Below are positions 1 to 44,236 of a stretch of 44,236 nt of DNA, one piece after another; the first letter of the stretch is position 1; each line of letters starts with the position of its first letter. Under the pieces are notes generated by a model that worked only from the letters and a program-made list of their open reading frames with translations, was not told where the DNA came from and did no database searches. This DNA comes from a virus. The translations under genes were made by a program, and so were the position numbers. The stretch is from the IMG/VR virus record IMGVR_UViG_3300005288_000093, positions 1-44,236 of that record; one strand, 5' to 3'.

Positions 1-254
1 TGGCGCGGGCTGCGCGTCGGTATATCTGAAGTGAGGATTGAGATGGACAACGATGCGTTCATGGCTGCCGGGGGAGATGGCAAAACTTTCGCCTTCGCCA
101 AAGCGCCAGCACCTCTGGCCTCATTGCCGTTCGGCATCATCGACCCGGACTATGCTCGCTACTACACGCTGATCCGCACAACCGCTTGGCAGTGTGGCTA
201 CGCCATCGGCCTGCACGGCTCGTTCACCAGAGACCTTGACCTGATCGCCGCGCC
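1..254. repeat. Left copy of contig-end repeat (circular closure)
   Basis: These bases recur at 43982-44236. Differences: one extra A in the right copy at 44024; AT at 77-78 is CC at 44059-44060; G126 is A44108; G129 is C44111. Two of the changes are synonymous in the gene beginning at 43 and the AT/CC pair changes Asp to Ala. The simplest reading is a circular molecule assembled slightly past its own start, with the two ends drawn from sequence variants. Confidence 0.9.
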
Positions 255-474
255 ATGGACGGCCCAAGCCCTGCCGCCCGACCTCCTGATCAAGCAGATT
301 GAGTATCGGACCGACTTGCGGCGACAGGAAGCCGAAGGCCGCGCAAAGCCACATGGGCGCATGTGCTGGTCCTTGCTGCTGCCCGGCTTCACAGATCCTC
401 GGTGGATCGATTTTTCCGTGATGCCGCTTGTGACCGCCCCACCCCAACCAACCCAACAGGAGACAGAGGGATGA
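43..474 (+). CDS. Phage protein with nucleotidyltransferase-like motif
   Basis: The product has 143 residues. Its centre reads YAIGLHGSFTRDLDLIAAPW, a form common in small phage proteins and resembling a minimal nucleotidyltransferase signature (Gly-Ser followed by Asp-Leu-Asp). A KPHGR segment and a final IDFSVMP segment also fit that phage family. The true substrate is unknown and activity has not been shown for such short proteins. I start it at ATG 43 because the second copy of this region (44025) has a 1-nt insertion upstream that puts the earlier GTG at 31 out of frame. In the circular genome it is the first gene after attP, in the rightward operon. It overlaps the next gene by ATGA. 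Confidence 0.75.
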   Translation: MDNDAFMAAGGDGKTFAFAKAPAPLASLPFGIIDPDYARYYTLIRTTAWQCGYAIGLHGSFTRDLDLIAAPWTAQALPPDLLIKQIEYRTDLRRQEAEGRAKPHGRMCWSLLLPGFTDPRWIDFSVMPLVTAPPQPTQQETEG

Positions 475-845
475 ATGATCGCGAATTGCTTGAAGCGGCG
501 GCGCGAGCGGCGGGGATTGAACCTCACTACCCATTTGGGGAGGGCGAAATCTATGTGCGGTTCGATGGGCTTTGGGCGCATCGTGACACCAGCGATGCGA
601 AGGGCGCGCTCAAGACTTGGAACCCGCTGGCCGATGACGGGGATGCGCTGAGGCTGGCAGTGAAGCTGGAGATGTCCATCACACGCGATGCTCGGCGCCC
701 GAATCTCCATGCCCCCGGCCTCATGAAGTACGTCTACGTGGCGGGGCATGACGCCGTGGAGGGCGCCGCCGAAGAACTCGGCACTGACCACGATGCCGCC
801 ACCCGCCGAGCCATCGTCCGCGCAGCCGCTGCAATGGCTGGCTAA
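471..845 (+). CDS. Phage ABA-sandwich-type protein
   Basis: A 124-residue protein starting at ATG 471, inside the stop of the gene before it, with an AGGAGACAGAGGG leader. The segment WNPLADDGDALRLAVKL (about residues 45-61) is the recognisable signature of small phage proteins with the 'Phage ABA sandwich' domain, whose function is not established. It is the last gene of the rightward operon and faces the end of the lysis operon with only three bases between the two stop codons (843-845 and 849-851). I see no terminator in this convergent junction, so the two transcripts probably read into each other. Confidence 0.75.
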   Translation: MNDRELLEAAARAAGIEPHYPFGEGEIYVRFDGLWAHRDTSDAKGALKTWNPLADDGDALRLAVKLEMSITRDARRPNLHAPGLMKYVYVAGHDAVEGAAEELGTDHDAATRRAIVRAAAAMAG

Positions 846-848
846 CCC

Positions 849-1343
849 TCACCGGGGCCAGGATTCGATCATCGTTCTGAGGTCGCTGGCGTGGGCATCA
901 GCTGCTCCTGCCAGTTCTTGAACTTCTGCCGTGCACTGTCCGAGTACGTCTGCGATGGGATTGGTCGGCTCAGCTTTGGCGGTGCCGGTGGCGCGGGGCA
1001 CTGGATAGCCACGGGAGGCGATACGGATTGCGTCGAGCAGCCGGTCACGCTCAAGGCGAAGATCATCAGCAGCGCCGCGCAAAGCGGCTTCACGGGTACG
1101 AGCGGCATTGGTGGCCTCCAGTTGTCGAGCGGTGTTTTCGGCTGCCTTTCGGTCGGTGGCGGCCTGCAGAATGCGGGTGGTTTCGGAAACGGATAGCTTG
1201 TAGTCGGACAGCGCTGCGGCCGAGCGCGCGACGTTCGCCTTGGCATTGCTGACTTGGGCCCGCTGGCCGAGCAAGCCGACGAAAAGGAGCGCGATCACCG
1301 CGGCGTAGACCCAGCCGGGCACTAGGTCGAATATCTTGGTCAT
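849..1343 (-). CDS. Rz: Spanin inner-membrane subunit, Rz-like
   Basis: A 164-residue protein with one N-terminal membrane segment (WVYAAVIALLFVGLLG, about residues 11-26) followed by a long Ala/Arg/Glu-rich coiled-coil periplasmic part, the usual layout of a Rz i-spanin. It would join the outer-membrane Rz1 lipoprotein and fuse the two membranes in the last step of lysis. ATG 1343 is chosen because it has a TGGAGG site and an ATGA overlap with the micro-gene upstream. An Rz1 reading frame is nested inside it in another frame, which strongly supports the call. Confidence 0.88.
   Translation of the reverse strand: MTKIFDLVPGWVYAAVIALLFVGLLGQRAQVSNAKANVARSAAALSDYKLSVSETTRILQAATDRKAAENTARQLEATNAARTREAALRGAADDLRLERDRLLDAIRIASRGYPVPRATGTAKAEPTNPIADVLGQCTAEVQELAGAADAHASDLRTMIESWPR
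869..1108 (-). CDS. Rz1: Spanin outer-membrane lipoprotein, Rz1-like, nested in Rz
   Basis: A 79-residue reading frame lying wholly inside Rz in a different frame. It has a short basic start, a hydrophobic stretch and a lipobox ending LSVTGC (Cys24), followed by a Pro-rich stretch (PAPPAPPKLSRP), exactly what is expected of Rz1. ATG 1108 is preceded by TGGAGG with a good spacing. After lipid attachment and export to the outer membrane it would pair with Rz to bridge the periplasm. The nested layout matches phage lambda and many other phages of Gram-negative hosts. Confidence 0.88.
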   Translation of the reverse strand: MPLVPVKPLCAALLMIFALSVTGCSTQSVSPPVAIQCPAPPAPPKLSRPIPSQTYSDSARQKFKNWQEQLMPTPATSER

Positions 1344-1420
1344 GCCAGCCTCCACATGACGCGCTTCGTGCACTCAGAGGCGCAGTGCCCCTGCATGCAG
1401 CAGTAGGTGCACCACTTCAT
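1340..1420 (-). CDS. 26-residue Cys-rich micro-gene between endolysin and Rz
   Basis: A reading frame of 26 codons joined to both neighbours by ATGA overlaps: its ATG (1420-1418) overlaps the endolysin stop and its TGA (1342-1340) overlaps the Rz start. It begins MKWCTYCCMQGHC and carries Cys at 4, 7, 8, 13 and 17 and His at 12, suggesting metal binding. I do not know its function. The exact coupling at both ends is the main evidence that it is translated. A bare spacer that merely reinitiates ribosomes for Rz is the alternative. Confidence 0.6.
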   Translation of the reverse strand: MKWCTYCCMQGHCASECTKRVMWRLA

Positions 1421-1902
1421 GGCGAGCCCGTCAGGAACATCTCGCGTTCCTCGGCGCGGCGGCGGCGCAGGCCACGCTCCACATTGCTACCCGGGCTGAT
1501 CCAGCGCAGGAACTGGTCCGCGCAGCCGGCGTAGTCACCAGCGTTCAACAGGCGCAGCAAGGTCGATGGCCGTCCGTCCTTGAGGCGGATGATGCCGTCC
1601 TTGCGGCTCGAGCCTGGGCCGACATTGAACACGATGCTGACCATCGCATCGAACTGGCCTTGCGTGAGCGGCACGATCACGGCATCGTTCACCAGGTCTT
1701 CGCGCTCGGCAATGTCGGCCTCCAGGCGGTCGTCGGCCTGCTGCTGGGTCCAGACCGTGCCCTCGTGGATGTCCGGGCCGGTGGCGCCCCAACCTACGGT
1801 CCATGGCGCGCCGCCAGTCTTCGGGTCTGGGTAGGCGACGAGCTTGCAGGACTCGTAGCGTTTGATCAGGTCGATTCCAGCCTGCGAGGTGTTCATGGTC
1901 AT
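1417..1902 (-). CDS. Endolysin, GH24 lysozyme family
   Basis: A 161-residue muramidase-type endolysin that would cut the glycan strands of peptidoglycan. The catalytic Glu lies in LIKRYESCKLVAYPD (Glu17), followed by Asp26 and Thr35 in the E-D-T arrangement of T4-like lysozymes, and by WTVGWG. The C-terminal part (QGQFDAMVSIVFNVG and ERGLRRRRAEEREMFL) also fits the family. There is no N-terminal membrane anchor, so export needs the holin. I choose ATG 1902, which overlaps the upstream stop by one base and has AAGGGG in front. A TTG at 1905 and an ATG at 1896 are alternatives. Confidence 0.92.
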   Translation of the reverse strand: MTMNTSQAGIDLIKRYESCKLVAYPDPKTGGAPWTVGWGATGPDIHEGTVWTQQQADDRLEADIAEREDLVNDAVIVPLTQGQFDAMVSIVFNVGPGSSRKDGIIRLKDGRPSTLLRLLNAGDYAGCADQFLRWISPGSNVERGLRRRRAEEREMFLTGSP

Positions 1903-2198
1903 CAATGCCCCTTGTCGGCGCTGCCGCCAGGAACTCGCTTCCAGTGCTTCCAGAACACCGCGCAGACGTAGAAGGCCAGCGCGAGCGAGAGGAACAGGCC
2001 GCCGTTGGACACCCAGCCGGCCTGCACGATGCGGCAGCCTGTGCCCACGGCGCCGATGGAGATGGCGGCCAGGCCGATGCGCTCGGTCAGCGTGTCGTTG
2101 ATGCGCTTGGAGAAAACAGCCAGGGTCGCGCCCGCTGCCGTGATGAACCAGCAGATGACGGAAATGGCGGCGTGCACTGTGATGAAGATGCTTTCCAT
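1902..2198 (-). CDS. Small membrane protein of the lysis cassette
   Basis: A 98-residue protein with about three hydrophobic segments: residues 4-25 (IFITVHAAISVICWFITAAG), 40-60 and 70-85 (LFLSLALAFYVCAVFW), ending in a basic tail. It lies between the holin candidate and the endolysin, so it may be a second holin or an antiholin, but nothing in the sequence proves that. ATG 2198 is preceded by AGGGG and lies two bases after the upstream stop. Confidence 0.7.
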   Translation of the reverse strand: MESIFITVHAAISVICWFITAAGATLAVFSKRINDTLTERIGLAAISIGAVGTGCRIVQAGWVSNGGLFLSLALAFYVCAVFWKHWKRVPGGSADKGH

Positions 2199-2200
2199 GA

Positions 2201-2515
2201 TCAAACCCCTGCCTTTTTCTTCAGCCAGTCGATGACGACCTGCCACACGCCGGCAACTGGGGTTGTCTGCACCCACTCCCACAGACGCGAGGCGATGGCC
2301 ATCCCGAAGAGGCCCATGAGAAACCCGCTCAGCCCTTCGGGGATGCCGACGCGGGCCGCGACGTAGGGCGCGGCGTAGAAACTGATGAGCGCGCCGCAGA
2401 CCGCGGTGCTGACGCGCTGCGGCCAGGTGCCTTGCAGGAAGCGCATGGAAACCAGTGCGCCTGCCACACCGGCCAGCTTGGCCGCGATCACGTCGAAAGC
2501 ATCGATGGCAGCCAT
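2201..2515 (-). CDS. Putative holin
   Basis: A 104-residue protein with two to three hydrophobic segments (about residues 12-28, 38-55 and 60-76) and a positively charged end (DWLKKKAGV). Size, topology and place just upstream of an endolysin suggest a holin that times lysis by opening the inner membrane. The start at 2515 has an AAGAGG site. The 98-residue membrane protein that follows could instead be the pore former, so which of the two is holin and which is regulator is open. Confidence 0.65.
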   Translation of the reverse strand: MAAIDAFDVIAAKLAGVAGALVSMRFLQGTWPQRVSTAVCGALISFYAAPYVAARVGIPEGLSGFLMGLFGMAIASRLWEWVQTTPVAGVWQVVIDWLKKKAGV

Positions 2516-2553
2516 TGCTTAAGCCTCTTGAAGACGCGAGTTTTTGTGCCGCA

Positions 2554-4704
2554 TCAGGTCGAATAGAACCCGCTGATGAACAGATTCGTGTTGTTGTTGA
2601 AGTTCGCTTCGGTGAGCTGCGCGAGTTCTGTGGTGGTCGAGCCGTTTTGCAGCGCGATCCCGGCGCCCGACACGTTGCCGATGATCGTGTACCCGATGCT
2701 GTTCATGTTCTGAAACATCACGCTTCCGGTGGGCCGGGCGGCGGGGGTGACGCCAGCGGCGTAAGGGAGCCCGCCGATTGAGGCGTTGCCCGTCGAACTG
2801 CCCTTCGCGGAAAGCTGGATGGACAGCTCGTAGAAGACCAGCCGCCCCTTCTTGGTGTAGCGGCCGGCTCGCGCGGAGTACCCAAGCCCAGTAGCGCCAC
2901 CGCCGAAGGTCAGTGCTGGTGTGAAGGTGCCCTCGTCGTAGTCCTCGACGATGGCCCCGGCCGGGTTGTTGACAACCCCGCCGCTACCGATCTGGAAGGT
3001 GTTGTTGATGACGCGCGAGCCAGTCACGCCCGCCGACAAGGTGCAGGCGTAGGCGTAGGTGCCGGTTCCCAGGTAAACCTTGTTGCCCTGCAGCAGATGA
3101 TCTGAGCCGCCAGTGATGGCGATGACGCCGATATTGGCCGGCGAGGCAGAGCAGTTCGTGAGCAGGTTGCCGTCGAGGATGCAGGCTGTCGGGTACTGGC
3201 CGCTGGTGTCGGTGCCAACAAACACCCCCGCTTCGTCGCTGCCATCGATGGTGTTGTTGGAGACAAGGACAGCGCCGCACCCACCGGTAACAGCGACGCC
3301 AATGCTGGCGCCACTCACGTGATTGCTGTTGATATGGGCAACGCTGACCGAAGAACCGGAGGCAACGCTGTTCACGATGATGCCTGAGGCATACAGGCCG
3401 GTGCATCCGTAGACGCTGTTCCCCATAATCACCACGTCCGAAGATGCGCGAACTGGCGAACCGGAGGTGCTCGAGCCTGTGACCTGAATACCCTGCACCG
3501 CGTTCGGTGCGCGCACAACGCAGTTCGTGACTTTGGCGCCCACCGCGCCATCCCAATGATCGAAGCCAGCATTGCGCTGCCCGCTGGCGTAGCAGTCGTC
3601 TGTGACCGTGTCCTGGCAGGCCAGAAGTGCGGTGGCGTTGCCGCCGTTGAAGAAGTCGCACTGCTTGATCGACACCCGGCTTGCCATGCGGAACGACACT
3701 GCGTGCTCGTCGCCACCGATCATCGAGTCCCAGTCGAACGCCATCGTCTCGATGATGATGTCCGAATCCGTGAGCGTGGCCGCCTCGAAGTTCGTGTTCG
3801 TGAAGATGCGGTTGCCAGAGCCCTTGCCGGGCGCCATTGAGGTCCAGTTCGCGGCGTCGACCTTGACCCGCGACACGTAGCGCCCCGCGCCAAAGGCACG
3901 CGTGTTCGTTGGAACGGTGATCGCCGAGCGGACGAGGTACGTGCCAGCCGGGAAGAACACGCTCATGCCACCGATCAAGCCGGCGTAGGAGAACGCCGCC
4001 TGGATGGCCGCGGTGTCGTTCGCCACGCCGTTGCCGATGGCGCCGAAGTCCTTCACGCTGAGTGTTTCGCGCAGCTTGCTTTGCACCGTGCGCGGAACGC
4101 CAGCAGACGGGCCCGGCTTGTAGCCCACCAGGTACGAGCCATGCGTGTCGCTGGCGGCGTCCGCAAGCAGCCCTTGCAGCGCCATCGAGTCGGTTCCGGC
4201 GTCGGCATTTTCAAGGCCCAGCAGGTCGGAGCGCCAGCGGATGAACTTGCCCGAGCTCGGCGCCGGGAACAGCAGTTTCACGGTCGTGCCCACGGCGGCC
4301 TGCAACGTGCGGTCGCTGATCTCCTTAAGCTGCTGAATCAGGATCGTGAGCTTGTCGTAGGCGTTCTCAAAAACCTGAGGCAGGAAGCGGCCGTTGTTGG
4401 TGATGTCGGTCGACTGGTCGTAAGACATGCCGCCGATGATCGTGAGCGTGGCGCCCACCGGCAGGGGCGACGGGCCGACAAGGATGGGGTAGGTCACGGT
4501 GCCGCCAGGGTTCGCGTCCTGGTCCGTGTTCAGCAGCACGGAGTAGTCGGAGCCCAGCAGCAATTCGGTGGCGGCCCCCGACGAATCGGTGAGCACCGGT
4601 TGAATGCCCTCCGCGTCGAAAACCTTGAACGAGAACGGGAAAGATGTGGTAACACCGTTCCCCGCATATGGGCCGGCTTTCCGGAGGGTGGCAGCGACGG
4701 TCAT
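2554..4704 (-). CDS. Tailspike with pectate-lyase-type beta-helix
   Basis: A 716-residue receptor-binding protein. Residues 1-150 resemble the particle-binding head of T7-like tail fibres (GNGVTTSFPFSFKVFDAEGI, then FENAYDKLTILIQQLKEISDR). Around residue 220 comes VKDFGAIGNGVANDTAAIQAA, the typical opening of a pectate-lyase superfamily right-handed beta-helix, which runs to about 590. The last 120 residues begin with YDEGTFTPALTFGG, a C-terminal domain seen on many phage spikes. The middle probably binds or cuts a surface polysaccharide, but the sugar cannot be told. It is separated by 103 bases from the gene before it, unlike most junctions here. Confidence 0.9.
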   Translation of the reverse strand: MTVAATLRKAGPYAGNGVTTSFPFSFKVFDAEGIQPVLTDSSGAATELLLGSDYSVLLNTDQDANPGGTVTYPILVGPSPLPVGATLTIIGGMSYDQSTDITNNGRFLPQVFENAYDKLTILIQQLKEISDRTLQAAVGTTVKLLFPAPSSGKFIRWRSDLLGLENADAGTDSMALQGLLADAASDTHGSYLVGYKPGPSAGVPRTVQSKLRETLSVKDFGAIGNGVANDTAAIQAAFSYAGLIGGMSVFFPAGTYLVRSAITVPTNTRAFGAGRYVSRVKVDAANWTSMAPGKGSGNRIFTNTNFEAATLTDSDIIIETMAFDWDSMIGGDEHAVSFRMASRVSIKQCDFFNGGNATALLACQDTVTDDCYASGQRNAGFDHWDGAVGAKVTNCVVRAPNAVQGIQVTGSSTSGSPVRASSDVVIMGNSVYGCTGLYASGIIVNSVASGSSVSVAHINSNHVSGASIGVAVTGGCGAVLVSNNTIDGSDEAGVFVGTDTSGQYPTACILDGNLLTNCSASPANIGVIAITGGSDHLLQGNKVYLGTGTYAYACTLSAGVTGSRVINNTFQIGSGGVVNNPAGAIVEDYDEGTFTPALTFGGGATGLGYSARAGRYTKKGRLVFYELSIQLSAKGSSTGNASIGGLPYAAGVTPAARPTGSVMFQNMNSIGYTIIGNVSGAGIALQNGSTTTELAQLTEANFNNNTNLFISGFYST

Positions 4705-4795
4705 TGTGCAGGTTCCAGCCGAGATTTCAGAGGGCGGACCTATGCCAGCGAAGGCGCAGGCCCAGTGCCTGCGATTCTGTTTTTGCGCCTGCTGG

Positions 4796-4813
4796 TTATG
4801 TGGACGCTCAGCG
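4796..4813 (-). repeat. 18-bp repeat spanning a stop codon, copy 1
   Basis: The minus strand reads CGCTGAGCGTCCACATAA, including the last Arg codon and TGA stop of the polyvalent virion protein. The same 18 bases occur at 25923-25940, spanning the stop of the large terminase gene. The identity continues 12 bases beyond the stop, so shared protein sequence does not explain it. Confidence 0.8.
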
Positions 4814-7800
4814 CTTGGACTCCGGGCTCGCCGCGCCCGTCACCAGGCCGCGCGCCATGTCGCCGCCGCTGGTCGGCGTGATCTTGTCCTCCGACATGCC
4901 TGCCAGATAGCCGAGCGGCCGCGCGATGGCCGCGGCCGGCAGGCCGGTCGTCAGGCTGATCAGCGTGGCCAGATCGCGCACCGCCTTGCGCCCGCTGCCG
5001 CCGTTGACGGCGGCCTCATAAACCGAATGCGGCGCGGACACGGCGCTCTCGAGCATGCTGACCGCGGGCGAGGTGGTGATCCGGTCGTCGTAGGGTTTCT
5101 TGTTGAACGTGTTGATCAGCGCATTTGCCGCCTGCCCCACGCCGGGGATCATGGCCAGACCGCTTTTGACATTTCCCATGACCACCACCGCCATCAGCCA
5201 GTCGTCGAGCGTGCTGCCGTCCTTGTCCTCGTCGTCCGGCCCGCCCCTGAAGGCTTGCGCGATCAGTTCGGCCACCATGTTCGGCACGAGGTAACCGAGG
5301 ATGAATATCTTGAGTCCGCGGCCCATTCCTTTGCGCAGCCCGAGTTCGTGGTAGGTCTTGGCAAATTCCGTGCCCAGGAGGTTGGCCTGCATGTTGAAGT
5401 AGCCGGCGAACTGCGTGAACATGCGCACGAAGGCATTGCCGGTCTCGATGCGGCTCACGTCCTCGGGCATGGTCGACCCCTGCGTCTCGCGCACCGCGGA
5501 GTCGGCCAGCCGCACGGCGTCGCGCTCGCTGCTGCCCTGCTCCAGCGCCTGGTTGTAGGCGCCGGTCCAGACGATGGGCCCGAGGAAGTTATCCACAGCC
5601 GACTGCAGGAAGTACGCATGCTGGGCGGTCCACGCCTGCGCCTTCTCGTAGACGTTCGGGTTCATCAGGATCTGGTCGATGGCATCGGTCATCGCCGCGA
5701 CCTCGCTGTCCATGCGCGTGGCCATGTAGGTCGAAGCTGCGGCCACGGTCTTCGCGGTCTGCCGCGGCGCGATGATCGAATGCGCGGCCGCATCGAGCAG
5801 GTACTTCGGGCGCACCTTGAGCGCGGCCAGGCTGAGGCCCGTGATCTGCTGGGCGGTGTTCGACACGTTCGCGAACATCGCGGCCAGGCCGGCGCGCTGG
5901 CGCAGCTTCGAGAAGAAGCGCATGGTGCCGCTGTCGCCCGGCACCTTCTGTTCCACGGTCTGCCGCGCGGCGCGGTTGAGCCACGGGGTCAGCAGGCCGT
6001 CGAAAGCGGTGGGATCGATGCGGTGCAGCGGTTCGGACACGTCCTTGCTCGCGAGCACCTTGCGCACGTCGCGGATCGGCGGCTCCATGTGCGAGAACAG
6101 CAGCACCTTGTCGATGTGCGTCGACAGCGTGCGCAGGTCCAGCAGCAGCGGCTTGTTGTATTCGACGCGGGCCTTCGTGAAGCCCTTGTTCGTGCTCGGG
6201 AAGGCGTAGGCCAGGGTCTGGTTCTCGTCCTCCTGCAGCGAGCGGGTCGCCGCATCCTTCACCACCTCGGCGTCGGTCATCGCAGGGACGTAGCCGCCGC
6301 GGTAGGTGCCGAACTCGTTGGCGAACTCGCCGGCGCTCACCTCATCGAAGTAGCGGCCGAACACATCGCGGTGCGCCTTCTGCGCCAGCGCCTTGGTGCT
6401 CTCCAGCAGGTCCCAAACGCCCTGGGCGAAATCGTAATCGGCCTTCGTGAGCACCTTCGTGTCGATCATCCGTTTGACGAACGCATCCCAGCGCGAGGTG
6501 TCGAGCGCGCCGGTGATCTCGTTCTCCACCGCCCAGCCGCGCCCGAGCAGCAGCTTGCGCTTGTTGCTCTCGTTGCCAGTGTGCAGGATGGCATGCAGGA
6601 TCTCGGCCTTGCCGCTGCCGCCGCGTGAGAAGCCGAAGGTGTAGCCCAGCTCCGGCGCGGCGATTCGGGACTTGCCCAGGTCGACCGTCTCGAGCAGCTG
6701 CTTGTACGCCTTGATGTACTTGGCCTTGTCGGCGCGGTAGTTGTCGGCCGCCTCCTTCACCGGCTGCCAGATGTAGCGGCGGAACACGCCCATGGTGTTG
6801 GCGCCGTCCTTCACGCCCACCCATGCCTCGACGCGGCGCAGCGCGGCGCGCAGGGTCTGCACCTTGGTCAGCCGGCGCTCGGCGTCCGTCACGGCCTGGC
6901 CTTCGCCCGGCACGCGGTCCGGCACGCCGATCTCGTGCAGCCGGGCGGCGAGGTCGCCCTTGACGCGCTCGATCTCCACCAGTTGGCCGTCGACCTCGAT
7001 CTGGCGGGCGCGCTTGGCCATGTGCCAGAGCCCTTGAATCTCTTCCACCAGGCCGCGGAACTCGTCCACCGTGAGCTCGCCCACCGGCTTGGCGTTGGCG
7101 GTCAGGGCGTCGATCTTCTCGCGCAGCACCGCGTGCATGCCCGGGTCATCCTGCGCCATGGTGTCGAGGTACTTCAGCGCCGGCTCGCCCTTGGTGCCGA
7201 TGCCGTACTCGGCCAGGATGGCGCGCGCCGCCTGCACGGTGCCCACGTCGCGGGTCTCGCCGATCTTCTTGATGGCGGGCCGAATGATCTTCGTGAAGAA
7301 GTCGTTCGCGCGCGTGATCTCGGCCTGCGCGTCGTAAGCGGCCTTGGCCGCGTAGTTGTTCACCAGCTGGTTGCGCTTGTGCATCGCCGCTTCCTGGAGG
7401 TTGCCGATCGATTCCTGGGCGAGCTTCGCGCTGCGCGCCTCGGCTGCGGTGTACTGCTTGGGGCGCACGTCCTTGAGCTTCAGCCGGCCGACGACCGCCT
7501 GCGCGAACTCGCGCGCCGCGCGCGCCATCACGTCGACGGTGCCGCCCGAATAGAGGCTGTCGCCGCTCTCGCGCACGGTGGTCGCCTTGGCGAGAGCCTT
7601 GAGTTCGGTGGCGATGACCTTGGCGCGGACCTCGTTGTGGATCGCTTGCTCGGCCGCGCGCTCCAGCGCCTGCTTGCTGGTGATGTCGCCATGCCGCTCG
7701 AGCATGCGCTGGTCGGTCAGCGCGTCGATGCGCTCGTTCGGGGCCTCGGCCGCCGCCAGCGCCGCGACCAGTTCGCCCCCGGATTCATAGCCGAACAGGT

Positions 7801-10800
7801 CGGCCACGATGTCGGGATGCAGGCCGCTCTTCTCGCTCAGCATGCGGCGCTGCTTCAGGGTCTCGGCGCTGAACTCGTCCATTTCCTTCACGAGCGAGGT
7901 GCGCAGTTTGCCCGACTCCTGCACGGTGTCGATGTTCTCCGGCGCGCGGGTGCCGGGCTCGATCTTGTCCTGCACGCCGGTCAGGAACTGCCATGCCTGG
8001 TACACCGGCTGGGCCATCACCTCGGCGCGCACTTCGTTGCGGATCTCGGTGCGCAGTGCGGCGACTTCCTTCTGGCGGGCCTTCAGCGCGCGGTCCTTCG
8101 CGCGGCTCATCCACTTCATGTCCTTCATGAGCCGCGCGTCGAGCTCGGCGTCGGCCGTGTCGGTGGCGCGCTGGCCGAGCGCCTGGTAGGCGGCGTATTC
8201 TTCGGGCGTCATGCCCGCCTTCTCGGCCGACTCGAACAGCGGGCCCATGTTGCGCGCGTCCTGCGCCTGCTGGATCGCCTCGTCGGTCGCGAGCATGCGG
8301 TCCATCACGGCGCGCACGTCGTCGGTCAGCTTCACGTTCAGGCCGGCCAGGGCCTTGTAGACCGAAATCAGCCAGGCACGGAAGCGTTGGAACACGGCCT
8401 GCAGGTCCTGGCTCGGCGCCTTGCCTTCCATGGCGTACTGCTCGAACGAGCGCGCGAAGGTCTCGTGGTGCTCGCGCTTCTCTTCGAGGCTCATGTTCAG
8501 CCACGTGGCCAGCGGCGACATCTCTGGCGTGCCGACGATTCCGAACGATGCGAGCACCGTGTCCATGTCGGTCACGATCTGGCGCTCGCCCGGCGTCACG
8601 GCGTCGCCGTCGAGCATCTTGCCCTGGATGCGCGCGGCGAGGTCGGCCTGCACTTCGAGGAAGAAGTGCCCGCTCTCGTGGATGAAGCTCGAGAGGTCCG
8701 CCCCTTCCAGCAGCGCGATGACGCTTGGCGAGGCCGCGATGTTGTCGCCGAAGTTGAGCGCCGCGCGCGCCGACTGGTGGAGCGTGTGCTGCTGTTCGGT
8801 GACCAGGTTGGTGGCGCCCTCGCCGATCAGGCCCTTGCGCTGCAGCGATTCGACCATGCCCTTGCCCTGCTCGGTTTGGAACCGGCCCGGCGCGATGCGG
8901 TAGCCAGCGTCCGCGGCGGCCTTGTACATGGCGGCCGCAATGCCCTTGCCGCGGTACGGGCCGGCCACGATGGTGTTCTCCGCTGCCAGCGTGCCGTCTT
9001 CCTTGACCCCGAAATCGATCACACCCCGGCGCAGGCCGCCCGCATCGCGCGCTTCGACCATCACCGAGGGGGTGTCGCGGTTCACGCCGAGCCATGTCTT
9101 GCTGACCTTGATCTGGTACGGATTGCCGTCCTTGTCCTGGGCCTGGGTCTCGACGATGGCCTCGGGCTGCTCCAGCCGCTGCCGGCCGGCCACCTCCTTC
9201 GCGCTGACCTGCAGCTGGTAGCGCTGCATCAGTTCCTGCGCGGTCATGCCGGCGCGCTGCGCCTGGCTGGCATAGAAGTTGCCCAGCAGCGTGGCGTAGG
9301 CTTTGTTCACCTCGGCACGGAACTTGCCGGCCGTGTCGAGTTGCGCCTGGAACTGGTCGCGCACCTGGTTGGCCTGGGCCTGGAACTCGCTGCGCGTGAC
9401 GCGCTTGCTCATCTCGGCTTCGACCTCGGCCCGGATGGCGTCGCCCTGTTTGGACATGAACTCGGTCGCTTCGGCGCGGCTCATGGCGTCGGGCCCGTTG
9501 CGCAGATGGTCGACCAGCGTGGCGCTCAGTTCGCTCGGCGCGGACAGCAACTCGGTCACGGGGATGCGCAGGTCGGCGCCGGGCACATAGTTCGCGTCCT
9601 GCATCTGGCCGGCCACGCTGGGCGCCACGGCCTGCAGTTCGGCCATGGTGAAGCCGGACTGGTTCAGCGTGTTCGCGAGCGTCTCGGCATCGATGTAGAG
9701 CTCGGTCGGCACCGCGCCGCCCTCGGCCACCTGATCGACGAACGCCTTGAAGGTCTCAGGATCGCGGGCGCGCAGCTTGCTGGCCTCCACCACCTTCTGC
9801 AGTTCCTCGATGCGCACGGCCGCCGCTTCCGCCGCGCGGCCCTCGGCGATGCGCTCGCGGATCTGGGTCGTGGCCACGCTGGCGACCTCGGCCGGCGCGG
9901 TGAAGGCTTCGCCGACGAACTCGGCCAGGATATTGCCCGGGTCGAGCTTCTGGCCGGCCGCGATCTCACCACCGGCCTCGCCGGCCGCGCCGAGCGCACC
10001 CTGCACGGGCACCTGGGCCACCACGTTCGCCAGTTCGCGCGCCACCGGCTTGGCGCCGAGCTTGGTGGCGAGGCTCTTCGGCAGCGCGAGCTTCGAGGCG
10101 ACCCCGCCGCTCAGCGCGTCCACGGAGCCCACCACGGCCGCATGCGCGAACGCCTGCCGCGCCACGGAGGACATGATCTCCTTGTCCGCGACCGCCGCCT
10201 TCAGGGCCTCGGGATTGCTGACATCGACGCCGGCCTTGGTCAGGGCCTCGACGATGCTGGCGCCGTAGTCGCTGGTGAACGAGCCCGCACCGAGCGCGGC
10301 CGCGGCGCCCGCAGGCCCACCGGCGAGCCCGGCTGGAATCGCTGCCGCGAGACCGGGCGCGTTGCTCACCAGCGATTCGGGGCCAATGCTCGCGATGAAA
10401 TTCACCGGGTCGGTTGCGAAAGCGTCGATGGCCTGGCGGAAGGTCTCGGCCTTCATGACCTGGTTCACCACGTCGGGTGCGGGGATGGCCTGGCGCTCCT
10501 TCTGGGTGCGCGCCACCGTGGCGATGTTGCCGCCGATGGGGGTGGTGATCGAGGCGCGGAACTGCGCGCGCTGCTCGGGCGTCATGTAGGCCACGCCCAT
10601 GGGGTCGTCGGCCGCGAGGATGGTGCCGGGCTTCTCGCCGGCGTCGATGCGCGCCGCGATGGCGTCGAACTGCTCGAGGCTGCCCACGTTGGAGCGCAGC
10701 GCGGTCGCGGCGAGGCCCTGCTGCAGCCCCGGCACGCCGCGGCGGAAGCTGTTCACCAGCGTCTCGAGCAACCCCATGTTCGCGGTGTCGTCGTGCGCGA

Positions 10801-11092
10801 TGGCCGCGTTCGTCGGATCGGACAGGAACAAGGTCGTGACCGGGTTCATCGTGGCCAGCGCACTGGTGTCGATGGCGGCCAGCGCCTTTTGCTGCTTCGA
10901 CCAGTCGGGCAGCGCCTGCGCGGTGTCGATCGGCACGCCGAGGGTCGCGGCGGTGCGGCGCCAATCGGCGGCCTGGTCGGGGTTCTGCCCCACGGCGTCC
11001 TGCAGCGAGGCGCGCAGCGTGGTTTCCGGGGTCGGCGCGGCGCCGCTCAGGTACTTCGAGACCGCGGCGTTCGCGTCGAATTCATCAGCCAT
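4808..11092 (-). CDS. Giant polyvalent internal virion protein (2094 aa)
   Basis: The start is ATG 11092, overlapping the upstream stop as TGATG; open sequence farther upstream is a shadow of the transglycosylase gene. In order: an Ala/Gly-rich segment (about 255-290) that could span a membrane; a GNAT-like segment with YRGKGIAAAMYKAA around residue 714; a metallopeptidase-like HESGH at 805-809 (FIHESGHFFLEV); long charged helices (about 980-1400); and hydrophobic segments near the C-terminus (FTQFAGYFNMQANLLG and GYLVPNMVAELIAQAF). Position and size correspond to the largest T7-type ejection protein, which enters the cell with the DNA. The embedded enzyme-like domains recall the large polyvalent proteins of phages. 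Their activity is inferred only. Confidence 0.82.
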   Translation of the reverse strand: MADEFDANAAVSKYLSGAAPTPETTLRASLQDAVGQNPDQAADWRRTAATLGVPIDTAQALPDWSKQQKALAAIDTSALATMNPVTTLFLSDPTNAAIAHDDTANMGLLETLVNSFRRGVPGLQQGLAATALRSNVGSLEQFDAIAARIDAGEKPGTILAADDPMGVAYMTPEQRAQFRASITTPIGGNIATVARTQKERQAIPAPDVVNQVMKAETFRQAIDAFATDPVNFIASIGPESLVSNAPGLAAAIPAGLAGGPAGAAAALGAGSFTSDYGASIVEALTKAGVDVSNPEALKAAVADKEIMSSVARQAFAHAAVVGSVDALSGGVASKLALPKSLATKLGAKPVARELANVVAQVPVQGALGAAGEAGGEIAAGQKLDPGNILAEFVGEAFTAPAEVASVATTQIRERIAEGRAAEAAAVRIEELQKVVEASKLRARDPETFKAFVDQVAEGGAVPTELYIDAETLANTLNQSGFTMAELQAVAPSVAGQMQDANYVPGADLRIPVTELLSAPSELSATLVDHLRNGPDAMSRAEATEFMSKQGDAIRAEVEAEMSKRVTRSEFQAQANQVRDQFQAQLDTAGKFRAEVNKAYATLLGNFYASQAQRAGMTAQELMQRYQLQVSAKEVAGRQRLEQPEAIVETQAQDKDGNPYQIKVSKTWLGVNRDTPSVMVEARDAGGLRRGVIDFGVKEDGTLAAENTIVAGPYRGKGIAAAMYKAAADAGYRIAPGRFQTEQGKGMVESLQRKGLIGEGATNLVTEQQHTLHQSARAALNFGDNIAASPSVIALLEGADLSSFIHESGHFFLEVQADLAARIQGKMLDGDAVTPGERQIVTDMDTVLASFGIVGTPEMSPLATWLNMSLEEKREHHETFARSFEQYAMEGKAPSQDLQAVFQRFRAWLISVYKALAGLNVKLTDDVRAVMDRMLATDEAIQQAQDARNMGPLFESAEKAGMTPEEYAAYQALGQRATDTADAELDARLMKDMKWMSRAKDRALKARQKEVAALRTEIRNEVRAEVMAQPVYQAWQFLTGVQDKIEPGTRAPENIDTVQESGKLRTSLVKEMDEFSAETLKQRRMLSEKSGLHPDIVADLFGYESGGELVAALAAAEAPNERIDALTDQRMLERHGDITSKQALERAAEQAIHNEVRAKVIATELKALAKATTVRESGDSLYSGGTVDVMARAAREFAQAVVGRLKLKDVRPKQYTAAEARSAKLAQESIGNLQEAAMHKRNQLVNNYAAKAAYDAQAEITRANDFFTKIIRPAIKKIGETRDVGTVQAARAILAEYGIGTKGEPALKYLDTMAQDDPGMHAVLREKIDALTANAKPVGELTVDEFRGLVEEIQGLWHMAKRARQIEVDGQLVEIERVKGDLAARLHEIGVPDRVPGEGQAVTDAERRLTKVQTLRAALRRVEAWVGVKDGANTMGVFRRYIWQPVKEAADNYRADKAKYIKAYKQLLETVDLGKSRIAAPELGYTFGFSRGGSGKAEILHAILHTGNESNKRKLLLGRGWAVENEITGALDTSRWDAFVKRMIDTKVLTKADYDFAQGVWDLLESTKALAQKAHRDVFGRYFDEVSAGEFANEFGTYRGGYVPAMTDAEVVKDAATRSLQEDENQTLAYAFPSTNKGFTKARVEYNKPLLLDLRTLSTHIDKVLLFSHMEPPIRDVRKVLASKDVSEPLHRIDPTAFDGLLTPWLNRAARQTVEQKVPGDSGTMRFFSKLRQRAGLAAMFANVSNTAQQITGLSLAALKVRPKYLLDAAAHSIIAPRQTAKTVAAASTYMATRMDSEVAAMTDAIDQILMNPNVYEKAQAWTAQHAYFLQSAVDNFLGPIVWTGAYNQALEQGSSERDAVRLADSAVRETQGSTMPEDVSRIETGNAFVRMFTQFAGYFNMQANLLGTEFAKTYHELGLRKGMGRGLKIFILGYLVPNMVAELIAQAFRGGPDDEDKDGSTLDDWLMAVVVMGNVKSGLAMIPGVGQAANALINTFNKKPYDDRITTSPAVSMLESAVSAPHSVYEAAVNGGSGRKAVRDLATLISLTTGLPAAAIARPLGYLAGMSEDKITPTSGGDMARGLVTGAASPESKR

Positions 11093-13356
11093 CAGAACGA
11101 TCCTTGTGCACCGCCACGGCTGGCGGATTTGCTCGAGAAATAGGCGCCGAGGACATCGGCGTCGGTCGGGTTGGCGTTGCCGCGCGCCTTGAACGCCTTC
11201 TTGATGGCGTCGGCCTGGGCGCTCGGAATGTCGCCCACCTTCATGGAAAGCATCTGCTGGCCGGTGGTGCCGGTGTCGAAGCCGAGGAAGGTCTTGCGGA
11301 AGGTCACGTTCTGCGAGAACAGGCCGTCGATGTGGGCCTGCGTCTCCGCGTCGTTGAACTTCTTCCCGGTCTGGCGCTGGGCGTCGATCAGGCTGGAGTC
11401 GATGAATCGGCGGATGGCGCCCACGCGCTGCGCGTCCGCGCTGCCGTCCTTGGGCGTCGGGTCGATGCCGAGCGAGGCCAGGCGCTGGTTCGCCACGCGG
11501 TTGATCGCGCTGTCGTTGAGCTCGCCGGCCGTCTGCCCGGTCTTGCCGCTCAGCAGGTCGGCGCGCTTCTGGGCGAAGTGGTCGAAATCGGACTTCGAGA
11601 GCCCGCCACGCAGCTGGTAGAACTGCGCGTCGCTCATCTTCGCCATGGCCTGCGGGTTGGTGGTCAGGCGAAGGTACAGCCGGTCGTCGGTGGTGTCGTC
11701 GCCGAGCGCCATCTTCTTGCCGAAGGTCATCACCTCGTCCATCTTGTCGGGCGCGAACCGCGCGAGTGCCGCGCGCGTGCTGGCCGGGAGTTCGCTGAAG
11801 CGGCCGCCGTTCTTCGTGAGTTCCTGCATGGCGGCCGAGACGGTCTCGTCCTTGCGCTGCGCGATGGCCTTGTTCTGGTCCTCGTACTGCTGGGTGATCT
11901 GGTCCTGCGCGGTCTTGAGCGCGAGCGGGCTGGCGTTCGGGCCCATGCGCTCGCGCGCGGCCTGGTGCAGCTGGTCGAGCGTCGGGCGCTGCGGGACGCC
12001 GCCCTCGGGCGAATTCATCTGCTTGAGCACGCTCGCGACATAGTTGCGGGTCTCGGCCGGTGCGCTGGCGAGCCATGCATCGGCGGCCACTTGCTCGCCG
12101 CGGCCGGCGTTCTTCTGCGCCTCTTTGACGGCAGCATCCACCCTGCCCTCGCCCCAGTTGTACGCGGCGGCGGCCTTGGCGATGTCGCCGTCGTACATCT
12201 TCACGAGCACGGCGAGCTTCTGCTGGCCCACGCGGCGCAGCTCGGCGGCCTGCTGCTCCTTGCTGCCGCTCATGTCGGCCGGCTTGATGCCATAGCCAGG
12301 GTCCTTGGCGGTGGACGGCATGACCTGCATGTCGCCCTGCGCGCGCTCGCCGCTGCGGGTCATTGGTCCCTGCAGCAGGTTGCCATCGGCGCCGAACACG
12401 CGGCCCTTGCTCTCGACACCCTGAATGATGTTCGTCAGCCGGTCGAAGCTGGTGGGGTCGACGGTCGAGCGGGTGCCGGTGACGATCTGGCTGGCCACGG
12501 CCGCGCCCTGGCGCACGTCGTAGTCGCGCTGCAGCGTGCCGTCGATCTGGATCATGTCGGCCGCGGTCATCCGGTCGCCGTAGCGCTTGCGGTAAGCCAT
12601 GGCTGCGTTCACGTCGCCCTTGTCGAGCGCCGACTTGATGGCGCCCAGGTGCGCGCCGCTGATGGCCTCGGACGCCTTCTCCTGCGCCCACGTGGCGGAC
12701 TTGCCGGCCAGCTGCGCGGAGCCGGGGACAAAGGTGCCGGTGTCCGGGTCCTGCGCGCCCAGGATCGCCGCCTTGATGCGGTCTTCCTGCATCTTCACGT
12801 TCTCGGGGTCCGTGTAGTTCAGCACCAGCGCGTTGGCGGCGTTCTTCACGGTGCCGTCGCGCACGCTGATGGTGTAGTCGGATTGCTCCTTGCTCTCGTA
12901 CTGCAGGGCCCCGCCCAGAAAGCTGGTGCGGATGTTGTTCGCCCGCATCTGGAACATCTGCTTCTGCTTGTCGTTGCCCAGCGTGCCGGCGATGTCGCTG
13001 AGCGTGGTGTCGAGCTTCGCGGTGTACTCGTCGGCCAGCGGAAGGCCGCTCTCGCGGTTCAGCGCGGCGAAGCCCTTCTGGCTGGTGTAGCCCTCGTTGG
13101 GGTCGTGCTGCAGCCGCAGCGCACGTTCGGTGGCCTGGTTCAGGGCGTCGTCGACCCGCACCGCATTGGCCTGGTCGAGGGCCTGCCGGCGCATCGCTTC
13201 CATCTCGCCGCCCAGGCGCACGAGCGAATCGCCCACTTGCTGGGTCTGTTTGGCGCCGATGTTCAGCAGGTCGGCATTGACCGTGTTCTGCTGGCGGAAG
13301 TCGGGTGCCGCGGTGGGCGCGACGGAGGGGCCGGTCAGGCGTGGGACGGTGGCCAT
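11092..13356 (-). CDS. Internal virion protein with lytic transglycosylase domain
   Basis: A 754-residue protein. Residues about 305-410 form an SLT-type transglycosylase domain: catalytic Glu315 in IIQGVESKGR, then GDMQVMPSTAKDPGYG and AKAAAAYNWGEGRVD. This corresponds to the peptidoglycan-cutting part of T7 gp16, although here the enzyme and the giant ejection protein are separate genes. The helical N-terminal 300 residues are probably structural. The enzyme would open a local hole in the wall during DNA entry. ATG 13356 lies three bases after the upstream stop with GGGGAG in front. The stop overlaps the start of the 2094-residue protein by one base. Confidence 0.9.
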   Translation of the reverse strand: MATVPRLTGPSVAPTAAPDFRQQNTVNADLLNIGAKQTQQVGDSLVRLGGEMEAMRRQALDQANAVRVDDALNQATERALRLQHDPNEGYTSQKGFAALNRESGLPLADEYTAKLDTTLSDIAGTLGNDKQKQMFQMRANNIRTSFLGGALQYESKEQSDYTISVRDGTVKNAANALVLNYTDPENVKMQEDRIKAAILGAQDPDTGTFVPGSAQLAGKSATWAQEKASEAISGAHLGAIKSALDKGDVNAAMAYRKRYGDRMTAADMIQIDGTLQRDYDVRQGAAVASQIVTGTRSTVDPTSFDRLTNIIQGVESKGRVFGADGNLLQGPMTRSGERAQGDMQVMPSTAKDPGYGIKPADMSGSKEQQAAELRRVGQQKLAVLVKMYDGDIAKAAAAYNWGEGRVDAAVKEAQKNAGRGEQVAADAWLASAPAETRNYVASVLKQMNSPEGGVPQRPTLDQLHQAARERMGPNASPLALKTAQDQITQQYEDQNKAIAQRKDETVSAAMQELTKNGGRFSELPASTRAALARFAPDKMDEVMTFGKKMALGDDTTDDRLYLRLTTNPQAMAKMSDAQFYQLRGGLSKSDFDHFAQKRADLLSGKTGQTAGELNDSAINRVANQRLASLGIDPTPKDGSADAQRVGAIRRFIDSSLIDAQRQTGKKFNDAETQAHIDGLFSQNVTFRKTFLGFDTGTTGQQMLSMKVGDIPSAQADAIKKAFKARGNANPTDADVLGAYFSSKSASRGGAQGSF

Positions 13357-13359
13357 CTA

Positions 13360-13950
13360 TCAGGCTCCCCGTGCGCTGGTCTGATACCAGCGGCTGGCCA
13401 CACTCGTCGCGCTCGTGAGCAGCGAGTTTCCTGCGGACAGCCATGGGCTGATGCTGCCGGCGCCATTGCGCGCGGCCGTCGATCGGTCCATGTACCCCTT
13501 CGCCTGTTGCCGATACCCCCATGCCTCGCGCGCCGCGTTGTCGCGCAGCTGGGCCGCGTCGATGGAGGTCAGGTAATCGGTGTCATTGAGGACCTGCTGC
13601 GCCGAGCCGACCGACAGGTCGATCCCGTTCGCCGCCATGGCCGCACGCTGCGTTCCTTTGACCTGGCCGCCCTTGAGCATCGCCTGATTGGCGGCCACTT
13701 CGCCGCGGGCCATCGAATCATCGGCCTGCCAGCCGGCCAGCACGGCGTTGTTCTGTTGCACCTGGGCCTCGGCCTGCAACGCGGCCTGCTGGTTCTTGGC
13801 CTGCGTGTAGGCGCCGGTCGCGGAGTAGCCCGCGCCGAAGGACGAGAGCAGCGTGCCCAGGCCCGCGCTGAAAAAGCCGCCCCAACTGCCGCCGCCCCCG
13901 CCTACCGCCATGCCCTGCATGTCGATGTTGTTCTGATCCATGTAGCCCAT
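13360..13950 (-). CDS. Internal virion protein, T7 gp14-like
   Basis: A 196-residue protein with a Gly-rich, hydrophobic N-terminal part (GGGGGSWGGFFSAGLGTLLSS) followed by long helices rich in Ala and Gln (QAKNQQAALQAEAQVQQN). It lies between the tail tube gene and the transglycosylase, the place of T7 gp14, the ejection protein thought to form the outer-membrane part of the DNA channel. Similarity is in layout and composition rather than clear motifs. The start at 13950 has AGGGG upstream, just after a run of seven A on the coding strand (13963-13969). Confidence 0.75.
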   Translation of the reverse strand: MGYMDQNNIDMQGMAVGGGGGSWGGFFSAGLGTLLSSFGAGYSATGAYTQAKNQQAALQAEAQVQQNNAVLAGWQADDSMARGEVAANQAMLKGGQVKGTQRAAMAANGIDLSVGSAQQVLNDTDYLTSIDAAQLRDNAAREAWGYRQQAKGYMDRSTAARNGAGSISPWLSAGNSLLTSATSVASRWYQTSARGA

Positions 13951-13967
13951 TTCGGTCGCCCCTTTTT

Positions 13968-16586
13968 TTAAGACCCGGTCGCCACTTCGAGCGCCATGCC
14001 AAGCACCGTCATCGACAGCGGCTGGTCCTGCTGCATGCAAATTTGTCCGTTGCGCTGCCACATCGGGTCGAGCGCAATAGGCACCTCGTCGGTCACGAGC
14101 AGCGGCGGCGTGCCCAGTTCCTCGTAGAGGCGCGTGGGGTAAGGGCGCAGCTTGTCGAACGTCGGGCCCGCCGTGAATCCGTTCGAGGCCGACACGCGCA
14201 AGAAGACCTTGTTCAGGTTCTTCATCGTGCCCTGGCCGAACGCCTGGGTCTGGATCGAGAGCGGCAGGGTCTGCACGCGCGCGACGTAGGGCAGCCCGAT
14301 ATGGACTTTGCTGGCGGGCGCGTCGATGGTGACAGCGCCGTCGACCACCACCTGGGGCGGCGAGACCCCGCCATCGGCGAGGATTGACACCCGCTTGCCT
14401 TCCAGGTGGTAGAGCCCGCTGAAGGTGATTGCTGGGGCCCCGATGTAGCTGACGCCGGCGTCGACGAAGAACTGATCGGCCGCCTCGTCGAAGCGGCGCG
14501 TGTGCCGGCGCTCGATGTAACGCACCTCGCGGCCGTTCACAGTGCGGCGCACCACGGCGTACAGCGCATCCTCGTCGCCCTCGGCCACCGAACAGATGGA
14601 CTCGAACACGCCGTCCGTGGTGTGCTGGTGCCAGGCCCGGATCTCGTGCTCGGGGACGTAGGTCATGCCCAGCAGCACGCCATCCTCGCGCACCGACCAC
14701 AGCGCCTGCAGCGGCGAGCGGGTGAAGGCCAGTTGACGCACGGCGTGGTAATCGAACAGGTGCGGCGCGAGGATGGAGACGTTCTCGGTCTGGTAGCCCT
14801 GCTGCTGCCACGAAAACTCGAGCTCGCGGATCGCGCCGCCGCGGTCCTGAGCGAACAGGATGGTGCGGTTCGTGACCACGGGCTGCACGTTCGAGGCGCC
14901 GGTGTAGCCCTGCGGCTTGGCGCTGGCGTTGGCCGGCGTGAGCGCGCCGGTGTCCGAGGCGGCCACCTTCCACTCGCCCCCGGACGTGAGCAGCATCAGG
15001 TCGTTCATCGGCACGATGTGGCGGATGGTGTTGGCCTCGCGCGCCACCACGCGCAAGGTGATGCCGTCGTCGTCGCGCGTGGGGAACGAGAAGCCGAGGT
15101 TCCTTTCGGTGCCGGAGCGCGTGAGCCAGAGGGTTTGTGGCGCGTTGCGGGTGCCGCCGAAGGCCCGGCGCTGCTCGAAATAGCTCACGGCGCGCGGGTA
15201 GTTGCCATCCCCCAGGAACGGGTTGATCTGGATTGGCGGCGTCGTGCTGGTGTCCGGGAGGATGTTTTGGTCCTCGAAGGTGCAGTCATGGTCGGCCCGG
15301 CCCAGCAAGCCATAGATACCGTTCACGCCGCGGTAGACGTTGTACTGGCGCACGCCTGGCACGGCGGGCCAGCGCACGGTGTTCTTGTTCGGCGAGACCG
15401 TCAGGTCGTTGGTGACGCTCACCACGCCCGAAGCGATCGATTCCTCGGTCGCGTCGTCGCTCAGCGAGGTCACCACGTAGTTGTAGACGATCGAGCCGCT
15501 GACCGGAAACGGGATAACCGAGACACCGGTGGACGACGGCACCACGGCCGAAGAGGCGGCCACGGGCGGCGAGCCGATGCCGCTGTAGACCTGCACGCTC
15601 GGGTTCGGCACCACCGACGAGTCGTCGATGATGTAGGTGCCGCCGAAGCTGAAGCCGACGAACACCCAGTTGCCGCTCAGCAGCTTGTAGACGTAGTACA
15701 GCACGCCGTTGGGCACGCTCGACCAGCTGACCACGTTGTAGCGCCCAGGGATGGTGAGGTCGTTGTTGCAGGTCGTCGGCACGGACGGCGCGCTGAAGGC
15801 GTTGTTCGCCACGGCCACCACGCGGTAGGTGTGATCGATCGCCGCGGGCGACGCGCCATTGCTCTGCGGCGCGGGCAGCGCGGAGGCAAACTGGATCACT
15901 TCGAGCGACCAGTTCGTAGCGCCAAGCCGGCGCAGTTCGCGCGGCGCATAGTTCTCGTGCACCAGGGTCAACACGTCGGCCGATTGCACATAGTGCAGGC
16001 CGAACAGGTCGGCGGCGGCATAGGGGGTGGCAATTTCGTAGACTCGCGCGACCACGGACGAGCCGGTGAACGCCGGCATGCTGCTCGTGTCGATGGGCGC
16101 GCCAGAAAGGTCCGTCGCGGTGAACGTGTTGGTGCTCGGCGTCGACGCGATGATGACCCACCGGCCGCTCAGGGCCGGCATGCTGGCGACGACGCCGAGC
16201 TGCGCCCACTCGCCCACCAGAAATCCGTGCGGCGCCAGGGTGGTGTAGATCGGGTTCGGGCCATTGGCAATGCTGATGACCTGCAACGCAGGCTCGAGCA
16301 GAGTCCCGCCATTCGTGTGAAAGCGCAGGTAGAAGTCGCCGAACTCCAGCGCGAAGGTTTGCTCGGTGCTGAACGCGAACGGCATCAGCATCACGGGCAG
16401 CGCGCCGTTGCCGGCCTCGAGGATGTACTGAAAGCCGGGCCGGTTCTGGAGCGGCCCCTGCGCCGTGGTTTCGCAGTTCTGGCACAGGGCGACCCCGGTC
16501 TGGAACTTGTCGAGGTCCAGCCGCGAGAACAGCAGCGGCGAGATTTCGCCGGCCGCGAAGGAGCGGTTCAGCGTCTTGATCGTCAT
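13968..16586 (-). CDS. Tail tubular protein B / nozzle, gp12-like
   Basis: An 872-residue protein beginning NRSFAAGEISPLLFSRLDLD, then LCQNCETTAQGPLQNRPGF. This N-terminus is typical of the gp12-type tail nozzle proteins of podoviruses ('AAGEISP ... RPG'). The rest is predicted mainly beta, with repeated Ig-like stretches around residues 240-440, and it carries segments such as GEWKVA and DRGGAIRELEFSWQQQGYQTENVS that recur in the family. It would form the distal tail tube below the gp11-like adaptor. It overlaps the upstream adaptor gene by ATGA. Confidence 0.88.
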   Translation of the reverse strand: MTIKTLNRSFAAGEISPLLFSRLDLDKFQTGVALCQNCETTAQGPLQNRPGFQYILEAGNGALPVMLMPFAFSTEQTFALEFGDFYLRFHTNGGTLLEPALQVISIANGPNPIYTTLAPHGFLVGEWAQLGVVASMPALSGRWVIIASTPSTNTFTATDLSGAPIDTSSMPAFTGSSVVARVYEIATPYAAADLFGLHYVQSADVLTLVHENYAPRELRRLGATNWSLEVIQFASALPAPQSNGASPAAIDHTYRVVAVANNAFSAPSVPTTCNNDLTIPGRYNVVSWSSVPNGVLYYVYKLLSGNWVFVGFSFGGTYIIDDSSVVPNPSVQVYSGIGSPPVAASSAVVPSSTGVSVIPFPVSGSIVYNYVVTSLSDDATEESIASGVVSVTNDLTVSPNKNTVRWPAVPGVRQYNVYRGVNGIYGLLGRADHDCTFEDQNILPDTSTTPPIQINPFLGDGNYPRAVSYFEQRRAFGGTRNAPQTLWLTRSGTERNLGFSFPTRDDDGITLRVVAREANTIRHIVPMNDLMLLTSGGEWKVAASDTGALTPANASAKPQGYTGASNVQPVVTNRTILFAQDRGGAIRELEFSWQQQGYQTENVSILAPHLFDYHAVRQLAFTRSPLQALWSVREDGVLLGMTYVPEHEIRAWHQHTTDGVFESICSVAEGDEDALYAVVRRTVNGREVRYIERRHTRRFDEAADQFFVDAGVSYIGAPAITFSGLYHLEGKRVSILADGGVSPPQVVVDGAVTIDAPASKVHIGLPYVARVQTLPLSIQTQAFGQGTMKNLNKVFLRVSASNGFTAGPTFDKLRPYPTRLYEELGTPPLLVTDEVPIALDPMWQRNGQICMQQDQPLSMTVLGMALEVATGS

Positions 16587-17239
16587 CCGGTGTAGCCCCC
16601 GTTGCCGTAATCGGTGCGCGGACCGCCGCGCGCAATCTCGGCATCCGAGAGGCGGTTGCGGTAGTTGCTGCGCTGGCCGGTATTCGCGTCCTGCGTCTTG
16701 GCATTGGCGAGCTCGAAGGCGAACAGCTTCATGTGCGACTGCGCGACCTGGATGCCCGTCGTGCCCTTGATGATCGGACCGGCCAGCATCGTGGCGAGCA
16801 GGCGGGCCAGGGCCGTCGTGAAGCCCGGCGTGAACTTGGTCGTGTCATCGACGATGCGGGTGTAGCGCAGCGTGGCGTTCTCGACGTTCGTGTAGAGGAT
16901 CTGGTTGCCATCGGGATCGGCCTCCACGATGTAGTCCTCTCCGCGGGCATCGTCGATGGCGTCGGCCGCGAGCACCGACCGGGCCTTCAGGTACTTGGCG
17001 GGCAGCGCATAGGCATAGAGCCATTCGGACGGCGCGCCGGCAGCGTCGACCGCGAGCGACACGCGCACCGTGGCGAAGGACCACGGGTGCATTTCCAGCA
17101 GCTGGTTGCGCGCGATCGGGTAGAAGCGGCCGGCGTGCGCGGCCTGGATCGTCCCATCGGGGGGCGAGATCGCGATGACCTGCGCCTCGTCGCCGAGGTG
17201 CGACAGCGCAAGGTTGCAGATGTCGACATCGCTGGCCAT
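16583..17239 (-). CDS. Tail tubular protein A / adaptor, gp11-like
   Basis: A 218-residue protein starting MASDVDICNLALSHLGDEAQV, with ALLEMHPWSF-like and YAYALP segments (actual LLEMHPWSFATVR and WLYAYALPAKYLKA) that characterise T7 gp11-type adaptors joining portal to tail nozzle. ATG 17239 has an AAGGAG site nine bases upstream. Its stop overlaps the nozzle gene start, matching the gp11-gp12 order of T7-like tails. Confidence 0.88.
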   Translation of the reverse strand: MASDVDICNLALSHLGDEAQVIAISPPDGTIQAAHAGRFYPIARNQLLEMHPWSFATVRVSLAVDAAGAPSEWLYAYALPAKYLKARSVLAADAIDDARGEDYIVEADPDGNQILYTNVENATLRYTRIVDDTTKFTPGFTTALARLLATMLAGPIIKGTTGIQVAQSHMKLFAFELANAKTQDANTGQRSNYRNRLSDAEIARGGPRTDYGNGGYTG

Positions 17240-17248
17240 GGCGGCTCC

Positions 17249-17734
17249 TTACAGTTGGAAGCCGGTGGCGACAACGTACACCGCGAGATTGCCGGCGCCG
17301 AACGTGGACGCCGTGACCGTGATCGCGGTGTTCACTGCGGACGCAGGAATCGGGGGGTTGAAGTTGACGATGAGCGGGGCGATGGCCTTGGTTGCGCCGG
17401 CCGGCACGCCCACGACGAATGTCATGGTGCCGCCAGAGACGCCGGCCACCCCGACCCCGGAAATGGTCTCAGCCGTGGCGCCGCTGCCTGTCACCGCGAG
17501 GCTTGTGAGGTAAGTGGTCTTGTTCGCCGCCGCGGGAAGCGTGGCCACTACCGATGCCGCCGCGCCGGTGGCCGTGTTGGTGACGGGTACAGCGCCGGCC
17601 GGATAGCCCGAGGCGCCCGCGACAGCGGGACCCGCCACGGACACCACGCGCTCCGCGAAACTGCCGTCGCCCATGTCCACAAACTTGCGGATGGCGCCTG
17701 TGTCGTCGTGAGAATTAACCAATTTGTCGGCCAT
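17249..17734 (-). CDS. Small virion appendage protein with shared N-terminal module
   Basis: A 161-residue protein. Residues 1-33 (KLVNSHDDTGAIRKFVDMGD) match a module that occurs twice at the start of the neighbouring 689-residue fibre gene. The rest is rich in Ala, Gly, Thr and Val with a beta-sandwich look (LAVTGSGATAETISGVGVAG). I infer a virion surface protein, perhaps a head fibre or collar part, that attaches through the shared module. No catalytic motif is visible. The start has a weak site, and the preceding 33 bases hold no clear signal. Confidence 0.65.
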   Translation of the reverse strand: MADKLVNSHDDTGAIRKFVDMGDGSFAERVVSVAGPAVAGASGYPAGAVPVTNTATGAAASVVATLPAAANKTTYLTSLAVTGSGATAETISGVGVAGVSGGTMTFVVGVPAGATKAIAPLIVNFNPPIPASAVNTAITVTASTFGAGNLAVYVVATGFQL

Positions 17735-17767
17735 ATTTAATCCAAGCGGGGTTGTTGTTGGGGGCGG

Positions 17768-19837
17768 TCATGGCGCGTAGACCCATCGGTTGAAGACGAC
17801 CGGCGCTCCGGCAAGGGCGTCTTTGCCAACTGGGATCGCAGCAATCGTGAACGTCGAGCCGGCCAGCCCTGATACCGTTGTCCAGTGCGTGGTGCCGTCC
17901 GACAGCAGAATCCCGACGATGTCAGCGTTCGCCACGGTCAAGATGGTGGCGACCGTCGCACTTGTGGCGCCGGCAGCCAGGGCGCCGGTCAACTGCGTCT
18001 CCCATGAGAAGGCGTTAACCCCGACCTTCTGCGAAGTGCTGTTGTAGATCGGCATGCCCTCAGGCGCAAAGCCGGTGGTCGGTGCGCCTGCCAGCGAAAG
18101 CCCCATCGGCCTCATGCTGGCCGCGCCCTCTTGCCCTGATGGCTGGAGGAGTTGCCGCGAGTAGAGCGATGCCCCCAACGAGCGGAAGAAGCCCCCCGCA
18201 GCGCTGTAGATGAGCACACGGATGTACTTGACCTCCGAGCGCACCACCGAGCCGGCCAGGCCGTTGAAGATCGCCGCACTCACATCGGCGCCGTGCCCAT
18301 AGCTGCCATTGGCTGACGTGTAGGTGAAGCTCGGCGCATTGAAATACACGCCGCCTCCGCCCTCGCTGGTGAGCAAGTTCATGTTGGCGTCATAGACGTA
18401 CACCAGCGCACGCGCCAGCGAGCCGTCGAAATCGCCATCGAACACCACCGTGTCACCGTTCAGCACCGGGATGCGGTCGGACACCGCAATGACGCGGTTC
18501 GTGGTGGCCACAGTGAAGCCGCGCAGGCTCGGCGTGATGAGCGCGCGGATCAGGTTGTTGAACCGCGCCGGATTCACTGCCCGCTCATTCGACGTACTGG
18601 CCGTTCCGTTGCCCACGATCAGGGACTGGCCGTTGACGCTGAAGAGTCGGTTCTGCCGGTGCGTCATCAGTGCGCGAGTCGTGATGACGTTGTCCTGCCC
18701 AAGGTCGGAGACAGGCATCGTCGGGACCACGTAATCCCCCCGCGGCGACCCAACACCTGACCAGGACACGATGATCTTGTTCAGGTAGGTGTTTGCTGCG
18801 CAGGTCCATCCCGCGCTTCCGGAGACAGCTTCGAACCGCCCGTCTTCGATGAGATTGCTGGAGCAATTGGTGTAGACGAGCGCAACAGCCGTGCCCTCGA
18901 ACACTGGGCGGTTGAACTTGTTGTGGTTGTGCGGGTAGCCCACGCCGATGATGGAAAGACGCTGGATGCCGCCGCCATGGAACTCGTTCTCCGTGATCCA
19001 CGAGAAGCCGCCCGGGTCGGTGATTTCAACCTTGGACTGCGCGCCATTCAGGAAGATCTGGTTGTACGCGGTCGAGTTGCCAGCCGACACCGTGGCGTCG
19101 GCCCACAGCTGGAGGTAGTTGCAAGACCCAACTACGACCTCGGAGCGCTTGAGCCCGAAGATTCGCAGCACTGGCGTGGCCGGGGGCGCAACCGCAAGCA
19201 CGCTTGTGCCGTTGGTCACGTCGCCGAACCGGAAGCACCACGACGACGAGTTTGCACCGCCGCCGACTGTGAGCATCGCTGGCGTGCCGCTGGTGCCAAT
19301 CTGCAGCGGGCCTGGGATGTCGATGTTCTTGACGCCGCTCAGGTCAACATTGGATGCGCAAAACAATTTGCCCCAGTAAGGCGCCCTCAATCCCTTGCCC
19401 AGCGCGATTGCGACGACTGCCGCCGCAACCAGGCTGGTCGTTGCGTCATACGTTGAGGTGCCTGCAAAGATCGCGGCGCGCTCGGCGGCTGGGATGTAGC
19501 TCAGCACGTCCACCCAGTCTTCATTGATCTCTTTTTGGGTGCGCAGGTAGGAGCCGGCCTGGGTTGGCTGCGAGCCAACAAGCGCCGCGCCATCCGCTGC
19601 CGCAAGCGCCGCCGTGGTGGCCGCCCCATTCGCAACCACCACCTTCGCAAACGTGCCGTCGCCCTGGTCGATGTAGCGCTCCACGACACCGGCGTCATCA
19701 CGCGAATGCACGAGCTTGTCGGTCGGGCCGGCCACCGAATTGAGAGTCATGACTTGCGCAAAGGTCGCGTCTGACTGGTCAGCGAAGCGCTCGACAACTC
19801 CGCTGTCGTCCGCGTTTCGTACCAAAATATCAGCCAT
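17768..19837 (-). CDS. Tail fibre or spike with duplicated N-terminal module
   Basis: A 689-residue protein. The N-terminus holds two tandem copies of a module of about 38 residues (ILVRNADDSGVVERFADQSD and KLVHSRDDAGVVERYIDQGD, each ending TFA-V). Residues about 150-380 have spaced hydrophobic and Asn-rich rungs (NKFNRPVFEGTAVALVYTNC) suggesting a right-handed beta-helix, and the C-terminal 100 residues look like a beta-sandwich. It probably binds a cell-surface sugar, making it a second adhesin beside the spike at 2554-4704. ATG 19837 has an AAGGA site. It follows the terminator at 19853-19880, so its supply may be tuned separately from the head genes. Confidence 0.72.
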   Translation of the reverse strand: MADILVRNADDSGVVERFADQSDATFAQVMTLNSVAGPTDKLVHSRDDAGVVERYIDQGDGTFAKVVVANGAATTAALAAADGAALVGSQPTQAGSYLRTQKEINEDWVDVLSYIPAAERAAIFAGTSTYDATTSLVAAAVVAIALGKGLRAPYWGKLFCASNVDLSGVKNIDIPGPLQIGTSGTPAMLTVGGGANSSSWCFRFGDVTNGTSVLAVAPPATPVLRIFGLKRSEVVVGSCNYLQLWADATVSAGNSTAYNQIFLNGAQSKVEITDPGGFSWITENEFHGGGIQRLSIIGVGYPHNHNKFNRPVFEGTAVALVYTNCSSNLIEDGRFEAVSGSAGWTCAANTYLNKIIVSWSGVGSPRGDYVVPTMPVSDLGQDNVITTRALMTHRQNRLFSVNGQSLIVGNGTASTSNERAVNPARFNNLIRALITPSLRGFTVATTNRVIAVSDRIPVLNGDTVVFDGDFDGSLARALVYVYDANMNLLTSEGGGGVYFNAPSFTYTSANGSYGHGADVSAAIFNGLAGSVVRSEVKYIRVLIYSAAGGFFRSLGASLYSRQLLQPSGQEGAASMRPMGLSLAGAPTTGFAPEGMPIYNSTSQKVGVNAFSWETQLTGALAAGATSATVATILTVANADIVGILLSDGTTHWTTVSGLAGSTFTIAAIPVGKDALAGAPVVFNRWVYAP

Positions 19838-19852
19838 GCCTTTTCCTTATGG

Positions 19853-19880
19853 AAAAACGGGCTGCACACAGGCAGCCCGT
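19853..19880 (-). terminator. Rho-independent terminator after the head genes
   Basis: The minus strand forms a perfect 9-bp stem (ACGGGCTGC with GCAGCCCGT, 6-base loop) followed directly by TTTTT. It lies 23 bases after the stop of the small gene at 19904 and before the fibre gene, separating head from tail transcription. Confidence 0.85.
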
Positions 19881-19903
19881 CGATTCGTTGCCCTGCGCCC
19901 GGA

Positions 19904-20122
19904 TCAGTCCTGTGCGGCCTCGATGTTCGAGTGCTCGTCTTCCGGGTAGGTCGGAAGGTCGAGCGTGTTCTCAAACACCTCGCCTTCTTCGCGGATCTGG
20001 CCGTAGTGCATGCGCACGCGGGCCTTCACCGTCCGTGCGAACTTGCGGTCCGCCTCGGCGACTGGCGCCGGGCGCGCCGGCACGGCGTTGCCAGGAACCA
20101 CATCTTTGGGCTTGGTTGCCAT
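19904..20122 (-). CDS. Small hypothetical protein after the capsid cement gene
   Basis: A 72-residue protein of unknown function. It begins with a Pro-rich basic part (KPKDVVPGNAVPARPAP), has a central helix (KFARTVKARVRMHYGQIREE) and ends acidic (PTYPEDEHSNIEAAQD). ATG 20122 has a strong AAGGAG site. As the last gene of the head group it may be a minor head or head-completion protein. It could equally be an unlinked accessory gene. Confidence 0.65.
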   Translation of the reverse strand: MATKPKDVVPGNAVPARPAPVAEADRKFARTVKARVRMHYGQIREEGEVFENTLDLPTYPEDEHSNIEAAQD

Positions 20123-20134
20123 GCGCTACGCTCC

Positions 20135-20557
20135 TTACTGCACCGTGAAGCCGGATGCGCCGTACTGCTGCGCCTGCACATCCTTGACGACGTAGGCCGA
20201 GATCGTGCCTGCGGTCGTGGTGCCAACCGAGCGGTAGGCCAGGCGCAGGTAGCGGCGCAGGCCGATCGGCACGCGCATGCGGCAGATCTCGGCATTGGCA
20301 GTGGCCGAAGCCACAGCGACCGCCTTGGTCGACTGCACGTCGGCCCAGGACGAGTTGTCCGCCGAGTCCTGCAACACCACGGCGATGGACGTGCCACCCG
20401 AGAAGGCGGTGCCGACCTTGGCGTAGATGAAGAACGGCTCGCCGGCGCCCACGTCAGCGGCAGCGCCGGTGTCGTAGACGTTGGTCGAGACGACATCGGT
20501 GCCCGCGCTGAAGGCGCTCTGGGCGGCCGAGAAAGTTTCTTGGGTATCGAGGATCAT
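20135..20557 (-). CDS. Capsid cement protein, Bbp16 family
   Basis: A 140-residue protein starting MILDTQETFSAAQSAF and containing VVLQDSADNSSWADVQ and RRYLRLAYRSVG, the pattern of the Bbp16 family first known from Bordetella phage BPP-1, where this protein forms a cement layer on the capsid. It lies directly downstream of the major capsid gene, as in BPP-1. It would bind the outside of the head and stabilise it against DNA pressure. Confidence 0.85.
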   Translation of the reverse strand: MILDTQETFSAAQSAFSAGTDVVSTNVYDTGAAADVGAGEPFFIYAKVGTAFSGGTSIAVVLQDSADNSSWADVQSTKAVAVASATANAEICRMRVPIGLRRYLRLAYRSVGTTTAGTISAYVVKDVQAQQYGASGFTVQ

Positions 20558-20584
20558 GATCTTTTCTCCGATGTGTCTGGGGGC

Positions 20585-21625
20585 TTAGACCACGCGGGCC
20601 TCGGCTTCGAGGATGCGGTCCACGGTGCGAACCGGGACGCCCAGGAAGGTGGTGGTGCCGTTGCCGAGCGAACCTGGGGAGATGGCCCCGAACTGCTGCA
20701 ACGCCGGCTGGATCGCCAGGGCGGTGTTCGACTTGTCGAGTGCGGCGATGGAGAGGAACTCCTTCACCGTGCGGTTCGCGTAGAACACCGGGCGGCCCAT
20801 GCCCATGAAGGGGATGCGGGCCATGGCGCGGACCATGAGCTTGTTGATCGCGGTGGCCGCGGTGAGCGCCTGCGTGCCGGTCTGGCCCACGAGGTCGGAC
20901 ACGTCCACGTTCGCGATGCGCACCACATAGCGCCAATCCTTGACGTGGATGCCGCCCTTCCACTGCCAGCGGTCGGCGTAGGCGCGGTAGCGGTTGTTGC
21001 TCGAGTCGAACGCGTCGATGATGCCGAGGTCTTCGTGCACCAGGCCGGCCTTCGACCCCTTGGGGAAGATGCCGGTGACGGTCTGCGGGCCCCACACCAC
21101 GAGCCAGATGGACGTGTTGTCGGTGCTGGAGCCGCCCGCATCGATGATGTTCTTGGCGTTGCCGGCCGACAGGCTGGAGTAGCGTGCCGACAGGCCGGTG
21201 AAGCGCTCGGGGTTGACGGTCTGGTCGCCGTAGATCAGCGTGTCGGCGAAGGTCTGGTTCAGGCCCTCGACGAATGCCGTGGCTTCCGACAGGCGGAACG
21301 CTTCGAGGTTGCCGTTCAGGTTGGCCGCGTCCACGTCCACTTCGGAACGGGTTTCGAGCATGCCCACGGCGTCGTCGACCTGCGCACGGGTCGACTTGCT
21401 GGCCGGCACGCCGCCGTACAGCTGGCGCCAGGTGGCGGTCGGCAGACCGGTACGGATCGACGCGCGGTGGCCGGTGGGCAGGTTGCCCTCGATCCACTGC
21501 ATGTCGAGCAGGATTTCATTGCTCTGCGAGAGCAGTTCGGCGACCTTGGCGGTGCGGCCGTCCGGGTCGATGGAATTGGCGAAGTCGATGAGCGTGACGG
21601 CGCCGGCCTTTGGGAGAGTAGCCAT
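20585..21625 (-). CDS. Major capsid protein, BPP-1 (Bbp17) type
   Basis: A 346-residue protein that begins ATLPKAGAVTLIDFANSIDPDGR and has GNLPTGHRASIRTGLPTATWRQLYGG near residues 47-72, both typical of the BPP-1-type major capsid family. In BPP-1 this family has an HK97-like fold with rearranged topology. There is no long N-terminal delta domain, in keeping with a separate scaffold gene upstream (21638-22339). It forms the icosahedral shell together with the cement protein that follows. Confidence 0.9.
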   Translation of the reverse strand: MATLPKAGAVTLIDFANSIDPDGRTAKVAELLSQSNEILLDMQWIEGNLPTGHRASIRTGLPTATWRQLYGGVPASKSTRAQVDDAVGMLETRSEVDVDAANLNGNLEAFRLSEATAFVEGLNQTFADTLIYGDQTVNPERFTGLSARYSSLSAGNAKNIIDAGGSSTDNTSIWLVVWGPQTVTGIFPKGSKAGLVHEDLGIIDAFDSSNNRYRAYADRWQWKGGIHVKDWRYVVRIANVDVSDLVGQTGTQALTAATAINKLMVRAMARIPFMGMGRPVFYANRTVKEFLSIAALDKSNTALAIQPALQQFGAISPGSLGNGTTTFLGVPVRTVDRILEAEARVV

Positions 21626-21637
21626 GATGTGTTGTCC

Positions 21638-22339
21638 TTATTTCGTGGAACCGTAGAGAGTCGAAGCCGCGTCCTTGGAAGCGCTTGCGGAGCGCCCCGG
21701 GACGAAGCCGTCCTGGCTGATTGCCTTGCCCGCCTTGAACATGAAGCGGATCACTTCCGGGTGGCTGCCCAGACGCGATTCCTTCAACAGGTTTTTCAGT
21801 TCGGGCGTGCCGAAGGTGTCGAGCGCTTGCTTCGCGATGGCCACGTTCTCGGTGAACTTCTCTCCGCCGTACTCGGGATCGGCCTTCGCAGCGGTTGCCC
21901 ACCCCGTGGCCGTCTTGTCGACGTGCGCCTGCAGTTCGCTGGTGAACCGCTGAGCGGTGTTTGCGCCCTCCTTCGTCTGGAGGTCGACCAGCTTCTGTGC
22001 CTGCTCTTGCGAAAGGTTCAGTTCCTTGGCGATGTTCTTGAACTCGCCGAGGAATTGGTCGTTCGCTTTGAAGTTCTCCGGGAGCTTGAAGTCCGTGTAC
22101 GCCTCGGGTGCGCCCTTGGCCTCGTCGTCCTTCTTGGCCTGTGCATCGGCCGCTGCTTGTTCTTCAGCGGTGAGCGTGGGCTTCGGGGTCTCGGTGGTCT
22201 TGGACTCGTCCGTGGTCAGCACGGTCTCGGCACCATGTGCTGGCGCAGAAGCCGGCGCGGCCGCGGGCGCTGCGGCGGTGGCCGGCGCTTCCGTGGTCAG
22301 GACGGTTTCACTTGCCGCTGGTGCTGCTTCGACGGTCAT
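21638..22339 (-). CDS. Capsid scaffold protein
   Basis: A 233-residue protein. The first 100 residues are low-complexity, rich in Ala, Thr, Pro and acidic residues (ATAAAPAAAPASAPAHGAET). The middle is helical and charged (FKNIAKELNLSQEQAQKLVD), and the C-terminal part has LKNLLKESRLGSHPEVIRFM. This is a familiar make-up of phage scaffolds placed just before the major capsid gene. It would direct shell assembly and then leave. ATG 22339 has a GGAAG site and overlaps the gene before it by 32 bases. Confidence 0.82.
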   Translation of the reverse strand: MTVEAAPAASETVLTTEAPATAAAPAAAPASAPAHGAETVLTTDESKTTETPKPTLTAEEQAAADAQAKKDDEAKGAPEAYTDFKLPENFKANDQFLGEFKNIAKELNLSQEQAQKLVDLQTKEGANTAQRFTSELQAHVDKTATGWATAAKADPEYGGEKFTENVAIAKQALDTFGTPELKNLLKESRLGSHPEVIRFMFKAGKAISQDGFVPGRSASASKDAASTLYGSTK

Positions 22340-22637
22340 GTTTGCTCGCTTCCTTCTGCATTTCAGTGAAGCGGGCCGGGCAGTGCTGCATGATTTGGGT
22401 CGTCAGCTTTAACGCCATGGACCGTCGACCTTCGTTGAAGGCTGTCCCATCGAAGGAACCCGGCACATAGCTCGACTGGTAGACACCGAAACCACTCAAC
22501 TGACGCCACATGAAGCGGCGTCCGCGCGGATCGCTCATCAGCCAGAGCAGTTCGTCGACTTCGTTGCGGGCATCGAGTTTGTCGGCTTGCGCCTTCGCTT
22601 CTCGCCCCGCCGATTGGTCTGGTTCCACTGCTGACAT
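22308..22637 (-). CDS. Bbp19 family head protein
   Basis: A 109-residue protein. LLWLMSDPRGRRFMWRQLSGFGVYQSSYVPG and the later MALKLTTQIMQHCPARFTEM are the recognisable core of the Bbp19 family, found in BPP-1-like and T7-like temperate phages next to scaffold genes; its job in the head is not defined. The start is uncertain: ATG 22637 is used here, but an in-frame GTG at 22664 is also possible, and neither has a clear ribosome site. The roughly 200 bases upstream (22638-22834) hold no gene or terminator that I can support. Confidence 0.75.
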   Translation of the reverse strand: MSAVEPDQSAGREAKAQADKLDARNEVDELLWLMSDPRGRRFMWRQLSGFGVYQSSYVPGSFDGTAFNEGRRSMALKLTTQIMQHCPARFTEMQKEASKHDRRSSTSGK

Positions 22638-22834
22638 GAGCGGCAATGTAGAAGTGGCGTGCACAGATATGTGAACGCAAAGCCGTTCCCGTCTTGCCCC
22701 TACCTTTGTTGCCGGTGCCCAGGGGTTTGCGCATGCCCGCCGCGGAGTTCAATGCTTCCGGGCCGCAGTGGGGTAGCGAGAGCGAGCTGGTTACCGCCTG
22801 GCGAGTGGCGGCGTGAAGTAGGACACCCCCGTTG

Positions 22835-23140
22835 TTAACCGTAGAGGACGCTGGCCGCGTTGGGGCCCTCGCCCGTCAATTCCATGTCTGTGATCTGCAT
22901 GTCGCAGCGCGCTTCCTTGTCGCCGTCCTGCTGCTGGTTCACGCCGGTGGACGTGACTGTCACCTTGGCGTTGAGCGTGAGCACGGTGCCGACAGGCGGC
23001 GGCTCATCGAAGCCCAGGCGCTTGAGCAGTTCGTCGTCGAGGCACAGGCACGTTCCGTAGCTGTAGGCTGGCGCGTTCTCCGCGCTCGGGACGGATGCGT
23101 ACTCCTTGGCCTCTTCCTTGGACATCTTGGTGCTGATCAT
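22835..23140 (-). CDS. Capsid staple-like head protein
   Basis: A 101-residue protein. MSKEEAKEYA near the N-terminus, SYGTCLCLDDELLKRLGF in the middle and DMQITDMEL near the end match a small conserved phage head protein annotated in several phages as a capsid staple or decoration protein. It lies between portal and Bbp19-like genes, consistent with a head role. The family name comes from memory of such motifs and is moderately sure. Confidence 0.68.
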   Translation of the reverse strand: MISTKMSKEEAKEYASVPSAENAPAYSYGTCLCLDDELLKRLGFDEPPPVGTVLTLNAKVTVTSTGVNQQQDGDKEARCDMQITDMELTGEGPNAASVLYG

Positions 23141-23149
23141 GGGAGGCCC

Positions 23150-24877
23150 CTACTGGTTGGCGAATCCCCGGACCACCTGGCCCAGGGCGTTGTCGGGTGT
23201 GATGGGTGCATCGGCCAGCGTCTTCGCGGTCTCGGCGGCTTGCGCGGCCTGCTGCTGCTTCGCGGCGGCCTGCTGTGCCTGCGCGCGGGCATCGCGGATC
23301 TTGGCGAGGTCGTCCTTGCCGCGCGCCATCTCGGGCGACACGCCGAGGTAGCCGGCCGCGTCCTGCACCACCTGGTCGGTGTCGGCGTTGTCCCAGACGC
23401 TGGGGTCCTGCTTGGCCGCGGCGATGGCGCCGATGGCACCGATCCAGCGGTCGACGCCGGCCATGGCGGTGGAGCGCTGGGCCTGCGCCAGCACGCTGAC
23501 GAATTCCATCTTGAGCTCGACGCCCTGAAGTTCCTCGGGCGGCTCGGGCAGGATGCCAGCTTCCATGCAGGCGTCGAAGGCGAGGTTCACGAGCGGCGTG
23601 AGCAATTCGCCCTGCTGGCGCTCGGTCACGGGCCCGAGCATCATCAGCTTCTCTTCATGGCGCTCTTGCACCTCGCGCTCGTTGCGCGGCTGGATGCCGG
23701 GCATGTTGTCCATGCTCAGGAACACGTCGGTGAAGAAGGCCGATCGGACCAGCTGGCGCACGTCCTGGATGTCCACAAGCAGGTGCTGCAGTTCGAGCTT
23801 CACGTCCCAGGCCGACTGCACACCCTGGCCTGCGCCGCCCATCGGGTCATAGTAGGTGACGCCGCCCGGCAGGAAGTCCGATTCCTGGCCCTTGAGAGAG
23901 GTCGGGACCATGATTGGCGGCTGCACCATGAAGTCGATGCCCTGCAGCTTGCGCTTGTGCTCGTGCTGCAGTTGCAGGATGCCGCCCAGGGCGCGCATGC
24001 CGGGGCAGTTCGAACCGTAAGTGTCGTTGCCCGTGACCTGCCAGCGCGGCGCGAGCACCGGAAAGCGCTTGAACCCGGACTCGTGCAGCACCTTGTCTTC
24101 GCTGCCCGAGGACTCGATGATCACCGAGCGGTATGGCATGTTCTTGCTGTCGAGCTTTGTGGCGTCGCGCTCCAGGCGCGGGTCGATCAGCTGGTACAGC
24201 GGAATCCACACATCGAGGTTGTGCGAATCCCAGGCGTTCTTCACCTGGGTGGAGACGTTCGACCAGTCCCACGATCCCGACTTCGAGCGGTCCATCGAGC
24301 CCTGCGCCACGTAGCGCTGCACGATCTGGAACACCGTCATCTGGAAGTGGCGCCCGAGCGTGTCGATCTCGTTGCGGTCGCTGGCGGCCAGCATGTACTC
24401 GCCGATGGTCAGCGGGTAGAAGTGCAGCACGTTCTTGTAGTCGGGCAGCACCACCGAGCACGCGGTGCCGAACGCGCCCAGTTCCTCGTACATCATGTGC
24501 AGCGAGTTGTAGGTGTTCGAGCGCGCGAAGACATTCAGGATGGTGCGCGTGACGCTGTCCAGCCACTGGGAGACGTTGGTGTTCTCCATCAGCTTCGGGT
24601 CGTCGGTCTCAAGCCGGACCCAGGGGCGGGCCGGGCTGGTCATGCCGGACTGCATGCCGGCGCCAAGCGTGGTCAGCGCGGCCGTGCCGGTGTCGTCGAG
24701 GATGTCGTTCTTGCGCTCGCCGCGGTTCGTGTCGGTGACGAAGAAGCGCCCCGAGCGGGGCAGCAGGGCGCTATTGATTTGTCGCCAGTGGTCGAACCAA
24801 GACGAGCGCTCCAATTCCAGCGCCTTGATGCGGCGCAGCACGCGGTCGCGCGTCGTGAGGTTGACGACATCGCTCAT
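23150..24877 (-). CDS. Portal protein (T7-type head-tail connector)
   Basis: A 575-residue protein. RSGRFFVTDTNRGERKNDILDDTGTAAL then GAGMQSGMTSPARPWVRL near residues 40-90, and later QPRNEREVQERHEEKLMMLGPV near 400, are characteristic of the podovirus head-tail connector family (Pfam Head-tail_con). Twelve copies would form the ring at the portal vertex through which DNA is packaged and released. The C-terminal 60 residues are Ala/Gln-rich and probably helical (the barrel or crown). Its start overlaps the previous gene's stop by ATGA. Confidence 0.93.
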   Translation of the reverse strand: MSDVVNLTTRDRVLRRIKALELERSSWFDHWRQINSALLPRSGRFFVTDTNRGERKNDILDDTGTAALTTLGAGMQSGMTSPARPWVRLETDDPKLMENTNVSQWLDSVTRTILNVFARSNTYNSLHMMYEELGAFGTACSVVLPDYKNVLHFYPLTIGEYMLAASDRNEIDTLGRHFQMTVFQIVQRYVAQGSMDRSKSGSWDWSNVSTQVKNAWDSHNLDVWIPLYQLIDPRLERDATKLDSKNMPYRSVIIESSGSEDKVLHESGFKRFPVLAPRWQVTGNDTYGSNCPGMRALGGILQLQHEHKRKLQGIDFMVQPPIMVPTSLKGQESDFLPGGVTYYDPMGGAGQGVQSAWDVKLELQHLLVDIQDVRQLVRSAFFTDVFLSMDNMPGIQPRNEREVQERHEEKLMMLGPVTERQQGELLTPLVNLAFDACMEAGILPEPPEELQGVELKMEFVSVLAQAQRSTAMAGVDRWIGAIGAIAAAKQDPSVWDNADTDQVVQDAAGYLGVSPEMARGKDDLAKIRDARAQAQQAAAKQQQAAQAAETAKTLADAPITPDNALGQVVRGFANQ

Positions 24878-25197
24878 TGGCCGAGCAGCGAAGAGGTGCC
24901 AAGGCTCAGGTTCGCCGGGTTGATGCCCTGGCTGCCGGTGAGCACGGTGGAGTTCTGGCCGGCGAGCGAGCCTGTTGCCGAGGCCGCGAGGGCGTTCTTC
25001 TTGGCGAGCGCCATCGGGTCTTGTGCGGCCTGGGCCTTGGGCGGCGCGTCAGCGGCGGTGACCGCCTGGTTTTCCTGCTTCGGCGGCTTCGGGGCCAGGG
25101 CCTGCGACACCGCAGCACCAACGACGGCGGTGGCTGCGGCGGCCGCAACGCCCGAACTGCCGAGCCATGCGCCTACTGCGCCTGCGGTTGTGGGCAT
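24874..25197 (-). CDS. Ala-rich small phage protein upstream of portal
   Basis: A 107-residue protein. The N-terminal 33 residues are hydrophobic and Ala/Val-rich (GVAAAAATAVVGAAVSQALA), able to form a membrane segment or buried helix. The rest is low in charge, with a Pro/Lys stretch (ALAPKPPKQENQ) and a Ser/Gly/Leu-rich tail. Such proteins are common next to podovirus portals and may be minor internal or head-completion proteins. No function can be assigned. The start has GAGG upstream and lies inside the end of the preceding gene by 25 bases. Confidence 0.65.
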   Translation of the reverse strand: MPTTAGAVGAWLGSSGVAAAAATAVVGAAVSQALAPKPPKQENQAVTAADAPPKAQAAQDPMALAKKNALAASATGSLAGQNSTVLTGSQGINPANLSLGTSSLLGQ

Positions 25198-25892
25198 GGT
25201 TGATCCTCAATGGTGAAAGAGCCGGGGGCCAGGCGCAGAACGCAGGTTCCGATGTCGACGCGCGGCGGGTCGGCGCTGATGAAAGCGAAGGGGCGATAAC
25301 CGGCCTGACGCGCCCAGCGCCCATAGACGCGCTCGGCTTTCTCGTACTGGACCGAGCGCAGCATCAGCACTGCGGCCCCTACGAATCGGTCATGCACGGG
25401 GTCGGCACCATGCGTCAGGTGGCCGTTCGCCTCGAGCACGAGGTGGAAGTCCTCACCCTCTGCCTCGACTTGGGCATCGCGCAGCACCCAATCGTCGATG
25501 TCCATGCGCATGAACTGCATGTCGCCGTGCTTGTAGGTGGGCTTAAATCCCATGGCCTGGGCGAAGAGCGCCACATGCCGCGATTCCGCTCGGGTGTACA
25601 GCACCTCGGCGTCGCTCTGGGTGAAGGCGAAACGCAGGGCCTCGGCACACTCGGCGAGCGCGCTGGCGCCCCGGGCCTCTGGCAGGAAATTCGTGTGGAT
25701 GGCGTAGGCGTCACGTTCCAGCGCATCGGCCAGAAAGCACCCACCCTCCACGATCACCGCGAAGTTCTTGGGGTGCGCCGTGTAGTTGGAGGGGTCGAAC
25801 GCGCCGCGGCCATTCGTGGCATGCACGTCAGGATGCAGCACGATGCTTGTAAGCAAGGCGTTGTCATCGGACGTGGCAAGGCGGGCGGTCAT
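25173..25892 (-). CDS. GNAT-like acyltransferase-fold phage protein
   Basis: A 239-residue protein. Residues about 45-135 look like a GNAT fold: a beta strand (FAVIVEGGCFLA), then AIHTNFLPEARGASALAECAEALRFAF in the place of the acetyl-CoA binding loop and helix, and ALFAQAMGFKPTYK as the last helix and strand. The exact Q/R-x-x-G-x-G/A loop is not kept, so activity is doubtful. The C-terminal 100 residues are of unknown fold. A similar gene often lies between terminase and portal in T7-like temperate phages. It may modify a host or virion protein, which is inference. Confidence 0.6.
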   Translation of the reverse strand: MTARLATSDDNALLTSIVLHPDVHATNGRGAFDPSNYTAHPKNFAVIVEGGCFLADALERDAYAIHTNFLPEARGASALAECAEALRFAFTQSDAEVLYTRAESRHVALFAQAMGFKPTYKHGDMQFMRMDIDDWVLRDAQVEAEGEDFHLVLEANGHLTHGADPVHDRFVGAAVLMLRSVQYEKAERVYGRWARQAGYRPFAFISADPPRVDIGTCVLRLAPGSFTIEDQPCPQPQAQ

Positions 25893-25922
25893 GCCGCCGC
25901 ATAGTAGGTAGGGGGTCTCGGC

Positions 25923-25940
25923 TTATGTGGACGCTCAGCG
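25923..25940 (-). repeat. 18-bp repeat spanning a stop codon, copy 2
   Basis: Identical to 4796-4813 (CGCTGAGCGTCCACATAA on the minus strand). It covers the last Arg codon and stop of the large terminase gene and the first 12 untranslated bases. It lies in one of the few real gaps of the leftward gene block, between terminase and the GNAT-like gene. Confidence 0.8.
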
Positions 25941-27377
25941 GCGCAACGGGTCGTAGTCGCGCTTGGGCGCCTTGTGAATGCCGGCCGGGCTCACGGGGTA
26001 CGCGAAGGACAGCGCGAGCGCATCGCCCTTGCCGGGAGATGGCAGGCCGCGCGCCTTCATGTCCTTCTTCGATTCGAGCTGGATCTTGCCGTCCGAGCGC
26101 CCCACGGTTTCGGGCCCGATCAGGTCCTGGTACAGGTTGTCGTCCTTGGGGTCGATCGACCCGCCATCCTTCAGCCACTGCTTCATGAGGGCCCAGATTT
26201 CCGCGCGCTTGTTCAGGTAGGCGGGATTGCTCGACTCGCCGCCGAACCAGACCAACTGCCAGTTGCGGCCCCAACTCTTGCCGGCGCTGTAGATGCCCGT
26301 GCCATACCCGGCGTCGATGAACACCGCGTCTGCGCCCTGCTCGTCCTGGTGTTTGGCGAGGATGGTGGCGATCTGCAGGTCGTTGTCGTTCTTCGGGATG
26401 GTGGCCAGGATGCGGAAGTAGAGGCCCTGGCGCAGGCCGATCTCCAGCATGTCGTCGCCTTCCCATGCTGGGTCACAGGTCAGTATCTTGGGCGCGAACT
26501 GGTATTGCTCGGGCCTCAGGTGGCGGCCGCGCGCCGCGTCGGCGTCCTCCGTGCTGATGAACTGCTTGGCGGACATGTTGGGGAACATGCCGCGGATGCG
26601 CACCTTCACGATGTCGCTGTCCTCGCCGTAGGCGTCGACCATCTGCTGCAGCGTCTCCTTGTTCGTGCCCTCGACCGTGCGGCTGTCGATCTGCTTCGTT
26701 TTCCAGCGATTGCGGTACTTGCGGAAGCACTCACGGAAGCGGCCCGTGTTGCGGGTCGGGTTGCCATACACCAGCCACAGGATCTCCGTGTCCTCGTCGG
26801 TCAGCACGCCCTCCGCCACTTCCCACACCTTGTCCGCGATGGCGGAGGCTTCATCCATGATCATGATGATGCGCGAGCCCTGGTTGTGCAGGCCGGCGAA
26901 CGCCTCGGTGTTGTTCTCGCTCCATGGCGTGGCATCAAGGCGCCAGGCGCTGGAGGCTTCGGGGTCGGCGGACGCGACGTGCATGGCCGCGGGCTTCCAC
27001 CAACTGGCGTTGTAGGCCATGCGAAACCATTTGCCGATCTCCGGCATGGTCTTGGTGCGCAGCTGGCTCTCGGTGTTGGCAGTCACGACGATCCGGGTAT
27101 TCGGGCAGGTCGACATACCCCACTGGCAGATCATCCCCACATCGGCGGACTTGCCGACGCCGTGCCCCGATGCCGTGCCTATCAGCAGCGGCTTGTGGCG
27201 GGTCGTTGGGTTGCTCAGGTGTTCGCCTATGTCGCGCAGGTCCTGGGCCTGCCAATCTCGCGGGCCGGCGTGTTTCTCCAGCGCCGTCCCTTTTACGCCC
27301 CAAGGGAACATGGCGCGCACGTAGCCCAGCGGGTCGTGCTCGTATTTCAGAACCTCGGCGATGTCTTCGTCGGTCAA
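25935..27377 (-). CDS. terL: Terminase large subunit
   Basis: A 480-residue DNA-packaging motor. Walker A is GHGVGKS (71-77), Walker B is IMIMDEAS with Asp175 and Glu176, and YGNPTRNTGRF (about 204-214) is the coupling region. The C-terminal nuclease has the expected acidic triad: Asp302 (ILTCDPAWEGDD), Asp355 (VFIDAGYGTG) and Asp452 (GKGDALALSFAYP). It would cut concatemers and pump DNA through the portal. All key residues are present, so it looks intact. The start overlaps the small gene upstream by ATGA. Confidence 0.96.
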   Translation of the reverse strand: MTDEDIAEVLKYEHDPLGYVRAMFPWGVKGTALEKHAGPRDWQAQDLRDIGEHLSNPTTRHKPLLIGTASGHGVGKSADVGMICQWGMSTCPNTRIVVTANTESQLRTKTMPEIGKWFRMAYNASWWKPAAMHVASADPEASSAWRLDATPWSENNTEAFAGLHNQGSRIIMIMDEASAIADKVWEVAEGVLTDEDTEILWLVYGNPTRNTGRFRECFRKYRNRWKTKQIDSRTVEGTNKETLQQMVDAYGEDSDIVKVRIRGMFPNMSAKQFISTEDADAARGRHLRPEQYQFAPKILTCDPAWEGDDMLEIGLRQGLYFRILATIPKNDNDLQIATILAKHQDEQGADAVFIDAGYGTGIYSAGKSWGRNWQLVWFGGESSNPAYLNKRAEIWALMKQWLKDGGSIDPKDDNLYQDLIGPETVGRSDGKIQLESKKDMKARGLPSPGKGDALALSFAYPVSPAGIHKAPKRDYDPLRR

Positions 27378-27625
27378 TGCGACACCACTGGCTCAAGTTG
27401 CGCCGTCCGCTCCAACTGGAACATGGCCAGGGCCAGGTCGCCGGCCATGCCGTGCACCTCGGCCCAGCGCTTCAGCGTGCCCATTGCAGCCGCAACAGCC
27501 ATTTGCCCTTCGCCGGGGAGGTGGTCGACATACGCCTTGAGCTCGTCCAGTTTGCGTGAGGCGCGGGTCTCCACGGTCAGGGGCATGGACAGGACGGCCG
27601 AGGCCACAGGGAGTTTCTTCATCAT
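27374..27625 (-). CDS. Small protein between terminase subunits
   Basis: An 83-residue protein of unknown function, largely helical (RKLDELKAYVDHLPGEGQMAVAAAMGTLKRW). It begins ATGATGA, so its start codons at 27625 and 27622 both lie on the stop of the small terminase gene, and its own stop overlaps the large terminase start. Its place between the two subunits suggests a packaging accessory factor, but no motif supports a specific role. Confidence 0.7.
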   Translation of the reverse strand: MMKKLPVASAVLSMPLTVETRASRKLDELKAYVDHLPGEGQMAVAAAMGTLKRWAEVHGMAGDLALAMFQLERTAQLEPVVSH

Positions 27626-28161
27626 TTGCCTTTCTGTGCACGCATGCGCTCTGCCAGGCCGACGACCGTGGCGGTTACTTCGAGTTGATCCTTGAACGCG
27701 CCCACGGCCACGTGCCGGCCGATGAGCTCCACCATCTTCGTGCGGTCGAGCAACTTCACCTTGCGCACCGTGGCCCATACCGTGTTGCCGTCTTCGTCTT
27801 CGCCGTTGCGCTCCTGCACCGTCTCGATGCCCGCGACGAGCCCGGTGCGCCACGCGACGGGCCAGTCATGCACTGGCTTCAGCTGGCCGCTCGCGTCGTA
27901 CAGCTCGGCCAGATCGGCGGTCGCGTCACGGGTCAGGCGCTTCAGCACCCAGTCCGCATCGATCTCAATCCGCTCGATCCTCGCCTTTTTGGCATGTGAA
28001 ATTGCCTCGGCCACCCTAGTTTTACCTAGTAGTTGCGAACCAATCTTGTCTGCGTTGCGCGCGCTGTACCCTGCCCTGATCGTCGCTTGCGTCGCATTCA
28101 GGTCGATCAGGTATTCCGCGACGAATCGCTCCTGCTTCGGTGTCAGCTTCTTTTCGGTCAT
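27622..28161 (-). CDS. terS: Terminase small subunit (Terminase_2 family)
   Basis: A 179-residue protein. The N-terminus KKLTPKQERFVAEYLIDLNATQATIRAGYSARNADKIGSQLL is the typical DNA-binding part of Terminase_2 proteins, followed by a helical oligomerisation region (RIEIDADWVLKRLTRDATADLAELYD) and a C-terminal tail. It would recognise the packaging site in concatemeric phage DNA and recruit the large subunit. The ATGA overlap at 28158-28161 joins it to the HTH gene before it. Confidence 0.93.
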   Translation of the reverse strand: MTEKKLTPKQERFVAEYLIDLNATQATIRAGYSARNADKIGSQLLGKTRVAEAISHAKKARIERIEIDADWVLKRLTRDATADLAELYDASGQLKPVHDWPVAWRTGLVAGIETVQERNGEDEDGNTVWATVRKVKLLDRTKMVELIGRHVAVGAFKDQLEVTATVVGLAERMRAQKGK

Positions 28162-28436
28162 GCTGGTTCCAGTTTCGTTTTAACTGCGGCCTGGCCACGG
28201 GTGCGGCCTGCACAGATGGACCACGCGTTCGCCTTCGATGTCTCGAACTTCGCCGCCAGCCAGCTGAGAGAGTAGCCTTCCTCCCTGAGTGCGAGCAGCA
28301 GTTCGACATCGTGATCGTTCAGGATCGCGCGCTGGTGGGTCTCGCCGATGCGGTAGCCGTTCTCTCCGTAGAGCAGGCGGCGGCGGGCATAGCGGGCTTC
28401 GCTTCGGAGCTTGGCGCTTAGGACGACGCTGTTCAT
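28158..28436 (-). CDS. Small helix-turn-helix protein
   Basis: A 92-residue protein. Residues about 41-75 (DVELLLALREEGYSLSWLAAKFETSKANAWSIC) read as a helix-turn-helix of the recombinase/sigma type (Leu-Ala-x-Lys-Phe, then Ser-Lys recognition helix). The N-terminal part is basic (KLRSEARYARRRLLYG). It may bind DNA near the packaging site or regulate late genes. ATG 28436 is chosen for its AAGGAG site and its overlap with the preceding stop. Confidence 0.72.
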   Translation of the reverse strand: MNSVVLSAKLRSEARYARRRLLYGENGYRIGETHQRAILNDHDVELLLALREEGYSLSWLAAKFETSKANAWSICAGRTRGQAAVKTKLEPA

Positions 28437-28699
28437 GCCTGTAGCTCCTTGATGGTGTTGTTGATCGCGATCAGTTCGGACACCTTGCGCAGCTTCCAGC
28501 GCAACCGGGTGCCGTGCCAGCCCTCGGGGCCGCGGTGACAGGCGGCGCACAGGGGCATGGAGGCGAACCACAGGCCCTGCTCGGGCTCGTGGACCTCGCT
28601 GGGGCCGTTGGCGCCGCACACGACGCAGTCCATGGCGGCCACGCGGGCGATGTGCTCGGCTTCGGCCTTGGTGGGCTTGGGCTTGTTCTTGCTTTGCAT
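28433..28699 (-). CDS. Ref-like/HNH-type zinc nuclease fold protein
   Basis: An 88-residue protein. CVVCGANGPSEVHEPEQG (about residues 25-42) followed by MPLCAACHRGPEGWHGTR has the spaced Cys pair and His residues of small phage HNH-type proteins related to the Ref (recombination enhancement) group. The usual His-His pair is His-Glu here, which may weaken catalysis. It lies among RusA-like and DUF1367-like genes, so a role in recombination or DNA trimming before packaging is a fair guess. It overlaps the upstream stop by one base (TGATG). Confidence 0.62.
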   Translation of the reverse strand: MQSKNKPKPTKAEAEHIARVAAMDCVVCGANGPSEVHEPEQGLWFASMPLCAACHRGPEGWHGTRLRWKLRKVSELIAINNTIKELQA

Positions 28700-29142
28700 C
28701 AGGCCCAGCCCTCCACGATCATCTCCAGCAGGCGGTCGGCGGTGTCGCGGTCCATTTGCGGGAGGATCACTTGCAGCACGCCGTCGATGGCGGCGCTGTA
28801 AAAGCGCTCGAAGTCGTCCTGTTCCATCTTGTCGAACGAGATCGAGTGCAGTTGCGGGTACACCTCGCCGGTGCGCGGGTCGACGGCCGGATCGAAGTAG
28901 CCCGCGGCCAGCTTCACGGCCGGCAGCGCCTTTTCGACGGTCGGGTAGGTCTCGCTGTTCTCGGCGACCAGCTGCAGCAGGGCCATGAGCTTGCGGTGCT
29001 GGGGGCCGTTGCGCGGCGTGGCCCACTCCAGGCGCAGCCACTTGCCAGCCTTCATGGTCTCCAGCCGGCGCTTGAACTTGCTGTAGGCGTCGTGGTCGGC
29101 CTGGGTAGCGCCGCGCAGGCCCTTCTCGGTGCGGATGAGCAT
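28699..29142 (-). CDS. DUF1367-like phage protein
   Basis: A 147-residue protein. It begins MLIRTEKGLRGATQADHDAYSKFKRRL and contains RNGPQHRKLMALLQLVAENSE and KLAAGYFDPAVDP, a layout matching the DUF1367 family of phage proteins often found in the nin-like regions near RusA-type resolvases. Its function is unknown. The start at 29142 lies five bases after the stop of the RusA-like gene. Open sequence upstream of this ATG is a shadow. Confidence 0.7.
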   Translation of the reverse strand: MLIRTEKGLRGATQADHDAYSKFKRRLETMKAGKWLRLEWATPRNGPQHRKLMALLQLVAENSETYPTVEKALPAVKLAAGYFDPAVDPRTGEVYPQLHSISFDKMEQDDFERFYSAAIDGVLQVILPQMDRDTADRLLEMIVEGWA

Positions 29143-29147
29143 GGCTT

Positions 29148-29483
29148 TCAATGGCTCACCTCCACGTCGACGGCGTAGAACTTGGTCGGGCCTTTGCGCT
29201 GGCCGTAATCCCACTTCACGCGCGGGTCGCGGTCATCGATGCCCAGCCAGTCGGCCACACCATCGCGCACACTCTTCAGCGCGCCGCGCAGGTTGTCGTC
29301 ATCCAGGGCGCGCGGCGCCACGCGGGTGAGCAGGACCGTGCACGGCAGGACGGGCTCGGCCTTGGCGATGCGGAAGGTCAGGATTGCGGTGGAGCGGTGG
29401 TGGCGCGCGCGGTCGGCGCGGCGGCGCCAGTGCTCGCGCACGTTGGCGGTCGAGACCGTGCGGACGGGGATCGAGACCTTCAT
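29148..29483 (-). CDS. RusA-like Holliday junction resolvase
   Basis: A 111-residue protein. ALDDDNLRGALKSVRDGVADWLGIDDRDPRVKW (about residues 59-91) has the Asp residues spaced as in RusA-type endonucleases (DDDN ... D ... DD), followed by the usual YGQRKGP. It would cut branched DNA formed during phage replication and recombination, allowing packaging. The start at 29483 is supported by an AAAGGG leader and an ATGA overlap with the zinc-finger gene upstream. Confidence 0.78.
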   Translation of the reverse strand: MKVSIPVRTVSTANVREHWRRRADRARHHRSTAILTFRIAKAEPVLPCTVLLTRVAPRALDDDNLRGALKSVRDGVADWLGIDDRDPRVKWDYGQRKGPTKFYAVDVEVSH

Positions 29484-29674
29484 GCGATCACCCTTTCCCG
29501 CTTCGCCACCGTGTCGGCCGGCGCCTGGATGAACTTCCCGAATCGGCACGTGTTCTCGGACGAGAACGAGCGGCCCGGGTTTTGATCGGGTGCCAGTGCC
29601 TTGCACTTGCCGTAGCCGTACACCCGCAGGGGCGAGTCCTTCAAGGACCAGTTGGCGCATTTGAGGCAGTTCAA
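29480..29674 (-). CDS. Small four-Cys zinc-binding protein, TTG start
   Basis: A 64-residue protein. NCLKCANWSL (Cys3 and Cys6), then GYGKCKAL and ENTCRFGKF give four Cys in a pattern common in small phage proteins and suggesting one zinc site. The start is inferred as TTG 29674, because TTGA overlaps the preceding stop just as ATGA does elsewhere in this genome; a GTG seven codons upstream is an alternative. The function is unknown. Confidence 0.62.
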   Translation of the reverse strand: MNCLKCANWSLKDSPLRVYGYGKCKALAPDQNPGRSFSSENTCRFGKFIQAPADTVAKRERVIA

Positions 29675-29985
29675 GACAGGCCCCCCAGTGCAAACACGCT
29701 GTTCGGCGCCGAGCGTGCGCGGGCCACCTCCTTGTTGGCTTGGCGATGTGCCTTGGCCTGGTTCTTCGTCGCTTCGCCGGCAAGACGTGCCAAGCCCTGC
29801 GCGGTGATCGCGTGCTTGACGCAGCGGCAGCCGCAGACCACGCGCTCCACATCGCCGCGTAGGCGGAGGCGATCGATGTTCATCCAGACGACGCCGGCCT
29901 TGATGCCCGTCGCTTCCTCGATGTCGAGTTGTGTGTGCGGCTGGCCATCGCGGAAAGACTCGAGAACGGTTTGGATCGACGTCAT
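29671..29985 (-). CDS. Winged-helix-like protein
   Basis: A 104-residue protein. Residues 1-65 (VLESFRDGQPHTQLDIEEATGIKAGVVWMNIDRLRLRGDVERV) look like a winged helix, with a recognition helix near GIKAGVVWMNIDRL and a wing near VERVVCGCRC. The tail is basic. It probably binds DNA, perhaps in replication together with the next gene, which has a similar C-terminal fold. ATG 29985 has the best ribosome site of the block, GGGAGGTG, and overlaps the previous stop by ATGA. Confidence 0.65.
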   Translation of the reverse strand: MTSIQTVLESFRDGQPHTQLDIEEATGIKAGVVWMNIDRLRLRGDVERVVCGCRCVKHAITAQGLARLAGEATKNQAKAHRQANKEVARARSAPNSVFALGGLS

Positions 29986-30434
29986 CTTTCACCTCCCGCC
30001 AGCACGAAACGTTGCAGGGCTCCCGCCTCCGCGATCATCACGATCCGCCCCTGCCGAAGATCGTTCTTCAGGTAGCCGCTGATGTTCTGCGGCTTGATGC
30101 CGAGGGCGGCGCAGAGGTCCGGGCGGGTCTTCGGGCCGCTTTCGAGCTCGGCGCGGATCTTCCCGCTCCAGCTGTCGTCGCGCATGCCGGTGCCGCTCAA
30201 TGGTCCGCGCGGGCCACCTGGGTTCTTGACGCGGCGGACGGTCTTGGGTGCGCGCTTGATCTGCGCATCGGCCTTCCGGCTCATGCCCCTGAAGGTGCTG
30301 AAATCCTTGTTGGCCTTGCGCCGGCGCTCGACGTTCGCAGTACTCTTTGCCTTCCCCTCTGCAGAGCCGAGAACCTTGGTCCATTCGACGGGTTCGGTGG
30401 CGAGGCCGATTCCTGGCCAGATGTCGTATCCCAT
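29982..30434 (-). CDS. Basic protein with C-terminal winged helix
   Basis: A 150-residue protein. The first 85 residues are basic and probably disordered (KAKSTANVERRRKANKDF, APKTVRRVKNPGGPRGP). Residues about 88-145 (KIRAELESGPKTRPDLCAALGIKPQNISGYLKNDLRQGRIVMI) form a winged helix. It comes right after the helicase gene, as a helicase loader might, but I see no AAA+ or DnaC-like motif. ATG 30434 has a GGAGG site and lies three bases after the helicase stop. Confidence 0.65.
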   Translation of the reverse strand: MGYDIWPGIGLATEPVEWTKVLGSAEGKAKSTANVERRRKANKDFSTFRGMSRKADAQIKRAPKTVRRVKNPGGPRGPLSGTGMRDDSWSGKIRAELESGPKTRPDLCAALGIKPQNISGYLKNDLRQGRIVMIAEAGALQRFVLAGGER

Positions 30435-30437
30435 GGC

Positions 30438-31400
30438 TCAGTCCTCCGGGTGCAGATAGAGAGCCAGCGGGTCTTCGCCGGCCATGCTCAGGTATTGCAT
30501 CGAGTCCTTGTGGAACCACAGGCCGATCTTTCCTTCCCACTCGCCGTGCCGCTGCTTGTCGCAGATCAGGAGCGCATCAGGCTCGCCGTCGCTGACCTGC
30601 TTGCCGTCTTCGCGCGCCTTTTCCTTGACCTTGTTGCGCCACACGCTGATGACGTTGTCCACCTGATCGGTGATCGCGCCAGAGCCCTTGTAGTCGTACT
30701 TCGTGGGCTTGTGGTCCTCGTTTGCCGGCTTCTTGATGTGGTGCACGAGGTGGATGTGGATGCCGTAGTCCCGCGCGATGGCAGTGAGTTCGTCCACGAG
30801 GCGCTTCTGGCCGTTGTAGTCATCCTCGTCGGCAACGCACTTCATGAGGCTGTCCACGAAGAAATGCGTGATGCCCTTTTCCTTGGCGCAGAAGCGGACC
30901 ACGGCGCAGACTTGGGAAGCGGTCACGGTGCCCTGCTGGTCGTACAGCCACAGCCGGCCGGTGGTCCAGTCGCGGAACTGCTGGTACAGGTCGATCATCC
31001 GGGCCTGGGCTTCTTCGTGGCCGCGAAAGGCCGGGTGATCCGGGTTCTCGCCGGACCACTGCCGGCCCATGCGCTCGAGCGTCTTCATGGGCTTCATTTC
31101 GAAGCTGGCGATGCAGACCTTCTCTCCCTGCGAGCACAGCGAAAGCGCGACCTGTCCAGTGACGAGGCTCTTGCCCTGCCCATTGGCGCCACCCCAGATC
31201 GTTACCTCGCCTGGGCGGAACTGGATCTGCCCGTGCGTCTTGCGCCACGGCATGACGGCGCGCGGTTGGATGATGGGCGACTTGATGCGGGCGATCAGTT
31301 CTTCGACCCACAGAGCGGCAGGCTTGACCTTTTGCTTGTGGTCGGTTTCCTTCTCGTACCGTTCGAAGTCGATTTCGTCTTCGGTGATGATTTCGGCCAT
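30438..31400 (-). CDS. DnaB/Twinkle-type replicative helicase
   Basis: A 320-residue RecA-fold helicase. Walker A is GANGQGKS (71-78), Glu101 lies in ASFEMKP (the DnaB SxEM position), Walker B is HFFVDSL with Asp183, and HLVHHIKKP and the later WRNK and DKQRHGEWEGKIGLWFH are the usual motifs 3 and 4 and arginine-finger region. It lacks the N-terminal primase-interacting domain of full DnaB, so it is a compact phage form. It would unwind the origin loaded by the initiator encoded just upstream. Confidence 0.9.
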   Translation of the reverse strand: MAEIITEDEIDFERYEKETDHKQKVKPAALWVEELIARIKSPIIQPRAVMPWRKTHGQIQFRPGEVTIWGGANGQGKSLVTGQVALSLCSQGEKVCIASFEMKPMKTLERMGRQWSGENPDHPAFRGHEEAQARMIDLYQQFRDWTTGRLWLYDQQGTVTASQVCAVVRFCAKEKGITHFFVDSLMKCVADEDDYNGQKRLVDELTAIARDYGIHIHLVHHIKKPANEDHKPTKYDYKGSGAITDQVDNVISVWRNKVKEKAREDGKQVSDGEPDALLICDKQRHGEWEGKIGLWFHKDSMQYLSMAGEDPLALYLHPED

Positions 31401-31401
31401 G

Positions 31402-31740
31402 TCAGATCCCGTGAGTGAGTAGTTCGATGCCCTGGGGCGTGTAGATCGAGGTGATGACGCGCTTGGCTTCGGCGTCGATCAGCGCGGCATGGATGCGGCG
31501 GGCCCGTGCCTCGCCGCGGTCGCCGGCCACGTGCACTTCCAGGCCGATGCAGCACCGGAAGTCCAGCGCTTCAGGGATTTCGCTGGCGCCGATGGACAGC
31601 ACGGCATGGCGTTGCATGTCGGTGTAGTTCGGCTCTTCATTCCAGCCGCGGGCACGTGCGTCGTCGCCATCGGTGATCCAGACGCAGCGCGGCACACGGC
31701 GGGCGCGGCGCATGGCTTGTAGGGTTTCGAGGCCGGTCAA
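31402..31740 (-). CDS. Hypothetical protein in the replication block, TTG start
   Basis: A 112-residue protein that I do not recognise. It is mixed alpha/beta, with RVPRCVWITDGDDARARGW near the N-terminus and CIGLEVHVAGDRGEARARRIHAALIDAEAKRV later. The start is taken as TTG 31740, whose TTGA overlaps the initiator stop and which has GGGAG seven bases upstream. A later ATG at 31713 would give a 103-residue form. It lies between initiator and helicase, so it may act in replication. Confidence 0.6.
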   Translation of the reverse strand: MTGLETLQAMRRARRVPRCVWITDGDDARARGWNEEPNYTDMQRHAVLSIGASEIPEALDFRCCIGLEVHVAGDRGEARARRIHAALIDAEAKRVITSIYTPQGIELLTHGI

Positions 31741-32465
31741 ATGAAGCTCCCGATGCGGTCGGTTTGGGCTTCGGACTCAGCGCCCTCCCATCGACGCTGG
31801 TTGAGGTAGACCAGAGGGGCCTCTACGAACCGGCCTGCGTCCTTCGTCCAGTCGGCGGTCAGCTTCTTGGTTTCAACGTGGGCGACGATCAGATCGGCAT
31901 GGCCCTCGGCCTTTGCTTTCCGCCAAGCCTCGAGGCACTTTCCGCGGGCCTCCTTGCGGGTGCTCTTCGGCCATGCAGCCCAGAAGCGATCGAACCCGGG
32001 GAGCGAAGCGGGGGGTGTTTCTTCTTCTCTTCTCTTCTCTTCTCTAGGTAACGCACCTGGTAACGCTCCGTGCGTTACCTTTTCGCCATCATCGGCGTTA
32101 CCCTTCGCGTTCTTTTTGCTCTTTGCCACCCGTTTTGCGGTCTGGGCACGCTGCTTTGCGCTCTCTGAGGTGTGTTCGTCGAATTTCACGGCGGTGATGC
32201 CGTCTTCGTCCTCGATCAGCCAGTGCACTGCTAACACTGCTTCAACGAAGTTGGTATCGGCCGAGTAACCGAATAGACACTCATCGAGCGTTACCGAGGT
32301 AACGCCGGCAGCGTTACCGTCCACGGTGTTGTTATCGAACCAGCGCCAGAGGATGAACAGGCGCCCGACGACCTCATAGCGGTTCATGCCCGTGCGCCCG
32401 GCGATGGCAAGCACCTCCGGCTTCTCCGGCAGGGCGTGCGTCATCTTGAGCCAGTCGCCGGCCAT
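31737..32465 (-). CDS. Replication initiator-like protein (O/DnaT type) containing iterons
   Basis: A 242-residue protein. Residues 1-60 (WLKMTHALPEKPEVLAIAGRTGMNRYEVVGRLFILWRWFDNNTVDG) match the winged-helix-like start of phage replication proteins. A charged linker (about 100-155) follows, with a run of Glu/Arg encoded by a purine-rich repeat (32024-32046). The C-terminus GFDRFWAAWPKSTRKEARGKCLEAWRKAK is the DnaT/replisome-contact type. Seven 8-bp iterons lie inside the gene, as the lambda origin lies inside O. It would bind them and load the helicase at 30438. Confidence 0.82.
   Translation of the reverse strand: MAGDWLKMTHALPEKPEVLAIAGRTGMNRYEVVGRLFILWRWFDNNTVDGNAAGVTSVTLDECLFGYSADTNFVEAVLAVHWLIEDEDGITAVKFDEHTSESAKQRAQTAKRVAKSKKNAKGNADDGEKVTHGALPGALPREEKRREEETPPASLPGFDRFWAAWPKSTRKEARGKCLEAWRKAKAEGHADLIVAHVETKKLTADWTKDAGRFVEAPLVYLNQRRWEGAESEAQTDRIGSFI
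32047..32318. other. Candidate replication origin: seven GGTAACGC iterons
   Basis: The 8-mer GGTAACGC or its complement GCGTTACC occurs at 32047, 32059, 32072, 32095 (first cluster) and 32288, 32298, 32311 (second cluster). Spacings inside the clusters are 10-13 bases, apart from one of 23, and orientations are mixed. Both clusters lie in the initiator gene. A 27-base pyrimidine-rich tract borders the first cluster at about 32019-32045. A shared codon preference cannot account for copies on both strands. Confidence 0.7.
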
Positions 32466-32734
32466 CAGGCCCCCTTCGCCACGCGCAACAGCTTCTGGTG
32501 CTTGCGCGTCGACGGGTCCAGGCGCTCACCGTGCTCTTCGAGAATGCCGGCCTCCACGAGGCTGTGCACGCGCCCGCAGACGCAGTTGATGGGCATACCG
32601 GAGAGCTTGGCGATCTGCTGACGGGTGAAGGTGCCGCCGTCGTCGAACACAGCCAGGATCTGCGCTTCCTTCGGCTGGATGTAGGTCACGGGGTCGAGCG
32701 AGTGGAACGCCTCGACGGATGTGTGGGCAAGCAT
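32465..32734 (-). CDS. Winged-helix DNA-binding protein
   Basis: An 89-residue protein. IQPKEAQILAVFDDGGTFTRQQIAKLSGMPINCVCGRVHSLVEAGILEE (about residues 19-67) is a typical MarR-like winged helix: helix, Leu-Ser turn, recognition helix with CVCGRVHSL, then the wing. It probably regulates the early leftward genes or helps replication. Such small winged-helix genes often precede phage initiator genes. Its stop shares one base with the initiator start (32465), and its own start overlaps the previous stop as TGATG. Confidence 0.75.
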   Translation of the reverse strand: MLAHTSVEAFHSLDPVTYIQPKEAQILAVFDDGGTFTRQQIAKLSGMPINCVCGRVHSLVEAGILEEHGERLDPSTRKHQKLLRVAKGA

Positions 32735-32988
32735 CAGATACCCCCGCGGCGAATGGCGTCGCGTCGGTCCGCAGACTTCTGCCCGGCCGCCTGGCCTTCG
32801 AGCGAATAGGCGTAGTGCTTGGGAGCGGTGCTGCGGTCGACCCGCTTCGGGCGGAGCGTGGCGCCGATGGTGCTCGGCTGACCTTCCCAGTAGAAGGCGC
32901 TGTTCGTCGACGCCGGAAGGTGTGGGGGCAACAGGCCGGCCATGTCGTCCATGCCGTCTGCCATGTCTTGGGTGATGGTGGCGTTCAT
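32734..32988 (-). CDS. Hypothetical protein
   Basis: An 84-residue protein with no recognisable motif. The N-terminal half is acidic (MADGMDDMAGLLPPHLP) and the C-terminal half basic (TLRPKRVDRSTAPK, then KSADRRDAIRRGGI), with little predicted regular structure. It is coupled to both neighbours (ATGA at 32985-32988 and TGATG at 32734), which argues that it is expressed with the regulator and the winged-helix gene. Its function is unknown. Confidence 0.6.
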   Translation of the reverse strand: MNATITQDMADGMDDMAGLLPPHLPASTNSAFYWEGQPSTIGATLRPKRVDRSTAPKHYAYSLEGQAAGQKSADRRDAIRRGGI

Positions 32989-33353
32989 GCTGCCCTCAGA
33001 AGAGAAATCTGCTGTTCAAGATCACGAATCAGCGCGTCCTTGCTGCGGTCGGTCAGGTCACAGTTCAGGCGCCAGGCTTCGTACTGGGTGGGTGCGCGGT
33101 TGCCGCAAAGCTCCATGAGGGCAACGCGCTTGTTCGGCGGGAAGTTGCCCCTGCCCTTGCGCAAACGTGAGAAGTGGCCCTTGTCGATCCCGAGGTTGTC
33201 GCGGATCGCCTCATCACTGAGGTTGGACAGATTCATGCAGAGGTTCAGTGCTGCAAGCTCGTCCTTGCAAGCCTTGATGAACTCAATCGGCACGTCCTTG
33301 GGAGTGCGCATCACTGCCATACAAGGGATCTCACGTTGCGAAAGGTTGCTCAT
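32985..33353 (-). CDS. Phage HTH regulator (CII-like position)
   Basis: A 122-residue protein. LSNLSDEAIRDNLGIDKGHFSRLRKGRGNFPPNKRVALMELCGN (about residues 42-85) is a helix-turn-helix of the kind found in phage regulators, with KGHFSRLRKG as recognition helix. The C-terminal coiled coil (SKDALIRDLEQQISLLRAA) suggests oligomers. It is downstream of the cro-like gene and before replication, the place of cII in lambda, but sequence similarity to CII is not claimed. ATG 33353 is used, with ATGs at 33320 and 33311 as alternatives. None has a strong ribosome site. Confidence 0.7.
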   Translation of the reverse strand: MSNLSQREIPCMAVMRTPKDVPIEFIKACKDELAALNLCMNLSNLSDEAIRDNLGIDKGHFSRLRKGRGNFPPNKRVALMELCGNRAPTQYEAWRLNCDLTDRSKDALIRDLEQQISLLRAA

Positions 33354-33370
33354 GGTTGACTTTGGTTGAC
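33354..33370. promoter_or_regulatory. Direct repeat GGTTGAC x2, 10 bp apart
   Basis: GGTTGAC occurs at 33354-33360 and 33364-33370 directly in front of the HTH regulator gene. One helical turn separates them, which suits a protein binding one face of the DNA, as CII does at its TTGC repeats. On the plus strand each copy also resembles a -35 hexamer, and an AT-rich stretch (TAAAAA at 33387-33392) follows at a short 15-bp spacing, so a weak rightward antisense promoter is possible. Confidence 0.4.
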
Positions 33371-33387
33371 TTCGGATTTGGGGAAAT

Positions 33388-33406
33388 AAAAAGGACCATT
33401 TGGTCC
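33388..33406 (-). terminator. Weak leftward terminator after tiny membrane genes
   Basis: The minus strand reads GGACCAAATGGTCC followed by TTTTT and more A/T. The 5-6 bp stem is short but the U-run is good. It lies 24 bases after the stop of the 39-residue membrane gene and before the HTH regulator, the place of an early attenuator such as lambda tL1 or tR1. The same palindrome could instead be a protein-binding site. Confidence 0.5.
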
Positions 33407-33430
33407 ATGAAAACTTGCTTCGACCTCGCC

Positions 33431-33550
33431 TCAGTCGCTCTCTTCGATCTGCTCGTTCGCTCGCGTGAGCGACGGGGTGCCTGCGACCCAAAGCAGGAGC
33501 AGGATCACGAGCCAGCAGCCAATGAAGATCAGGAAAGGGTCGTAGGACAT
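33431..33550 (-). CDS. Tiny single-pass membrane protein 1 (39 aa)
   Basis: A 39-codon gene: MSYDPFLIFIGCWLVILL starts a membrane segment of about 18 residues (6-23), followed by a polar tail ending EQIEESD. Its ATG lies three bases after the stop of the next tiny gene (TGA-GCC-ATG). It is one of three such genes in a row, each joined by the same three-base spacer. A role in superinfection exclusion, host-membrane signalling or toxicity is possible but unproven. Confidence 0.6.
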   Translation of the reverse strand: MSYDPFLIFIGCWLVILLLLWVAGTPSLTRANEQIEESD

Positions 33551-33553
33551 GGC

Positions 33554-33649
33554 TCAATCCCGCGTGATGTGGCGGTTGATCAGGAACAGGCCGAGCGCCA
33601 GCACGCCGGAGGCGCAAATGACGGAGAGGGCGATAAGTCCGTTGTCCAT
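33554..33649 (-). CDS. Tiny single-pass membrane protein 2 (31 aa)
   Basis: A 31-codon gene: MDNGLIALSVICASGVLALG forms a membrane segment (about 5-24) followed by a short basic end (INRHITRD). GAGGTGAGCC in front serves both as the end of the third tiny gene and as ribosome site. It has no recognisable family. The positive C-terminus suggests N-out, C-in topology. Confidence 0.58.
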   Translation of the reverse strand: MDNGLIALSVICASGVLALGLFLINRHITRD

Positions 33650-33652
33650 GGC

Positions 33653-33742
33653 TCACCTCTTGGTACGCGTGAACATGCGAACGAGGCCGTCTACAGCCAA
33701 GCCGAGGCCGAGCAGGCACAGGACGAAGATGAAGAAGGACAT
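33653..33742 (-). CDS. Tiny single-pass membrane protein 3 (29 aa)
   Basis: A 29-codon gene: MSFFIFVLCLLGLGLAVDGL forms a membrane segment (about 2-20) followed by a basic tail (VRMFTRTKR). It is the first of the three tiny membrane genes, starting three bases after the stop of the cro-like gene (TAA-GCC-ATG) without a clear ribosome site of its own, so it depends on coupling. It would be made at once after promoter firing, together with the regulator. Confidence 0.58.
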   Translation of the reverse strand: MSFFIFVLCLLGLGLAVDGLVRMFTRTKR

Positions 33743-33745
33743 GGC

Positions 33746-33985
33746 TTAGGCCGTTGCGCGGGACTTGGTGCGCTTCGGCGCATCCAGCTCGGGCCAGATG
33801 CCGGCGTAGGTCTTCTGGCACAGCATCTGCCGCGTCAGTTCGCCCTTGGTTTCGACCTCGGCCCGGCGCGCACGCTCGGGATTCATGTCGCGGCGGCCGG
33901 TCAGGCACTGGTAGAGGTACTGCTCATCGATGCCCGTCAGAGCGGCAAGCCGCTTGCGGTCGTCGGGGTTCAATTGGTTTGCCAT
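33746..33985 (-). CDS. Cro/YdaS-like HTH regulator, first leftward gene
   Basis: A 79-residue protein. LNPDDRKRLAALTGIDEQYLYQCLTGRRDMNPERARRAEVETKGELTRQ is a YdaS/Cro-like helix-turn-helix, with YLYQCLTGRR as recognition helix. It is divergent from the repressor gene, like cro opposite cI. I prefer ATG 33985 over the in-frame ATG at 33994, because the latter lies inside the -10 hexamer (33993-33998). With ATG 33985 the mRNA would begin at or next to the start codon, making a leaderless message. The basic tail KRTKSRATA may help DNA binding. Confidence 0.78.
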   Translation of the reverse strand: MANQLNPDDRKRLAALTGIDEQYLYQCLTGRRDMNPERARRAEVETKGELTRQMLCQKTYAGIWPELDAPKRTKSRATA

Positions 33986-33992
33986 GTCATCC

Positions 33993-34055
33993 ATCTTAGC
34001 GATTCGCTAGGGGATGTCAAGCCATTCGCTAGGGATGGCAAATAGCGGTCTGCTA
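33993..34055 (-). promoter_or_regulatory. Leftward early promoter with three operators
   Basis: Minus-strand -35 TTGACA (34020-34015), 16-bp spacer, -10 TAAGAT (33998-33993). Three related 13-bp palindromes are centred at 34003 (TAGCGATTCGCTA, in the spacer), 34025 (touching the -35) and 34049 (more diverged), 22 and 24 bases apart. This is the layout of a lambda-type operator set. The 41-bp block 33993-34033 has a near copy at 35225-35265. Confidence 0.85.
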
Positions 34056-34066
34056 GAAGCACGAAA

Positions 34067-34627
34067 ATGGAAACATGCTCAGAACGCCGCAAGCGAAAGC
34101 TGCTGGAGCTCGCCCAAGAAAAGGGCGGCCTGAAGGTGCTCGCGGCCGATTGCGGCCTTAGCTATGGCTCGCTCGACCAGATCGTGAAGGGCGTCCCGCT
34201 GCCGGCGAAGGCTGACGGGTCGCGCAAAGAAAGGTCGCTTGGCGACGATGCCGCCAGGTCAATTGAAGCCCGCTACAACCTCGGGCGCGGGTGGTTCGAC
34301 TCCGACCCGGCATCAGACGCGGCGGCCCCTGAGAACTTAGAGGCTGCACTCGATGTGATTACCAAAGTACTCCAGGGTGCTGAGAAAAGCATACTTATAG
34401 CAGTGGGTCCATTGCTGGCCGCTATGGCATCCGACCCAGACACCGCAAAAATAAAATCGGAGCTAATCCTTAAGTTGCTGGTTACCGCCGGTGACAAGTC
34501 AGCGTCTACTCAGCAAGATCGAATGCGCAAATCTCACATTTACGTGAGGACTGAGCGATTAACCTTAGGAGACGAGGATGGGCGAAGTAATACCGATACG
34601 GCGGCAGGGGGTGGCCGCAAGAAGTGA
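34067..34627 (+). CDS. Prophage repressor, HTH without peptidase domain
   Basis: A 186-residue protein. Residues about 15-45 (LAQEKGGLKVLAADCGLSYGSLDQIVKG) form a helix-turn-helix, and IEARYNLGRGWFD (about 66-78) closes the DNA-binding domain as in many phage repressors. The rest is helical (ALDVITKVLQGAEKSILIAVG). There is no S24/LexA-type Ala-Gly cleavage site or Ser-Lys dyad, so RecA-stimulated self-cleavage is not expected. It lies between the two operator sets and is the obvious candidate to bind them. No clear ribosome site precedes its ATG. Confidence 0.75.
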   Translation: METCSERRKRKLLELAQEKGGLKVLAADCGLSYGSLDQIVKGVPLPAKADGSRKERSLGDDAARSIEARYNLGRGWFDSDPASDAAAPENLEAALDVITKVLQGAEKSILIAVGPLLAAMASDPDTAKIKSELILKLLVTAGDKSASTQQDRMRKSHIYVRTERLTLGDEDGRSNTDTAAGGGRKK

Positions 34628-34937
34628 CACGGCGATAGCGCTTGAAGGACTAGCGGAACAAGAGGCGTCGGGCGAGCTGGAGGGCTCGATCCTGATCGCA
34701 AACACGAAGCACGGAACCGAATTCCGTGTGCTTGGCGCGTACGCTGACAGGCTGCAGCTTGGCGTCCTGGCGCTGGTGAAGGGCCTAAGCATCATCACCG
34801 ACAAGATCGTGGCCACCGGGACTGCGGGCAGCACCCGCTCGGGCACGGTTGACGCAATATGGGAGCCGGCGCCAAAACGTAGAACACCAAGGCGCCTCAC
34901 AGAAGACACACAACCTGGAGCCCTTGAACAGAAATGA
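34578..34937 (+). CDS. Hypothetical protein in the repressor operon
   Basis: A 119-residue protein not recognised. EASGELEGSILIANTKHGTEFRVLGAYADRLQLGVLALVKGLSII (about residues 29-73) looks alpha/beta, with basic ends. ATG 34578 has an AGGAGACGAGG site and lies inside the last 50 bases of the repressor gene. Co-transcription suggests expression in the lysogen, so it may help immunity, exclude other phages or modulate the repressor. Confidence 0.65.
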   Translation: MGEVIPIRRQGVAARSDTAIALEGLAEQEASGELEGSILIANTKHGTEFRVLGAYADRLQLGVLALVKGLSIITDKIVATGTAGSTRSGTVDAIWEPAPKRRTPRRLTEDTQPGALEQK

Positions 34938-35155
34938 AAGCCCACAAAGTCGCGCGCATCGCCAGTATCCTGGTCTGGGGTGGCCTGGGCCTGGTCTTCG
35001 GCGCCGGCCCCGCACTCGCGGGACTTCATGCCCTACCGTCGCCGGGCGGCTGGCTCGCGCTGCTTGTGGGCCTGGCCATCATCGCAGCCGCCTACGGCCT
35101 GCACCGGGCCACTTGCGCGGGGCTGAACCGCATCTTCCGCCCTCGCCTCTCCTGA
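34934..35155 (+). CDS. Two-pass membrane protein expressed with repressor
   Basis: A 73-residue protein with two hydrophobic segments (IASILVWGGLGLVFGAGPALAG, about 9-30, and WLALLVGLAIIAAAYGL, about 40-56) and a basic tail (LNRIFRPRLS). It overlaps the gene before it by ATGA and is closed by the terminator at 35174. Made in the lysogen and sitting in the membrane, it is a candidate superinfection-exclusion protein. This is inferred from context only. Confidence 0.68.
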   Translation: MKAHKVARIASILVWGGLGLVFGAGPALAGLHALPSPGGWLALLVGLAIIAAAYGLHRATCAGLNRIFRPRLS

Positions 35156-35173
35156 TCTGAGCAGATCCAAACA

Positions 35174-35197
35174 AGCCGCCTTCGGGCGGTTTTTTTA
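35174..35197 (+). terminator. Rho-independent terminator after the repressor operon
   Basis: CCGCC-TTCG-GGCGG stem-loop followed by seven T. It comes 19 bases after the stop of the membrane gene and upstream of the rightward promoter, isolating lysogenic from lytic transcription. Confidence 0.9.
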
Positions 35198-35224
35198 CGT
35201 CTGCAAAAAATATTTGCGTCTTTT

Positions 35225-35265
35225 CCTAGCGAATCGCTTGACTTGTTCTAGCGAATAGCTACGAT
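35225..35265 (+). promoter_or_regulatory. Rightward early promoter with two operators
   Basis: -35 TTGACT (35238-35243), 16-bp spacer, -10 TACGAT (35260-35265). Palindromes TAGCGAATCGCTT (centre 35233) and TAGCGAATAGCTA (centre 35255) lie 22 bases apart, one next to the -35 and one in the spacer. The block aligns base for base with the leftward promoter module at 33993-34033, reversed, with eight mismatches in 41 positions. Confidence 0.88.
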
Positions 35266-35297
35266 CGCATCACTGACCCAACACAGGAGTGATGCAG

Positions 35298-35510
35298 ATG
35301 GCACCGACAACCCCCAAGGCCCCGCGCAAGACGCCGCAGCGTCTGAGCCTGGCCGCCCAGCTCGCACACGAGCACTCGATGGCAGTGCTTCAGAGCACTG
35401 CAACGATCGACATCCTTGAAGAAGACGGCGTGCAGACCGAGCGGCTCGTCCATCTCGGCAAGGAGTACGCGAGCAAGTTCTTCAAGGCTCATGGGGTGGG
35501 GCAGTCATGA
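35298..35510 (+). CDS. First gene of the rightward operon, unknown
   Basis: A 70-residue protein with a basic Pro/Lys-rich start (APTTPKAPRKTPQRLS) and a helical body (LAHEHSMAVLQSTATIDILE, then LVHLGKEYASKFFKAHG). I do not recognise it. ATG 35298 fits the AGGAG site at 35285-35289 best; ATG 35292 and GTG 35289 are too close to it. Being first behind the repressor-controlled promoter, it may be an early takeover or regulatory protein. Confidence 0.65.
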   Translation: MAPTTPKAPRKTPQRLSLAAQLAHEHSMAVLQSTATIDILEEDGVQTERLVHLGKEYASKFFKAHGVGQS

Positions 35511-35818
35511 GCGCGGTGCACACGCCGGGACCGTGGTGGGTGACAGATTCTGGCGTCCGCGACAGGGGCGGCTACATCTGCCATACGAATCCTCCGCAGC
35601 ACTACCAGGGTCAAGACGAGCGATTCGCCAAAGAGTCGGCCGAGCGCGCCGCGAACAAACTCTTGATCGCTGCTGTGCCCGACATGTTTGAGGCGCTGGA
35701 GGCCATCGAGTTCGCACTGCGCCAAGGCATGCCCGCCGCCATGGTGCTGGACGAGAACAGCCCGATCCGTGACTGCTTGCGCGCCGCCATCGCCAAGGCA
35801 ACCGGAGCATCGTCATGA
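35507..35818 (+). CDS. Conserved small phage protein (HTPGPW type)
   Basis: A 103-residue protein. HTPGPWWVTDSGV at the start and ERAANKLLIAAVPDMFEALEAIEFAL in the second half form a pattern seen in many phage accessory proteins ('HTPGPW ... ANAxLIAAAPxLLEAL'), whose function is unknown. ATGA overlaps tie it to both neighbours (35507-35510 and 35815-35818). Confidence 0.75.
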   Translation: MSAVHTPGPWWVTDSGVRDRGGYICHTNPPQHYQGQDERFAKESAERAANKLLIAAVPDMFEALEAIEFALRQGMPAAMVLDENSPIRDCLRAAIAKATGASS

Positions 35819-36234
35819 CCCAACCCAGCCACACCGAAGGCGCGACTGAGGCAGAGCGCGAAGCGTTTGAAGCGTGGGCCGGCTCGACGGACTCGTGGAT
35901 ACCAAATATCAAGCGCTCAGGCGCGCGGTACGTTTCTGCTGTGACTGCTGCTGCATGGCATGCATGGGAAGCCCGAGCCGCCCTCTCTGGCTGGCATCCC
36001 ATCGCAACAGCTCCAAGGGATGGAACGAGATTCATCGCCTACCGCCCATTGGCTCTGCGCACACATGACCCCGAGGTGTCTCTCGTGCAAGGCAGTGAGT
36101 ACGACCGTGGATGCTGGGACGCCACAGTTCCAGATGGCATGGACTCATCCAACTTCACATCGGGCTACTGCAAGGCAACCCACTGGATGCCGTTGCCGGC
36201 ACTTCCCGCCCCCAATCAAGGAGCCGAATCGTGA
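35815..36234 (+). CDS. DUF551-like phage protein
   Basis: A 139-residue protein. The C-terminal half carries GWHPIATAPRDGTRFIAY (about residues 59-76) and, near the end, THWMPLPALP, the defining ends of DUF551, a small phage domain of unknown function. The N-terminal 55 residues (TEAEREAFEAWAG ... AAAWHAWEARAAL) are a second common phage module often found in front of it. The last codons lie in an 18-bp repeat shared with the end of the next gene. Confidence 0.78.
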   Translation: MTQPSHTEGATEAEREAFEAWAGSTDSWIPNIKRSGARYVSAVTAAAWHAWEARAALSGWHPIATAPRDGTRFIAYRPLALRTHDPEVSLVQGSEYDRGCWDATVPDGMDSSNFTSGYCKATHWMPLPALPAPNQGAES

Positions 36235-36515
36235 GCGACTTCTTCCACCCTATGACACAGCAGCGCAGCCGCAAATTTCATCAGTGCGAGTGCTGCTACT
36301 ACGTCATCGAGCGGGGCTGCATGTATTGCAAGCAGACGGGCGTTTGGGAGGGTAATTACTTCACCAACCGCTATCACCAGGAATGTTGGGATGCGCTGAA
36401 CGCTGACGGCAATTTCGAGTTCACGCCCGGCGGCGGTGACCCGCCTGAAGGTGCGCGATCTTTTGCCGAACTCCGCACCGCCATCGAACAAATCAGCCAA
36501 GGAGCCGAATCGTGA
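36231..36515 (+). CDS. Zinc-finger-like protein, GTG start
   Basis: A 94-residue protein. CECCYYVIERGCMYCKQTG (residues about 19-37) followed by YHQECWDAL (about 47-55) provides Cys/His ligands for one or two zinc ions, as in treble-clef fingers. The start is GTG 36231, which overlaps the preceding stop (GTGA) and has AAGGAG upstream. The end has the same QGAES tail as its neighbour, encoded by the 18-bp repeat. Function unknown. Confidence 0.68.
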   Translation: MSDFFHPMTQQRSRKFHQCECCYYVIERGCMYCKQTGVWEGNYFTNRYHQECWDALNADGNFEFTPGGGDPPEGARSFAELRTAIEQISQGAES

Positions 36516-36649
36516 ACATCCTCGAAAAGATTGAAAGAGACCTCTTTCTACAGGAATGCGACGTGACCATCTATGACGGTGAGGCCGCGCAGATGGTTTG
36601 GGCTGAGTTCCTTGCGGGCGACCTGCCTGCGCTGGAGGTTGCATCGTGA
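36512..36649 (+). CDS. 45-residue acidic protein, GTG start
   Basis: A 45-codon gene starting at GTG 36512, right in the second copy of the AAGGAGCCGAATCGTGA repeat. The product is acidic and probably helical (ILEKIERDLFLQECDVTIYD, then QMVWAEFLAGDLPALEV). It ends in a GTGA overlap with the next gene. No family is recognised. Confidence 0.58.
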   Translation: MNILEKIERDLFLQECDVTIYDGEAAQMVWAEFLAGDLPALEVAS

Positions 36650-36843
36650 TCTCCACAACCATCCACCACGTTGCAGCGATCAGTCTGGAGAAGATCGATT
36701 TCGGCGGCTTCATTTCTCACAAATTCGTCTTCGTGACAGAGGACGGCGAGAAGGTTGAGATCGACGCCTTTTCCGCCGAGTCGCTTGACCTCGCAGTGAA
36801 GCCGCCACGCACCACGCTTGTCGGCGAAAAGGATGAATTGTGA
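36646..36843 (+). CDS. 65-residue hypothetical protein, GTG start
   Basis: Starts at GTG 36646 in a GTGA overlap. It is predicted mainly beta: IHHVAAISLEKIDFGGFISH, then KFVFVTEDGEKVEIDAFS. The small beta-barrel look and acidic character resemble several phage host-takeover or anti-host proteins, but no specific family is seen, so the function is open. Confidence 0.6.
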   Translation: MISTTIHHVAAISLEKIDFGGFISHKFVFVTEDGEKVEIDAFSAESLDLAVKPPRTTLVGEKDEL

Positions 36844-37115
36844 ACGCCCGCACTGCCACCTTCTACCGCGAGCAGCGCCTTCGCAATGCCCGCGAAGAAC
36901 TGCGCTCCATCTTCCGCGCAGGCGGCATGAGCGACCACGAACTGTCCGACATGGTGAATTTCCTCATCGCTATGTGCTCGCCAGAACAGCAAGAAGCAAA
37001 AGACCAACTGCTGACGATTGCCAGCGATCTTGACCAAGCCGAGCCTGATGCGGATGCGTTCCGTGGGTGCTTGGTCCCGACAGCCCTTGAATCGAGATTG
37101 GAGCGTGTGGCATGA
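36840..37115 (+). CDS. Hypothetical helical protein, GTG start
   Basis: A 91-residue helical protein, basic at the start (YREQRLRNAREELRSIFRAGG) and acidic in the second half (TIASDLDQAEPDADAF). It starts at GTG 36840, overlapping the previous stop, and ends in an ATGA overlap. I do not recognise a family. It is probably one of the swappable early accessory genes of this phage group. Confidence 0.6.
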   Translation: MNARTATFYREQRLRNAREELRSIFRAGGMSDHELSDMVNFLIAMCSPEQQEAKDQLLTIASDLDQAEPDADAFRGCLVPTALESRLERVA

Positions 37116-37351
37116 AAGTCCGCTGGATACCAACGAGCCGCGAGGTGTATTTCGCCATCCGCGCAAAGCACGGCGAAGAGTTGACGGTACACGGGACGAT
37201 CACCGATCTCGGCGAGTACAGCGGGTCGCGCCATTTGATGACGGAGTGGGGCCTTCCGGGCGCAGACGCCCCAATCGTCAAGCGCGACGACCGTGGCGAC
37301 GAAGAAAGCCGCTTCTATCTGGCTGCTGTCATCAACGGAGACGACGAATGA
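37112..37351 (+). CDS. 79-residue hypothetical protein
   Basis: A mixed alpha/beta protein: KVRWIPTSREVYFAIRAKHG, then ELTVHGTITDLGEYSGSRHL and a C-terminal SRFYLAAVINGDDE. It is joined by ATGA overlaps to the genes before and after. No family or motif is recognised. Confidence 0.6.
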   Translation: MKVRWIPTSREVYFAIRAKHGEELTVHGTITDLGEYSGSRHLMTEWGLPGADAPIVKRDDRGDEESRFYLAAVINGDDE

Positions 37352-37524
37352 ACTTTCTCGACACCCCTTTGAGCTACACCCGCGACCAGCGCACCTCGCG
37401 CGACGTTTGCCGGGAAGCCGTAGCCATCGAAGGCTTTGCAACCCGCAAGCCGATTCCTACCTGGCAGCGCGTGATGTACGTGATTGCCGTGTTTGCAGCC
37501 ATCGTTATTTGGATCACACGTTGA
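37348..37524 (+). CDS. 58-residue single-pass membrane protein
   Basis: A polar, charged N-terminal part of about 40 residues (YTRDQRTSRDVCREAVAIEG) is followed by a C-terminal membrane segment (VMYVIAVFAAIVIWITR), a tail-anchored layout. Start ATG 37348 overlaps the preceding stop. The function is unknown. It is followed by another short membrane gene, which may be its partner. Confidence 0.6.
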   Translation: MNFLDTPLSYTRDQRTSRDVCREAVAIEGFATRKPIPTWQRVMYVIAVFAAIVIWITR

Positions 37525-37535
37525 GGAGAAACCAC

Positions 37536-37676
37536 ATGAACGACTTCGACCTCTACAGCCCCATCGGCGACCGCGCCGAGCGCGAGCCACGCACTCTCCT
37601 TCGCGATCTGGCTATCGCTGTTGTTGCGGTGCAGGGGTGCATGGCTATCGGTTACTTCTTGGCGAGGTTCGCATGA
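37536..37676 (+). CDS. 46-residue membrane protein
   Basis: A polar start (NDFDLYSPIGDRAEREPRTL) followed by one hydrophobic segment (LAIAVVAVQGCMAIGYFLARF). Unlike its neighbours it has its own leader, GAGGAGAAACCAC, 11 bases after the previous stop, so it may be translated more strongly. It ends in an ATGA overlap with the recombination gene. Function unknown. Confidence 0.6.
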   Translation: MNDFDLYSPIGDRAEREPRTLLRDLAIAVVAVQGCMAIGYFLARFA

Positions 37677-38188
37677 GCAAAACACACTGGAAGCGCCTGA
37701 TGAATCCAGATTACATCGGCGCGTACTCCCTGCAAGAAGGCGAAGACCTGACCGTGACCATTGACTACGTGGTGCGCGAGCAGATCACCGGCACTGGCGG
37801 CAAGAAGGAAGAGTGCACTGTCGCTCACCTCGTGAAGAACAAGCCGTTCATCCTGAATGCCACGAACAGCAAGACCATCGCCAAGCTGTACGGCGTCTAC
37901 ATCGAAGACTGGGCCGGCAAGAAGATCACGCTGTACGCCACCACAACCCGCATGGGCGGCGAGACGGTCGAGTGCCTGCGCATCCGTCCGCAAGTCGCAG
38001 AACGCCGCAAGCAGCAGATCACCGATGCTCGGCTTGATGCCGCGCTGAAGCAGATCGAGGCCGGCGCGTACACCTCGGAGAAGCTGCGCGGCGCCTTCGA
38101 ACTGACGCCAGAGCAGGACGCCAAGCTGGTTGAACTGCTGTCGAACCTTGCCAATCGCATCGAGCATTCGGAGGTTGCCACAGCATGA
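37673..38188 (+). CDS. Conserved phage recombination-linked protein, possibly SSB-like
   Basis: A 171-residue protein. MNPDYIGAYSLQEGEDLTVTIDYV (about 10-33), then KPFILNATNSKTIAKLYG and IEDWAGKKITLYATTTR, form a widely conserved phage sequence that I have seen next to exonuclease genes. The strand-rich core suggests an OB-like fold that might bind single-stranded DNA. The C-terminal 50 residues are helical. It sits two genes before the YqaJ-type exonuclease, so a role in phage recombination is likely. The fold is inference. Confidence 0.66.
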   Translation: MSKTHWKRLMNPDYIGAYSLQEGEDLTVTIDYVVREQITGTGGKKEECTVAHLVKNKPFILNATNSKTIAKLYGVYIEDWAGKKITLYATTTRMGGETVECLRIRPQVAERRKQQITDARLDAALKQIEAGAYTSEKLRGAFELTPEQDAKLVELLSNLANRIEHSEVATA

Positions 38189-38619
38189 CCGAAATCGAAC
38201 GTTTCGAGGCCAAGTTCACGAAAGGCGACGGGTGCTGGAATTGGCACGCGGCGCTTGCGACTGGCGGATATGGCCATTTCTGGCTGCGCGGTCGGCCGCG
38301 GCCTGCCAGCCAAGCCAGCTACCTGCTCTACAAGGGCGCAATCGAAGGCGGCCTATTCGTTCTCCATACCTGTGACAACAGAAGGTGCGTGAACCCCGGC
38401 CATCTGTTTCTCGGAACCCTGCGGGACAACGTAGATGACATGGTGTCGAAGGGCCGTCAGGTCAAAGGCAGCGCATCGAAGAATGCAAAGCTGACGGAGG
38501 CTCAAGCCAGGGCGATCCGAGAAGACGCGCGCTCGCAAAGAAAGATAGGCGCGGCGTATGGGATCAGCCACACAGTCGTTGGACAGATCAAGGCCGGCGA
38601 ACTTTGGAGGCACGCATGA
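38185..38619 (+). CDS. HNH endonuclease with C-terminal HTH
   Basis: A 144-residue homing-type endonuclease. GDGCWNWHAALATGGYGHFW opens the HNH_3 domain, and FVLHTCDNRRCVNPGHLFLGTLRDNVDDM (about residues 59-87) has the His, Asn and His catalytic set. The C-terminal part (KLTEAQARAIREDARSQRKIGAAYGISHTVVGQIKAGELW) is a helix-turn-helix of the intron-nuclease kind. It lies between the SSB-like gene and the exonuclease and may be a selfish insertion that is nevertheless fully coupled by ATGA overlaps. Confidence 0.85.
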   Translation: MTEIERFEAKFTKGDGCWNWHAALATGGYGHFWLRGRPRPASQASYLLYKGAIEGGLFVLHTCDNRRCVNPGHLFLGTLRDNVDDMVSKGRQVKGSASKNAKLTEAQARAIREDARSQRKIGAAYGISHTVVGQIKAGELWRHA

Positions 38620-39248
38620 ACTTCAAATTTCGGGCATCGAGCCTTGGGAAGATCATGACCGAGCCGAAGAACAAGGGCGACGTGCTTTCGCAGGGCGCCA
38701 AGACGGAAATCGAGCGTTTGGCAAAGCAGTTCGTGTATGGGTACGACGAAGTTTTCACAAGCAAGCAGACCGAAAAAGGCGTGCTGGTGGAGGACGACGC
38801 CATACAACTCTACAACTCTGTTTTCTTCACCGACTACAAGAAGAACACCGAGCGCAAGACCAACGACTGGGTAACTGGCGAGTGCGACATCTTCACCGGA
38901 TCAGGGGTCATCGACATCAAGGCCCCCTGGTCGCTGGCGACGTTCCCGGCCACCGCCGCGGCCGGCATGGATAAGGACTACGAGTGGCAGGGCCGCGCGT
39001 ATCTGTGGCTCTGGGACGTTGACCAGTTCGAGATCGCCTACTGCATGGTCAGCACCCCACAGGAACTGATCGGCTACGAGCGCGAGGAAATCCACTACGT
39101 GGAGCACATCAACCCTCTGCTGCGCGTGACCCGCGTTCAGTACACGCGCGACAAGGCGCTGGAAGACCGCATCAAGTTCAAGGTCGAGTCGGCCAACGCC
39201 TATCTCGAAACCCTCATCAAGCAAATCGCCGACGAGCACGCCGGATAA
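38616..39248 (+). CDS. YqaJ/lambda-exonuclease-like recombinase
   Basis: A 210-residue PD-(D/E)xK nuclease. RASSLGKIMTEPK at the start, KGVLVEDDAIQLY with Glu59, GECDIF with Asp91 and VIDIKAPWS with Asp100-Ile-Lys102 make the metal-binding core. YEWQGRAYLWLW (about 122-133) is the usual following helix. It would degrade one strand at DNA ends and hand the other to a single-strand annealing or binding protein, probably the product of 37673. The ATG at 38616 overlaps the HNH stop. Confidence 0.85.
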   Translation: MNFKFRASSLGKIMTEPKNKGDVLSQGAKTEIERLAKQFVYGYDEVFTSKQTEKGVLVEDDAIQLYNSVFFTDYKKNTERKTNDWVTGECDIFTGSGVIDIKAPWSLATFPATAAAGMDKDYEWQGRAYLWLWDVDQFEIAYCMVSTPQELIGYEREEIHYVEHINPLLRVTRVQYTRDKALEDRIKFKVESANAYLETLIKQIADEHAG

Positions 39249-39257
39249 GGACCCACC

Positions 39258-39494
39258 ATGACCGCCCAACTTACCCCCCAGGCCCTTGAAGCTATCGGCG
39301 CTTCTGGGGAATGCACCGCTCCCATATTTCGGATGGCTCCCGGCAATGGGAGCGGGGAGTGGCCCACGAAGGAGATGGTTGACGCCGGTTTGCGCCGAAT
39401 GCTCAGCGACAAGCAGTACAGCGCGCCATGGGAAGACGTGATTTACAACATGTTCCGCGACATGATTGCGGCCGCTACGGGAGAGCATGCATGA
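39258..39494 (+). CDS. 78-residue phage accessory protein
   Basis: TPQALEAIGASGECTAPIFRM, then WPTKEMVDAGLRRMLSDKQYSAPWEDVIYNMFRDMIAAA. The second half resembles a common phage module ('T.EMv.AG...........W..my..Mi.A') that appears in several small phage genes and also in front of DUF551. Function unknown. Starts nine bases after the exonuclease stop. Confidence 0.62.
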   Translation: MTAQLTPQALEAIGASGECTAPIFRMAPGNGSGEWPTKEMVDAGLRRMLSDKQYSAPWEDVIYNMFRDMIAAATGEHA

Positions 39495-39856
39495 GCGCCG
39501 GATATTGTGGCGCCGGCGAGCGGTGCAGTTGCGCGCCAAGCGGCGATGCGCGGGCCTCGTGCAAGTTGTGGGAGGCCGACAGCACGCCGACCAAGGTCTG
39601 GGGCCTGATTGCAATGGAGAAGACGCAAGAGCCGTTGATCCAGAAGCATTGCTTCGGCGACTGCGGAAAGCTCAGCATGGCCGGCGCGATCAACGACGAG
39701 AACCTCGGGCCGCTCTGGGTTTGCTGCGAGGTCAAGTGCCCTTGGCTCGGCAAGGAAACGGACGAAGCCTATGGCAACACCATGTCTTTCGGCCGCCCGC
39801 ATGACGTGTACTTGCGCGTTCTCAGCGATACGCCGACCCAAGGAGCAGCCAAATGA
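39491..39856 (+). CDS. Cys-rich hypothetical protein
   Basis: A 121-residue protein with at least nine Cys: YCGAGERCSCAPSGDARASC (positions 6-24) and then HCFGDCGKLSM and WVCCEVKCPWLG. This argues for two or more metal sites, or redox-active pairs. I do not recognise the family. ATGA overlaps on both sides. It ends just after an AAGGAGCAGCC ribosome site for the next gene. Confidence 0.62.
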   Translation: MSAGYCGAGERCSCAPSGDARASCKLWEADSTPTKVWGLIAMEKTQEPLIQKHCFGDCGKLSMAGAINDENLGPLWVCCEVKCPWLGKETDEAYGNTMSFGRPHDVYLRVLSDTPTQGAAK

Positions 39857-40692
39857 GCCCGCTCATTCTCCACGCCCTACAGATGGCCGACATGCAACTG
39901 GCCGCATGGGAGAACGGCTACGCCTTCGACACGCACGGGCCGTCCCGCGAAGCACAGCGGCTTGTGACGGAAGCTCTCGCATCCCTGTCCACCCCTCCTG
40001 CCGCAACACCGGCAGCGCCGGGTGAGGTGACGGATGCGCAGATCGTTCAGCTACGCCGCGAAACAATGCTGGAGGCACATCAGCCGCGTGCTTCTGATTT
40101 GGCATTCGCCCGCGCGCTGCTCGCCCTCTCCAACCCCGCGCCCGTGGCAGCGCCTGCGCCATTCGTCAGCGATGAAAAGATACGGGACGCCTACAACGCT
40201 GCGCAAGAGCAAGCCCTGAAATGCGGCCAGGGGTTCTCTCATGCCTGCATGCAGGGATTCCGCGCCGTGCTGGCCCTCGCAGCGCCTGCGCCAGCTTCGG
40301 AAGCGGTGGCGCAAAGTGGGCATGCTGTCATCGAGGCCGCGTTGCTGAAGGCCGCAAAGAACGACCCATCCAATTCACCGATTGGTCTTTGGGGTGCGGC
40401 TGCTGTTGCCTACCAAATGGGACTCGCTGCAGCGTACCAGCATGCGCTCGAAATGATCCCCACCCCAGGCGATAGCGCCGATGCGCCCGTGCAGCAGGCG
40501 GCCATGAGCATCGAAGAAGAGCGCGCAGCGTTTGAATCGACCATGGCGAAGCGCTCGCCGGGCTGCGACTTTCACCGCTTCAACAAGGACAACTATTCCA
40601 ACCGCTTTACGCACAACGCATGGGACGGCTGGCTGGCCCGCGCCGCACTCAAGGGCGAGCAGCCTGCAGAGCGGAAGGATGGTGCAGCATGA
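39853..40692 (+). CDS. 279-residue modular accessory protein
   Basis: The protein is made of several short modules separated by Ala/Pro linkers (PPAATPAAPGEVTDAQI, NPAPVAAPAPFVSDEKI). FVSDEKIRDAYNAAQEQALKCGQGFSHACMQGFRAVLAL is one unit, and the C-terminal FESTMAKRSPGCDFHRFNKD...NAWDGWLARAAL another that is common at the ends of phage accessory proteins. It looks like a fusion of repeats of the type found singly in nearby small genes. No enzyme motif is present, so the function is unknown. Confidence 0.62.
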   Translation: MSPLILHALQMADMQLAAWENGYAFDTHGPSREAQRLVTEALASLSTPPAATPAAPGEVTDAQIVQLRRETMLEAHQPRASDLAFARALLALSNPAPVAAPAPFVSDEKIRDAYNAAQEQALKCGQGFSHACMQGFRAVLALAAPAPASEAVAQSGHAVIEAALLKAAKNDPSNSPIGLWGAAAVAYQMGLAAAYQHALEMIPTPGDSADAPVQQAAMSIEEERAAFESTMAKRSPGCDFHRFNKDNYSNRFTHNAWDGWLARAALKGEQPAERKDGAA

Positions 40693-40877
40693 GCACGCGC
40701 AAGGCCTTCACGCCACAGGAACTGCGCGAGTTGGCCGATGAGCCCCTTGACGCATTCCACCCTCATCTGATTGACACGATGCGCGGCGCACTGAGATTTT
40801 GCGCGGACGTGATCGATGCAGCGAATCTGGCTTTGCAGCCTGTAGAGCCCTCGGGCAGCGAGCGGGGGGAGGTGTGA
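40689..40877 (+). CDS. 62-residue hypothetical protein
   Basis: A helical acidic protein: FTPQELRELADEPLDAFHPH, then MRGALRFCADVIDAANLAL. It overlaps the previous gene by ATGA and shares a base with the next start (TGATG at 40875-40879). No family is recognised. Confidence 0.55.
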   Translation: MSTRKAFTPQELRELADEPLDAFHPHLIDTMRGALRFCADVIDAANLALQPVEPSGSERGEV

Positions 40878-41077
40878 TGGCCGGCGAAGCATTCTTCATC
40901 TGGTGCGAAATCGTCTGCCGCAGTTGCTCAGGAACCGCTCCCGGGCAATTCACACTGGGAGCCATCCCCAGAGCGGCACTCAAGAAGAGCGCCCTGGAGG
41001 ACGGCTGGAAGTTTGCCCATGGCGAAACCTTCTGCAGTGCCAAATGCCTGCGCGAGTTCGAGGAGCAACAAGCATGA
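40877..41077 (+). CDS. 66-residue zinc-finger-like protein
   Basis: VCRSCSG near residue 15 and FCSAKCLREF near the end place four Cys as two CxxC/CxxxC pairs about 40 residues apart, suggesting a small zinc ribbon. GGAGGTG precedes ATG 40877. Function unknown; such ribbons in early phage operons often contact nucleic acid or host polymerase, but this is inference. Confidence 0.62.
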   Translation: MAGEAFFIWCEIVCRSCSGTAPGQFTLGAIPRAALKKSALEDGWKFAHGETFCSAKCLREFEEQQA

Positions 41078-41121
41078 ACACCGCCCCGAAGCTGCCCGAT
41101 GGCTTGGGGGGAGCATCGTGA
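41074..41121 (+). CDS. 15-codon coupling micro-gene
   Basis: The reading frame MNTAPKLPDGLGGAS begins in an ATGA overlap with the zinc-finger gene (41074-41077) and ends in a GTGA overlap with the HNH-AP2 gene (41118-41121). It may be a remnant of a longer gene whose middle was lost when the endonuclease arrived, or a short peptide whose translation feeds ribosomes to the GTG start. Confidence 0.45.
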   Translation: MNTAPKLPDGLGGAS

Positions 41122-41600
41122 GCGCGATCACGCCCGAGCGGCTTCGAAGTCTGCTCGACTACTGCCCCAATAGCGGCTTGCTCACATTCCGCGTCAGCAA
41201 GGGAAGAAAGCCGGCCGGGTCCGTCGCGGGAACAAAGAATTTCTATGGGTACATCGCCGTCATGCTCGATGGCCGTCTCTATCGCGCCCACCGCTTGATT
41301 TGGCTTCATGTGCATGGGGAATGGCCTGATCAGATCGACCACATCAACGGCGTTCGCGACGACAACCGTCTGTCCAATTTGCGCTCGGTGCCGCTCAAGG
41401 TCAACAATCAAAATTATCGCAAGCCACGAATCGATTCCGCCTCTGGAATCCAAGGCATAACAGCCAGAGGGTCCAAATGGCAGGCCCAACTCACCGTTGA
41501 TGGGAAGAACCATTGGTTGGGTAACTTTCCCACTCGGGAGATGGCGCATCAGGCTTACTTAGAAGCCAAAAGGCAACTTCACGAGGGATGCACGCTATGA
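41118..41600 (+). CDS. HNH-AP2 homing-type endonuclease, GTG start
   Basis: A 160-residue protein. LIWLHVHGEWPDQIDHINGVRDDNRLSNLRSV (about residues 60-91) is the HNH_3 catalytic part, with the His and Asn residues in place. GITARGSKWQAQLTVDGKNHWLGNFPTREMAHQAYLEAKRQLH (about 113-155) is an AP2 DNA-binding domain. This fusion is typical of mobile phage endonucleases. It starts at GTG 41118 behind the 15-codon gene and may have inserted into the operon between the zinc-finger gene and the DUF4224 gene. Confidence 0.88.
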   Translation: MSAITPERLRSLLDYCPNSGLLTFRVSKGRKPAGSVAGTKNFYGYIAVMLDGRLYRAHRLIWLHVHGEWPDQIDHINGVRDDNRLSNLRSVPLKVNNQNYRKPRIDSASGIQGITARGSKWQAQLTVDGKNHWLGNFPTREMAHQAYLEAKRQLHEGCTL

Positions 41601-41824
41601 CCATAGTCCTTTCCAATGAAGAGATCATCCAACTCACAGGCTATCGTTTGGCCACTATGCAGCTCGACCGGCTGCGCAAGGACGGCTTCTACCGTGCCCG
41701 CATGGGGCGCCGCGGCGTCGTCCTGGAGCGCTCGCACTATCTCGCCATCACTGGCGGCCAAGACGTGGCGCCAACTACGCAGCGTAAAGTCGCCAACCTT
41801 TCCCACCTGAGGCCAGCCACATGA
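41597..41824 (+). CDS. DUF4224 protein, candidate excisionase
   Basis: A 75-residue protein. LSNEEIIQLTGYRLATMQLDRLRKDGFYRARMGRRGVVLERSHYL (about residues 5-49) is a DUF4224 winged-helix-like domain, usually encoded just before phage tyrosine integrases. It may act as the excisionase that steers the integrase towards excision. ATGA joins it to the endonuclease before it and to the integrase after it (41821-41824). Calling it an excisionase is inference from position. Confidence 0.75.
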   Translation: MTIVLSNEEIIQLTGYRLATMQLDRLRKDGFYRARMGRRGVVLERSHYLAITGGQDVAPTTQRKVANLSHLRPAT

Positions 41825-42915
41825 TCCGCTCGCGCGCAAACCCTGACGGCCTGCCGTTCCGAGTGTACGAGCGCTACGGTGCACGGGTGTACAGCATCGG
41901 CTACAAGTTGCCCTCAGGCCGCTGGGCATACAAGTACCGCTGTAAGGTCGAGGACGCCAACCAGATCCGCAAGCTGCGCCGGCAGGCCATTGAGGAATCG
42001 ACTCGGGTTGTGCACGACGCGCCCGAGGGCGGCTTCAAAGGGCTGGTTGATGCGTGGTTCGTGCACCAGGCCGAGCTTCCGACCACCGACGCCACGAAGC
42101 GAGCCGACAGCACCATTGCGGAGAACAAGCGCGAGGCTGCCATGCTCACCAAGGCGTGGGGCCACTTTGAGGTGGAGGAAATCACCGCCAAGATGGGCAT
42201 TGACTACCTGAAGGCATGCAAGAAGACGCGGCCCCTCAAGGGCAACAAGGAAATCTCTCTCGCGCGGCTGATCATGCAGCACGCCATTGGCCTCGGGATG
42301 ATCGAAACCAACCCGCTGAACGACATTGAGCGGAACAAGGTGGTGGAGGTGAAGAAGCGCTACGTCACGCACGAGGAAATGACGCTGGCCGTGGAGATGG
42401 GCCGGAAGTTTGGCGGGGCGCGCCTGATCGTCGCCCTGGCGCTGAAAACGGCGTGGCTGTGCGTGCGCCGGTCGTTCGAGGTCCGGCAGATCAAGCGCGA
42501 GTCCGTGACGCCCTCGGGCATCCTCTGGACCGACTCAAAGAGCAAGACCAAGCCGACGATCCTGATCGAGTGGTCGCCGGAGTTGTCGGCCACGATCTAT
42601 GAGGCGATGGAGGTGAAGCGCAACGCGGACGCCGGCACCATGTACCTGTTCGGCAATCTTCGCGGCGAGCCTTACACGAAGGGCGGATGGAAGGCGATGC
42701 TCGACGATCTGATGCGCGAATGCGTGCTGGAGGCGAAGCGCCGGAAGATGCCGTTCCAGAAGTTCTCGCTGCAGGACTGCCGGCCCAAGGGGGTTACGGA
42801 CAAGCTGGAACGCGGCGACACCGACACCAAGGACGCAACCCTGCACAGCTCGGACGCGATGATTGCACGGCACTACGACCGGACACGGTCCAAGAAGGCT
42901 ACGCCTGCGGGATGA
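41821..42915 (+). CDS. int: Tyrosine integrase
   Basis: A 364-residue tyrosine recombinase. An N-terminal arm-type binding region (to about 70) is followed by a core-binding domain (about 72-170) and the catalytic domain. The first catalytic Arg is in AWLCVRRSFEVRQIKR (216-217), Lys lies in DSKSKTKP (about 240-244), the second Arg in LQDCRPKG (Arg321, with Gln318 where His is usual), His342 in LHSS and the nucleophile Tyr352 in ARHYDRT. It would recombine attP at 43803-43852 with a host tRNA-Asp gene. Its stop overlaps the methyltransferase start. Confidence 0.92.
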   Translation: MIRSRANPDGLPFRVYERYGARVYSIGYKLPSGRWAYKYRCKVEDANQIRKLRRQAIEESTRVVHDAPEGGFKGLVDAWFVHQAELPTTDATKRADSTIAENKREAAMLTKAWGHFEVEEITAKMGIDYLKACKKTRPLKGNKEISLARLIMQHAIGLGMIETNPLNDIERNKVVEVKKRYVTHEEMTLAVEMGRKFGGARLIVALALKTAWLCVRRSFEVRQIKRESVTPSGILWTDSKSKTKPTILIEWSPELSATIYEAMEVKRNADAGTMYLFGNLRGEPYTKGGWKAMLDDLMRECVLEAKRRKMPFQKFSLQDCRPKGVTDKLERGDTDTKDATLHSSDAMIARHYDRTRSKKATPAG

Positions 42916-43595
42916 TGAATGAACTACACCTCTTTGCAGGAGCGGGCGGCGGAATCCTCGCCGGCCAACTTCTTGGACATCGATGCATTGGAGCCGTCGA
43001 ACGAGAGCCGCGCGTCCAATCCATGCTGCTTGCCAGACAAAGGGACGGGAGTCTTCCCGCGTTCCCAGTCTTCAGCGACATTCGAACTTTCGACGGTAGA
43101 CCCTACCGCGGCCGAGTTGACATCGTGGCTGGCGGGTTTCCCTGCCAGGCCTACAGCGGAGCATCTCGAGGACGCTCGGTGGCTGAAGACCTCTGGCCGG
43201 AAATGCTCCGGGTCGTGGCAGATGTCGCTCCCAGGTACGTCTTTGCCGAGAACGTCGCGCGCAAAGCCATCGACGCAGCAGCCGACGACCTTGAAGCGCT
43301 GGCTTACTCCGTCCGCTGTATGGCGCTTTCCGCGTCAGACGTGGGTGCTGACCACATTCGGCAGCGATACTGGCTTCTTGCACACGCCGACGCACACGGC
43401 AAATTACGCATGCCGGTCGATGCAGAAGTGGCCCAATTGCCGCGAGTACGTCCGGGTGTTTGGCAAACCGAGCCCGACGAACCACGAATGGCTGATGGGA
43501 TGGCCCATCGGATGGACCGCATCGAGGCCACTGGAAACGGACAGGTTCCGCTCGTGGCTGCGACTGCATTTCGACTGTTGATGGAGGCAATGTGA
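42912..43595 (+). CDS. C5 cytosine-specific DNA methyltransferase, compact
   Basis: A 227-residue enzyme starting ATGATG at 42912 over the integrase stop. Motif I is LFAGAGGG (7-14), motif IV GGFPCQAYSG with catalytic Cys78, motif VI FAENV with Glu113, motif VIII IRQRYWLLAHAD, and motif X GNGQVPLVAATAF (208-220). Only about 45 residues separate motifs VIII and X, so the target-recognition domain is minimal and the target site cannot be predicted. No restriction enzyme partner is present. It probably protects phage DNA from host restriction. The 42919-43581 frame overlaps it almost entirely. Confidence 0.9.
   Translation: MMNELHLFAGAGGGILAGQLLGHRCIGAVEREPRVQSMLLARQRDGSLPAFPVFSDIRTFDGRPYRGRVDIVAGGFPCQAYSGASRGRSVAEDLWPEMLRVVADVAPRYVFAENVARKAIDAAADDLEALAYSVRCMALSASDVGADHIRQRYWLLAHADAHGKLRMPVDAEVAQLPRVRPGVWQTEPDEPRMADGMAHRMDRIEATGNGQVPLVAATAFRLLMEAM
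42919..43581 (+). CDS. Overprinted frame inside the methyltransferase gene
   Basis: An open frame of 220 codons, offset by one base from the methyltransferase. It starts NYTSLQERAAESSPANFLDI and ends with TNHEWLMGWPIGWTASRP followed by LETDRFRSWLRLH. I recognise both ends from phage proteins annotated as hypothetical or methyltransferase-linked. The C-terminal stretch reads over the same DNA as motif X of the other frame. Long antisense or offset frames are common in this GC-rich genome, so openness alone proves little. The claim rests on the recognisable motifs. Confidence 0.4.
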   Translation: MNYTSLQERAAESSPANFLDIDALEPSNESRASNPCCLPDKGTGVFPRSQSSATFELSTVDPTAAELTSWLAGFPARPTAEHLEDARWLKTSGRKCSGSWQMSLPGTSLPRTSRAKPSTQQPTTLKRWLTPSAVWRFPRQTWVLTTFGSDTGFLHTPTHTANYACRSMQKWPNCREYVRVFGKPSPTNHEWLMGWPIGWTASRPLETDRFRSWLRLHFDC

Positions 43596-43864
43596 AGAAG
43601 CCGACCTATGCGCAGCTACTGGTGGCAGCGAACACCGTGGCGTGCGGATACGACGGAGTTGAGGGCGGCCATGATGCATGGGTAGACGCGCTCCGTGTGG
43701 TCGAACTGGCAAACTCATATTCCAAAGTTCGCAAATCAGATTCCAAAAACCAGAATGGGCTAGCAACCGAAGCTGCTAACCCATTGATTTCTAAAGAGAA
43801 TCTGGCGGAGTGGACGGGACTCGAACCCGCGACCCCCGGCGTGACAGGCCGGAGCCAGAAGTGA
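43592..43864 (+). CDS. Small gene reading into attP, GTG start
   Basis: A 90-residue frame starting at GTG 43592 (GTGA overlap with the methyltransferase stop). The first 45 residues (PTYAQLLVAANTVACGYDGV, then HDAWVDALRVVELANSY) look like a genuine small helical phage protein. The end, EWTGLEPATPGVTGR, is the translation of the tRNA-Asp complement in the attP core, not a protein domain, and the last three codons lie beyond the core. On integration this end should be replaced by host sequence. Confidence 0.6.
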   Translation: MKKPTYAQLLVAANTVACGYDGVEGGHDAWVDALRVVELANSYSKVRKSDSKNQNGLATEAANPLISKENLAEWTGLEPATPGVTGRSQK

Positions 43865-43955
43865 ATAGCCACGCGTGTTCCGCCCGTTCTGGATATTCCA
43901 ACAACGCGCCAAATCTGGCCGCGCTTCCCTCTGAAGGCTCGACGCCTATTCCAAC
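43718..43955. other. attP: attP region: four arm-type boxes around the core
   Basis: TATTCCAAA (43718-43726), GATTCCAAA (43739-43747), TATTCCAAC (43894-43902) and TATTCCAAC (43947-43955) lie in the same orientation, two on each side of the tRNA-derived core. The pattern suits arm sites bound by the integrase N-terminal domain. Apart from the end of the small gene at 43592, the stretch from 43865 to 44024 holds no gene. Confidence 0.6.
43803..43852 (-). other. attP core: 3' part of tRNA-Asp(GUC)
   Basis: Read on the minus strand, the 50 bases run from the 5' side of the anticodon stem (CCGGC, loop CTGTCAC with anticodon GTC, GCCGG) through the T arm (GCGGGTTCGAGTCCCGT) to CCACTCCGCCA. The 5' half of the tRNA (D arm and acceptor 5' strand) is absent, so this is not a working tRNA gene. 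It lies downstream of the integrase. Integration would rebuild the host tRNA 3' end. Confidence 0.9.
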
Positions 43956-43981
43956 GATTCCGAGGCCCACCGGCCACCCCC

Positions 43982-44236
43982 TGGCGCGGGCTGCGCGTCG
44001 GTATATCTGAAGTGAGGATTGAGAATGGACAACGATGCGTTCATGGCTGCCGGGGGAGCCGGCAAAACTTTCGCCTTCGCCAAAGCGCCAGCACCTCTGG
44101 CCTCATTACCCTTCGGCATCATCGACCCGGACTATGCTCGCTACTACACGCTGATCCGCACAACCGCTTGGCAGTGTGGCTACGCCATCGGCCTGCACGG
44201 CTCGTTCACCAGAGACCTTGACCTGATCGCCGCGCC
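43982..44236. repeat. Right copy of contig-end repeat (circular closure)
   Basis: A 255-base near copy of positions 1-254 (see the left copy for the five differences). Upstream of it is the attP region, so in the circular molecule attP is followed by the gene at 43. Confidence 0.9.
44025..44236 (+). CDS. Second copy (partial) of the nucleotidyltransferase-like gene
   Basis: Same gene as 43-474, cut by the window end after 70 codons. It reads GGAGKTF where the left copy has GGDGKTF. ATG 44025 has the same leader, with one more base between GAGGATT and the start. In the real circular genome this and the left copy are one gene; the differences point to two variants. Confidence 0.75.
   Translation, partial: MDNDAFMAAGGAGKTFAFAKAPAPLASLPFGIIDPDYARYYTLIRTTAWQCGYAIGLHGSFTRDLDLIAA

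Follow-up and report, generated by a model that had tools for sequence, protein, structure and literature searches.

Two overlapping reading frames of one phage gene predicted to encode both subunits of a C5-cytosine DNA methyltransferase

Introduction

Long overlaps on the same strand in which two functional proteins are encoded are rare and hard to prove. The locus described here, in a viral contig of 44,236 nucleotides (referred to as the window), raises this very question, namely whether a methyltransferase gene is also read in a second frame, and if so, what the second product contributes. We propose, with a probability of roughly 0.86 and judging from sequence, that two frames of the same locus specify the two subunits of a single C5-cytosine DNA methyltransferase, a predicted alpha/beta heterodimer of the M.EcoHK31I kind. 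The statistical power is unusual, as hundreds of natural variants are available together with lineages in which the overlap has been resolved, and these also serve as a natural experiment on which part of the overprinted frame matters.

Results

The catalytic frame and its missing motif

The assignment of frame A to the C5 methyltransferases, made in an earlier, sequence-only reading on the strength of motifs I, IV, VI, VIII and X, was confirmed by a match to PF00145 (8.9e-20), which ends at residue 160, and by a full-length match to the methyltransferase family phrog_363 (6.2e-49). An in-frame ATG is found at 42912, just 5' of the codon that begins the MNEL sequence, and it is the MNEL start at 42915 that is conserved among relatives. 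By inspection, the motifs read FAGAGGG (I), GGFPCQ (IV), ENV (VI), QRYWLLA (VIII) and GNGQVP (X), such that the core of a C5-cytosine DNA methyltransferase (PF00145; motif I, the PCQ of motif IV, the ENV of motif VI, and motif VIII) is present in this frame. An AlphaFold model of frame A adopted the HaeIII/HhaI catalytic fold, with 1dct as the best PDB match (E 1.4e-11), and its low-confidence residues were 162-181 and 190-200. The monomeric enzymes M.HhaI and M.HaeIII share this catalytic fold and motifs I-VIII with frame A, but in each of them a single chain contains a small recognition domain and all motifs in the order from I to X, whereas the small domain is absent from frame A, and no motif IX was found there by inspection of the sequence and of the relatives' alignments. 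Frame A is therefore not of the monomeric form, in which all motifs from I to X occur in one chain. The missing motif IX, overlooked in the earlier reading, explains why frame B exists. In the proposed mechanism, SAM binding and catalysis would be the task of the alpha subunit, which has motifs I to VIII as its core and motif X in addition. The features of the locus are collected in Table 1.

Table 1 Features of the methyltransferase locus, in window coordinates
Feature	Positions	Strand	Basis or remark
Integrase-like gene	41821..42915	+	phrog_216 integrase (1.7e-05); directly upstream, its TGA stop overlapping the alpha start
Shared start region ATGATGAATGA	42912..42922	+	alpha starts 42912/42915; integrase TGA 42913-42915; beta ATG 42919
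Frame A (alpha), C5-cytosine methyltransferase	42915..43595	+	226 aa from MNEL
Frame B (predicted beta), offset +1	42919..43581	+	220 aa; overlaps nearly all of alpha
Motif IV of frame A (GGFPCQ), containing the catalytic cysteine	43131..43148	+	sequence; invariant in the relatives' alignment
Residues ~140-217 of beta, predicted to be its functional part (TWVLTTFG..HTPTHTANYACRSMQKWPNCREYVRVFGKPSPTNHEWLMGWPIGWT..LETDRFRSWL)	43336..43569	+	sole part kept in the fused relatives L001 and L279
Frame-B-constrained stretch (alpha aa 161-203)	43395..43523	+	pos3/pos1 ratio 0.66-0.68; entropy lower in B
Motif IX-like EWLMGWPIGWT (frame B)	43486..43521	+	aligned with AquI-like beta subunits of phages (hhalign)
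Motif X GNGQVP (frame A)	43533..43550	+	sequence; the LETDRF stretch of frame B overlaps the same bases

The second frame is kept open across the family

The second frame had been described as shifted by one base and open for 220 codons, which is indeed the case. In the window gene alone, however, frame B stays open in 9.7% of synonymous-codon permutations (P=0.0965), which is not significant; the gene is GC-rich, and an open +1 frame of 220 codons in it is, taken singly, not unusual. It is the relatives that decide between chance and selection. The count of open frames was limited to loci fetched with the frame-A profile only (L031-L104), since fetching by frame-B similarity (L105-L264 and L280-L359) favours loci in which frame B is open; the first 3 and the last 15 codons were excluded. 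Frame B was fully open in 52 of these 68 viral loci, as against 0.39 expected, and the mean number of frame-B stops was 0.25 where 4.85 were expected. The loci that did contain a stop mostly had a single one, with almost the entire frame otherwise open. Frame B was also open in genes of 39-50% GC, for which the null predicts 5-8 stops. Among 30 dereplicated relatives of at least 50% identity, no frame-B stop occurred in codons 21-200, while the +2 frame contained hundreds; thus, the interior stops in close homologues that would have spoken against a second gene were not encountered. A chance open frame was rejected on these family data, even though the window gene by itself cannot reject it. 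The similarity of frame B among relatives, measured over the synonymous-permutation null, also showed a larger excess than that of the +2 frame in every divergence bin; as the +2 excess is itself above zero, part of the similarity signal must stem from shared ancestry or arise secondarily from the constraint on frame B.

The start of frame B is preserved as well. Its ATG follows the MNEL start by 4 nt, in the sequence ATGAATG, and is present in 62 of 66 relatives fetched by frame A. Of 139 genes in which the second residue of alpha is Asn, 138 encode it by AAT, whereas AAC is the commoner Asn codon in the rest of the same genes (546 AAT vs 851 AAC). This retention of AAT and of the ATG at +4 favours independent initiation of frame B, and the beta subunit would thus be expressed from its own start, with one ribosome-binding site probably common to both.

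These results bear on two other explanations. One denies that frame B is a gene and treats both its openness and its similarity as by-products of a GC-rich, conserved frame A; it agrees with the P=0.10 of the window gene and with the first ~140 residues of frame B, which show no protein-level constraint beyond openness. It does not account for the avoidance of stops in relatives, including those at 39-50% GC, for the excess over the permutation null or for the kept start, and it is refuted by the change of constrained frame and the non-overlapping fused copies described below, so that we find it barely credible. The other invokes programmed frameshifting, a common event in phages, by which ribosomes translating alpha would reach the C-terminus of frame B and produce a second isoform, with motif IX replacing motif X. 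Two relatives (L152 and L166) are in line with it, their alpha core being joined in frame to the C-terminus of frame B, apparently by an indel (a mutation or a sequencing error); however, frameshifting requires neither a stop-free frame B upstream of the shift nor a kept AAT and ATG at +4, and the fused forms retain motif X too. We regard it as very improbable.

Different frames are constrained in different parts of the gene

In a +1 overlap of this type, position 3 of a frame-A codon is position 2 of a frame-B codon, and position 1 of frame A is position 3 of frame B. The substitution pattern was thus measured in 63 short-class relatives as the ratio of differences at frame-A positions 3 and 1 (pos3/pos1). 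The ratio was 1.7-2.3 over residues 1-120 of alpha in these relatives, and fell to 0.83 (residues 141-160), 0.66 (161-180) and 0.68 (181-203); among close relatives it was as low as 0.13 in residues 181-203. At motif X it rose again to 1.58-1.92 (1.58 for residues 204-216), placing the constraint back on frame A. The amino acid entropy in residues 161-200 was 0.92-1.26 bits for frame B and 1.63-2.14 bits for frame A, i.e., frame B was the more conserved of the two. The flip in the ratio and the entropy together document that frame A is constrained in the catalytic core and in motif X, and frame B in the stretch between them (43395-43523). Protein-level constraint in frame B is found in only about the last 80 residues, and the first ~140 show little beyond the avoidance of stops; in the proposed beta subunit, the latter would be an out-of-frame reading of the alpha core that is open but barely constrained.

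The earlier suggestion of a dual-coding gene under selection in both frames was thus borne out by four tests (stop-avoidance, the flip in substitution periodicity, preservation of the start codon, and the existence of a non-overlapping, fused copy of frame B), but with protein-level selection on frame B confined to its C-terminal part. Dual coding, selection specific to each frame, the split of the motifs and, through fusion, a functional link between the two products are documented here by computation.

The C-terminus of frame B is a candidate motif IX region

The absence of any independent family for frame B would have counted against it, but its C-terminus matched phrog_26627 (2.3e-10), phrog_35493 (4e-10) and phrog_1008 (0.0017), the last annotated as 'DNA methyltransferase' and matched by longer frame-B relatives at up to 5e-28; most of the PHROG families matching frame B are of 'unknown function'. 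Both ends of frame B had previously been taken as recognisable from other phage proteins, and this holds for the C-terminus, with its PHROG matches and a conservation of its own. The N-terminus, NYTSLQERAAESS, is merely a shifted reading of motif I, and its recurrence in relatives reflects the conservation of frame A at this place. Frame B of the window had no match in Pfam or NCBIfam, and a Pfam search with 42 frame-B members returned scattered, weak DUF matches only, which were judged to be chance. A sequence search of solved structures with frame B, as a single sequence and as a profile, gave no match. The structural model of frame B had a pLDDT of 51.5 and no fold match by Foldseek; its confident part was residues ~161-200 (pLDDT 78-86). 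In a relative from Stenotrophomonas phage SOVA965 (L009:1743-2243), the coding sequence annotated as 'DNA-cytosine methyltransferase' is frame B and not the catalytic frame.

The nature of the C-terminus was suggested by profile comparison. With hhalign, EWLMGWPIGWT of frame B was aligned with EWMMGLEPGWV (E 8.1e-05, probability 61%, 22 columns), a sequence found in the split methylases of Streptomyces and Gordonia phages, where motif X comes next in the same polypeptide. As EWMMGLEPGWV precedes motif X, EWLMGWPIGWT would be motif IX, the one absent from frame A. On this short profile match of modest score and on the motif order, we identify the C-terminus of frame B as the probable motif IX region. 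That GNGQVP in frame A (43533-43550) and EWLMGWPIGWT in frame B (43486-43518) lie within one stretch was correctly noted before. The accompanying proposal, in which shifted copies of motif X gave rise to the frame-B families, did not find support, the sequence being motif IX and its flank. A shifted motif X was also rejected as the origin of frame B on the ground that motif IX followed by motif X occurs in one polypeptide in AquI-like proteins and in that of the relative L234. Motif IX-like frames B over the motif X region were also seen in distant methyltransferases of Bacteroides phage BS162P3 (L270), Lacticaseibacillus phage R23.9 (L271), Synechococcus phage S-H1 (L274) and mycobacteriophage Jinglebell (L272), the hosts of which belong to other phyla.

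In the proposed heterodimer, the last ~80 residues of beta would supply the motif IX region in trans, and beta most likely provides part of the DNA-recognition domain, which would give it a share in reading the target. Frame B could instead be an independent overprinted protein, e.g., one with an anti-restriction or regulatory role and no part in methylation, as the 'unknown function' label of most of its families would allow. Such a protein, however, would not be expected to resemble the motif that alpha is missing, to be fused to alpha in L001 and L279, or to match a family annotated as methyltransferase (phrog_1008), and the same motif is carried together with motif X in one beta polypeptide in L234 and the Streptomyces phages; we consider this explanation very improbable.

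Fused and variant relatives

In two relatives, L001 (MT837127) and L279 (IMG/VR 3300017718_000584), the methyltransferase runs in frame past motif X into the frame-B domain. The extension (HTPTTMANY..KSMMKH..EYLMGMPIG or EWLMGFPIG) is homologous to frame-B residues ~140-217, with 48% identity to frame B over 77 aa (E 4e-17), and the overlapping frame B of both relatives is riddled with stops. These fused copies argue that the frame-B domain is a real protein sequence, kept without any overlap and accompanying the methyltransferase, and that the first ~140 residues appear to be dispensable. In the tree, L001 and L279 are nested within the clade of the window (17 rows, 100/100); from this nesting, the fused state looks derived, with the caution that the branches of L001/L279 and of L027 are long and join one another. 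Natural circular permutations have been described (PMC5944983), from which the I-VIII-X-IX order of L001 and L279 differs.

Another relative, L234 (Spirochaetia), has motifs IX and X both in frame B, and its frame A closes after motif VIII, an AquI-like arrangement; it is nested in the tree beside overlapping relatives. In L143 (2415-2750), the motif IX/X end of an overlapping methyltransferase is interrupted by an insertion in the third frame that resembles an HNH endonuclease; phage methylases with hidden HNH endonucleases have been reported (PMC11855218).

Discussion

Relation to known two-subunit enzymes

The window locus is likened, by description, to M.EcoHK31I (X82231) of E. coli, a two-polypeptide C5 methyltransferase recognising YGGCCR, in which the motifs are split as in our alpha and beta. 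In the M.EcoHK31I paper of 1995, the small subunit was reportedly read from an alternative frame inside the gene of the large subunit, and a second polypeptide in an alternative frame is likewise found in the window and its relatives. According to PMC3404938, the large polypeptide of M.EcoHK31I contains motifs I-VIII and X and is predicted to include the recognition domain, whereas the small one has motif IX alone. Frame A of the window similarly contains motifs I-VIII and X without IX, and frame B contributes a putative motif IX, EWLMGWPIGWT, at a modest profile score. The window differs in the position of beta, which begins 4 nt downstream of the alpha start and extends over the entire gene, and in having the conserved stretch between motifs VIII and X in frame B and not in alpha; moreover, its methyltransferase gene belongs to a phage, and no restriction enzyme was recognised next to it.

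In M.AquI and in the 'DNA methylase' pairs of Streptomyces and Gordonia phages, the core and motif IX are on separate polypeptides, as predicted for the window, and in the pairs Vash gp32/33 and Float294 gp62/61 the two subunits also come from overlapping frames. In all of these, however, beta carries both motif IX and motif X, whereas the window keeps motif X with alpha: GNGQVP is in frame A, and the constraint at that place is on frame A.

Spread and implications

The overlapping arrangement was found in 257 of 265 loci, both in viral contigs and in genomes, a figure that is no estimate of prevalence, because many of the loci were found by frame-B similarity. The genomes with this arrangement belong to Pseudomonadota, Verrucomicrobiota, Planctomycetota, Acidobacteriota, Bacteroidota, Bacillota and others. 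The Pseudomonas phages PS-1, Marin and Shamal also have this locus. In E. coli, blastn with L029, L006 and a mixed query matched four genomes only, and the one examined carried a prophage copy. Plasmid searches returned three and five records, and among 392 genomes of one family, three had a match, none of them in an evident restriction-modification system. The EcoHK31I-like layout, known from a handful of bacterial enzymes but treated as an exception, is here, as far as sequence comparison can tell, that of a large phage and prophage family in which beta spans the whole alpha gene. We lean slightly towards a broader view, in which this layout would represent a very widespread, old class of phage enzyme, with motifs IX and X superimposed in two frames, a target-recognition element in the overprinted frame, both subunits starting at one ATGAATG, and some lineages having resolved the overlap by C-terminal fusion (I-VIII-X-IX).

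Judging from its phage setting, the heterodimer would methylate phage DNA and probably shield it from host restriction. For many phage methyltransferases the annotation gives a single protein, although a subunit from the second frame is probably needed; thus, a recoded alpha alone would be expected to fail, e.g., in the assignment of specificity.

Other features of the window

An excisionase-like gene (41588-41824) lies directly upstream of the integrase, and is preceded by an HNH endonuclease with an AP2-like domain at 41013-41600 (phrog_99, 4.5e-59). Just downstream of the integrase and methyltransferase genes, on the minus strand (43803-43855), a sequence like the 3' half of tRNA-Asp, with a terminal CCA, was recognised by eye; no complete tRNA was found there by ARAGORN and no match in Rfam, and the position of this half is consistent with an attachment site. 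Finally, the minus strand contains an ORF of 2904 aa (4808-13522) among podovirus-type tail and head genes, the sole match of which was phrog_9880 (function unknown).
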